Shown here: positions 1 to 39,509 of the stretch, piece after piece
How positions within the stretch are numbered: the stretch's first letter is position 1
Layout of the letters: every line of letters starts with the position of its first letter
NCBI GenBank assembly: GCA_031289615.1
Contig: JAITPD010000023.1
Location: 1 to 39,509 of the forward strand
DNA: 39,509 bases
Origin: Lactobacillaceae bacterium
GTDB lineage: Bacteria; Bacillota; Bacilli; Lactobacillales; Lactobacillaceae
Direction of reading: 5' to 3'
Notes under the pieces: generated by a model
What the model was told of the DNA's origin: nothing
Databases searched by the model: none
What the model saw: the letters and a program-made list of their open reading frames with translations, nothing else
Made by a program: the position numbers and the translations under genes

Positions 1-64
1 TCAAGCTGCCTGAAAGATATTCTTGCACAACTGTAACTTTCTGTTCAAAACTATATTTTGTCAT
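1..64 (-). CDS. IS3-family transposase OrfA, N-terminal fragment (partial)
   Basis: The minus strand from an ATG at 64 reads MTKYSFEQKVTVVQEYLSGS and continues past the window edge. This matches the start of the helix-turn-helix OrfA of IS3-family (IS150-like) elements, where a short N-terminal DNA-binding ORF precedes OrfB, the DDE integrase-type ORF, usually joined by programmed frameshift. Only 21 codons are visible, so the exact IS cannot be named. A GGAG ribosome binding site lies 9-10 nt before the start, within a hairpin stem formed with the terminal repeat. Confidence 0.75.
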   Translation of the reverse strand, partial: MTKYSFEQKVTVVQEYLSGSL

Positions 65-118
65 AATAAAAGAGCTCCAAGTTGGTTAGATTTTGTCTAA
101 CTTTCTTGGAGCCCTTCA
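1..118 (-). mobile_element. 5' end of an IS3-family insertion sequence (truncated by window edge)
   Basis: The terminal inverted repeat occupies 93-118 and, read on the minus strand, begins TGAAGGGCTCC. The same 26-bp end with one mismatch reappears in plus orientation at 39398-39423 next to a transposase C-terminus, so the two edges carry opposite ends of one IS type. The start of OrfA lies just inside (64 downward). Between the repeat and OrfA an imperfect hairpin (about 73-113) includes the OrfA ribosome binding site. The rest of the element lies outside the window. Confidence 0.85.
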
Positions 119-196
119 CAATGGGTTCAGCTTTTTTTATGCTCCTTAAAGTTATTAGACTTTTATTAGAAAAATATTCATCTTTTTTAAGACGTA

Positions 197-206
197 TTGT
201 AAACAA
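197..206. promoter_or_regulatory. Dyad TTGTAAACAA, copy 1 (candidate operator)
   Basis: The 10-bp sequence TTGTAAACAA has TTGT/ACAA arms. An identical copy lies at 327-336, and the two flank the likely promoter region of the beta-glucoside genes (TATAAT-like sequence near 251-256). Paired identical dyads around a sugar-operon promoter suggest a repressor site. The regulator is unknown and is not encoded nearby. Confidence 0.4.
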
Positions 207-321
207 ATTAAGAAGTTGTTGGTAACACGAACATGAATGTTATTGCTTGTATTATAATTCAATTATAAAAGTAAGAAATGGTTCAGATAAACGATTGAGT
301 TATAGGTAATCAGGTTAATAA

Positions 322-1809
<1,488 letters not shown>

Positions 1810-1826
1810 AACGAAAGGACAAATTT

Positions 1827-3212
1827 ATGACAGAACCAAAAATTCCAGCTGATTTTTTCTGGGGTAATTCTGTTTCGTCGATGCAAACAGAAGGCGCGTG
1901 GAACATTGATGGTAAGGGCTTGTCAGTGTACGATGTTCGACCAGCAACGGATCACACAATGGATTGGCATGATGTAATTGACGAATATCACCGCTATGAA
2001 GAAGATCTTGATTTGATGCAAGACATGCATATGAACATGTACCGGATTCAGATTTCGTGGTCACGGGTTTGTCCAGACGGCGATGGGGCGTTTAATGAGA
2101 CGGGGATTCAGTACTATTCAGATTTGATTGACGCTATGATCGCGCGTGGAATTGAGCCAATGATTTGTTTGTATCATTTTGATATGCCACTGAATTTGGC
2201 AAAGAATTACAATGGCTTCAAGGAACGCTATGTAGTGGAGGTGTTTGTTCGGTATTCCCAAGAAATGGTGAAGCGATTTGCAGATCGAGTAAAATATTGG
2301 ATTACATTCAACGAACATAATTTATATTTTACAGACGAGGTTTTTGAAATTTCTGGCTACGATCATGGTGAGCGGACGTTGTCTGACCTGTATGAAATTT
2401 TTCATCACACAATGTTGGCGCACGCCCAAGTTGATGCTTTTATTCATCAGAATTACTCAGACGTTAAAATCGGTGGAATGCTCGCCGTGGCAGCTTGTTA
2501 TCCAGCCACTTCTAAGCCGAGCGATGTATTTGCAAACCGACAAATTGATGAATTTTTGAATAACAATCTTAACGACGCTTACGTGCATGGTCATTATTCA
2601 CATGAAGTTTTGACCTATGTTAAAAATCATCAAATTGATTGGGATTTCCAACCAGAAGATGCACAAATTTTGGCAGCACAAAAGGCAGATTTTCTCTCGT
2701 TTAGCTATTATCGAACGGACACAATCAATGCTGATAAAATTCCGGCAGGTGAGGCACCTAATCGTTATCTCAACTGGGGAAATGAAAAAAATCGTTTCCT
2801 AGATGCTAACGAGTGGGACTGGACAATTGACCCACTTGGCTTTAGAAATATGATCACAAGCATGTATGCGCGTTATGGAGTACCGGTCTTCCCGATTGAA
2901 AACGGGATTGGTTGGCGTGAAAGCTGGGATGGCGTGAATCCAATCGAGGACGATTACCGGATTGAATACCATCGCGACCACATTCAGGCTATGAAGGACG
3001 CAATGTTTATAGATGGAGCTGAAGTTATTGGCTATCTCGGCTGGGGCTTGATTGATATTCCAAGTTCGCATGCAGACATGGAGAAACGCTATGGAGCGGT
3101 TTATGTGAATCGTTCGAATCATGACTTAAAGGATTTGAAGCGGGTTCCCAAGAAATCATACTATTGGTTTAAAAAAGTTTTGGCTATAAACGGTGACGTC
3201 TTAAAAGAATAA
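1827..3212 (+). CDS. 6-phospho-beta-glucosidase, second GH1 paralogue
   Basis: This 461-residue GH1 enzyme lies directly after the first. The acid/base glutamate is residue 163 (TFNEHN) and the nucleophile is residue 358 (PIENGIG). The C-terminal SSHADMEKRYGAVYV again carries the Ser/Lys/Tyr phosphate-binding set, so a phosphorylated substrate is expected. It clearly differs from the upstream copy, for example with a shorter N-terminal loop before the DEYHRYEEDL region, so different aglycone or linkage preference is plausible (inference). The ribosome binding site is GAAAGGAC just before the ATG. The EIIC gene follows after about 50 bp. Confidence 0.92.
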   Translation: MTEPKIPADFFWGNSVSSMQTEGAWNIDGKGLSVYDVRPATDHTMDWHDVIDEYHRYEEDLDLMQDMHMNMYRIQISWSRVCPDGDGAFNETGIQYYSDLIDAMIARGIEPMICLYHFDMPLNLAKNYNGFKERYVVEVFVRYSQEMVKRFADRVKYWITFNEHNLYFTDEVFEISGYDHGERTLSDLYEIFHHTMLAHAQVDAFIHQNYSDVKIGGMLAVAACYPATSKPSDVFANRQIDEFLNNNLNDAYVHGHYSHEVLTYVKNHQIDWDFQPEDAQILAAQKADFLSFSYYRTDTINADKIPAGEAPNRYLNWGNEKNRFLDANEWDWTIDPLGFRNMITSMYARYGVPVFPIENGIGWRESWDGVNPIEDDYRIEYHRDHIQAMKDAMFIDGAEVIGYLGWGLIDIPSSHADMEKRYGAVYVNRSNHDLKDLKRVPKKSYYWFKKVLAINGDVLKE

Positions 3213-3264
3213 GTTGACGTCGAAATTATTGCTGATTTATTTCTATCACACAAGGAGTAGTGAC

Positions 3265-4671
3265 ATGGATCAAAATGCACAAGAAACATGGATTAACAAG
3301 CATGTTTTGGCGCCTATCATGAAGGTCGTGAATACGAAGCCCATGAATGCGTTAAAAAATGGAATGGTATACGCTTTGCCATTCATCATCATCGGATCAA
3401 TTTTCTTGATTCTTTCAAATATCCCTTATGCACCAGTTGCTAAGGTAATTGCGGATTCTGGTTGGGCGGCTTTTTTCTCACAAGCCTACACAGTTTCATT
3501 TGGAGTACTAGCAGTCTGGGCGGCCATCGGAATCGCATATTGTTATGTGCGTGATGAAGGGTACGAAGCCTTGCCAGCAGGGTTAACATCATTTGCAGTC
3601 TTCTTGTTGTTGCAACATTTGTCTGTCGCTAGTCCGCTAGTTGCAGCTACGGCAAAGGGTGGAGACTTGCACAAATACACTGCTAACATTGATAAGCTTC
3701 CACATGCCGTTCAAACATTGATGAACGCTGATGTGACGGGCGTTATTAGTACAACTTGGCTTGGTGGTCAAGGAATGATTGGCGCAATCCTAATTGGTAT
3801 TTTCACCGGAATTGCCTACTCAAAGATGTTGAAGGCAGGTTGGTCAATTAAGTTGCCAGAACAAGTACCGGCCAACGTTGCGGGTCAATTTACTGCCATG
3901 ATTCCAGCCGGAGTTATTATCACAGTTGCAATGTTCATCTACGCATTCTTTGATAAGGTCTTGCACGCTGATTTGCTGACAGAAATTTATCATTTAATTC
4001 AAACGCCATTGCAAGGGGTTTCTGATTCTTTGCCAGGCGCACTGATTATTGCGTTCCTTGTGCCATTCTTCTGGTTCTTCGGAGTGCACGGTGGTTTGAT
4101 CATGGGGGCCATCACGGCTGGATTGTTGATTCCAAATACCTTTGATAACGCCGCTTTGTATAAGGCAGGGAAGTTGTCTTTGGAAAATGGTGCGCATATT
4201 GTTACAAATGAGTTCTACAATAACTTTATTAACTTAACTGGTTCTGGAATTACGATTGGTTTGGTGGTCTTTACTCTCTGGCGGGCGCGTTCTGTGCAAT
4301 TGCGCTCACTTGGTAAGATCGAAGCAGTGCCGGCATTGTTCAATATTAACGAGCCATTCCTGTTTGGATTGCCATTGGTCTTGAACCCAATGCTTGCGAT
4401 TCCATTCTTCTTGACACCTGTTATAGTTGCATTAACAACGTATTTGGTGATTTGGTCTGGAATTGTTCCGCCGTTGAACGGGGTTGCAGCGCCATGGACG
4501 ACACCACCAATTATTTCTGGTTTCTTGATTGGTGGATGGAAGATGGCTGTCTGGCAAACGATTACGCTGTTAATTTCAACAGCAATGTATTTCCCATTTG
4601 CAATGCATTATGACAAGATGTTGGTTGCTCAAGAACACGCTAATTTAGCAAAAGAAACTGATGCAGCTTAA
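3265..4671 (+). CDS. PTS EIIC component, cellobiose/lactose family
   Basis: This 468-residue polytopic membrane protein is the sugar-translocating EIIC subunit of a phosphotransferase system. The start at 3265 is chosen because it follows AAGGAG at 3252-3257 with proper spacing; the reading frame is open for 17 codons upstream but without such a site. The N-terminal ALKNGMVYALPFIIIGSIFLI and the conserved NINEPFLFGLPLVLNP (NEP glutamate near residue 363) are typical of the lactose/cellobiose/diacetylchitobiose EIIC class. No EIIA or EIIB is encoded in the window, so those subunits must come from elsewhere. It pairs with the two upstream phospho-glucosidases. Confidence 0.92.
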   Translation: MDQNAQETWINKHVLAPIMKVVNTKPMNALKNGMVYALPFIIIGSIFLILSNIPYAPVAKVIADSGWAAFFSQAYTVSFGVLAVWAAIGIAYCYVRDEGYEALPAGLTSFAVFLLLQHLSVASPLVAATAKGGDLHKYTANIDKLPHAVQTLMNADVTGVISTTWLGGQGMIGAILIGIFTGIAYSKMLKAGWSIKLPEQVPANVAGQFTAMIPAGVIITVAMFIYAFFDKVLHADLLTEIYHLIQTPLQGVSDSLPGALIIAFLVPFFWFFGVHGGLIMGAITAGLLIPNTFDNAALYKAGKLSLENGAHIVTNEFYNNFINLTGSGITIGLVVFTLWRARSVQLRSLGKIEAVPALFNINEPFLFGLPLVLNPMLAIPFFLTPVIVALTTYLVIWSGIVPPLNGVAAPWTTPPIISGFLIGGWKMAVWQTITLLISTAMYFPFAMHYDKMLVAQEHANLAKETDAA

Positions 4672-4686
4672 TAACTAAAAGTACTA

Positions 4687-4733
4687 AAAAATCCCGGAGC
4701 GCCTATAATAAGGTGTTTCGGGATTTTAGTTTG
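4687..4733. terminator. Bidirectional intrinsic terminator between EIIC and rnjA
   Basis: The stem AAAATCCCG ... CGGGATTTT, with an inner pairing GCGCC/GGTGT, lies between two convergent genes. It has A-rich sequence on the left and T-rich sequence on the right, so it can stop both the EIIC transcript and rnjA. Confidence 0.85.
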
Positions 4734-4761
4734 ATTCAAAAATTCATCAAGAGCAGATGAA

Positions 4762-6441
4762 TTAAATCATAATAAACATTGGTAAGATTAATGGTCGACG
4801 CTTTGTTTGATCATACAAGAAACGTTGGAGTTGTGAAACCACTACATTGCGAATTGTATGTTCACTAGCATTTGGCTCACGCATCGCAGTCAAGATAGCC
4901 TTAAATATTTCACGGCGGCCTTCGTTGATCAATTCTTCAGATTCACGCATATAGATAAATCCACGTGAGAGAATGTCAGGGCCAGCAGTTATTTCTTGAT
5001 TCTTTAAGTCAATGGTTGCAACAACAACGACCAAACCATCTTGTGAAAGCATTTGACGATCGCGCAAGACAGCAGTTCCGATGTCACCGATTCCGCTACC
5101 ATCGACGTAAGTGTCATCAGCAGGAATATGATCAGCAACACGGGCAGAGTCAGCAGTCAAAGCCAAGACATCACCGTTATCAAGTACGAACGTATTTTCC
5201 TTTGGCACACCAATTTCATAACCAAGACCAGCGTGAACCTTTAACATCCGGTATTCACCGTGGACAGGCATGAAGTACTTAGGCTTCATCAATGACAACA
5301 TTAACTTTTGTTCTTCTTGACCACCGTGGCCAGAAGTGTGAATATTGTTGACCTTACCATGAATGACATTTGCTCCGGCTTCTTCCAATTCGTTAATGAC
5401 CCGGTTCACTGATTGAGTGTTTCCAGGGATTGGAGAAGAGGAGAAGATAACAGTATCATCAGGTTGGATTTTAATCTGCTTGTGCGTTCCGTTTGCAATC
5501 CGGGCCAATGCAGCCATTGGTTCACCTTGCGATCCAGTTGACAAAATCAAAACTTTCTCGGGTGGTAATTTATTGGCTTCATGCGCATCGATCAGCATCT
5601 CTTGTGGAATATCTAGATAGCCAAGTTCCAGCCCGTTATTCACGGCAGAATCCATTGAACGTCCAAACACCGCAATTTTACGACCATGGGCCAAAGCAGC
5701 TTCAGTCGCCATTTGGACACGTGACATGTTTGAGGCGAAAGTAGCAAAGATAATCCGGCCAGTGATGTCGTCAAAGAGGCGATCGATTGTTTTACCAACC
5801 CATTTTTCTGACTTAGTAAACTCAGCTCGTTCAGCGTTGGTTGAATCTGACATTAGAAGCAAAACACCTTCAGAACCAATGCGGGCCATCTTTTGCAAGT
5901 TAGGTGGCTGATGCGTTGTTGGCGTCAGGTCGAACTTGAAATCACCAGTTTCTACGATTACTCCAGCCGGCGTGTGCACAGCAACTCCAAATGTATCAGG
6001 AATAGAGTGGGTCGTACGGAAGAATTCAACAGTCAAAGAACCAAATTTCAAAACATCATCTTCGGTAATTTCGTGTAATTCGGTCTTGTTTAGTAAACCA
6101 TGTTCCTCAAGTTTGTTTCTGATTAAAGCAAGGGCGAGGGGACCACCATAAACAGGCACGTTAACAGTATTTAAGAAGAAATGGATTGCTCCAATGTGGT
6201 CTTCGTGTCCGTGGGTAATGACAAGCCCGCGGATCTTGCTTTCGTTTTCTTTTAAATAAGTGTAATCAGGAATGACGTAATCGATTCCCAACAATTCATC
6301 TTCAGGGAACTTTACACCGGCATCAATCACAACAATATCGTCGCCAGATTGGATTGCATACGTGTTTTTTCCAATTTCGCCAAGGCCACCCAGTGCGAAC
6401 ACTGCGACTTCATTTGGCTTAACATTAATATCCATTGCCAT
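4762..6441 (-). CDS. rnjA: Ribonuclease J1
   Basis: This 559-residue beta-CASP metallo-beta-lactamase RNase has 5'-3' exonuclease and endonuclease activity in RNA turnover of Firmicutes. The zinc-binding motif HGHEDH is at residues 77-82, followed by a SDSTNAE region and GHGGQEEQ and MPVHGEYRM motifs typical of RNase J. The start at 6441 follows GGAG; an in-frame ATG two codons later is a possible alternative. It lies 2 bp after rpoY on the same strand, the conserved gene order in Bacillales and Lactobacillales, which supports the RNase J1 rather than J2 assignment. Confidence 0.95.
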   Translation of the reverse strand: MAMDINVKPNEVAVFALGGLGEIGKNTYAIQSGDDIVVIDAGVKFPEDELLGIDYVIPDYTYLKENESKIRGLVITHGHEDHIGAIHFFLNTVNVPVYGGPLALALIRNKLEEHGLLNKTELHEITEDDVLKFGSLTVEFFRTTHSIPDTFGVAVHTPAGVIVETGDFKFDLTPTTHQPPNLQKMARIGSEGVLLLMSDSTNAERAEFTKSEKWVGKTIDRLFDDITGRIIFATFASNMSRVQMATEAALAHGRKIAVFGRSMDSAVNNGLELGYLDIPQEMLIDAHEANKLPPEKVLILSTGSQGEPMAALARIANGTHKQIKIQPDDTVIFSSSPIPGNTQSVNRVINELEEAGANVIHGKVNNIHTSGHGGQEEQKLMLSLMKPKYFMPVHGEYRMLKVHAGLGYEIGVPKENTFVLDNGDVLALTADSARVADHIPADDTYVDGSGIGDIGTAVLRDRQMLSQDGLVVVVATIDLKNQEITAGPDILSRGFIYMRESEELINEGRREIFKAILTAMREPNASEHTIRNVVVSQLQRFLYDQTKRRPLILPMFIMI

Positions 6442-6443
6442 AT

Positions 6444-6662
6444 TTAGAACTCCGTTAACTTGAAGTTAGCTCCGAGACTTTGTTTTTCATAAGTCAAAGC
6501 TGCTTCTGATAATTCTTCAATTAGCTCCAAGTTGTAAGCTGTGTTTGTCTCTACGGCTAAACGAGCTTCAGCAAGGCTTGGTGCTTCGATGTAAAGAGAA
6601 TGGGTGCTTTCCCGCTTAGGGTTTCGCTTCATTGACTCTTGGTAATAAACTTTGTAAATCAT
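6444..6662 (-). CDS. rpoY: RNA polymerase epsilon subunit (RpoY/YkzG)
   Basis: This 72-residue protein begins MIYKVYYQESMKRNPKREST, the recognisable DUF1447 signature of the small auxiliary RNA polymerase subunit of Firmicutes. AAAGGAG lies about 11 nt before the ATG. An extended -10 (TGGTACAAT read on the minus strand, at 6748-6756) lies upstream and probably starts the rpoY-rnjA transcript. Its tight coupling to rnjA is conserved across the phylum. Confidence 0.95.
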   Translation of the reverse strand: MIYKVYYQESMKRNPKRESTHSLYIEAPSLAEARLAVETNTAYNLELIEELSEAALTYEKQSLGANFKLTEF

Positions 6663-6747
6663 TTGCTAATGATCTCCTTTAAATTTTTTCTGAGATTGCT
6701 TTTGAAGCTCGCTCGAAAGGTACTGATACAAAATATCCTTGTCTACC

Positions 6748-6756
6748 ATTGTACCA
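6748..6756 (-). promoter_or_regulatory. Extended -10 promoter element for rpoY-rnjA
   Basis: Read on the minus strand, TGG followed by TACAAT forms an extended -10. A weak TTAAAC -35-like element lies 18 bp upstream. It sits about 85 bp before the rpoY start, with no other gene between. Confidence 0.45.
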
Positions 6757-6811
6757 TGAACTGCTAGTCAAGTTTAATCCTTTCGCTGTTTTAAAATAAA
6801 TCTTAAAAAAA

Positions 6812-6850
6812 GTTGAGATAAAAACTAGAACTTCCTAGTCCAATCTCAAC
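6812..6850 (-). terminator. Intrinsic terminator after the VanY-type carboxypeptidase
   Basis: On the minus strand GTTGAGAT pairs with ATCTCAAC, with a nested ACTAG/CTAGT inner stem, and is followed by a run of seven T. It lies immediately downstream of the stop of the gene ending at 6858. Confidence 0.85.
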
Positions 6851-6857
6851 CAATTTA

Positions 6858-7676
6858 TTATTTGCGCGGATTCAAAAAATGTTGATTGTTTTGATTATAC
6901 TCGTCCAATGCGGCAATATCTTGGCTGGCATTTTGATTGTAATCACCACCCGGAACACCGGTAAACTCTTCTAGCGTCGTAATTTTTTTATTAAACATTT
7001 CAGTAGCGTTTTCAACCCCAATGTAGCGCATGTGCCATTCTTCGCCTTCATAACCAGTAATGTTGCTTTCACCACGCGGATAGCGAATGATAAAGCCATA
7101 TTCGTGGGCATGCTGTTGAAGCCATTCATACATCGCATCATTCGTGGGTAGTTGACCATCTGTTCCTAATAGGTCAAAAGCCAGGCCAGATTGGTGTTCT
7201 GAATAACCTGGACGAGCAGAGAAAGTATCGGCTTGTTCCTTGCCTTGACTGGCTACGTAATTATCATACAAAGCTTTTTGATAAGGGTAGGCCCGGAATC
7301 CAGAAATATTATTTGAAATTGCAAAACCAGCATGTTGCATCGCCGTAATCAATTTAGTTTTGGCTTTATCTGCAGCGGGCATTAATCCGGAACCATCAGC
7401 GTTATTATCAGGGGTGCTTCCATTGTAAGGATTATAATCGGCAGGTAGGGGGTGCTTTTTATTCACAACGAGCAAGAGACGTGCATTTTCAGTTCCTGCT
7501 TTAATTGGGGCAATTGTTTTTGCTTTCGAACTTGTTTTAGTGGTTGATGACACTTGGCTAGAAGAACTATTCGTTGCGACATCATTATCTTTGTGGCTAA
7601 AAATTGTTAATGCTCCGCCAATAATTACCAAAATGGCAATCACGGCAAGCACAAAGCTAAACCGACCGTATTTCAT
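6858..7676 (-). CDS. D,D- or L,D-carboxypeptidase, VanY/LdcB-like (peptidase M15B)
   Basis: This 272-residue membrane-anchored peptidoglycan carboxypeptidase has an N-terminal transmembrane helix (about 8-27), then a Ser/Thr-rich linker to about 60 and an extracellular zinc peptidase domain. The metal and catalytic motifs are SEHQSGLAFD (His161, Asp168) and GEEWHMRY (Glu213, His215), with the preceding SGFRAYPYQ typical of the family. It would trim the terminal D-Ala of stem peptides. Nothing suggests vancomycin resistance, since vanHAX genes are absent. The ribosome binding site AAAAGGAG lies before the ATG, and the gene has its own terminator. Confidence 0.88.
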   Translation of the reverse strand: MKYGRFSFVLAVIAILVIIGGALTIFSHKDNDVATNSSSSQVSSTTKTSSKAKTIAPIKAGTENARLLLVVNKKHPLPADYNPYNGSTPDNNADGSGLMPAADKAKTKLITAMQHAGFAISNNISGFRAYPYQKALYDNYVASQGKEQADTFSARPGYSEHQSGLAFDLLGTDGQLPTNDAMYEWLQQHAHEYGFIIRYPRGESNITGYEGEEWHMRYIGVENATEMFNKKITTLEEFTGVPGGDYNQNASQDIAALDEYNQNNQHFLNPRK

Positions 7677-7824
7677 ATTAGACTCCTTTTAAAAAATGTT
7701 GTACCTTCATCTTGAACAATTGTGGAGTGAATGTCAAATCGATAATTAGTGAAAAATAGAGCATATTCTGCTAAGATTGGAGTAAATGATGCGAAGGCAT
7801 AATTGTTAAGAAAGAGGAATTATC

Positions 7825-8325
7825 ATGCATCTTTTACACTTTTTATTTTGGCTGATTTTGCTCGGAGCAATTATTGCGCTGGGCGTACGCATTAATCGAA
7901 TGGTTGGTCGGCGAGAAACTGAGCGCAACATTATTAAATCGCAACAAGTGGTGAATGCTTCAGTGAACGAAGTGATTCGTGATATGGCACAGGAATTAAA
8001 TCTAGAAATCCCACAACGGGTTACGTCAACACTGGTCGCCAATATTTGGGGCTACAATGTGATGGCATATGAATTTAAGTTTAATTACGAAGTTGCACAG
8101 GCAATCGTGCCAATGAGACAAAAGATTAATACTGGGTTAGGTCGCTATACGTTGGCGCATGAAATTATTAGTGTTGATGAAGCAGTCCAGCCGATTATCG
8201 TGACGGATCTGTGGTATGACCAGCTTAAACCGGTTTTGCATATGGATGTTGCGTACGTTTCGACCGAACAAACGGCAGCGTACTTGCGTGATTTAAAGAA
8301 ATTAAACCAACCATTTCAAACCTGA
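7825..8325 (+). CDS. Small membrane-anchored protein of unknown function
   Basis: This 166-residue protein is not recognised. It has one N-terminal hydrophobic helix (about residues 3-20), then a basic stretch (RINRMVGRRETER) and a soluble domain with a regular alpha/beta pattern, ending in TAAYLRDLKKLNQPFQ. There are no cysteines or evident catalytic motifs. The ribosome binding site AAAGAGG precedes the ATG. It is divergent from the carboxypeptidase gene and ends 20 bp before the promoter-like start of the large structured RNA region. The small signal-anchor layout suggests a membrane or envelope role, which is inference. Confidence 0.75.
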   Translation: MHLLHFLFWLILLGAIIALGVRINRMVGRRETERNIIKSQQVVNASVNEVIRDMAQELNLEIPQRVTSTLVANIWGYNVMAYEFKFNYEVAQAIVPMRQKINTGLGRYTLAHEIISVDEAVQPIIVTDLWYDQLKPVLHMDVAYVSTEQTAAYLRDLKKLNQPFQT

Positions 8326-8333
8326 TTTTGCGG

Positions 8334-8347
8334 TATACTATTATAAA
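8334..8347 (+). promoter_or_regulatory. -10 region for the structured RNA / def transcript
   Basis: TATACT at 8334-8339 is followed by a second AT-rich hexamer TATAAA at 8342-8347. A closely similar GGTATACTTTTATAA string precedes yidC at 21122-21136. The -35 is not clear. If used, the transcript starts just before the first helix of the structured region. Confidence 0.4.
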
Positions 8348-8890
8348 GTAATGTGTGGTGCTAGCTGTGCAACACTTTGGTCATTTTTCACTTGCGTGGT
8401 GGCTTTTCAATAATGATAGTAAGTGGCGACACGGTCCCATTCGACTTTTAATTTCGACGAGCCGAAATTTAGTCAAATTGGTGCCGCTACCACGCTTTAA
8501 GGAGTGTGCACAAAGGCGTCCTGAGCTGTCGGGATAAGATTATTTTCCAATTTGCTACCAAAGCGTAGCGACGTAGTGATTTGGAAAAGAAGCTTATAAC
8601 CGAAGCTCAGCCTTTGTAAACATGATGATCACCTACTATCAGCATCTCAATCCACCACGCTTTTACTAAAATGACAAGGTGTTACGCACTTTGCTTGATC
8701 AGCGAAGCGATTCTGTCGTCGGATGAGCAGCCCTTGCCAAATCTAGGCGAACCTTTTCACGCGCGCTTTAGTGCCGTGAAATTGGCAAATTATTTTGCCA
8801 TTCGCCATGAATCGTGCAGGGCCATCCGAACGTAAAGAATCTTTAGCGAAGCTGATCAAACAACGGGCAATATTTCAAAGCTAGCACAAT
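8345..8890 (+). ncRNA. Candidate large structured RNA (about 540 nt) upstream of def
   Basis: No convincing protein is encoded, yet nearly the whole stretch pairs. A closing helix GTGCTAGCT 8358-8366 pairs with 8879-8887. The 5' domain pairs 8371-8378/8676-8683, 8380-8387/8668-8675, 8394-8402/8652-8660 and 8414-8421/8634-8641. Inside it lie 8423-8432/8481-8490, hairpin 8443-8456/8463-8474, and a long stem 8510-8517/8610-8617, 8523-8527/8604-8608, 8534-8538/8593-8597, 8543-8550/8581-8588. The 3' domain pairs 8695-8703/8851-8859, 8720-8725/8823-8828, 8734-8740/8782-8788 and 8755-8761/8775-8781, with 8746-8751/8801-8806 crossing as a pseudoknot. RNase P RNA, tmRNA and T-box signatures are absent. 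Size and ornateness recall ROOL or GOLLD RNAs, but identity was not testable. No terminator separates it from def. Confidence 0.75.
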
Positions 8891-8925
8891 GCGTTAAGTA
8901 AACTAAATCAATGGAGATAATGAAC

Positions 8926-9525
8926 ATGTACATGATGAAAGATATTGTACGCGACCCTGCAGATGTCTTGCGTGCACAAGCCGAAAAAGTTAGCTTTCCT
9001 TTAACCGAAGAAGACAAGTTAACAATGAAAAATATGATGGAATATCTTGTGATCAGTCAAGATGATGAAGAAAACGAAAAATACGGTTTACGGCCAGGAG
9101 TTGGTTTAGCTGCGCCTCAAATTGGGATCTCAAAGCAATATTCAGCCGTTTTGATTCCAAACGATGAAACAGACGAACTAAGCGATGAAGAATTTGATCA
9201 ATTGACAGACGACGAATTGTACATTTTTAAGGGGATGATTATTAATCCAGTCATTACCCGTCAATCAGTCAAGCAGGGGGCCTTGAGCATGGGCGAAGGT
9301 TGCCTCTCTGTTGATGAAGACGTTCCTGGTTATGTTCATCGCGCCAATCGTATCACGGTCAAGTATCAAGATGAAACCGGTGAAAGTCACGAACTTAAGC
9401 TTGAGGGCTATCCGGCAATTGTGTTCCAACATGAAATTGACCATTTACATGGCACACTGTATTACGATCACATCAATCAAAGCGAACCTTGGCAAACGAT
9501 TGAACGTTCGAACTATATCGGGTAA
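8926..9525 (+). CDS. def: Peptide deformylase
   Basis: This 199-residue metalloenzyme removes the N-formyl group from nascent proteins. All three motifs are present: GVGLAAPQ (58-65), EGCLSV with metal-ligand Cys126, and QHEIDH with His169, Glu170 and His173. The acidic insertion between motifs 1 and 2 is typical of type 2 (Gram-positive) enzymes. Start 8926 is chosen because GGAG at 8912-8915 is 10 nt upstream; in-frame ATGs at 8911 and 8920 overlap or crowd that site. It follows the large structured RNA without an intervening terminator, and the next gene overlaps its stop codon by one base. Confidence 0.93.
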   Translation: MYMMKDIVRDPADVLRAQAEKVSFPLTEEDKLTMKNMMEYLVISQDDEENEKYGLRPGVGLAAPQIGISKQYSAVLIPNDETDELSDEEFDQLTDDELYIFKGMIINPVITRQSVKQGALSMGEGCLSVDEDVPGYVHRANRITVKYQDETGESHELKLEGYPAIVFQHEIDHLHGTLYYDHINQSEPWQTIERSNYIG

Positions 9526-9815
9526 TGTTGATGGCAAATGATGCAAATTTTAATTATCCAATGTTAGCTGGTTGGGACACCAATGATATTGTCAAAGCGA
9601 GTGCACTTTATTCTGCAGTGTCTGAGGCATACGAAGGTGGCATTTCACGCGACAAGTTACTCGCTGTTTATGCCGATTTTAAAACTGTGGTTACTAGTAA
9701 AGACGAAGAAAAGAAAATTGGCAAACAGTTTGAAGCAGAGTCTCATTATAGTATTTACCGAACTATTCAAACGGCTCAACAATCAACTCGTAAAATGATT
9801 GTGATGGAGGGTTAG
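9525..9815 (+). CDS. UPF0223 family protein (YktA-like)
   Basis: This 96-residue protein matches the UPF0223 pattern: FNYPMLAGWDTNDIVKASA near the start, then YEGGISRDKLLAVYADFK and a charged C-terminus. Family function is unknown. The first ATG overlaps the def stop codon (TAATG), and a second in-frame ATG at 9531 is equally possible since neither has a strong ribosome binding site. This suggests translational coupling to def. The inositol-phosphatase-like gene starts 3 bp after its stop, so def, this gene and the next form one unit. Confidence 0.85.
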   Translation: MLMANDANFNYPMLAGWDTNDIVKASALYSAVSEAYEGGISRDKLLAVYADFKTVVTSKDEEKKIGKQFEAESHYSIYRTIQTAQQSTRKMIVMEG

Positions 9816-9817
9816 AG

Positions 9818-10600
9818 ATGGTTCAACGTGAAGTACAACTAGCTAAAATGGATCAAACAGTCATGAGTTGGCTTGAAACTGTCCAAGTTAATGTGATGAA
9901 ACGGGTCACGCAAAAATTGGCCATTGAGACGAAGAGTAATTATCGTGATTTAGTTACAAATATTGATCGAGAAACTGAACAATTTTATGTCGCAGCTATT
10001 CGTAATTTTGATAAAACTGCTAAAATCCTTGGCGAAGAGGGGTTTGGCGATCAGGTTAAAGATATGTCTGGGCACGTTTGGCTGGTTGATCCAATTGATG
10101 GTACGATGAATTTTGTCAAACAACATGATGAGTTTGCGACCATGCTCGCCTATTTTGAAGATGGTGTTCCAGTTATGGCCTGGATTATGAATGTCGCTCA
10201 AAATGAGGTGATTCATGGTGGGCCTGAATTCGGTGTTTATCTAAATGATGAGCAAATGACGCCACCAGAGAATACAAATTTGCACGAAGGCTTAATTACT
10301 TTGTCCGGAGCTCGTTTGTTGTATGAAGAATACGGGTTTTCTGACATTGCAAAGGCGGCAATGGGCTACCGGGTCTATGGTTCTGCTGGGATTTCATTTA
10401 TGCATGTTCTAAAAGGACAGGCCGTTGGATATTCAAGTTATATGAAGCCGTGGGACTTTGCTGCTGGATTGGTTTTGAGTCAAGCGCTCGGATTAAAAAT
10501 TGGAACAATTGACGGACAGCCAATAAATATGTTATTATCAAGTGTCATTCTAACAGCAACAGAAAGTGCATTTGACGATATAATTGAGCTTGAAAAATAG
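9818..10600 (+). CDS. Inositol monophosphatase family protein
   Basis: This 260-residue Mg-dependent phosphatase has the IMPase motifs GEEG near residue 72, DPIDGTMNF (Asp91, Asp94), and WDFAAG in the C-terminal third. The substrate in lactic acid bacteria is not established; IMPase, SuhB-like and nucleotide phosphatase roles are possible. GGAGG lies 7 nt before the ATG, within the end of the preceding gene. The def/UPF0223/IMPase order and the terminator immediately after indicate the end of an operon. Confidence 0.9.
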   Translation: MVQREVQLAKMDQTVMSWLETVQVNVMKRVTQKLAIETKSNYRDLVTNIDRETEQFYVAAIRNFDKTAKILGEEGFGDQVKDMSGHVWLVDPIDGTMNFVKQHDEFATMLAYFEDGVPVMAWIMNVAQNEVIHGGPEFGVYLNDEQMTPPENTNLHEGLITLSGARLLYEEYGFSDIAKAAMGYRVYGSAGISFMHVLKGQAVGYSSYMKPWDFAAGLVLSQALGLKIGTIDGQPINMLLSSVILTATESAFDDIIELEK

Positions 10601-10621
10601 CTAAATCGTGAAAATGTTAGG

Positions 10622-10650
10622 ACAAGTCGAGTCTTTATCGACTTGTTTTT
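10622..10650 (+). terminator. Intrinsic terminator after the IMPase gene
   Basis: ACAAGTCGA pairs with TCGACTTGT around a 7-nt loop and is followed by TTTT. Confidence 0.85.
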
Positions 10651-10713
10651 AATAAGTTGGTGTAGAATAGTAAAAAAGATTATAAGTGACGAAACGTCAA
10701 GGAGACTAGTATT

Positions 10714-12555
10714 TTGGCAAAGCGTGAAAACATCCGCAATATTGCAATTATTGCCCACGTCGACCACGGTAAGACTACTTTGGTTAACGAACTTTTGAAG
10801 CAATCTGACACACTCGATGCTCGTGATAACATTGGTGACCGTGCCATGGACACGAACGACATTGAAAAGGAACGTGGTATCACGATTCTTGCTAAGAACA
10901 CAGCTGTTAAGGTTGGGGACAAGCAAATCAACATTGTGGACACACCAGGCCACGCCGACTTCGGTGGTGAAGTTGAACGAATCATGAAGATGGTTGATGG
11001 AGTTTTGTTGGTTGTTGACGCCTTTGAAGGTACAATGCCACAAACTCGTTTCGTTTTGAAGAAGGCTTTCGAACAAAACTTGACACCAATCGTTGTTGTG
11101 AACAAGGTTGACCGTCCAGGAGCACGTCCACAAGAAGTTGTTGACGAAGTTTTGGATTTGTTTATCGAGCTTGGTGCTGATGAAGAACAATTGGAATTCC
11201 CAGTTATTTTTGCTTCAGCTATGAACGGGACTTCATCTTTGGATCCAGATTTGGCAACGCAAGAAAAGACAATGACACCAATTTTTGACACGGTCTTTTC
11301 AACGATCCCTGCACCTGAAGATAATTCAGCAGAACCTTTGCAATTCCAAGTGGCTTTGTTGGACTATAACGACTTCTTGGGACGAATTGGAATCGGACGT
11401 GTCTTCCGTGGAACCATCAAGATTGGTGATTCAGTTGAAGTTATGAAGTTGGATGGAACAAGCCAAAACTTCCGTGTTACAAAGTTGTTTGGATTTATCG
11501 GTTTGGACCGAGTTGAAATCGAACAAGCCATTGCTGGTGATTTGATTGCCATCGCTGGAATGGAAGAAATTTCAGTTGGAGAAACTGTGACTGATCCAGA
11601 ACATCCTGAGGCATTGCCTGTTTTGCGGATTGACGAACCAACTTTGCAAATGACATTCCGTCAAAATGACTCACCCTTTGCAGGTCGCGAAGGTAAGTTT
11701 GTGACAGCCCGTCAAATCGAAGACCGGCTCCGTCGCGAATTGCACACTGACGTTTCTTTGCGTGTTGAAGATACAGATCAAGCTGGTGCATGGCTTGTCT
11801 CAGGTCGTGGTGAATTGCACTTGTCAATCTTGATTGAAACAATGCGTCGTGAAGGATTTGAAATCCAAGCTTCACGTCCACAAGTTATCTATCGTGATAT
11901 TGATGGGGTTCAATCAGAACCATACGAATCAGTTCAAATTGATACACCTGATGAATATGCATCAACAGTTATCGACTCATTGAACCAACGTAAGGGTGAA
12001 ATGATTAACATGGAAGCCGTTGGAAATGGTCAAACTCGTTTGACTTATATGGCACCTTCACGTGGATTGATCGGATATTCAACTGAATTCATGTCAGCTA
12101 CTCGTGGATACGGAATCTTTAACCACACGTATGCTGAATATCGTCCAATCGTTCGTAACTGGGAACCTGGACGTCGTAATGGAGCCTTGGTTTCAATTAC
12201 GCAAGGAACTACAACGAACTACGCTATCATGGGTGTCGAGGATCGTGGACAAATGTTCGTCGGTGCTGGAGTTGAAGTCTATGAAGGAATGATCGTTGGA
12301 ATGAATTCTCGTGACAACGACATTTCTGTCAACGTTACTAAGATGAAGCCACAATCAAACGTGCGTTCATCAAACAAGGACCAAACGGCTTCAATCAAGA
12401 CTCCTCGGATCATGAATTTGGAAGCATCATTGGAATTCTTGAATGATGATGAATACGTGGAAGTAACGCCTGAAAATGTTCGAATTCGTAAAGAAATTTT
12501 GAACACTTCAGAACGTGAAAAGTCTTCAAAGCGCCGTAAGATGGCACAACAATAA
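10714..12555 (+). CDS. typA: Ribosome-associated GTPase TypA/BipA
   Basis: This 613-residue translational GTPase acts in ribosome assembly and stress adaptation. The GTPase motifs are AHVDHGKT (14-21), DTPGH and NKVD, followed by EF-G-like domains II, III and V and the BipA C-terminal domain. The start codon is TTG at 10714, supported by AAGGAG at 10699-10704 and by homology of MAKRENIRNIAIIAHVDHGK. Codon use is highly biased, as in strongly expressed genes. It is flanked by its own terminator and transcribed alone. Confidence 0.96.
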   Translation: MAKRENIRNIAIIAHVDHGKTTLVNELLKQSDTLDARDNIGDRAMDTNDIEKERGITILAKNTAVKVGDKQINIVDTPGHADFGGEVERIMKMVDGVLLVVDAFEGTMPQTRFVLKKAFEQNLTPIVVVNKVDRPGARPQEVVDEVLDLFIELGADEEQLEFPVIFASAMNGTSSLDPDLATQEKTMTPIFDTVFSTIPAPEDNSAEPLQFQVALLDYNDFLGRIGIGRVFRGTIKIGDSVEVMKLDGTSQNFRVTKLFGFIGLDRVEIEQAIAGDLIAIAGMEEISVGETVTDPEHPEALPVLRIDEPTLQMTFRQNDSPFAGREGKFVTARQIEDRLRRELHTDVSLRVEDTDQAGAWLVSGRGELHLSILIETMRREGFEIQASRPQVIYRDIDGVQSEPYESVQIDTPDEYASTVIDSLNQRKGEMINMEAVGNGQTRLTYMAPSRGLIGYSTEFMSATRGYGIFNHTYAEYRPIVRNWEPGRRNGALVSITQGTTTNYAIMGVEDRGQMFVGAGVEVYEGMIVGMNSRDNDISVNVTKMKPQSNVRSSNKDQTASIKTPRIMNLEASLEFLNDDEYVEVTPENVRIRKEILNTSEREKSSKRRKMAQQ

Positions 12556-12570
12556 ACATTTTAAGATTTA

Positions 12571-12617
12571 AACTGGAATCAGTATGTAACTATGCATGCT
12601 GATTCCAGTTTTGTTTT
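12571..12617 (+). terminator. Intrinsic terminator after typA
   Basis: AACTGGAATCAG pairs with CTGATTCCAGTT with a short inner ATG/CAT stem, followed by TTGTTTT. Confidence 0.85.
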
Positions 12618-12702
12618 ATCATCAAGCTAGTCAAAACGTACTCACACACTCTTTTTATATGGTAAAATTGATATATTATTGCGAAGTGAATGGAGTAATA
12701 AA

Positions 12703-13863
12703 ATGATTCGGTCAATTCAAAAGAAAATGGAATATTTTGATTGGTGGATTGCGCTGATTGTTTTAGCATTAATGGCCTTTGGTGGCGTGATGGTTTTTTC
12801 GTCAAGCGCTGGAATGGCAGGATCGCCTTTTGTTACCATGGTGAAGCAAGTTGTGTTCTATGTCGTTGCACTTGTTATTATGGTAGCTGTTTTTTTGACA
12901 AACGATGGCTGGATTAAAAGACTTGGAGCTTTTTCTTGGATCTTTTGGCTGTTCTCAGTTGGGTTAATGGCGTTGGCACTCTTCTTCCCACCGATTAACG
13001 GGGCAAAAGGTTGGATTACATTTGGAATGTTCTCAATTCAACCGGTTGAGTTTTACAAAGTTGCACTGATTATGTGGCTCGCATTTGCCTTGACTCGGGG
13101 CAATCGTGGAGCAGGTGCTAATCTAAAAACAGGTTGGACCGCCATGATCTTACGCTTATTAGTTGGAACTGGAATCTTATACATTTATCCTGATACTGGC
13201 GGAATTATTATCACATTTGGGATTGGGACAATGATTGTTTTGGGATCAGGCATTCGTATTCGTTGGTCGGTTGGTGCGATGGTTGTGGCACTGGCTGCTT
13301 GGCAATTTGGGGTTCGAGCGATTGAACCAATAATCTCAAGTTCAGATAATTATGGATTACAACGATTTTTAGCATATTTAAACCCATGGAAATACGCGCA
13401 AACTACTGGAAACCAGCTCATTAACTCATATTACGCGATTAGCAATGGTGGATTGTTTGGCCGTGGGATTGGAAACAGTATTCAAAAAGCTGGTAATTTG
13501 CCAGAACCAAACACCGATTTCATCATGGCTGTTGTGAGTGAGGAGTTGGGTGCTATTACCGTTGGCTTGGTTGTTTTGGCCCTCTTAACAGTTATTTGGC
13601 GAATGATTTATTTCGCATTCCAAACAAAATATATGCGCTACAGGTTATTATTGATTGGCGTTTCGGCATATCTTTTCTTCCAGATTATCGTTAATTTAGG
13701 CGGAGTAGGTGGTGCGTTACCGATCACAGGTGTCACGTTCCCATTGATTTCTGTGGGTGGCTCGTCGATTCTATCACTTGGCCTATCACTTGGAATTGCC
13801 TTAAACGTGATTGCGCATATTAAACGTGAAAAAGAAAAATCTATTTCAGAAGGGAATTATTAA
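12703..13863 (+). CDS. ftsW: FtsW/RodA family peptidoglycan glycosyltransferase, probably FtsW
   Basis: This 386-residue SEDS polymerase has about ten membrane helices. Recognisable parts are MVFSSSAG in the first helix region, GAKGWITFG with QPVEFYKVALI, and the C-terminal GVTFPLISVGGSSILSLGL. ATG 12703 is chosen over an upstream TTG because GGAG lies 8 nt before it. FtsW is preferred over RodA because the following genes (ylbG, rsmD, coaD, ylbL) belong to the cluster that neighbours ftsW in related Firmicutes. The two paralogues are hard to separate by sequence alone. Confidence 0.85.
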   Translation: MIRSIQKKMEYFDWWIALIVLALMAFGGVMVFSSSAGMAGSPFVTMVKQVVFYVVALVIMVAVFLTNDGWIKRLGAFSWIFWLFSVGLMALALFFPPINGAKGWITFGMFSIQPVEFYKVALIMWLAFALTRGNRGAGANLKTGWTAMILRLLVGTGILYIYPDTGGIIITFGIGTMIVLGSGIRIRWSVGAMVVALAAWQFGVRAIEPIISSSDNYGLQRFLAYLNPWKYAQTTGNQLINSYYAISNGGLFGRGIGNSIQKAGNLPEPNTDFIMAVVSEELGAITVGLVVLALLTVIWRMIYFAFQTKYMRYRLLLIGVSAYLFFQIIVNLGGVGGALPITGVTFPLISVGGSSILSLGLSLGIALNVIAHIKREKEKSISEGNY

Positions 13864-13864
13864 T

Positions 13865-14173
13865 ATGGCTTTTCAAATAACACCCCGGCGCAGTTTAATT
13901 GTGCATTTAAACAACGTGCGTCAGGCAAAACAATTACGGCGCTTTGGGATTGTCGAATATATTTCAAACAAGATGAAGTATGCTGTAATTTATATGAATG
14001 ACGAAGATATTGAGCAAAAGAAGCTATTGATTGATCGTTTAGGCTTTGTCAATTCAGTCGAAATTTCACGTTGGCCAGATATTGATCCAACAGTCGGCGG
14101 GGCAAATGAGGAAATTGAGTTTGCTGTTGACGATACTGATTTGGAAGATGTAATTATGGATGAGGAAGTGTAG
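13865..14173 (+). CDS. ylbG: YlbG family protein (UPF0298/DUF2129)
   Basis: This 102-residue cytoplasmic protein begins MAFQITPRRSLIVHLNNVRQ and contains the GIVEYISNKMKYAVIYMN core of the YlbG family. It ends in an acidic tail. The role is unknown, but its position beside rsmD and coaD is conserved in Firmicutes. It starts 1 bp after the ftsW stop, with AGAAGGGA inside the end of ftsW as the ribosome binding site. Confidence 0.9.
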   Translation: MAFQITPRRSLIVHLNNVRQAKQLRRFGIVEYISNKMKYAVIYMNDEDIEQKKLLIDRLGFVNSVEISRWPDIDPTVGGANEEIEFAVDDTDLEDVIMDEEV

Positions 14174-14176
14174 GCG

Positions 14177-14731
14177 ATGCGCATAGTCAGTGGAACATAT
14201 GGTGGTCGCCCACTCAAGGCCGTTCCTGGTTCAGCAACGCGACCAACAACTGATAAGGTCAAAGAGGCGATTTTTAGCATGATTGGGCCTTATTTTGATG
14301 GGGGTAATTCACTGGATTTGTATGCCGGTTCAGGCGGTTTGAGTATTGAGGGTGTTTCTCGTGGAATTGAGCATGCGGTGTTGGTTGATCGTCAATTTGC
14401 AGCCATCAAGACAATTGAAGCTAACATTGCGGTCACTAAAGAACCAGATAAGTTTAAAGTGATTAAAAACACGGCCGAAAATGCAATGCAAATATTATCA
14501 AATCATGCTCCATTTGATCTTTTATATTTTGATCCGCCGTACGCAAAACAAACAATTCAGGCTGATGTCGAAAAATTAAAAGAGCTAGGATTGATTGCGG
14601 TAGATGCAGTGTTGGTTGCTGAAACGGATCAAGTTGCGGATTTGCCAGATTCTTTTGCCGGCTTTGAGCTTTGGAAACAAAAAGATTATGGAATTACAGT
14701 TGTGACGGTTTATCGTTATGAAGGAGAGTAA
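14177..14731 (+). CDS. rsmD: 16S rRNA (guanine(966)-N2)-methyltransferase
   Basis: This 184-residue SAM-dependent enzyme is assigned to modification of G966 of 16S rRNA. The start MRIVSGTYGGRPLKAVPG is the family signature. DLYAGSGGLSIE is the SAM-binding motif I, and YFDPPYA is the catalytic (D/N)PPY motif IV. It starts 3 bp after ylbG and ends 2 bp before coaD, so translation is coupled across the cluster. Confidence 0.95.
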   Translation: MRIVSGTYGGRPLKAVPGSATRPTTDKVKEAIFSMIGPYFDGGNSLDLYAGSGGLSIEGVSRGIEHAVLVDRQFAAIKTIEANIAVTKEPDKFKVIKNTAENAMQILSNHAPFDLLYFDPPYAKQTIQADVEKLKELGLIAVDAVLVAETDQVADLPDSFAGFELWKQKDYGITVVTVYRYEGE

Positions 14732-14733
14732 AT

Positions 14734-15216
14734 ATGCGTAAAGTTCTTTTTCCAGGGAGTTTTGATCCATTTACAAATGGACATTTAGACATCGTGAAGC
14801 GCGCAGCTAAACTTTTTGATCAAGTGGTCATTGCGGTCGGGACCAATCGAACTAAAAATTATTTGTTTAGTAGTAGCGAAAAAATTGACTTGATTCAAAA
14901 ATCAGTTTTGGAAGCTGAATTAACAAATGTTGAAGTGGTTGAACTTGAAGGTTTAACGATTGACTTTGTTCATGAAATTGGTGCAACAGCCATTGTACGC
15001 GGTCTCCGCAACGAAGCTGATTATTTATATGAACGTGATATTGCCGAGATGAATGGCAAGCTAGGCAGCGTTGAAACCGTCTTTTTGATGGCGCGCCCGG
15101 AGAATCAAAATATTTCGAGCACCATTTTGAAAGAAGTGGCAAGTTTTGGAGCCGATGTTTCAAGTCTGGTGCCACAAGCTGTAAGTGCAGCAATTATTCA
15201 AAAATTTAACAAGTAA
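14734..15216 (+). CDS. coaD: Phosphopantetheine adenylyltransferase
   Basis: This 160-residue enzyme transfers AMP to 4'-phosphopantetheine in coenzyme A synthesis. The nucleotidyltransferase motif FPGSFDPFTNGHLDI with its TxGH-type histidine is at the N-terminus, RGLRNEADY follows in the middle, and ISSTILKEVA is the C-terminal ISSTxxR-like motif with Leu-Lys replacing the usual residues. The length is normal for CoaD. It starts with GGAG upstream inside rsmD. Confidence 0.95.
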   Translation: MRKVLFPGSFDPFTNGHLDIVKRAAKLFDQVVIAVGTNRTKNYLFSSSEKIDLIQKSVLEAELTNVEVVELEGLTIDFVHEIGATAIVRGLRNEADYLYERDIAEMNGKLGSVETVFLMARPENQNISSTILKEVASFGADVSSLVPQAVSAAIIQKFNK

Positions 15217-15230
15217 ATGAGGATTGCATT

Positions 15231-16310
15231 GTGGAAAAGCAAACAAAGAACAAGCATTTAATCCGTAAAATTATTCTGATAGTCCTTGGAATCGGTATTT
15301 TAATTGGCTTAATAATGCCATTACCATTCTATGCAGAGGTTCCTGGAATGTCGATGGGCTTAAAAAAGTTCATCAAAATTGATAATAAAAAGCCTGACGT
15401 CGATGGTGACTTTAATATTACAGCCGTGACGATGTATCGGGTGACAGGCGTGACGGCGATTATGGCGCTCCTTAATCCACATGCGGACCTCTTGACTGAC
15501 GAACAGGTAAACGGTGGCGAAACTAGCGCTAATTCGCAAAAAATCAACCAGATTTACATGGATAACTCATTAAATTCAGCTGAAGCAGTGGCGTTTAAAG
15601 CGGCAGGAATTGAATATAAGCAAGAGTTTAACGGCATTTATGTCATGGCAATTCAAAAAGATTCAAAGTTTAAAAAATATTTACACGTTGGTGATACAAT
15701 TACCAAAGTCAACGGTGAGACAAAGCAGAGCACAATTGGGTTCCAAGATGCAATTCGCCAAACTAAGATTGGGAAAAAGGTGCAGATCACCTATCTTCAT
15801 GATGACAAGGAAAAAACTGTGAGTGCTCCAACCGTGTCAATTACTTCGACTGGTAAGAAAGTAGCTGGAGTTGGTATTATGCTGACTGATAACACAACGA
15901 TCGAGTCAGCAACCAAGGTTTCTGCAGATATGGGCGAACTTGGAGGACCATCTGGTGGATTGATGTTCTCATTGGAACTGTATGATGCACTTAGTCCTGC
16001 TAATCTTGCTGATGGTCGAACAATTGCCGGGACCGGAACAATTGATGAGGAAGGCAATGTAGGCGAAATAGGCGGGATTGATAAGAAAGTTATTTCTGCT
16101 GGTAAAAATGGGGCTAAGATTTTCTTTGCACCTTATTTGAAGGTTCCTAAGAAATATCTAAAGTACGAAGAAAAGGGTATGACTAATTATGAATTGGCCA
16201 AAAAGACCGCTGCTAAGTACGAACCACAGATGAAAGTTGTGCCAGTTAAAACGTTCCAAGAGGCCGTTGATTATTTAAAAGAACATCCAGCCACCAGTAA
16301 AGCGAGTTAA
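15231..16310 (+). CDS. ylbL: PDZ and Lon-type (S16) membrane protease, YlbL/SepM family
   Basis: This 359-residue protein has one N-terminal membrane helix (about 12-32), a PDZ domain near residues 125-200 and a Lon-like S16 protease domain. The catalytic dyad is Ser241 in GGPSGGLM and Lys286 in GGIDKK. The start is GTG with GAGG upstream. In streptococci the relative SepM processes a competence pheromone, and B. subtilis YlbL is linked to the DNA damage response. The substrate here is unknown. It sits in the usual coaD-ylbL order. Confidence 0.92.
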   Translation: MEKQTKNKHLIRKIILIVLGIGILIGLIMPLPFYAEVPGMSMGLKKFIKIDNKKPDVDGDFNITAVTMYRVTGVTAIMALLNPHADLLTDEQVNGGETSANSQKINQIYMDNSLNSAEAVAFKAAGIEYKQEFNGIYVMAIQKDSKFKKYLHVGDTITKVNGETKQSTIGFQDAIRQTKIGKKVQITYLHDDKEKTVSAPTVSITSTGKKVAGVGIMLTDNTTIESATKVSADMGELGGPSGGLMFSLELYDALSPANLADGRTIAGTGTIDEEGNVGEIGGIDKKVISAGKNGAKIFFAPYLKVPKKYLKYEEKGMTNYELAKKTAAKYEPQMKVVPVKTFQEAVDYLKEHPATSKAS

Positions 16311-16312
16311 TC

Positions 16313-17314
16313 ATGATTTTTAAGCACACAATTTTGCATATTTTAGATACGGATGCAAAGAATATTCTTGTTTCGCAAAGTGAGATGGACGCTAATAAAG
16401 CTGGCCTTCATGAATATTTGGAAAAACAAGTTCAAAAATTTAATAATGGTGATTTTAAGACGGGAACATTGCTTGGACCTGACTATTTAGCCCAGATTCT
16501 CGATGATGAAACTGGAATGAGCTTTGTTGAAAAGACAACGCGCTTAGCTGAAAAACTCTTTGCAGTTATTTCGGCCATTCCTGAAGTCCCTGGTGGTGAT
16601 CTGCTCGCCCTAGAATTTAGCGAAGGCGACGATGACTTCTTTGCCCTTTTTAAAGTTAATTTTGCCCCACGTTTTTCACATTTGGTGGATTATCAAGATG
16701 ATGTGATGGTCAATCAATTGATTTTAAACCAAGCAGTCTTGCCGGGTGCTGGATCAACTCCGGACGAGGGAATCATTGTAAATCTGATGGATGGTTCATA
16801 TCGTTTGATTGAAAAGGCTTATCGTAATGAAGGTCAACGAATTCAGTATTTTTCTGAACGTTTTATGGAACTGCAACCAGAGACAAGTGTTAAAAAGGAT
16901 TTACAGGGGATTAAACAAGCAGTTAAGCATATTGCTGATAAGTTTGATGTGCCAATGCATGAAGCGCTAGCAACGACGCAAGAGACTATTTTTGAAAGTG
17001 TTTCAGAGTTTGGTAAAATTTCAACAGACGAAATTGCGACAGCTGTTTTTGGTGATAATATCAATGCTAAGAACTTGTACAACGAAGCCCTTGAAACAAG
17101 AGCAATTAATCATGAAATCGAAATTGCCAATCCGCTAAAGTATCAAAAAAAGTATTCCGTTCAAAAATTCAAATTGGATTCAGGAATTGAAGTGTCGATT
17201 CCGATTGAAGCGTACCAGAATAAGGAACTTGTCGAATTTATTAACAATCCAGATGGTAAGATTACACTAATCATCAAAGGAATTGATGATATTAATAGCA
17301 AATTTAATGGATAA
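16313..17314 (+). CDS. Nucleoid-associated protein, NdpA/YejK family
   Basis: This 333-residue protein fits the 37-kDa nucleoid-associated protein family. Its N-terminal half contains FFALFKVNFAPRFSHL, it has a central predicted helical region, and it ends in KKYSVQKFKLDSGIEVSIPIE. It starts 2 bp after ylbL with a weak ribosome binding site, suggesting coupling. The family binds nucleoid DNA in E. coli; its role in lactic acid bacteria is not established. Confidence 0.8.
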   Translation: MIFKHTILHILDTDAKNILVSQSEMDANKAGLHEYLEKQVQKFNNGDFKTGTLLGPDYLAQILDDETGMSFVEKTTRLAEKLFAVISAIPEVPGGDLLALEFSEGDDDFFALFKVNFAPRFSHLVDYQDDVMVNQLILNQAVLPGAGSTPDEGIIVNLMDGSYRLIEKAYRNEGQRIQYFSERFMELQPETSVKKDLQGIKQAVKHIADKFDVPMHEALATTQETIFESVSEFGKISTDEIATAVFGDNINAKNLYNEALETRAINHEIEIANPLKYQKKYSVQKFKLDSGIEVSIPIEAYQNKELVEFINNPDGKITLIIKGIDDINSKFNG

Positions 17315-17318
17315 TGAT

Positions 17319-17347
17319 TTGACATCTATCAGCAAGACCGGTAAACT
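17319..17347 (+). promoter_or_regulatory. Consensus sigma-A promoter for the cystine transporter leader
   Basis: TTGACA at 17319-17324 and TAAACT at 17342-17347 are separated by exactly 17 bp. It begins just after the preceding stop codon, and transcription would start about 20 nt before the leader ORF. Confidence 0.85.
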
Positions 17348-17373
17348 TATCATTTGTAAGGGAGAAGTCAACT

Positions 17374-17442
17374 ATGCTAAAGTTCACACAATCATTTGAA
17401 TATTGCATGACCAGTTTGCTTGTTAGCAATCTGGTATTTTGA
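17374..17442 (+). CDS. Leader peptide ORF (22 aa) before the cystine-type ABC genes
   Basis: ATG 17374 is preceded by a strong AAGGGAG at 17358-17364 and opens a 22-codon frame ending TGA at 17440-17442. The peptide starts MLKFTQSFEYCM and has one cysteine at position 11. It lies between a consensus promoter and an intrinsic terminator (17473-17506), with an amino acid transporter behind, which is the layout of an attenuation leader. Candidate alternative pairings exist: GTTTGC at 17415-17420 with GCAAAC at 17466-17471, and GTTAG at 17422-17426 with CTAAC in the terminator arm. Function is inferred. Confidence 0.6.
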   Translation: MLKFTQSFEYCMTSLLVSNLVF

Positions 17443-17472
17443 CGAACTCTGATCAAATATCAATCGCAAACG

Positions 17473-17506
17473 GGCACTAACTCAAAATTGAGATAGTGCC
17501 TTTTCT
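17473..17506 (+). terminator. Intrinsic terminator inside the leader (attenuator)
   Basis: GGCACTA pairs with TAGTGCC with an inner CTC/GAG stem, followed by TTTTCTT. It is located 24 bp before the binding-protein start codon and downstream of the 22-codon leader ORF, so readthrough must be needed to express the transporter. Confidence 0.85.
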
Positions 17507-17529
17507 TATGTTTAGAGGAGAATTGAATT

Positions 17530-18306
17530 ATGAATAAGAAGATTATTGCTGGTGCTTTGACGATTTTAACTGTTGCTTCGACTGGAATTGTGGCTTCATC
17601 AACAAGCGCGTCTACAATCACAAAAGGTACGTTAACAGTTGGGTTAGAAGGAACATACGCGCCATTCTCATACAGAAAAGATGGTAAGTTAACAGGTTAT
17701 GAAGTGGACGTTGCCACAGATGTCGCTAAGAAGCTCAAGCTGAAGCCTAAATTTGTGCAAACCAAGTGGGATTCATTGATTGCTGGACTGGGTTCAAATC
17801 GTTACGACGTGGTTTTCAATAACGTTGGGATTACTAAAGAACGCAAGGAACATTATTTGTTTTCGACACCTTATTTGTATTCTAAAACGGTCTTGATTGA
17901 AAAGTCAGATGACAATATGACGAGCTTGAAAGATATTAAAGGCAAGAGCTTTGCGCAATCGACCACTTCAAATTATGGTAAATTGGCCAAAGATAATGGG
18001 GCAAAGATTGTTGCGGTTCCAGGAATGGTTGAGGCGATGAGCTTGATTGAATCTGGCCGGGCCGATGGTGAATTAAACGACAAGGGAGCCTTTGCAATGT
18101 GGCAAAAGGAAAATCCAGATGCCAAGGTTAAAGCTGTTGATTTGAGTGCAAAAGAAGCTCCAGCAGTTCCAGCTGCACCACTTTTGAACAAGAAAAACGT
18201 GAAGCTGCAAAAACAAATTAATAAGGCTTTGAAAGAATTGAAGGCAGACGGAACTTTGAAGAAGCTTTCTGAAGAGTATTTCAACGCTGATTTGACCAAA
18301 AAATAA
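17530..18306 (+). CDS. tcyA: Amino acid (cystine-type) ABC transporter substrate-binding protein
   Basis: This 258-residue family 3 solute-binding protein has an N-terminal signal sequence (about 1-28), then LTVGLEGTYAPFSYRKDGKLTGYEVDVA, the classic start of polar amino acid binding proteins, and later FNNVGITKERK and a GELNDKGAF region. The cystine assignment is tentative. There is no cysteine anywhere, so it lacks the lipobox expected for a Gram-positive lipoprotein and may be anchored by its uncleaved signal helix. GAGGAG precedes the ATG. The permease gene follows after 80 bp, and no ATPase gene lies nearby. Confidence 0.85.
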   Translation: MNKKIIAGALTILTVASTGIVASSTSASTITKGTLTVGLEGTYAPFSYRKDGKLTGYEVDVATDVAKKLKLKPKFVQTKWDSLIAGLGSNRYDVVFNNVGITKERKEHYLFSTPYLYSKTVLIEKSDDNMTSLKDIKGKSFAQSTTSNYGKLAKDNGAKIVAVPGMVEAMSLIESGRADGELNDKGAFAMWQKENPDAKVKAVDLSAKEAPAVPAAPLLNKKNVKLQKQINKALKELKADGTLKKLSEEYFNADLTKK

Positions 18307-18386
18307 AATATGTAAAAATTAATCAACCAAGTCAAAGTAACAGCTGGCTTGGTGTATACATAAATCAAAGGAGCACAGGCAGACCA

Positions 18387-19082
18387 ATGACAGAATTCAT
18401 CCACTTAGCGATCCGTTATTTACCAGACTTATTTAAGGCGGCACTCATTTACACATTACCATTAACAGCAATTTCATTTGTGATTGGAGTAATTATTGCA
18501 ACGATAACCGCCATGATTCGAATCACCCATCAGCCAGAAAGGTTTCTCGCAAAAATTATTGTTAAAATTCTGAAAATAATTGCCGGATTTTACGTGTGGG
18601 TCTTTCGTTCAACCCCGATGATTGTGCAATTGTTTATCGTTTTTTATGGTTTGCCAAATGCGCACATTGATTTGTTTTCAAATGCGTGGGTCAGCGCAAT
18701 TACGGTCTTTTCGCTCAACACAGGGGCCTATGCTTCAGAAAGCATCCGAGCAGCGATTTTATCTGTTGATACTGGACAAAAAGAGGCAGCAATGTCGCTT
18801 GGAATGTCAAATTTGCAGGCGTACTGGAATATTATTTTACCGCAGGCTGCTCGCATCGCAGTACCGCCCTTGAGCAATTCTTTAATCTCGCTAGTTAAGG
18901 ATACGTCATTAGCAAGTGTCATCACGATTGTCGAAACATTTTATCTGAGCCAACAGATTGCTGCACAAAACTATCAAATTCTTTCGATGTATCTGTTGGT
19001 CGCCATCGTCTATGCGGTCATAACAACGATTTTAACGGTCGGTCAGCGCCATTTGGAACTCTATACGTCTCGTTATCTTTAA
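18387..19082 (+). CDS. tcyB: Amino acid ABC transporter permease
   Basis: This 231-residue HisM-type permease has about five membrane helices. FRSTPMIVQLFIVFYGLP and the EAA loop EAAMSLGMSNLQAYWNIILPQA are diagnostic of polar amino acid permeases. The ribosome binding site AAGGAG at 18368-18373 is 13 nt before the ATG, longer than usual. An inverted repeat (ACCAAG 18326-18331 with CTTGGT 18348-18353) without a U-tract lies in the gap and may set transcript stability. The matching ATPase must be encoded elsewhere. Confidence 0.9.
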   Translation: MTEFIHLAIRYLPDLFKAALIYTLPLTAISFVIGVIIATITAMIRITHQPERFLAKIIVKILKIIAGFYVWVFRSTPMIVQLFIVFYGLPNAHIDLFSNAWVSAITVFSLNTGAYASESIRAAILSVDTGQKEAAMSLGMSNLQAYWNIILPQAARIAVPPLSNSLISLVKDTSLASVITIVETFYLSQQIAAQNYQILSMYLLVAIVYAVITTILTVGQRHLELYTSRYL

Positions 19083-19123
19083 AACGCTATACAGGCCTGC
19101 AAGGGAGCGAAATAGAGCGAATA

Positions 19124-19158
19124 AAAAAATTCTCGGAGAAGTTAGCCGAGAATTTTTT
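19124..19158. terminator. Bidirectional terminator between the permease and the Spx-like gene
   Basis: AAAATTCTCGG pairs with CCGAGAATTTT, with A-tract and T-tract on the two sides, between convergent genes. Confidence 0.88.
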
Positions 19159-19159
19159 G

Positions 19160-19588
19160 TTAATTTGAGTTAGCATCCAGTTCTTCAGCCTTTGAAAGCA
19201 ATGAAGCTAATTCGTCTTTTCGCCGATCGCGGGGAATAAACATTCCAAGCATATCTTCGTTGATCCCGGCCATCACGCGTTTAACTTTGTTGTCAGCCTC
19301 GTATTCAACGGTTAGAGGAGACTTGAGTGCTTGGTTTGGTGCTGCAATCACGTCATTGATCGTCCAGTCATCAATCGACATTCCGCGTGGATTTTTAAAA
19401 ATTGTTGCCTCTGGATCTTCTGCGGCACAAATTTGGCGCATCGTTGAAACTTCAACTGGCAAAGCTGATGAATCTTTTAATTGAACGACATTGTAGGGCA
19501 AGTTGTTTCTGTCAAAAAAATCGACCACCGCTTTGAGGGCATTTAGAGCTGAAGAGCGGTGGGAGAATGAATATACTGTAACTGGCAT
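19160..19588 (-). CDS. Spx/ArsC-family protein without redox cysteines
   Basis: This 142-residue protein follows the ArsC/Spx fold: an N-terminal beta strand MPVTVYSF, a middle ATIFKNPRG region, and the C-terminal GINEDMLGMFIPRDRR that mirrors the GYNEDEIRRFLPR of Spx. The CxxC redox switch near the N-terminus is replaced by SHRSS, so direct thiol sensing is unlikely. Start 19588 is preferred because GGGGA lies 9 nt upstream; an ATG at 19603 has a poorer site. Spx proteins bind the RNA polymerase alpha subunit to alter transcription under stress; whether this variant does so is unknown. Confidence 0.7.
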   Translation of the reverse strand: MPVTVYSFSHRSSALNALKAVVDFFDRNNLPYNVVQLKDSSALPVEVSTMRQICAAEDPEATIFKNPRGMSIDDWTINDVIAAPNQALKSPLTVEYEADNKVKRVMAGINEDMLGMFIPRDRRKDELASLLSKAEELDANSN

Positions 19589-19780
19589 AATCTGTGTCCC
19601 CATTTTCCATATTTTAATACTACTAATTATTATAGTTTATGGTCATTCCGTCAAGTATAAGTCATGTTTTTATTCAACAAAGTTTATTAATCAAGAAAAT
19701 AGCTTGCATGATTTGGTACAATTAAATTATGAAACTGCGTAACGCTAGGGTGACAAGCGTTACAAATAAGGAGGAGCCTG

Positions 19781-21109
19781 ATGACTGAATATAAATTTGA
19801 CTTGGTAGTGATTGGGGCTGGCCCAGCTGGTTTGGCGGCAGCGTATGAAGCTAAACAACTTGGCAAAAATGTGGCAATCTTGGAAGAATATATGTGGGGT
19901 GGAACGTGTCCAAATTATGGTTGCGATCCTAAGAAAATTTTGTTGAGTGCTGTTGAAGGGATCAAACGCGAACAGGCGATGCAAACGCGAGGATTAAAAG
20001 GACCGTTAGCAATTGATTGGCCAGCATTGATGGCGTACAAGCAAGAATACGTTGATGCTGTTAATCCGCGTAAAATCAGCGGGCTCGAAGCTGCTCAAAT
20101 TAAGCATTTTTACGGGCATGCAACCTTTATTGATGAGCAGTCAGTTTCAATCGCCGGCGATACTATTACGGCGGATAAGTGGATTATTGCTGTCGGGCAA
20201 AGTCCTAAGAAACTTGATTTTCCAGGTGCTGAACTAACGGAAGATAACGAGGACTTTTTGAATCTACCAACGATGCCAGAGGATGTCACGTTTATCGGTG
20301 GCGGATATATTGGCGTCGAGTTTGCAAATATTAGTAATGTAGCTGGAGCACATGTTCGGGTGATTACGCGCAGTGAAACAATTTTGCATGAATTCGATCA
20401 AGTTTTGGTGCAACAAATGATTGAGAATATGACCAATGAAGGCGTCGAATGGCATTTTAATCAACAGGTCCGTCAAATTGAACGAGCTAATGGACGATTA
20501 TTAGTAACATTGAATGACGGAACGCAATTCAGTACTGACAAGGTTTATGCAACGGCGGGGCGAGTTGGCAATACTCAAAAGTTGAAATTGAAAAATGCCG
20601 GCGTTAAATATCGTGATACTGGTATTTTAGTAAATGAATATCTGCAAACCAGCAATCCAAATATTTATGCAGTCGGTGATGTGGCGGAAAGTCCGGTCCC
20701 TAAACTAGTGCCAGTTGGTAACTATGAAGGACGCTATGTTGTGCGGCTTTTGGCGGGGAGCGAATCTCAGCCTATTCAATATCCAACCATTCCTGTCGTG
20801 GTGTTTGGAACACCGCGAATTGCACAAACTGGCATCGGGATTGAAGAAGCAAAGCGCCGAGGTTATCGCATTACAGACATTGATATGAGTAAAGTGATTA
20901 CCTTCTTCCGTTATCATGATCAGGTGCGGGTTCGTACAGCAATTGATGATGACGGTTTGATTGTTGGGGCAAGCATCATTGCTAGTGAAGCTGAAGAATT
21001 ATTGAATTATTTTGTGACTGCAATCAATGAAAAGCGGACTTTGCATGAAACGCAGGCGAATATTTACGCTTATCCATCACTTGGAAGTGAATTTGCAATA
21101 TTTTATTAG
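19781..21109 (+). CDS. FAD-dependent pyridine nucleotide-disulfide oxidoreductase (glutathione-reductase-like)
   Basis: This 442-residue flavoprotein has an FAD-binding GAGPAGLAAA at residues 12-21, an active-site disulfide GGTCPNYGC with Cys43 and Cys48, a second nucleotide motif FIGGGYIGVEFANI and the FAD motif NIYAVGDVAE. The C-terminal half has a dimerisation domain. The CPNYGC spacing is that of glutathione reductase or related disulfide reductases rather than NADH oxidase. AAGGAGG precedes the ATG. The divergent Spx-like gene and nearby cystine transporter fit a thiol-homeostasis role, which is inference. Confidence 0.88.
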   Translation: MTEYKFDLVVIGAGPAGLAAAYEAKQLGKNVAILEEYMWGGTCPNYGCDPKKILLSAVEGIKREQAMQTRGLKGPLAIDWPALMAYKQEYVDAVNPRKISGLEAAQIKHFYGHATFIDEQSVSIAGDTITADKWIIAVGQSPKKLDFPGAELTEDNEDFLNLPTMPEDVTFIGGGYIGVEFANISNVAGAHVRVITRSETILHEFDQVLVQQMIENMTNEGVEWHFNQQVRQIERANGRLLVTLNDGTQFSTDKVYATAGRVGNTQKLKLKNAGVKYRDTGILVNEYLQTSNPNIYAVGDVAESPVPKLVPVGNYEGRYVVRLLAGSESQPIQYPTIPVVVFGTPRIAQTGIGIEEAKRRGYRITDIDMSKVITFFRYHDQVRVRTAIDDDGLIVGASIIASEAEELLNYFVTAINEKRTLHETQANIYAYPSLGSEFAIFY

Positions 21110-21120
21110 TACCCGTTTCG

Positions 21121-21129
21121 TGGTATACT
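21121..21129 (+). promoter_or_regulatory. Extended -10 promoter for yidC
   Basis: TGG followed by TATACT forms an extended -10; the -35 region is TTTTAT at 17 bp. The element overlaps the end of the preceding gene region and lies 37 bp before the yidC ATG. Confidence 0.5.
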
Positions 21130-21166
21130 TTTATAATTAAATTAAAAGTAGAGAGAATTAAAAACA

Positions 21167-22171
21167 ATGAAAATTAAAGGGCTTACCCCAATCTTATTAA
21201 TCATTTTGGTCGTACTATTTTTCACAGGACATATCTATTTCCTATCACCATATTTGGCAAACTTCATGAACATTGTTGAACAGATGCTCCATGATTCAAA
21301 TGCGATTGGTTGGTCAATTTTGGTTTTGACGTTCGTTGTTCGACTAGTGTTATTGCCAATGCAACTGCATCAATCGCGCAACATGACGATTCAACAAGAA
21401 AAAATGCGTTTGTTGCAACCACAATTAAAAAAGGTGCAAGACGCGCAAAAGTCAGCTGAGACGCAAGAAGAAAAGATGAACGCTTCACAAGCGATGATGC
21501 ACATTTACCGCGAAAACAATGTGTCGATGCTTGGAGGAATGAATTTTTCAACCTTGATTATCCAATGGCCAATCTTTTCAGGTTTGTATGCGGCGATCAA
21601 TCCGCATATCATAGGAGGATGGGAAAAGATGGATTGGGCCGTGCGCCAAGCTTCTGAAATCAAAGGTGCTTCATTCTTTGGAATTCAACTAGCACAACAT
21701 AGTCTGTGGCTAGCAATTGCAACTGGTGTCGTTTACTTGGCCCAAGCGTACTTGTCAATGATTGGAATTCCAGAAGAACAAAAGAAGCAAATGCAAACGA
21801 TGTCGTTGATGATGCCAATCATGATGTTTGCAATGACTTACTTCACCAACTCTGGGGTAGGCCTCTACTTCTTTGGTGGAGCGATTATCATGATCTTGCA
21901 AACGTTGGTAATTAACTATTGGCGTCCATATTTGCGTAAACAAGTGGCAGAATCATTTACGGTTAAAGACGTTGTGGATGATGCATTAGCTGGAAAGATT
22001 CAAGCTCCAGAACCAACTGGATTTATGGCAAAGATGGCAGCGAATGCTCAACAGCAACAGGCAACACCTAAAGATGTGACGCCAGCAAATGAGTCTGATC
22101 AACAAGCTGACAGCGAACGACTTTCAAACCGCGAACGCAATCGTAAAATTCAACAAGACAAGCAAAAATAA
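21167..22171 (+). CDS. yidC: Membrane protein insertase YidC/OxaA
   Basis: This 334-residue membrane insertase has five predicted helices, the cytoplasmic coiled-coil after VVRLVLLPMQLHQSRNMT, the NFSTLIIQWPIFSGLYAAI helix and LMMPIMMFAMTYFTNSGVGLYF. The conserved hydrophilic-groove arginine is present in VVRL. The N-terminus VVLFFTGHIYFLSP lacks the lipobox cysteine found in most Gram-positive YidC proteins, so it is probably not lipidated. The C-terminal tail is rich in Q and charged residues. It is probably one of two YidC paralogues in the cell. Confidence 0.93.
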   Translation: MKIKGLTPILLIILVVLFFTGHIYFLSPYLANFMNIVEQMLHDSNAIGWSILVLTFVVRLVLLPMQLHQSRNMTIQQEKMRLLQPQLKKVQDAQKSAETQEEKMNASQAMMHIYRENNVSMLGGMNFSTLIIQWPIFSGLYAAINPHIIGGWEKMDWAVRQASEIKGASFFGIQLAQHSLWLAIATGVVYLAQAYLSMIGIPEEQKKQMQTMSLMMPIMMFAMTYFTNSGVGLYFFGGAIIMILQTLVINYWRPYLRKQVAESFTVKDVVDDALAGKIQAPEPTGFMAKMAANAQQQQATPKDVTPANESDQQADSERLSNRERNRKIQQDKQK

Positions 22172-22183
22172 TTGAGACAAATT

Positions 22184-22223
22184 GGGACCGGGATACCTTT
22201 AGTAGAGTTGTCCCGGTTTCTTG
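22184..22223 (+). terminator. Intrinsic terminator after yidC
   Basis: ACCGGGA pairs with TCCCGGT around an 17-nt loop and is followed by TTCTT. Confidence 0.75.
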
Positions 22224-22278
22224 GCATAGTTTTTAGTATAATATAGGCAAAGAACTATTTTAGCAGGAGGATTTCAAC

Positions 22279-23094
22279 ATGGACATGGCGGATTATTTCA
22301 CGACTCGTTATCCTGATTTACATGGAAAAACGGCCGTAGTGACTGGGAGCTCATCTGGAATTGGTGAGGCAATTGCGCGACACATGGGTTCTGAAGGAAT
22401 GAATGTGGTCATTAATTATTACACAGCGGACGATCGAGCAATTCAAGGAATTATTTATTTGATTGAAGAATCTGGCGGGCATGCGGTTGCTGTCAAAGCT
22501 GATGTTGGGACCGAAGAAGGCGTGCAGGCCATTTATGACAAAGCAATCGAAGCGTTCGGAGATTTGGACGTGTGGGTCAACAATGCTGGCTTTGAGATTC
22601 AAGGTGACACTCACACGGTCGAGTACAAAGATTGGCAGCGCGTGATTCACGTGGACTTGGATGGCGTTTTTCTTGGAACCAAAATTGCGATTAACCATTT
22701 CATCAAGCACAATAAACCTGGAAACATCTTAAACACGTCATCAATTCATGATGTGATTCCTTGGCCAACGTATGCTTCATATTCGACAGCTAAGGCCGGT
22801 GTGTTGATGTTTACTAAAACAACAGCCTTGGAATATGCAGATCGTGGCATTCGGATTAACGCGATTTCTCCAGGAGCGCTTGAGACACCAATCAATGCAG
22901 AACGATTCGCTGATCCAGCAGTGCGTAAAGACACCACGGATATGATTCCAATGAAAAAGATTGGTGATCCAATTGACGTGGCCAATGCTGCTGTCTGGCT
23001 AATCTCATCAGAAGCGTCATATATCACAGGTACCACGCTCTACATTGATGGTGGAATTACTTTGTACAACGAATTTCAAGGAGGACGCGGATAA
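22279..23094 (+). CDS. Short-chain dehydrogenase, glucose 1-dehydrogenase-like
   Basis: This 271-residue SDR has the cofactor motif TGSSSGIG (22-29), NNAG at 101-104, a catalytic serine at 154/155, and YSTAK with Tyr168 and Lys172. The C-terminal YIDGGITLYNEFQGGRG resembles the glucose 1-dehydrogenase branch. The true substrate is uncertain; glucose or another polyol is plausible. AGGAGG lies 8 nt before the ATG. Its stop overlaps the start of the thioredoxin gene. Confidence 0.88.
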   Translation: MDMADYFTTRYPDLHGKTAVVTGSSSGIGEAIARHMGSEGMNVVINYYTADDRAIQGIIYLIEESGGHAVAVKADVGTEEGVQAIYDKAIEAFGDLDVWVNNAGFEIQGDTHTVEYKDWQRVIHVDLDGVFLGTKIAINHFIKHNKPGNILNTSSIHDVIPWPTYASYSTAKAGVLMFTKTTALEYADRGIRINAISPGALETPINAERFADPAVRKDTTDMIPMKKIGDPIDVANAAVWLISSEASYITGTTLYIDGGITLYNEFQGGRG

Positions 23095-23426
23095 TGGAAT
23101 TTTATCAACCAGAAGTTAATTCTGATCAAGTTGTTTTGGACCAACTGAAGCAACCAGGCAAGCAAGTAATGTTTTTAACTGCCGACTGGTGTGGAGATTG
23201 TAAGGCAATTAAGCCGTTTGTTCAACAATTTAAGACTCAAGTTGAAGAGAGTGGATTTGGTTGGATTGACGCCGATCGTGATGAAAATTTAGCAATTGCC
23301 AAAGAACAAAATCTCAGAGGAATTCCAGCCTTTGTCTTGTTTGAAGATGGGCAACAAATTAAGCATATTGGCGATGGGCAACGTTTGAGTCCTAAAGAAA
23401 TTGAATCATTCTTAGCTGCGATTTAA
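23094..23426 (+). CDS. Thioredoxin family protein
   Basis: This 110-residue thioredoxin-fold protein has the redox motif WCGDC with Cys33 and Cys36, the cis-proline motif GIPAF and a C-terminal helix. The GD dipeptide between the cysteines differs from the GP of canonical thioredoxin, as in several stand-alone Trx-like reductases of lactic acid bacteria. It starts on the last base of the SDR stop (TAATG), so the two are co-translated, and the flippase gene follows after 18 bp. Confidence 0.9.
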   Translation: MEFYQPEVNSDQVVLDQLKQPGKQVMFLTADWCGDCKAIKPFVQQFKTQVEESGFGWIDADRDENLAIAKEQNLRGIPAFVLFEDGQQIKHIGDGQRLSPKEIESFLAAI

Positions 23427-23444
23427 CTAGAAAGAGGAGGGAAC

Positions 23445-24914
23445 ATGCGCGGGTTACGAGATTATTTTAATCAAGTCAGTTACGAATTAATGAATGTGAT
23501 CATTACATTAATTCCTTTGGCGTACCTTGCGCACGTTTTAGGCAATATCGGGCTTGGAGTTGCAGCGCTGGCGATCGGAACCGCAGAACTGTTGATATTA
23601 TTGCTCATGAGTCCAACCGCATTCTATGGACAGTGGCACCTCTCTAATCATCGCAACGAAATCTCTGCTGATGCGCCAATCTTTTGGAATACGATGTTAA
23701 TTCATCTGCTGATGAGCTTGGTTGCCGGAGCTGGGTTAATTGCGATCATCTGGTTTGGGCAAAGTAATCAAACATTTGAGCTGTATCATTATCCTTTAGC
23801 GTTATCTGCGCTGTTAATCTTAGGAAGCTTGCTAGACATTTCGTGGTATTTTATTGGAACAGGGCATCATTTGAAGGCGATTTTGCAGTCATCTTCGACC
23901 AAAATTGTTTTCCTGATGCTGATTCTGATCGTCGTTAAGCAGAGTGGTGATGCGGATGCTTATATTTTATTGGTAGGCGTGATGCGGATTTTTGGAAACA
24001 GCATTTTGTGGTTCCAACTACCTAAACACATCTTTACCCGCGTTCAGTTGCATCCATGGCAATATTTGAGCGGAATCTTCCTAATTGCTACATCAGTCTT
24101 TGGTGTTGAATTATATACACTTGTTGGCCGTTTGATAGTGCCATTCTTTCATAACGATGTGGAAAGCTGGCTGGGTTATTACAGTGCTGCATTAAGCTTA
24201 AATCAAGTCGCAATTGTATTAGTTGCTACAATTGGAATGAGTACGATGCCACGCTTTTATAGGATTTATCGCCAAAATGATTATGCAAAATTAATTGAAC
24301 ACATTGATAATGCCGTCGAATCAGTGACAGCCTTTGCCGTTCCGTTGATGTTTGGAACTGCTGCAACGGCGGTGACGTTTACGACATGGTTCTTGGGACC
24401 TGATTTTAGAGAAGTTGGTCTAATGATGGCTATGTTGTCGCCGCTGATATTGCTTTTAGGATGGAACACCATTCTCGGCGGCCAATTTTTACGATTAGCG
24501 CAACGAAGCCAAGTGATGACATTAACACTAATCATGGGGTTTATCATTAATTTGGGCTTAGACTTCCTGCTAATTCCACGCTATGGGTTATTTGGTGCAA
24601 TTTACGCTGTAATCATTGCCGAACTAAGCATCTTTGGCGTTCAGCTATTCTTTGCGCGAGATGTCATCGCTTTTGGCCGAATTGTTGTCCTAACTTCTAA
24701 ATACATTGTCAACGGATTGTTTATGTATCTAGTCATTGTGGTTTCTTCGACTAATATGACAGCCATTCCTTCAACCACTGTTTTCCAATTGTTTATCGGA
24801 ATTGTCGTCTACGTGATTGGAATTCTACTTTTACGAAGCAACTTGGTAGACAAGACTTGGCAGATTGCTTATGAATATTGGGCGTTTATTCGGCAAAAAA
24901 GCCACAAAAACTAA
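23445..24914 (+). CDS. Polysaccharide flippase (MOP/PST superfamily)
   Basis: This 489-residue protein has about 12-14 membrane helices and resembles Wzx-like polysaccharide transporters: YELMNVIITLIPLAYLAHVLG near the start and GPDFREVGLMMAMLSPLILLLGWNTILGGQFL in the middle. The substrate lipid-linked sugar is unknown. It stands alone, with no glycosyltransferases or polymerase nearby. GAGGAGGG precedes the ATG, and it may be co-transcribed with the SDR and thioredoxin genes. Confidence 0.8.
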   Translation: MRGLRDYFNQVSYELMNVIITLIPLAYLAHVLGNIGLGVAALAIGTAELLILLLMSPTAFYGQWHLSNHRNEISADAPIFWNTMLIHLLMSLVAGAGLIAIIWFGQSNQTFELYHYPLALSALLILGSLLDISWYFIGTGHHLKAILQSSSTKIVFLMLILIVVKQSGDADAYILLVGVMRIFGNSILWFQLPKHIFTRVQLHPWQYLSGIFLIATSVFGVELYTLVGRLIVPFFHNDVESWLGYYSAALSLNQVAIVLVATIGMSTMPRFYRIYRQNDYAKLIEHIDNAVESVTAFAVPLMFGTAATAVTFTTWFLGPDFREVGLMMAMLSPLILLLGWNTILGGQFLRLAQRSQVMTLTLIMGFIINLGLDFLLIPRYGLFGAIYAVIIAELSIFGVQLFFARDVIAFGRIVVLTSKYIVNGLFMYLVIVVSSTNMTAIPSTTVFQLFIGIVVYVIGILLLRSNLVDKTWQIAYEYWAFIRQKSHKN

Positions 24915-24945
24915 AAAAGGCCTGAACATTTTGATATGTTTAAGC
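24914..24945 (-). terminator. Intrinsic terminator after dacA
   Basis: Read on the minus strand, CTTAAACAT pairs with ATGTTCAGG (one mismatch, one wobble) and is followed by CCTTTTTT. It lies just downstream of the dacA stop and slightly overlaps the end of the convergent flippase gene. Confidence 0.65.
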
Positions 24946-24948
24946 GAT

Positions 24949-26196
24949 TTATTTAAAAATATTTCGAATCCAGTCGCCAATCTTTTCATAGATTGACGGC
25001 TTTTCTTCAACCTTTTGAACAGAAACGAATGAAAGTTTTGGAGCTTTGCCAAGATAATCAGTAATTCCAGCGCTATTGAATTGTAATTCGGCACGCGCCA
25101 CTATTTCATCTTTATCAATTGGCGCAATCAGTGGAATGCTGTAAATCAAGTTTTTAGTATCAGGTTGAACTGTTTCATTTTTTGGAATGAAGAGATAGAC
25201 AGGCTTTTGAAGAACAAGTTTAACATTCTGTGGATGAGCATTTTTGACCGTGACGCTTTGATTAAATGTCTTTGTATCGTATTTTGTCAGCTTGGCTTGC
25301 GCATCTGTCTGAGTCAAAAGCTCTTTAGTTTGATCAAAAACCTGTAAATATTTAGAATCCTTGCCAGTGTCCAAGACGACAGTGATTACTTGACGTGTTT
25401 GATATGTTGCAATGCCGACAAAAGTAGTGCCATCATTAGCGGTCAATCCTGTTTTTAGCCCAGTGAAATTATAACTAGTTGCAGCCCCAATGATTGGCAT
25501 GGTTGACTTTAATTGGATTGGATGTCCGCGGATTCCAGGAAAGCTGACTTCTTTTTGCGAACTAACTTTTAAAATCTCTGGATATTTTTGTACTAAATGG
25601 TGCGCAATGATCGCAACGTCGCGGGCCGACAATTTGTTTTCAGCGTCATCGGGCAAGCTTTTATTCTTCAAATTTTCTAAGCTTCCGTTGGGCAATCCAG
25701 AGGCAGTAACCAGGTTTACGCCGGTAATGCCCCAAGTTGATATTAGTTGGTCAGCCTTTTGATAAAACTTACTTTGCGAACCAGCCACGACTTCGGCCAA
25801 AACCATTGCGGTAGAGTTAGAAGAGGGGAGCATGGCGGCGTTGATGAGGTCTGCGACTGAATATTCCCGACCTTCAGCCAGAGGCGTATTTGCGACTGAT
25901 GAATCTTGGCTAAACGTCGCTAATTCTTTTGAAACTTTGACAGGTGTTTCCAGCGTGATTTTGCCTTCTGAGATCATTTCTTCAATCATGTACACCACAA
26001 TTAATTTTGAAATTGAAGCAATTGGCAATTTCTCAGAACCATTTTTTTCAGCAATGACTTGACCAGTTTTAAAATCAACCAGCAGAGCAGCACGCGCTTC
26101 TACATTCGGCGTGAAAATGGCCGCAGATCCGCTCGTTGGAACTAATAAACTCAACGTAATGATGATAATCCCCAAAAGTACTTTGATTTTTTGCAT
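24949..26196 (-). CDS. dacA: D-alanyl-D-alanine carboxypeptidase (PBP5-like)
   Basis: This 415-residue penicillin-binding protein trims D-Ala from peptidoglycan stem peptides. The signal sequence ends near TSGSAA (about residue 25). The active-site motifs are SISK (Ser61, Lys64), SSN (Ser124, Asn126) and KTG in FTGLKTGLT. A PBP5 C-terminal beta domain follows, and the end YEKIGDWIRNIFK looks like the amphipathic membrane anchor. Start 26196 is chosen for the AAGGGG site 7 nt before it, in preference to an ATG nine codons upstream. Confidence 0.93.
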   Translation of the reverse strand: MQKIKVLLGIIIITLSLLVPTSGSAAIFTPNVEARAALLVDFKTGQVIAEKNGSEKLPIASISKLIVVYMIEEMISEGKITLETPVKVSKELATFSQDSSVANTPLAEGREYSVADLINAAMLPSSNSTAMVLAEVVAGSQSKFYQKADQLISTWGITGVNLVTASGLPNGSLENLKNKSLPDDAENKLSARDVAIIAHHLVQKYPEILKVSSQKEVSFPGIRGHPIQLKSTMPIIGAATSYNFTGLKTGLTANDGTTFVGIATYQTRQVITVVLDTGKDSKYLQVFDQTKELLTQTDAQAKLTKYDTKTFNQSVTVKNAHPQNVKLVLQKPVYLFIPKNETVQPDTKNLIYSIPLIAPIDKDEIVARAELQFNSAGITDYLGKAPKLSFVSVQKVEEKPSIYEKIGDWIRNIFK

Positions 26197-26253
26197 TGTT
26201 TTCCCCTTAAAACTTAGAATCACTTATTTTAGTATGCCATAAATTAAGGCATG

Positions 26254-26290
26254 AAAAAAGGGCCGGCCACAAAATTTGCAACAGCCCTTA
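26254..26290 (-). terminator. Intrinsic terminator after pyrD
   Basis: On the minus strand AAGGGC pairs with GCCCTT, which runs into TTTTTT. The loop is long and partly self-complementary, so the strength is uncertain. Confidence 0.6.
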
Positions 26291-26296
26291 ATTAAT

Positions 26297-27244
26297 TTAC
26301 TGAATTACGTTTAGCTTTCCACGGAAGTCAGCCAGAGTTTGGTAACCCTTTGCATTCATGATTTCTGCTAATTCTTTTTCTAAACGGGCAAAAATTTCTA
26401 CGCCTTCGATTGATAGAGCTGAACCAACTTCGACCAGGTCTGCACCACACAAAATGTGTTCATAGACATCACGGCCACTAGTTACGCCACCAGTTCCAAT
26501 AATTTGAATTGAAGGGTTGAGACGTTCACGGAGAGCGCGCACGTTGGCAAGAGCAGTGGCCTTAACCAAAGTTCCGCCAAGTCCACCAAAGCCACCTTTA
26601 GGCTTAATTACAACAGTATCAGTATTTTCGTCAATCACTAACCCATTTCCAATTGAATTAATTGTGTTGACAAAGGTTAATGGATATTGGTTTAAAATTT
26701 CTGCAATCTCGTCGAAGTGGGCCATGTCGAAATAGGGTGGTAGTTTCACTCCTAAAGGCTTTGTGAAGAACGAGAACACTTCTGCTAATAGTGCATCAGT
26801 TCCTGCAAAATCATAGGCCGTTTGGGGCTTACCGGGAACGTTTGGGCAAGAAAGGTTTAATTCAACCAGTCCAGTAAACTCTGAATCCTGAAGTTGATGA
26901 AGCATATCTAAGTTATCTTGCTTGGTCACACCAGCGATTGAGAAGAAGATTGGCTTGTCAGTCACATTTTGTTGGTCTAGAACATAGTCCAGATAATATT
27001 GAAAACCGTAATTTGGCAAACCTGATGAATTAATCGTGCCAAGGTCATCTTTTAAAACAGAGTAGCGGGGCAAAGGATTTCCTTCACGAGATGCTGGTGT
27101 CGCTGATTTCGTCACAACAGATCCAGTATATTCATTTGATAGAACGGCATTAATTTCATCAATACTTTGACACATGACTCCTGATGCATTCAGAAGTGCT
27201 TTATTGAAAGTAAATGAACCGAAATTGACAGAAAAGTTAGGCAT
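26297..27244 (-). CDS. pyrD: Dihydroorotate dehydrogenase, class 1A (fumarate-dependent)
   Basis: This 315-residue cytoplasmic flavoenzyme of pyrimidine synthesis has a class 1 active-site cysteine at Cys133 in NLSCPNVPGKPQTAYD. IGTGGVTSGRDVYEHILCGAD is the FMN phosphate-binding region. Length and sequence match the class 1A enzymes of lactic acid bacteria, which use fumarate and need no PyrK partner; indeed no pyrK is adjacent. It stands alone, apart from other pyr genes. Confidence 0.93.
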   Translation of the reverse strand: MPNFSVNFGSFTFNKALLNASGVMCQSIDEINAVLSNEYTGSVVTKSATPASREGNPLPRYSVLKDDLGTINSSGLPNYGFQYYLDYVLDQQNVTDKPIFFSIAGVTKQDNLDMLHQLQDSEFTGLVELNLSCPNVPGKPQTAYDFAGTDALLAEVFSFFTKPLGVKLPPYFDMAHFDEIAEILNQYPLTFVNTINSIGNGLVIDENTDTVVIKPKGGFGGLGGTLVKATALANVRALRERLNPSIQIIGTGGVTSGRDVYEHILCGADLVEVGSALSIEGVEIFARLEKELAEIMNAKGYQTLADFRGKLNVIQ

Positions 27245-27372
27245 GAGATTGATGTCCTTCTTGATAGATTTTGACTATCGTACCAAATGAAACGGCGGTA
27301 AGTCAACTACCTTTTTGTAAGGGAATTACGGGTAATTTAAGAAGATAAATATTCCTAGGCATAAATTTTAGG

Positions 27373-27378
27373 TATAAT
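27373..27378 (+). promoter_or_regulatory. TATAAT -10 element of the ABC exporter leader
   Basis: A perfect TATAAT places transcription start near 27385, immediately before the 80-nt segment shared with the large RNA. The -35 is weak. Confidence 0.55.
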
Positions 27379-27387
27379 TAAGGATAG

Positions 27388-27561
27388 TAAAAGCCGAATG
27401 GGACCGTGTCGCCACTTGCTATCATTATCGAAAGAACACCACGCAAGTGAAAAATGATCACAGTGTTTAGTAACAAACACTGTGATGTATTATTCAAGGA
27501 TAGAAAAATCCCCCTTATTCAAACGCAATATGGGGTACTCACAAACAGAGGAGTTCTGCTG
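27388..27561 (+). promoter_or_regulatory. Structured 5' leader of the ABC-2 exporter, with 80-nt inverted copy of the large RNA
   Basis: Bases 27388-27467 equal the reverse complement of 8371-8450 with about 8 mismatches in 80. The match begins at the presumed transcript start. Directly after it, ATCACAGTGTTT (27457-27468) pairs perfectly with 27475-27486 in a 12-bp hairpin with a 6-nt loop and no U-tract. An upstream stem GATAGTAA/TTGCTATC (around 27383-27425) is also possible. The ribosome binding site AGAGGAG is about 8 nt before the ATPase ATG at 27562. The rest of the stretch from 27245 holds only promoter-like AT-rich sequence. Confidence 0.7.
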
Positions 27562-28467
27562 ATGATTGAATTAAAGAATGTGACAAAACGATTTTCAGAT
27601 AAAATAGCTGTGCATGATTTGAATCTTACATTAGAACCAGGGCAGGTGATGGGATTAATCGGTCAAAACGGAGCAGGAAAAACAACGACCTTTCGCATGA
27701 TCCTAGATTTTATTGAGCCAACTGAGGGAACCATTACGTGGGACGGTCATCAAATTGGTCCACATGATAAGCAAAAGATTGGTTTTTTACCTGAAGAACG
27801 TGGCTTGTACCAGAAGTGGACAGTTGAAGAGCAAGTGTTATATTTTGCTGAACTTCATGGAATGAAACGTGCAGATGCTAGAACCGAGTTACAACGTTGG
27901 ATGAAGAGTCTTGATGTTGTCGGTAAGATGACGGATAAGGTGCAAAAGCTGTCAAAGGGAAACGCGCAAAAGATTCAACTGATTGCGACAACCATTTTTC
28001 AACCGGAATTTATGATTTTGGATGAACCATTTACCGGGATGGATCCGGTTAACACTGAACTAATGATGAATGAGATCAATCGACTAAAGAAGCAGGGCTC
28101 GATGATTGTTTTTAGTTCGCACAATATGGCTGGAGTTGAAAAGCTCTCTGATTCTCTGACGATGTTACGGCACGGTGAAGCCATTTTGCAAGGGAATACT
28201 GCACAAATTCGTGAATCATTTGGCCGGACTGAAATTTATCTAGAATCACCAATTTCAGATGCTGAATTATTAGCAATTCCTGGCGTTGAAACGATTCGGC
28301 AAGAGGGCATGGGACGCGAAATTCATTTGACAGATCCAGCTGCAGGCCAGTCAGTCTTTACGCTCGTTAGTTCAAGTGGATATGTACCAGTTTTTGCCCA
28401 ACAATCACCAACCTTGGACGAAATTTTCCGGCGTGAAGTTGCACAAGGAGGATTGACAAATGTTTAG
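27562..28467 (+). CDS. ABC transporter ATP-binding protein (NatA/YhaQ-like)
   Basis: This 301-residue ATPase has Walker A GQNGAGKT at 34-41, a signature motif LSKGNAQKIQ and Walker B FMILDEPFTGMD. It belongs to the ABC-2 exporter class; the C-terminal extension (residues about 215-301) is typical of NatA/YhaQ-type proteins. Start 27562 is supported by AGAGGAG; the frame is open upstream to 27454 but that part is leader. The permease gene overlaps its end by 8 bp. The substrate is unknown. Confidence 0.9.
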   Translation: MIELKNVTKRFSDKIAVHDLNLTLEPGQVMGLIGQNGAGKTTTFRMILDFIEPTEGTITWDGHQIGPHDKQKIGFLPEERGLYQKWTVEEQVLYFAELHGMKRADARTELQRWMKSLDVVGKMTDKVQKLSKGNAQKIQLIATTIFQPEFMILDEPFTGMDPVNTELMMNEINRLKKQGSMIVFSSHNMAGVEKLSDSLTMLRHGEAILQGNTAQIRESFGRTEIYLESPISDAELLAIPGVETIRQEGMGREIHLTDPAAGQSVFTLVSSSGYVPVFAQQSPTLDEIFRREVAQGGLTNV

Positions 28468-29701
28468 ACATCAATTATTTTTAGTCGCCCGACAGACATT
28501 TAAAACGCGTACAAAAACATTTGGATACTGGGCCCTCGTGTTATCGCCAATTATTATCGCAGTATTTGCGCTTGGAATTGGATTGGCATTTTCAGCAACA
28601 TCTGATAAATCAACACCGGTGATGGGGGTCAATGCTAGTTCTGAATTGGTCACCTACCTTAAAAAAGATCAATCTCTGAAAGTCAAAGTTAAAAAGATCA
28701 CCTCTGATAAAAAAGCTCTGCAACAGTTAAAGAATGATCAGATTGACAGTTATTTAACGACAGATAGTAAGGGATTTATTGTGCAAAATGCGTCAAAGGG
28801 AAATCCTGTTGATTCAGCTAGCTTGCAAAGTGCGTTGACGAAATATTCGATGCTGGTGCGTGCTGTAGAAATGAATCTAACTCCTGAGCAATTGACGCAC
28901 TTGATTACGCCACCCACGATTACAACGACCGTCATCAGTGATAAAGGAGTAAGTCAAGGCGGAGAAGCAGCTCAAACGGCAAAGTATATTCTTTCAACAG
29001 CGTTAGGAATCTTCATTTTTATCTTCTTAACTGCCTATATCGGAATGATTGCTAATGAAATCTCAAATGAAAAATCATCGCGCATTATGGAAATTCTTTT
29101 GGCGGCAACTAGTCCAGCAGTCCAGTTTTTTGGTAAGATCATTGGAATTGGTGCGTTGGCGATCATGCACATTTTCATTTATGGAATTGTGGGAGCGGTC
29201 ATTTATTTGATAGTACCTGATAATAAATTTATTAAAATGGGGAAAGCGATTTTCCATGGAGTCGACTTAAGCTTCGCAGTTCTCACAATTATCATGGTTT
29301 TGCTCGGAATTACCATGTTCATTATTTTGACAGCAATTATCGCCGCGTTGGTCAATGATCAAAGTCAGGTGCAACAAGCTGTGATGCCTGTCACATATTT
29401 GGCAATGCTTGGCTACATTCTAACGTTGGCTTCAGAAGCCTCAAGCACGCTCTTGATTAAAATCTTCTCGTTTGTACCATTCACATCACAGACATTGATG
29501 CCGGCGCGATTAGGGCTCCAATTGGCTCGCCCATATGAAGTTGTAATTGCGATAGCGTTGCAAATCATCACAGTTTGGTTCCTAGCCCAGTTTGGTTTGC
29601 GCGTTTATAAGAAAAATGTTTTGCAATATAACGATGGTAATTTGGCTAAAGCTGGAATTCTGAGTCTTAAAGGACTCTTTACAAAAGATAAAAAAATATG
29701 A
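28460..29701 (+). CDS. ABC-2 type permease (NatB/YhaP-like)
   Basis: This 413-residue permease has one N-terminal membrane helix, a large extracytoplasmic region (about 45-170) and five or six C-terminal helices. ISNEKSSRIMEILLAATSP is the hallmark of the NatB/YhaP group. It forms the exporter with the overlapping ATPase. In B. subtilis NatAB exports sodium and YhaQP is uncharacterised, so the role here is open. Its stop overlaps the SprT-like start (ATGA), so all three genes are co-translated. Confidence 0.88.
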   Translation: MFRHQLFLVARQTFKTRTKTFGYWALVLSPIIIAVFALGIGLAFSATSDKSTPVMGVNASSELVTYLKKDQSLKVKVKKITSDKKALQQLKNDQIDSYLTTDSKGFIVQNASKGNPVDSASLQSALTKYSMLVRAVEMNLTPEQLTHLITPPTITTTVISDKGVSQGGEAAQTAKYILSTALGIFIFIFLTAYIGMIANEISNEKSSRIMEILLAATSPAVQFFGKIIGIGALAIMHIFIYGIVGAVIYLIVPDNKFIKMGKAIFHGVDLSFAVLTIIMVLLGITMFIILTAIIAALVNDQSQVQQAVMPVTYLAMLGYILTLASEASSTLLIKIFSFVPFTSQTLMPARLGLQLARPYEVVIAIALQIITVWFLAQFGLRVYKKNVLQYNDGNLAKAGILSLKGLFTKDKKI

Positions 29702-30174
29702 CAAACGACGAACTACAAACTTTAGTGAATGAAATTTCAATCAACGACTTTAAGCGTCCATTTTTACACCATGCGACATTTAATCGGCGTTTAAAGACGA
29801 CAGGTGGACGTTATTTGTTGAAGACGCACAATCTAGAATTTAATCCACTGATGCTAGAAGAATTTGATTTAGCGACATTGATAGGCGTGATTAAGCATGA
29901 GTTAGTCCATTATCACAATCACTTGCAAGGAATTCCGTATCAACATCGGGATGCAGCATTTAAGTCTGAACTGGCCCGGATTAACGGATCACGATTTGCA
30001 CCAAAGACTTCTAAGGCGCAGAGCCAAACAAAGTTGCCAACTGAGTTTAAAAAATACGTTTGTCGTAATGGCCATGAAATTTTACGAAAACGTGCTATCA
30101 ACGTAAATCGGTACGTTTGTGGAATCTGCAAGGCCCGGTTACAGTTTGCGGGTTATGTGAAGGTTCAACCATAA
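29698..30174 (+). CDS. SprT-like zinc metalloprotease domain protein
   Basis: This 158-residue protein has the zinc-binding motif HELVHYH (His67, Glu68, His71) and a C-terminal zinc ribbon with CRNGH and CGIC cysteines. This is the bacterial SprT-like layout (YdcK/SprL group in Firmicutes). It overlaps the permease stop by 4 bp. The function in bacteria is not well defined; eukaryotic relatives (SPRTN) cleave DNA-protein crosslinks. Confidence 0.88.
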   Translation: MTNDELQTLVNEISINDFKRPFLHHATFNRRLKTTGGRYLLKTHNLEFNPLMLEEFDLATLIGVIKHELVHYHNHLQGIPYQHRDAAFKSELARINGSRFAPKTSKAQSQTKLPTEFKKYVCRNGHEILRKRAINVNRYVCGICKARLQFAGYVKVQP

Positions 30175-30238
30175 ACATTTAATTTCAGGCACGAGTGATG
30201 TATAATTAGAATTAATCTAGGAAAGGGGGTGATACGTT

Positions 30239-30283
30239 TTGGATAGATTTGCTAAATTTGCCAATCGTATCGCCCTTGTATAG
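30239..30283 (+). CDS. 14-residue leader peptide of the GNAT attenuator
   Basis: TTG at 30239 is preceded by AAAGGGGGTGAT (30222-30233), almost a perfect anti-16S complement, and encodes MDRFAKFANRIALV followed by TAG at 30281-30283. The stop codon lies in the loop of a 14-bp hairpin formed by the end of the uORF, so ribosome position could decide folding. A five-codon GTG-initiated frame inside the same site is a weaker alternative. Translation is inferred. Confidence 0.55.
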   Translation: MDRFAKFANRIALV

Positions 30284-30352
30284 GAACAAGGGCGATATGA
30301 TCTGGTAGGCGGAAACGCCACAGTGATGACCTTTCAGCAATGAGAGGGCTCG

Positions 30353-30390
30353 AAGGGATGGAAGGTGGCGAGCCTTGCATCCCTTTTCTT
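30353..30390 (+). terminator. Intrinsic terminator of the GNAT attenuator
   Basis: AAGGGATG pairs with CATCCCTT and is followed by TTCTTATT and further T-rich sequence. Its left arm lies inside a competing GGCTCG/CGAGCC helix. Confidence 0.8.
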
Positions 30391-30435
30391 ATTGATTTTT
30401 TTATTGCAAGCGTAAGAGGGGGCTTAGAGATAGAG

Positions 30436-31026
30436 ATGAACGAAAACATTATTAAAATTATGCCAGCAACAGTGGCAGATCAAAAAAGAATTTTGGAGCT
30501 CGAACAAACGATTTTAAGTGATATGGAATTGGCGGTTTATCAGGATTTAACGATCGAACAAGTTCAAACTGCAATGTTGCAGGCAGCTAAGCAGGATCCA
30601 AAAAGTCGGTATCATTTTTCACAGGCAATTGTCGCAAAAGATGCAAATAAAACAGTTGTGGGTGTTTTGTTTGGGTATCCGGCAGAACAAGAGGCCGGCT
30701 TAGATCTGACTTTTCAACGAATTTTAGCGGAGCGGTATGATTATCACGAATTATTTTTTCCGGATTCAGAGGTTTATGAAAACGAATGGTATTTGGATTC
30801 CATTTCAATTGATGAAAATGTACGTGGGCAAGGGGTTGGCTCGATGTTGTTAACAGCTATGAATCAGTTTGCTGCACAGGCAGAAGCACATGTGATTGGC
30901 TTGAATGTGGATGATGGAAATCCCAAAGCGCTCCAATTATATGAACGGATTGGCTTTAGTGAAGTAGGCCGCCTTAAAATTGGGCCACATCAATATGCGC
31001 ATTTGCAACGACAGATTAAGCCGTAA
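30436..31026 (+). CDS. GNAT-family N-acetyltransferase
   Basis: This 196-residue acetyltransferase contains the acetyl-CoA binding motif VRGQGVGSMLL near residues 130-140 and GLNVDDGNPKALQLYERIGF at the C-terminal side, both diagnostic of GNATs. The acceptor is unknown. The start at 30436 has AGAGGGGG about 13 nt upstream, longer than ideal. A structured leader with a uORF and terminator controls it, a layout seen for antibiotic-inducible resistance genes, but there is no sequence evidence of a specific drug. Confidence 0.85.
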   Translation: MNENIIKIMPATVADQKRILELEQTILSDMELAVYQDLTIEQVQTAMLQAAKQDPKSRYHFSQAIVAKDANKTVVGVLFGYPAEQEAGLDLTFQRILAERYDYHELFFPDSEVYENEWYLDSISIDENVRGQGVGSMLLTAMNQFAAQAEAHVIGLNVDDGNPKALQLYERIGFSEVGRLKIGPHQYAHLQRQIKP

Positions 31027-31116
31027 ATTAGTTAAGCTTATTTTCAGTTAGTCCAAAGTTTCTTTTATTCTTGAACAGGCATACTTAGGTTATTGAATGA
31101 AACGAGGGACATAAAG

Positions 31117-31557
31117 ATGACTAAAAAAAATCGAGTAAAGAAGATTAATCAAGCAAAGCGCATGAAAATTTTCATGGCTAGCTCAATTGCAACAATCGTT
31201 TTGAATTTTGGAACGCTGGATATTTTGTCGCAGCCAATTATTGTGCATGCCGATACTAATCCGACCGAAATCAGGAGCAATGTTAAAGAGCCTTTACTGC
31301 CAGTTGTACAAATGGCGGGAGCGTATCAAGATAATTCAGATGGAACTGCTGCTGAAGCCAAACAAATTAAAGTGCCAGGTTCTTTTCAAGCAGGTGATTT
31401 AGCGCAAATTTTGCTTAATGGATCTGCCTATGTTGGTGTGGTTCCGCAAGATACAGCTAATGGTTTTACGATGAAAATTTTCATCACAAGCAACGACATA
31501 ACTCAATTAGATGTAATTGTCGAAGGTGTCATTTATCCGAATTTATCAGTAAACTAA
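31117..31557 (+). CDS. Small secreted protein of unknown function
   Basis: This 146-residue protein is not recognised. It starts with a highly basic segment (MTKKNRVKKINQAKRMK), then a hydrophobic signal core and a likely cleavage after IIVHA (around residue 44), and ends in a compact beta-rich domain with VPGSFQAGDLAQILLNGS and VVPQDTANGFT. There is no LPxTG or lipobox, so it would be released. GAGGG precedes the ATG. It is between the GNAT gene and the TetR-regulated exporter and has no clear partner. Confidence 0.65.
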   Translation: MTKKNRVKKINQAKRMKIFMASSIATIVLNFGTLDILSQPIIVHADTNPTEIRSNVKEPLLPVVQMAGAYQDNSDGTAAEAKQIKVPGSFQAGDLAQILLNGSAYVGVVPQDTANGFTMKIFITSNDITQLDVIVEGVIYPNLSVN

Positions 31558-31601
31558 GCATTTAACAGTTATTGATAGACATGTAATTCCCAAAGTAGTA
31601 T

Positions 31602-31607
31602 TATAAT
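31602..31607 (+). promoter_or_regulatory. TATAAT -10 of the TetR-regulated exporter operon
   Basis: A perfect TATAAT lies 9 bp before the palindromic operator at 31617-31632, which would therefore cover the transcription start. No good -35 is seen. Confidence 0.6.
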
Positions 31608-31616
31608 TGTAAATAA

Positions 31617-31632
31617 GTGAGTACTTACTCAC
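31617..31632. promoter_or_regulatory. TetR-family operator GTGAGTACTTACTCAC
   Basis: This is a 16-bp perfect inverted repeat with 7-bp arms and a 2-bp centre, between the -10 and the ribosome binding site of an operon that ends with a TetR regulator gene. TGAGTA/TACTCA arms are common for TetR repressors of LAB exporters. Autorepression is inferred. Confidence 0.8.
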
Positions 31633-31659
31633 CTAATAAACGAAAAGGGAATGGTAGCG

Positions 31660-32379
31660 ATGAGTGATGTAATTACATTACAAAATGTTAATAAGTTTTA
31701 TGACAAACAAACAGTGTTAGACCAAGTTTCTTTAACGGTGAAACAGGGTGAAATTGTTGGGTTAATCGGGCCATCTGGTTCTGGTAAAACAACGCTAATT
31801 AAGATTGCGCTTGGAATGGAAATTTCTGACAGTGGCACGGCTGAAGTTTTTGAAACTAAGATGCCTAACCGCGAATTATTGGGACAATTAGGTTACATGG
31901 CGCAATCTGACGCACTTTATGAGCAATTGACCGCTAAAGAAAATTTGCGTTTTTATGCGGTGATGAAAGGGATTAACAAAAAAGAGATTCCGGCTGAAAT
32001 TGAGCGTGTGACGAAGGTTGTTGATCTATCGGACGACCTAAGCAAGTTTGTAGCTGGTTATTCAGGTGGAATGAAGCGCCGTCTATCACTTGCGATTTCA
32101 TTTCTTGGAAATCCACCGCTGATGATTTTAGACGAACCCACTGTTGGAATTGACCCAGCTTTGCGTCGTCAAATTTGGGCTGAATTAAAAGCCAGGCGTG
32201 ATGCAGGACAAACAATTTTAATTACAACGCACGTCATGGATGAAGCAGAGCTGGTCGATCGGGTGGCTCTATTGTTAGGTGGTAAATTGATTGCTAATGA
32301 TTCACCAAAAGCTTTGGAGGAGCAATATGGTGTGCCAACAATTGAAGAGGTCTTTTTGACGGCAGAGGGGGCAATCTAA
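31660..32379 (+). CDS. ABC transporter ATP-binding protein (multidrug-type exporter)
   Basis: This 239-residue ATPase has Walker A GPSGSGKT at 37-44, signature YSGGMKRRL, Walker B LMILDEPTVGID and an H-loop ITTHVMDEAE. Start 31660 is used because AAAAGGGA ends 9 nt upstream; the ATG at 31651 directly abuts that site. It is the first gene of a three-gene operon (ATPase, permease, TetR), a common drug or lipid exporter unit. The permease start overlaps its stop. Confidence 0.92.
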   Translation: MSDVITLQNVNKFYDKQTVLDQVSLTVKQGEIVGLIGPSGSGKTTLIKIALGMEISDSGTAEVFETKMPNRELLGQLGYMAQSDALYEQLTAKENLRFYAVMKGINKKEIPAEIERVTKVVDLSDDLSKFVAGYSGGMKRRLSLAISFLGNPPLMILDEPTVGIDPALRRQIWAELKARRDAGQTILITTHVMDEAELVDRVALLLGGKLIANDSPKALEEQYGVPTIEEVFLTAEGAI

Positions 32380-33470
32380 TGAGAATTATATCAATTGCAA
32401 TTCGAGTTTTAAAAGAATTATTCCGTGATAAGCGAACATTAGCGCTAGTATTTTTGGCTCCGTTGTTAGTCTTAACTTTGATGAAGGTTGTATTCAATTC
32501 GAGTTCAGAAGTCACAGTTCGTGTGGCAACCGTGAATGTCGAACAAACTATGAAACAAGCTCTTGATGACACAGATCATCTAAAAGTAAAAGCTTATCAA
32601 AGTGCTGATACTGCCAAAGATGCACTTAAAAAGCAAAAGTTAGATGCAGTCATTGATTACAATGGTAAAGATTATACAATTACGTATGCAAATTTGGATG
32701 CTTCAAAAACAGCCATGGTTAAGGGTGCATTTGCTGCAGCTCAAATTAAAACGAACATAGGTCAGATGTCTTCAGCACTGACAACGCTCCAAGCTAAGTT
32801 GGGCATTAAAGCTCCGACTCAAGTTCAGCCTAAAGTGCATAACGTCTACAACTACGGTAATAAAAACACATCTTATTTTGATAAGATCATGCCAATCTTA
32901 ATGGGCTTCTTTGTGTTCTTATTTGTCTTCTTAATCTCTGGAATGGCACTCTTGAAGGAACGGACAACGGGAACACTGGATCGACTGCTAGCAACGCCAG
33001 TTAAACGCTCAGACATTGTCTTTGGCTATGTTTTAAGTTACGGGCTACTGGCAATCGTGCAAACCTTAATTATTGTCACGTATACTATTTGGGTCTTGAA
33101 AGTGGAGCTGGTCGGTTCAGTTTTGTGGGTCATTGCGATTAACATTCTCTTGGCAATGGTCGCACTAGCATTTGGAATCCTGATGTCAACCTTTGCTAAG
33201 TCTGAATTCCAAATGATGCAGTTCATTCCAATTATTTTGGTTCCACAAATTTTCTTCTCCGGTCTAATTCCTCTTGATTCAATGGCGAATTGGCTAAAAG
33301 TAATTGCGGACGTTATGCCTCTGAAATACGTTGGAGAAGGCTTAACCAATGTAATTATGACCGGCGCAGGGTTCTCAACGATTTGGATTGACTTGCTAGT
33401 TTTGTTTGGGTTCTTTGTACTCTTAACGATTTTAAATATTGTTGGGTTAAAGCGTTATCGTAAAGTTTAG
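32379..33470 (+). CDS. ABC-2 type permease (YhgE/DrrB-like exporter)
   Basis: This 363-residue permease has one N-terminal helix, a large extracytoplasmic domain (about 40-165) and a C-terminal group of five or six helices. LKERTTGTLDRLLATPVKRSDIVFGY is the ABC-2 signature. It starts on the last base of the ATPase stop (TAATG) and ends at the open frame before TetR. The substrate is unknown; export of an antimicrobial or envelope compound is plausible. Confidence 0.9.
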   Translation: MRIISIAIRVLKELFRDKRTLALVFLAPLLVLTLMKVVFNSSSEVTVRVATVNVEQTMKQALDDTDHLKVKAYQSADTAKDALKKQKLDAVIDYNGKDYTITYANLDASKTAMVKGAFAAAQIKTNIGQMSSALTTLQAKLGIKAPTQVQPKVHNVYNYGNKNTSYFDKIMPILMGFFVFLFVFLISGMALLKERTTGTLDRLLATPVKRSDIVFGYVLSYGLLAIVQTLIIVTYTIWVLKVELVGSVLWVIAINILLAMVALAFGILMSTFAKSEFQMMQFIPIILVPQIFFSGLIPLDSMANWLKVIADVMPLKYVGEGLTNVIMTGAGFSTIWIDLLVLFGFFVLLTILNIVGLKRYRKV

Positions 33471-33484
33471 TGAAGGGGAGCAAA

Positions 33485-34111
33485 ATGGCAGAAAAAATTT
33501 ATCATGATTTGGCTTCCTGGTTGACAGAAGAGCAAATGCCAAACGGGAAAAGAAAAGTACTCTTAGCTGCTGTGGAATTGTTTTCTAAACATGGCTTTGA
33601 TGGGGTTTCGACGGCCCAAATTGCTGAGTTATCGGGCATGAGTGAAGCAACTGTATTTAAGTATTTTAAAACTAAGCATAATTTATTGGACCAAATCTTG
33701 GATCCAGTGATTACAAATTTGATTCCAAATTATGCCAATGATTTTGTGAATAACCAATTGCCACAAGATGTATCCGATGATGATTTAATCAAAGCATTTG
33801 TTAAAAATCGTCTGACTTTTATCGTTGAAAACCAAGATATTTTGCAAATCCTAGTTAATGAGTTGTTAGTTAGTGATGAGTTTTTGCATAAACTACAAAC
33901 AATCATTATGCCATATTTTGAAAGTTTAACAGTAATTTTAGACCAATTAACGCATGATTCTGAGATTGCTGCAATTGATTTATTTCGCCTGTTGGTCGGT
34001 CAATTTGCATTTGAGCTATTTAGAATGACACGCTTTGACGTGCAAGAACAATATGATCTCGATGGCGTCTCAAAAATAATTTCCGACACGGTCATTAAAG
34101 CTCTTGCATAG
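33485..34111 (+). CDS. TetR/AcrR family transcriptional regulator
   Basis: This 208-residue repressor has a helix-turn-helix at about residues 41-61 (VSTAQIAELSGMSEATVFKYF) and a ligand-binding C-terminal domain. Start 33485 follows AAGGGGAG; a GTG five codons earlier overlaps the permease stop and is less likely. As the third gene of the exporter operon it probably binds the 31617-31632 palindrome and is released by an exporter substrate (inference). Confidence 0.92.
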   Translation: MAEKIYHDLASWLTEEQMPNGKRKVLLAAVELFSKHGFDGVSTAQIAELSGMSEATVFKYFKTKHNLLDQILDPVITNLIPNYANDFVNNQLPQDVSDDDLIKAFVKNRLTFIVENQDILQILVNELLVSDEFLHKLQTIIMPYFESLTVILDQLTHDSEIAAIDLFRLLVGQFAFELFRMTRFDVQEQYDLDGVSKIISDTVIKALA

Positions 34112-34133
34112 AATTATTTACGCATAAAAATCT

Positions 34134-34176
34134 AAAAATAGAACCTGTATTGTTTGGATGCGCGGGTTCTATTTTT
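34134..34176 (+). terminator. Intrinsic terminator after the TetR gene
   Basis: AAAATAGAACC pairs with GGTTCTATTTT and runs into T residues. Confidence 0.85.
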
Positions 34177-34247
34177 TAAGGCGTAATATGCAGTGAATAT
34201 GGTATCATGATTTTAAAGAATTCTGAATAAAGAGGCGAGGGTGCGGT

Positions 34248-35003
34248 ATGACGGTTACAAATGAGCAGATTACAGACTATCTTATTAGTGTTGCGCCAAA
34301 ACAGATTGAGGCCATTTTCCAAACTGGTTCGCGTCTAAATGGTTTAGCAGTGGATGACACAGACTATGATTTGATGGTTATTACACGGCCGTTTGTCGAT
34401 CCAAATGATTTTGTATCAGATCGAGCATATTCAAAAGAAGCGCGCTATTTGCCGGAAGCAACAGGATTTGCAAATGAGCTACAAGTTAAATATTATGATG
34501 CGCGTAAACTATATCAGCTCATTATTAAATCAAATCCCAATATGCTGTATGTTTTGTATCGGAAACCAATTTATTTGGCAAAAAATGATGAAACTGCAGA
34601 GTTGTTTAACGAATTATTTGATAATTTAGAGTTGCTTTCTTCGATCAATAAAACTCAATTTTTCAATGCGTTGAAGGGACAGTTTAATCGGCAAAAGAAC
34701 ATGCAATTTGCGGATAATCCAAAGCGCTATAATAAGGCCTTGATTCAATCGTTGAAATTTTTGCATTATGCAGAAGACTTGCTGGTTGCAGATAAGCTTT
34801 CGACTATTGATTTTGCAGACAATCAGGAAATGATGGATATTAAGCAGCATCTCACGACAGATTATGTAAACCTGTCGAAGGGTGTTCTTGTACGGTTGCA
34901 AAAGTTGAGTCAAGTGGACGTGCCTGCGATTGATCCTGAAAAGGAAGCACAAATTTTAGAAATATTTGTGAAGTACTTTAGGAAAAGTGCTGGAAATGGT
35001 TAA
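34248..35003 (+). CDS. RlaP/YcgL-like nucleotidyltransferase-fold protein (PF10127-type)
   Basis: This 251-residue protein has a DNA polymerase beta-type nucleotidyltransferase motif: GSRLNGLAVDDTDYD with Gly27-Ser28 and the acidic pair Asp39 and Asp41. The rest is helical with a QFNRQKNMQF basic stretch. It resembles the predicted nucleotidyltransferase family associated in some phages and bacteria with RNA repair ligases, but no ligase gene is here. Function is unknown. It is monocistronic with its own promoter-like TATCAT near 34203. Confidence 0.7.
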   Translation: MTVTNEQITDYLISVAPKQIEAIFQTGSRLNGLAVDDTDYDLMVITRPFVDPNDFVSDRAYSKEARYLPEATGFANELQVKYYDARKLYQLIIKSNPNMLYVLYRKPIYLAKNDETAELFNELFDNLELLSSINKTQFFNALKGQFNRQKNMQFADNPKRYNKALIQSLKFLHYAEDLLVADKLSTIDFADNQEMMDIKQHLTTDYVNLSKGVLVRLQKLSQVDVPAIDPEKEAQILEIFVKYFRKSAGNG

Positions 35004-35022
35004 TTTAAAAGTATTTATGGGC

Positions 35023-35074
35023 AAATGTAGTAACTACGTGTCAAATGTAGTAACGAGCTCTGAAATGTAGTAAC
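35023..35074. repeat. Three 12-bp direct repeats at exact 20-bp period
   Basis: AAATGTAGTAAC occurs at 35023-35034, 35043-35054 and 35063-35074, one turn-pair apart (20 bp), with unrelated 8-bp spacers. An AT-rich stretch follows (35110-35160). The arrangement resembles an iteron or operator array, or the multiple repeats at the end of an IS21-type element. No Rep or transposase gene is adjacent. The remainder of the gene-free stretch to 35303 contains a 12-bp palindrome GTAAAATTTTAC at 35246-35257 and no gene. Confidence 0.8.
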
Positions 35075-35303
35075 GATGCGTTGGTCAAAATTTAACCGCT
35101 GTAACTCATGATAATATATATTATGTAAACTAGAAGTATTATAATTTTTCAACTTCAGATTGTCAAGTATGTAGCTTTTACTTTGCCACTATCAATTTTT
35201 GTAGCTAGGTATTTCTGTGTATCCCTAAACGCCCTAGTTTTAAGCGTAAAATTTTACAGTTAAAAAGAAACAGGAAATTACTAGAATTAAAAGATAAACA
35301 TTA

Positions 35304-35342
35304 AAAAACGGCGTCATGATAATATTTCATGGCACCGTTTTA
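35304..35342. terminator. Bidirectional terminator upstream-side of the phosphoesterase gene
   Basis: AAAACGG ... CATGA pairs with TCATG ... CCGTTTT, flanked by A-rich and T-rich tracts. It can stop the phosphoesterase transcript (minus strand) and any plus-strand readthrough. Confidence 0.8.
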
Positions 35343-35371
35343 CATTTCAACTGCTGACTGTGAAAATCATT

Positions 35372-36205
35372 TTACTTTCCAACCATTCGCTCATTCAAAA
35401 ATTCGGTACCATCGTCATTCAATCCTAAAAGATTAATCCCGGCTGGTGACTCCGTACGCGCTGGACTCCCGCCGTCAATTACATATCTTGGCACGTCATT
35501 TTCATCATGCTGCATCTTAACAATTGGCATACTATCATTCCCAGTAATTAAAAATGTTGGCGTGTGACCAGTCACAATTACCTTTCCTAAGTCATTGCGA
35601 TGATACGGTGGCTGTTGCATCGTTATAATATCGTCTCCATGCAAAGCCTTCCCAACAACCTGCCACAAACCAAGCAAATTAAAGCGTTGCAAGTACTGAG
35701 CCAATTCCTTTGTATAGTAATAATCACCGCGAATCCACAGCAGATCCCTTCTACTTTGCTCGTTTAACGCGTGTTCCCAATTGATCCCAGCATGAACGTA
35801 AAAACGATTTTCATCTGAGTAAGTCAGTGGTAATTGACGTAAAAACTCCGTGTAATCACTCAATTCTGTGTTCAAAAATTCGCGCACTCCTGCAAATGAC
35901 TTGTTATCAATTCCCAAAGTTGTCCAAGTGTACTTCCCGCCATTGCGTTTCCAACCTGCATAGGCGTCATAATCCCCATCCGCCGTTTGCAACCAAAAAT
36001 TATCATGATTGCCCAGCAAAGCAATTCCATGATGATTTTCAACCTTATCTCGAATATAGTCCAAAACCTGCAAAGGCTGCGTTGGTCCAAAGTCATCAAT
36101 GTAATCACCCAAAAATACCGGAACCATGTCGTCCGTCAGGTAATCATCCATTGCCTGAAGGTCAGTAAAGTTACCGTGAATATCACTAATTATAAGATGT
36201 TTCAT
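35372..36205 (-). CDS. Calcineurin-like metallophosphoesterase (PrpE/serine-threonine phosphatase type)
   Basis: This 277-residue phosphatase has all metal motifs of the PP-family: DIHGN (Asp8, His10), GDYIDD (Asp34), GNHD (65-68), a VHAGINWEH and TGHTPT, and a C-terminal YVIDGGSPA. Substrates could be phosphoproteins or diadenosine tetraphosphate. The ribosome binding site AGGGGGAG precedes the ATG. It is divergent from ackA; the spacer holds a 12-bp palindrome and the ackA cre. Confidence 0.9.
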   Translation of the reverse strand: MKHLIISDIHGNFTDLQAMDDYLTDDMVPVFLGDYIDDFGPTQPLQVLDYIRDKVENHHGIALLGNHDNFWLQTADGDYDAYAGWKRNGGKYTWTTLGIDNKSFAGVREFLNTELSDYTEFLRQLPLTYSDENRFYVHAGINWEHALNEQSRRDLLWIRGDYYYTKELAQYLQRFNLLGLWQVVGKALHGDDIITMQQPPYHRNDLGKVIVTGHTPTFLITGNDSMPIVKMQHDENDVPRYVIDGGSPARTESPAGINLLGLNDDGTEFLNERMVGK

Positions 36206-36240
36206 TTATCGCTCCCCCTTCGTTGATAAAATAACGATAG

Positions 36241-36252
36241 CACAAATTTGTG
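36241..36252. promoter_or_regulatory. 12-bp palindrome CACAAATTTGTG
   Basis: A perfect inverted repeat lies 36 bp upstream of the phosphoesterase start codon and 64 bp before the cre of ackA. It may be an operator for either divergent gene, but nothing links it to a regulator. Confidence 0.35.
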
Positions 36253-36315
36253 GCTAAATATATACCGTATTTTTGATGCACTGAAACATTACAATTATGA
36301 AAACTTTCATTTCTT

Positions 36316-36329
36316 TGTAACCGTTTTCA
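36316..36329. promoter_or_regulatory. Catabolite-responsive element (cre) upstream of ackA
   Basis: TGTAACCGTTTTCA matches the CcpA consensus TGWAANCGNTNWCA at every defined position. It lies about 87 bp before the ackA ATG. CcpA control of ackA is well known in Firmicutes (activation in B. subtilis). Here the site may overlap a -35, since a TACACT -10-like hexamer lies 18 bp downstream, so the sign of control is uncertain. Confidence 0.85.
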
Positions 36330-36415
36330 TTATACAAAAAATATGTTACACTGATTCAACATGGTCCAATTTAGGGGGACTAATTAATAGAAAAGGATTA
36401 AATGAGTAGACGCAG

Positions 36416-37669
36416 ATGTCAAAAACAATGGCAGTAAACGCCGGTAGTTCTTCGCTTAAGTTCCAGTTATTGGAAATGCCTGAGGAACGTGTAATCACAC
36501 AGGGGATCATCGAACGAATTGGGATGGATGATGCACTTGTCACCATTAAATATGGAGCTGGGATTGAGCCAATTCGTCTGATTGGGGCTGAAGAAGGTCA
36601 CATTTCATTAACTAAAAATGGTGGCCAAAAATACGAACATGAACTGCCAATCAAGGATTATCACCAAGCAATTGATACAATGTTGCAAATGCTTTCTGAC
36701 TTGGGAATCATTAAAGACTTCAATGAAATCACGGGCGTTGGGCACCGAGTTGTTGCTGGTGGCGAATGGTTTAATCATTCCGTCGTGGTGAACGAGGATG
36801 TGCTTGAAAAAATTGATCGACTAGCAGCGTATGCCCCTTTGCATAATCCTGCAAATGCGATGGGAATCAGAGCTTTTGAAAAATTATTGCCACACGCCCT
36901 ATCAGTTGCTGTTTTTGATACTTCATTTCATCAGACAATGCCAGAAAAAAACTATCTCTACAGCTTGCCGTATGAGTTTTATACGCGCTATGGTGCCCGT
37001 CGTTATGGTGCTCACGGGACTTCACATCGTTATGTAGTTGAAAAGGCAGCTCAAAAACTTGGAATTCCGCTGGATCAATTTAACGCAATTTCATTTCACT
37101 TGGGAGCTGGCGCATCGGTCGCAGCCATCAAAAATGGAAAGTCGTACGATACTTCGATGGGCTTCACTCCCCTTGCTGGCCTAACAATGGCAACTCGCGC
37201 AGGAGACGTTGACCCTTCTCTGGTTTACTACATTCAAGAACACGAAAATTTGTCAAACGCTGAAATGCTTAAAATCTTAAATAGTAAATCAGGCTTGCTT
37301 GGTATCTCAACACTTTCAAGTGATATGCGTGATTTAGAAGATGTTCAAGATACAAATCCACATGCTAAGCTCGCTTTAGAGATGTTTTACGATCGAGTTG
37401 TGCGCTATGCTGGCCAATATTTTGCTGAGTTAGAACGCGTTGATGCAATTATTTTCACTGCTGGAATCGGCGAAAACGATCCTGTGACTCGTGCAAAGGT
37501 TCTTAATGCTTTGAAGTTTGCCGGAGTTGAATTGGATCCGGAAGCTAACAATGTTCGTGGAAAAGAAACGATTATTACTACTGAAAATTCAACTGTCACT
37601 GGACTCTTAATTCCGACAAATGAAGAATTAATGATTGCCCGTGATGTTGAAGCGTTGAAAAAAATATAG
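36416..37669 (+). CDS. ackA: Acetate kinase
   Basis: This 417-residue enzyme makes ATP from acetyl phosphate in heterofermentative and mixed-acid metabolism. NAGSSSLKFQL near the start, GHRVVAGGEWF, FDTSFHQTMPE, GAHGTSHRYV and AGIGENDP are diagnostic. The start at 36416 has only a weak upstream GAG; an in-frame stop at 36407 prevents a longer start. A better ribosome binding site (AAAAGGA at 36391-36397) serves an 11-codon overlapping frame beginning at 36402, which could couple translation. A perfect cre lies upstream and a terminator follows. Confidence 0.96.
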   Translation: MSKTMAVNAGSSSLKFQLLEMPEERVITQGIIERIGMDDALVTIKYGAGIEPIRLIGAEEGHISLTKNGGQKYEHELPIKDYHQAIDTMLQMLSDLGIIKDFNEITGVGHRVVAGGEWFNHSVVVNEDVLEKIDRLAAYAPLHNPANAMGIRAFEKLLPHALSVAVFDTSFHQTMPEKNYLYSLPYEFYTRYGARRYGAHGTSHRYVVEKAAQKLGIPLDQFNAISFHLGAGASVAAIKNGKSYDTSMGFTPLAGLTMATRAGDVDPSLVYYIQEHENLSNAEMLKILNSKSGLLGISTLSSDMRDLEDVQDTNPHAKLALEMFYDRVVRYAGQYFAELERVDAIIFTAGIGENDPVTRAKVLNALKFAGVELDPEANNVRGKETIITTENSTVTGLLIPTNEELMIARDVEALKKI

Positions 37670-37675
37670 ACAAGT

Positions 37676-37710
37676 AAAGGCTCCGGAAACATAATCCGAA
37701 GCCTTTTTGT
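37676..37710. terminator. Terminator after ackA (bidirectional with the YxeA gene)
   Basis: AAAGGCTCCGG pairs with CCGAAGCCTTT and runs into TTTTG; the A-rich left side also serves the convergent gene. Confidence 0.88.
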
Positions 37711-38067
37711 TTATTGTGCAAGTTTGGTGAGGGCCTTCTTTGGAACCTCACTCTTTGGAATTGCTTCGTATGAAATCACACCTTTGACACGCGAAACCTT
37801 TAGCTTTAGATAATAACCTAGCTTTAATGGATGGTTATTGCTCTTATAGCTTGTGTATTCTATATTTTCAGCCTTACCATCTTGATCATAACCCTTTGTC
37901 GCGTAAGAATATTCTTGCTCAGTTTGTCCTTGATATTCTGATGAGTCCTGACTAGTTGGCTTGGTTGTCGTCACGTAATACATCGTGCCCCCGTAATTAT
38001 ATTGATAAAAGCCGAAAGCTGCTAAAACCGTGACAATAAAGATCCCCAAAATGACAAATTTTTTCAT
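37711..38067 (-). CDS. YxeA family (DUF1093) small exported protein
   Basis: This 118-residue protein has an N-terminal membrane helix (about 3-22) and the YGGTMYYVTTTKP ... YKSNNHPLKLGYYLKLKVS pattern of YxeA-like proteins, a beta-barrel (OB-like) extracytoplasmic domain. The function of the family is not established. Start 38067 follows GGAG, five codons inside a longer open frame. Confidence 0.85.
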   Translation of the reverse strand: MKKFVILGIFIVTVLAAFGFYQYNYGGTMYYVTTTKPTSQDSSEYQGQTEQEYSYATKGYDQDGKAENIEYTSYKSNNHPLKLGYYLKLKVSRVKGVISYEAIPKSEVPKKALTKLAQ

Positions 38068-38256
38068 GACTAACTCCTCCACAAAGTTAAATTTAGTTGT
38101 TTTTATTCAACAACTTATATTATATGTAAAATAGTAACACATAAACTATAACATGAAAAGAGAAAAGTTTTTTTGATAGGATTTCGCAATTTATAACTTT
38201 TCTAAAACTGTTAAATACGCTATGATAAAGGTATTAAAGTTTTTCTTGGGGGATCA

Positions 38257-39369
38257 ATGATGGGTTTATTTATTAAACTATTAAACGCAATTCAAACCAA
38301 CTTGCTGTATGTATTTTTAGTCCTATTCGCATTAATTATCATCGGTTTCTGGTACGCATTGGTCAAATCATATCGAACAAATCGGGTGAGACTTTTAAAT
38401 GGGTATTTGCTGAGTATTTTGCTTTTCCTAATGTTTGGATTCCTCTCGATTGTTATTTTCCTGCTGCAAAGTAGGCTTTTGTTGGCAATTTGGTTGGGCG
38501 TTTTTGGAATAATTTTAGCATTGTTAATTGTCATCTCGCTATCTTTGTGGCTTTTCTTGATTCTAAACGGCATCGTGATGTGGCGCAAAGAATCCCGAAA
38601 CTTAGCCAATAGCTTGACTCTGTTCTTAGGGATATTTATCTTTATTTTCCCATTTATCAATAACTTACTAGCTCAATTCCTGCCAAAGTGGCTCCTGATT
38701 ACACTTAACACCTTTGAAGGGCTCAGCGTGGCTTACGTGGTGATTAACTTCATCGCGTTTATTGCATCATTTATTCTGCTACGGTTAACTCGACTGCCTT
38801 ACGACCGCGAATATATTATTATTCTTGGCTCAGGATTAATTGATGGGCACACGGTTTCAAACTTATTAGGTTCACGGATTAAACGTGGCATTCAGTTTGC
38901 TAACAAACAAATTGCAGCAACTGGTAAACGACCTTATCTGATCTTTTCGGGTGGACAAGGCGCCGACGAACAACTTGCGGAAGGCCAGGCAATGTTGGAT
39001 TATACCGTTAAGAATGCATTGTACGACCCAGCCTACCTTATTGCCGAAACTAAATCACTAAATACACTGCAAAATATGCAGTTTTCAAAAGCAATTGTTG
39101 AAGAACGTGGCTTTGCTTTGGACAAGGGCGCTTTTGCTACGAGTGACTATCACGTTTATCGCGCAACCGGCTTTGCACTTTTTGCAGGGCTAAATATCGC
39201 TGGTCTCGGCGCTAAAACACGTAAATACTTTATTCCATCTGCATTGCTTCGAGAATACGTTGCGATATTAAGTCAACACAAACGGTTGCAAGCGCTTATG
39301 CTTAGTTTCATCTTTGGTGGATCATTGCTAATTGGAATCGTTAATATTATTGCGAATGGCTGGCATTAG
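38257..39369 (+). CDS. YdcF family membrane protein (DUF218)
   Basis: This 370-residue protein has about five N-terminal membrane helices (first 190 residues), a DUF218 domain with IILGSGLIDGHTVSNLLGSR, SGGQGADEQLAEGQAM, AETKSLNTLQNMQFSK and TSDYHVYRA, and a final membrane helix. The ribosome binding site GGGGGA precedes the ATG. YdcF/SanA-type proteins are linked to envelope functions in other bacteria; the precise role is unknown. It is followed directly by the 3' end of an insertion sequence. Confidence 0.88.
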   Translation: MMGLFIKLLNAIQTNLLYVFLVLFALIIIGFWYALVKSYRTNRVRLLNGYLLSILLFLMFGFLSIVIFLLQSRLLLAIWLGVFGIILALLIVISLSLWLFLILNGIVMWRKESRNLANSLTLFLGIFIFIFPFINNLLAQFLPKWLLITLNTFEGLSVAYVVINFIAFIASFILLRLTRLPYDREYIIILGSGLIDGHTVSNLLGSRIKRGIQFANKQIAATGKRPYLIFSGGQGADEQLAEGQAMLDYTVKNALYDPAYLIAETKSLNTLQNMQFSKAIVEERGFALDKGAFATSDYHVYRATGFALFAGLNIAGLGAKTRKYFIPSALLREYVAILSQHKRLQALMLSFIFGGSLLIGIVNIIANGWH

Positions 39370-39397
39370 CCTATTGAAAAAGCCGCTGAGAAAATTT

Positions 39398-39509
39398 TGA
39401 AGGGCTCCAAAAAAGTTAGACAAGTTAATTAATTATACCGCAAGGGCTTGATTTCGGATTTCAACCGGAGTTAAGCCTTTGCTTTTGCGTGAAATACGGA
39501 CATTGTTGA
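39398..39509 (-). mobile_element. 3' end of an IS3-family insertion sequence (truncated by window edge)
   Basis: The terminal repeat at 39398-39423 begins TGAAGGGCTCC and matches the opposite end at 93-118 with one mismatch over 26 bp. The transposase C-terminus lies just inside. Orientation equals that of the left-edge fragment, so the window is bounded by two same-direction ends of one IS type. Confidence 0.88.
39433..39509 (-). CDS. IS3-family transposase OrfB, C-terminal fragment (partial)
   Basis: On the minus strand the frame reads NNVRIS then RKSKGLTPVEIRNQALAV and stops at 39433-39435. KGLTPVEIRNQA is the characteristic C-terminus of IS3-family (IS150-group) DDE transposases, where the RxKxLTPxEYR motif recurs. 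Only about 25 codons are inside the window. The stop lies 10 bp from the inner edge of the terminal repeat. Confidence 0.85.
   Translation of the reverse strand, partial: NNVRISRKSKGLTPVEIRNQALAV

Follow-up and report, generated by a model that had tools for sequence, protein, structure and literature searches.

A probable remnant of a MITE-like, modular structured repeat in the leader of an ABC exporter gene from a Lactobacillaceae bacterium

The window, meaning the whole stretch of 39,509 nucleotides analysed here from a contig of a Lactobacillaceae bacterium, contains two regions that are related to each other (Table 1). One, initially annotated as a large RNA, lies between an open reading frame of 166 aa and pdf, while the other is a short fragment in the leader of an ABC exporter ATP-binding gene, divergent to which lies pyrD (26297-27244). 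The initial annotation described the fragment as a reverse-complement copy of the 5′ domain of the large RNA, and this description holds: aligning 27388-27467 with the reverse complement of 8371-8450 gives 72 identities in 80 bases, and blastn within the window returns the same sharp limits (E 3e-26). The accompanying observation that 27418-27467 resembles 8634-8683 is accounted for by the fold of the larger region, since 8371-8425 forms one arm of a stem and about 8630-8679 the other. The fragment ends abruptly inside the inner hairpin of domain A, and no second end or target duplication was recognised for it.

Table 1 Features of the long copy, its flanks and the exporter leader in the window
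Feature	Position	Strand	Basis
Left target-site duplication, TAAAGTAA	8344..8351		7/8 bases equal to 8894-8901 (TTAAGTAA)
Element 5′ end with terminal inverted repeat	8352..8372	+	GYRTDGTGCTAGTTRTG at 8353-8369, 1 mismatch
Structured domain A, long stem enclosing inner hairpins	8372..8679	+	folding, alignment
Optional subdomain X within domain A, missing from short copies	8500..8625	+	profile match 8500-8625; copy architectures
Structured domain B, long imperfect hairpin	8693..8861	+	covariance model R1, 200.1 bits; covariation
Element 3′ end with terminal inverted repeat	8873..8893	-	GYRTDGTGCTAGTTRTG at 8876-8892, minus strand, 2 mismatches
Right target-site duplication, TTAAGTAA	8894..8901		8-bp signature over 31 elements
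Truncated inverted copy, 5′ part of domain A, in exporter leader	27388..27467	-	72/80 bases; profile match 27379-27493, E 3e-25
Perfect 12-bp hairpin at the fragment's decayed end	27457..27486		terminator-like on both strands
ABC exporter ATP-binding gene, downstream of the fragment	27562..28467	+	Pfam ABC_tran + DrrA1-3_C

The exporter ATP-binding gene was found in 25 of the 27 other genomes of the genus, and the repeat fragment at none of these 25 exporter loci. The leader hairpin gives two predicted terminator-like sites, compared with 0.2 in shuffled sequences. The exporter reading frame stays open upstream through 27454-27561, reaching an ATG (27454) that lies within the repeat fragment. 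Matches in the 25 relatives begin with the first or second residue of the 301-aa protein encoded from 27562, so this longer start is probably unused. A permease gene is present at all 25 exporter loci of the relatives and pyrD adjoins none of them, and the exporter neighbourhood has therefore been rearranged on the pyrD side.

Searches of the host's own genome (2.01 Mb in 65 contigs) revealed that the two regions are two members, in opposite orientation, of a genome-wide repeat family. With 8330-8910 as query, the best 40 of 244 candidates yielded 63 matching pieces, and at least 22 places besides the window copy match over at least 424 bases at 74–92% identity. The 96-base query 27380-27475, which covers the leader fragment, matched in all of the best 40 of 144 candidates (83–100% identity); among these matches, itself aside, two copies on contig C21 outscore the partner within the window, and copies on C59 and C17 score equal to it. 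A covariance model of domain B (R1) matched at full length in all of the best 101 of 1211 candidates, so that at least 101 copies of this domain are present. The leader fragment is thus an inverted, broken copy of a repeat with more than 100 copies, and for this reason its match to the large RNA is no evidence of control. In 20 stretches of 20 kb (score cut 30, neighbours merged), the repeat occupies 45 places, or 3.5% of 400 kb. These stretches were taken from large contigs, several with copies already known, rather than as a random sample, and about 200 copies genome-wide is therefore a rough guess only. In seven loci (L004, L010, L018, L019, L020, L021, and L027) the contig ends within a copy or no more than about 115 bases from one; the repeat probably causes many of the 65 contig breaks in the assembly, and copies are likely undercounted as a result.

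Like a MITE, the repeat is dispersed in many copies that are mostly intergenic. Only 4 of the 45 places overlap open reading frames by more than half, although just 13.7% of the stretches lies outside called reading frames. Of the 36 places that were classified, 13 lie between tandem genes in sense and 15 in antisense orientation, five between convergent genes, and three between divergent genes, revealing no orientation bias relative to flanking genes; 5 of the 45 lack a called gene on one side.

The family appears to be almost confined to its host. BLAST searches found the repeat in none of 59 relatives, the host alone matching among 60 genomes, and the R1 model likewise matched in none of the 27 other genomes of the genus and only in the host's among all 28. 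Searches of the family and phylum (best seven candidates per genome, stricter filters) recovered R1 in none of 396 other genomes of the 397 in the family, and in 2 of 398 genomes of the phylum, namely the host's and one with a 51-nt match (E 0.0074) taken to be due to chance. An exact-pattern scan of a collection of genome contigs, from which the host's own genome may be missing, gave two matches in unrelated metagenome bins, which were also taken as chance. A phage or plasmid origin was considered and rejected: a distant search returned no phage or plasmid match, and exact core patterns are missing from viral contigs. The host species itself stands apart in its genus, as the best matches of two proteins examined share just 74–78% of residues. 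Its genome is probably Weissella-like, the closest pointer being an ABC ATPase with 59% identity on a Weissella confusa plasmid. The accessible part of the literature on Weissella or Leuconostoc names no such repeat, and a report under the host's own name could be missed there.

The boundaries of the repeat are those of a mobile DNA element. The end pattern GYRTDGTGCTAGTTRTG has 118 matches in the genome at up to two mismatches compared with 11 for a reversed control, and terminal inverted repeats, a MITE trait, are present at both ends of 31 elements. When up to one mismatch is allowed, the pattern occurs 6 times in total in the 27 other genomes of the genus vs 23 times for its reversed form, which is background. 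For the 31 elements whose boundaries are unique, the two flanks agree at rates of 0.45–0.61 at positions 2–9 and of 0.10–0.35 outside, delimiting a target-site duplication of 8 bp. In nine of these elements 7 or 8 of the 8 flanking bases match, whereas 5000 rounds of permutation averaged 0.72 such elements and never exceeded 5; in the other 22, two thirds of the total, a clear duplication is gone. Consistent with MITEs, the elements are short and carry no transposase gene: the 31 span 170–673 bp, and the longest ATG reading frame in the 542-bp window copy encodes 54 aa. One locus (L117) contains a 36-bp element made of the ends alone, between CTATCTAA and TTATCTAA.

An empty site corresponding to the window copy is found in the relatives. 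The 166-aa reading frame and pdf are separated by 589 nt in the window and by an estimated 27–125 nt (median 33) in all 27 other genomes of the genus, a difference that fits the 542-bp element together with its duplication. Profile searches detected the element at none of the 27 pdf loci, and the blastn matches at five of them (14–20 nt, E 0.1–0.8) are chance-like. No transposase lies between such ends among the facing pairs of the 100 end matches listed out of 118, and the host assembly, a draft broken at repeats, contains no IS1595 or ISL3 transposase. One facing pair of ends, 1.7 kb apart on C24, encloses two remnants and one long reading frame, which we take to resemble an LCP-type cell-wall gene.

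An alignment of 22 long copies, combined with a profile search of the 20 stretches, resolved the repeat into modules A, X, and B. Copies are organised as A-X-B, A-B, A only, B only, or shortened forms, and each module is absent from some copies. The region 8350-8900 folds far better than shuffled sequences (z −10.5). No Rfam family reaches its gathering score in the window, and membership in a known Rfam family was rejected, as the three matches to 8300-8920 obtained at E values up to 10 fall far under the cut-offs.

The fold of domain B is supported by covariation. Among 52 copies, 97.8% of cells are paired in a 47-pair fold, compared with 28–42% in slid versions of it, and 14 pairs changed on both sides, giving 91 such cells where shuffles give 22.3 (none of 500 reached 91). 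Placed on a tree, 13 of the 47 pairs account for 28 double compensatory events. Internal loops remain unpaired, and several loop columns are 98–100% conserved over the 52 copies. For domain A the covariation evidence is weaker, because in 18 copies only five pairs of its 49-pair fold show double changes and the covariation term is close to zero (+0.49 kcal/mol); this alignment excludes two wrongly cut rows of 20, while of 26 cut short sequences six were unaligned and 24 further matches lacked a usable cut.

The cores also differ from the remainder of the element in their conservation. Between long copies, identity is 81–91% in the cores, 39–41% in the ends, 41% in the A-B linker, and 29% in the flanks (22 rows minus L030, with seven more rows left out for 3′ regions), although the ends may align less well than the cores and possibly add to this contrast. 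Arms of the basal stem from one and the same copy pair better than arms combined from different copies, in A as in B (0 of 500 permutations for either stem), whereas the outer stem of the ends shows no such advantage (399 of 500), and neither do the flanks (442 of 500); this test used 36 rows minus L006, L014, and L030, which were wrongly anchored. Changes to G-U outnumber changes to A-C in domain B (36 vs 17, p 0.013), while domain A tends in the opposite direction (10 vs 16, p 0.33; pooled p 0.18).

Together these results indicate that the leader fragment is very probably what remains, truncated and inverted, of a MITE-like mobile element that is non-autonomous and has more than 100 copies, 8352-8893 being a long one. 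The element has inverted-repeat ends, duplicates an 8-bp A+T-rich target, and contains at most three structured modules (A, B, and the optional X). It would have been moved as DNA by a transposase acting in trans, and may be transcribed through read-through from neighbouring promoters. If the remnant affects the exporter, it would likely do so locally and in cis, through the leader hairpin, rather than by pairing with 8371-8450. Several observations count against the MITE-like assignment: no transposase with these ends occurs among the matches examined, the cores are better conserved than the ends, a pattern left unexplained by simple decay after insertion, a clear duplication is missing in 22 of 31 elements, and neither a second end nor a target duplication was recognised for the leader fragment. 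In addition, A+T-richness is listed among the characteristics of MITEs in one report (PMC3049150), and the window copy, at 45.2% G+C vs 40.4% for the window, is not A+T-rich. We therefore use the name MITE-like, given this composition and a partner element that was not found.

The initial annotation offered two explanations for the match, a mobile or duplicated module and regulation of the exporter in trans by the large RNA. The former is supported here, the module being a DNA element bounded by inverted repeats and flanked by target duplications. Under the latter, RNA from 8352-8893 would base-pair with the exporter leader, as suggested by the complementarity at 72 of 80 bases and by a predicted duplex between the window copy and the fragment of −123.0 kcal/mol, or −124.1 kcal/mol with arms up to 100 nt. 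However, among 89 arm sequences, duplicated loci included, copies at L045, L033, and L034 give stronger predicted duplexes with the fragment and that at L006 an equal one, and the pairing thus lacks the specificity for two loci by which an antisense RNA is recognised. Since other copies pair equally or better and orientations are balanced, the complementarity carries no specific information. In addition, the element occurs at none of the 25 exporter and none of the 27 pdf loci of relatives, and a consensus scan of the leader side (27240-27600) placed all three of its promoter-like sites on the minus strand, against a mean of 1.3 sites in shuffled sequences, rather than recovering the plus-strand site that had been proposed. 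Regulation in trans is therefore unsupported, and we regard it as highly improbable.

The strong folding and conserved loops might instead reflect spread via an RNA or single-stranded DNA intermediate rather than a DDE-type transposase, but the 8-bp duplications, together with the sharing of the same inverted ends by several architectures and one core-less element, make this route very unlikely. A different question is how the cores came to be conserved. Transposition may merely have spread functional RNAs whose structures were then kept by selection in many copies after insertion, as the identity contrast, the double compensatory events, the within-copy pairing of the basal stems, and the excess of changes to G-U in B would suggest. 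Against this stand the reversed strand test and the near-zero covariation term of domain A, the lack of orientation bias, and the many copies that are truncated or without a module; moreover, gene conversion or change in a source copy before spread could yield the same contrast, to which less well aligned ends perhaps contribute. We consider such selection improbable. The same low probability is given to the fuller form of this idea, a transposable structured RNA with two independently folding domains and conserved loops, selected in much of its more than 100 copies after the ends decayed, and forming a dispersed RNA family in one species with a common putative binding partner. Unlikely too, though somewhat less so, is that the compensatory changes arose without selection, either through templated correction between the arms of quasi-palindromes or because they were fixed for transposition in source copies. 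This reading is favoured by the long-hairpin form of both domains and by the presence of copies in both orientations; yet arm correction should erase internal-loop mismatches, and the loops have stayed unpaired with several columns nearly invariant. If the contrast between cores and ends holds in strain comparisons, it would provide a direct test of selection on RNA structures in MITE-like elements after insertion.

As a MITE-like element, the repeat is best filed as a new family of modular structured repeats, akin by description to pneumococcal BOX. In the BOX report (PMC3049150), 125 elements of 67–637 bp with inverted ends and duplications are described from one pneumococcal genome; BOX is less dense in S. 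mitis, has relatives in S. suis, and is nearly absent from other streptococci. Like BOX of Streptococcus pneumoniae, the repeat has about 100 copies or more, optional modules, a wide size range, inverted ends, target duplications, and a predicted stem-loop RNA, and is almost confined to one species group; unlike BOX, as far as descriptions can be compared, its modules are two large separate hairpin domains rather than tandem boxB units. Work on Coxiella burnetii (PMC10969869, PMC5896051) gives sizes of 39–400 bp for QMITE1 and repeats of 7–9 bp for QMITE2. The present repeat resembles these elements in its many internally shortened copies, inverted ends, and stable predicted folds, but its cores are better conserved than its ends, the reverse of shortened QMITE1. 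The CIR repeats of Caulobacter and Brucella likewise comprise two separate stem-loop arms with a linker between them, but the table of the review gives them no terminal inverted repeat, unlike the element described here (PMC2229807; compared by description). A tempting regulatory story thereby gives way to a repeat family accounting for 3.5% of the 400 kb examined.

Variation among individual copies extends beyond the three modules. At L077:12730-13460 (C27), two copies in opposite orientation abut with overlapping profile matches, one perhaps inserted in or beside the other. In the domain B loop region, seven copies (L004, L016, L017, L018, L020, L024, and L087:10882-11168) carry an inserted module, about 100 nt long and with inverted repeats of its own, and subdomain X of L009 and L024 contains an additional inserted hairpin of 43 nt. 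Modules therefore seem to have been added as well as lost.
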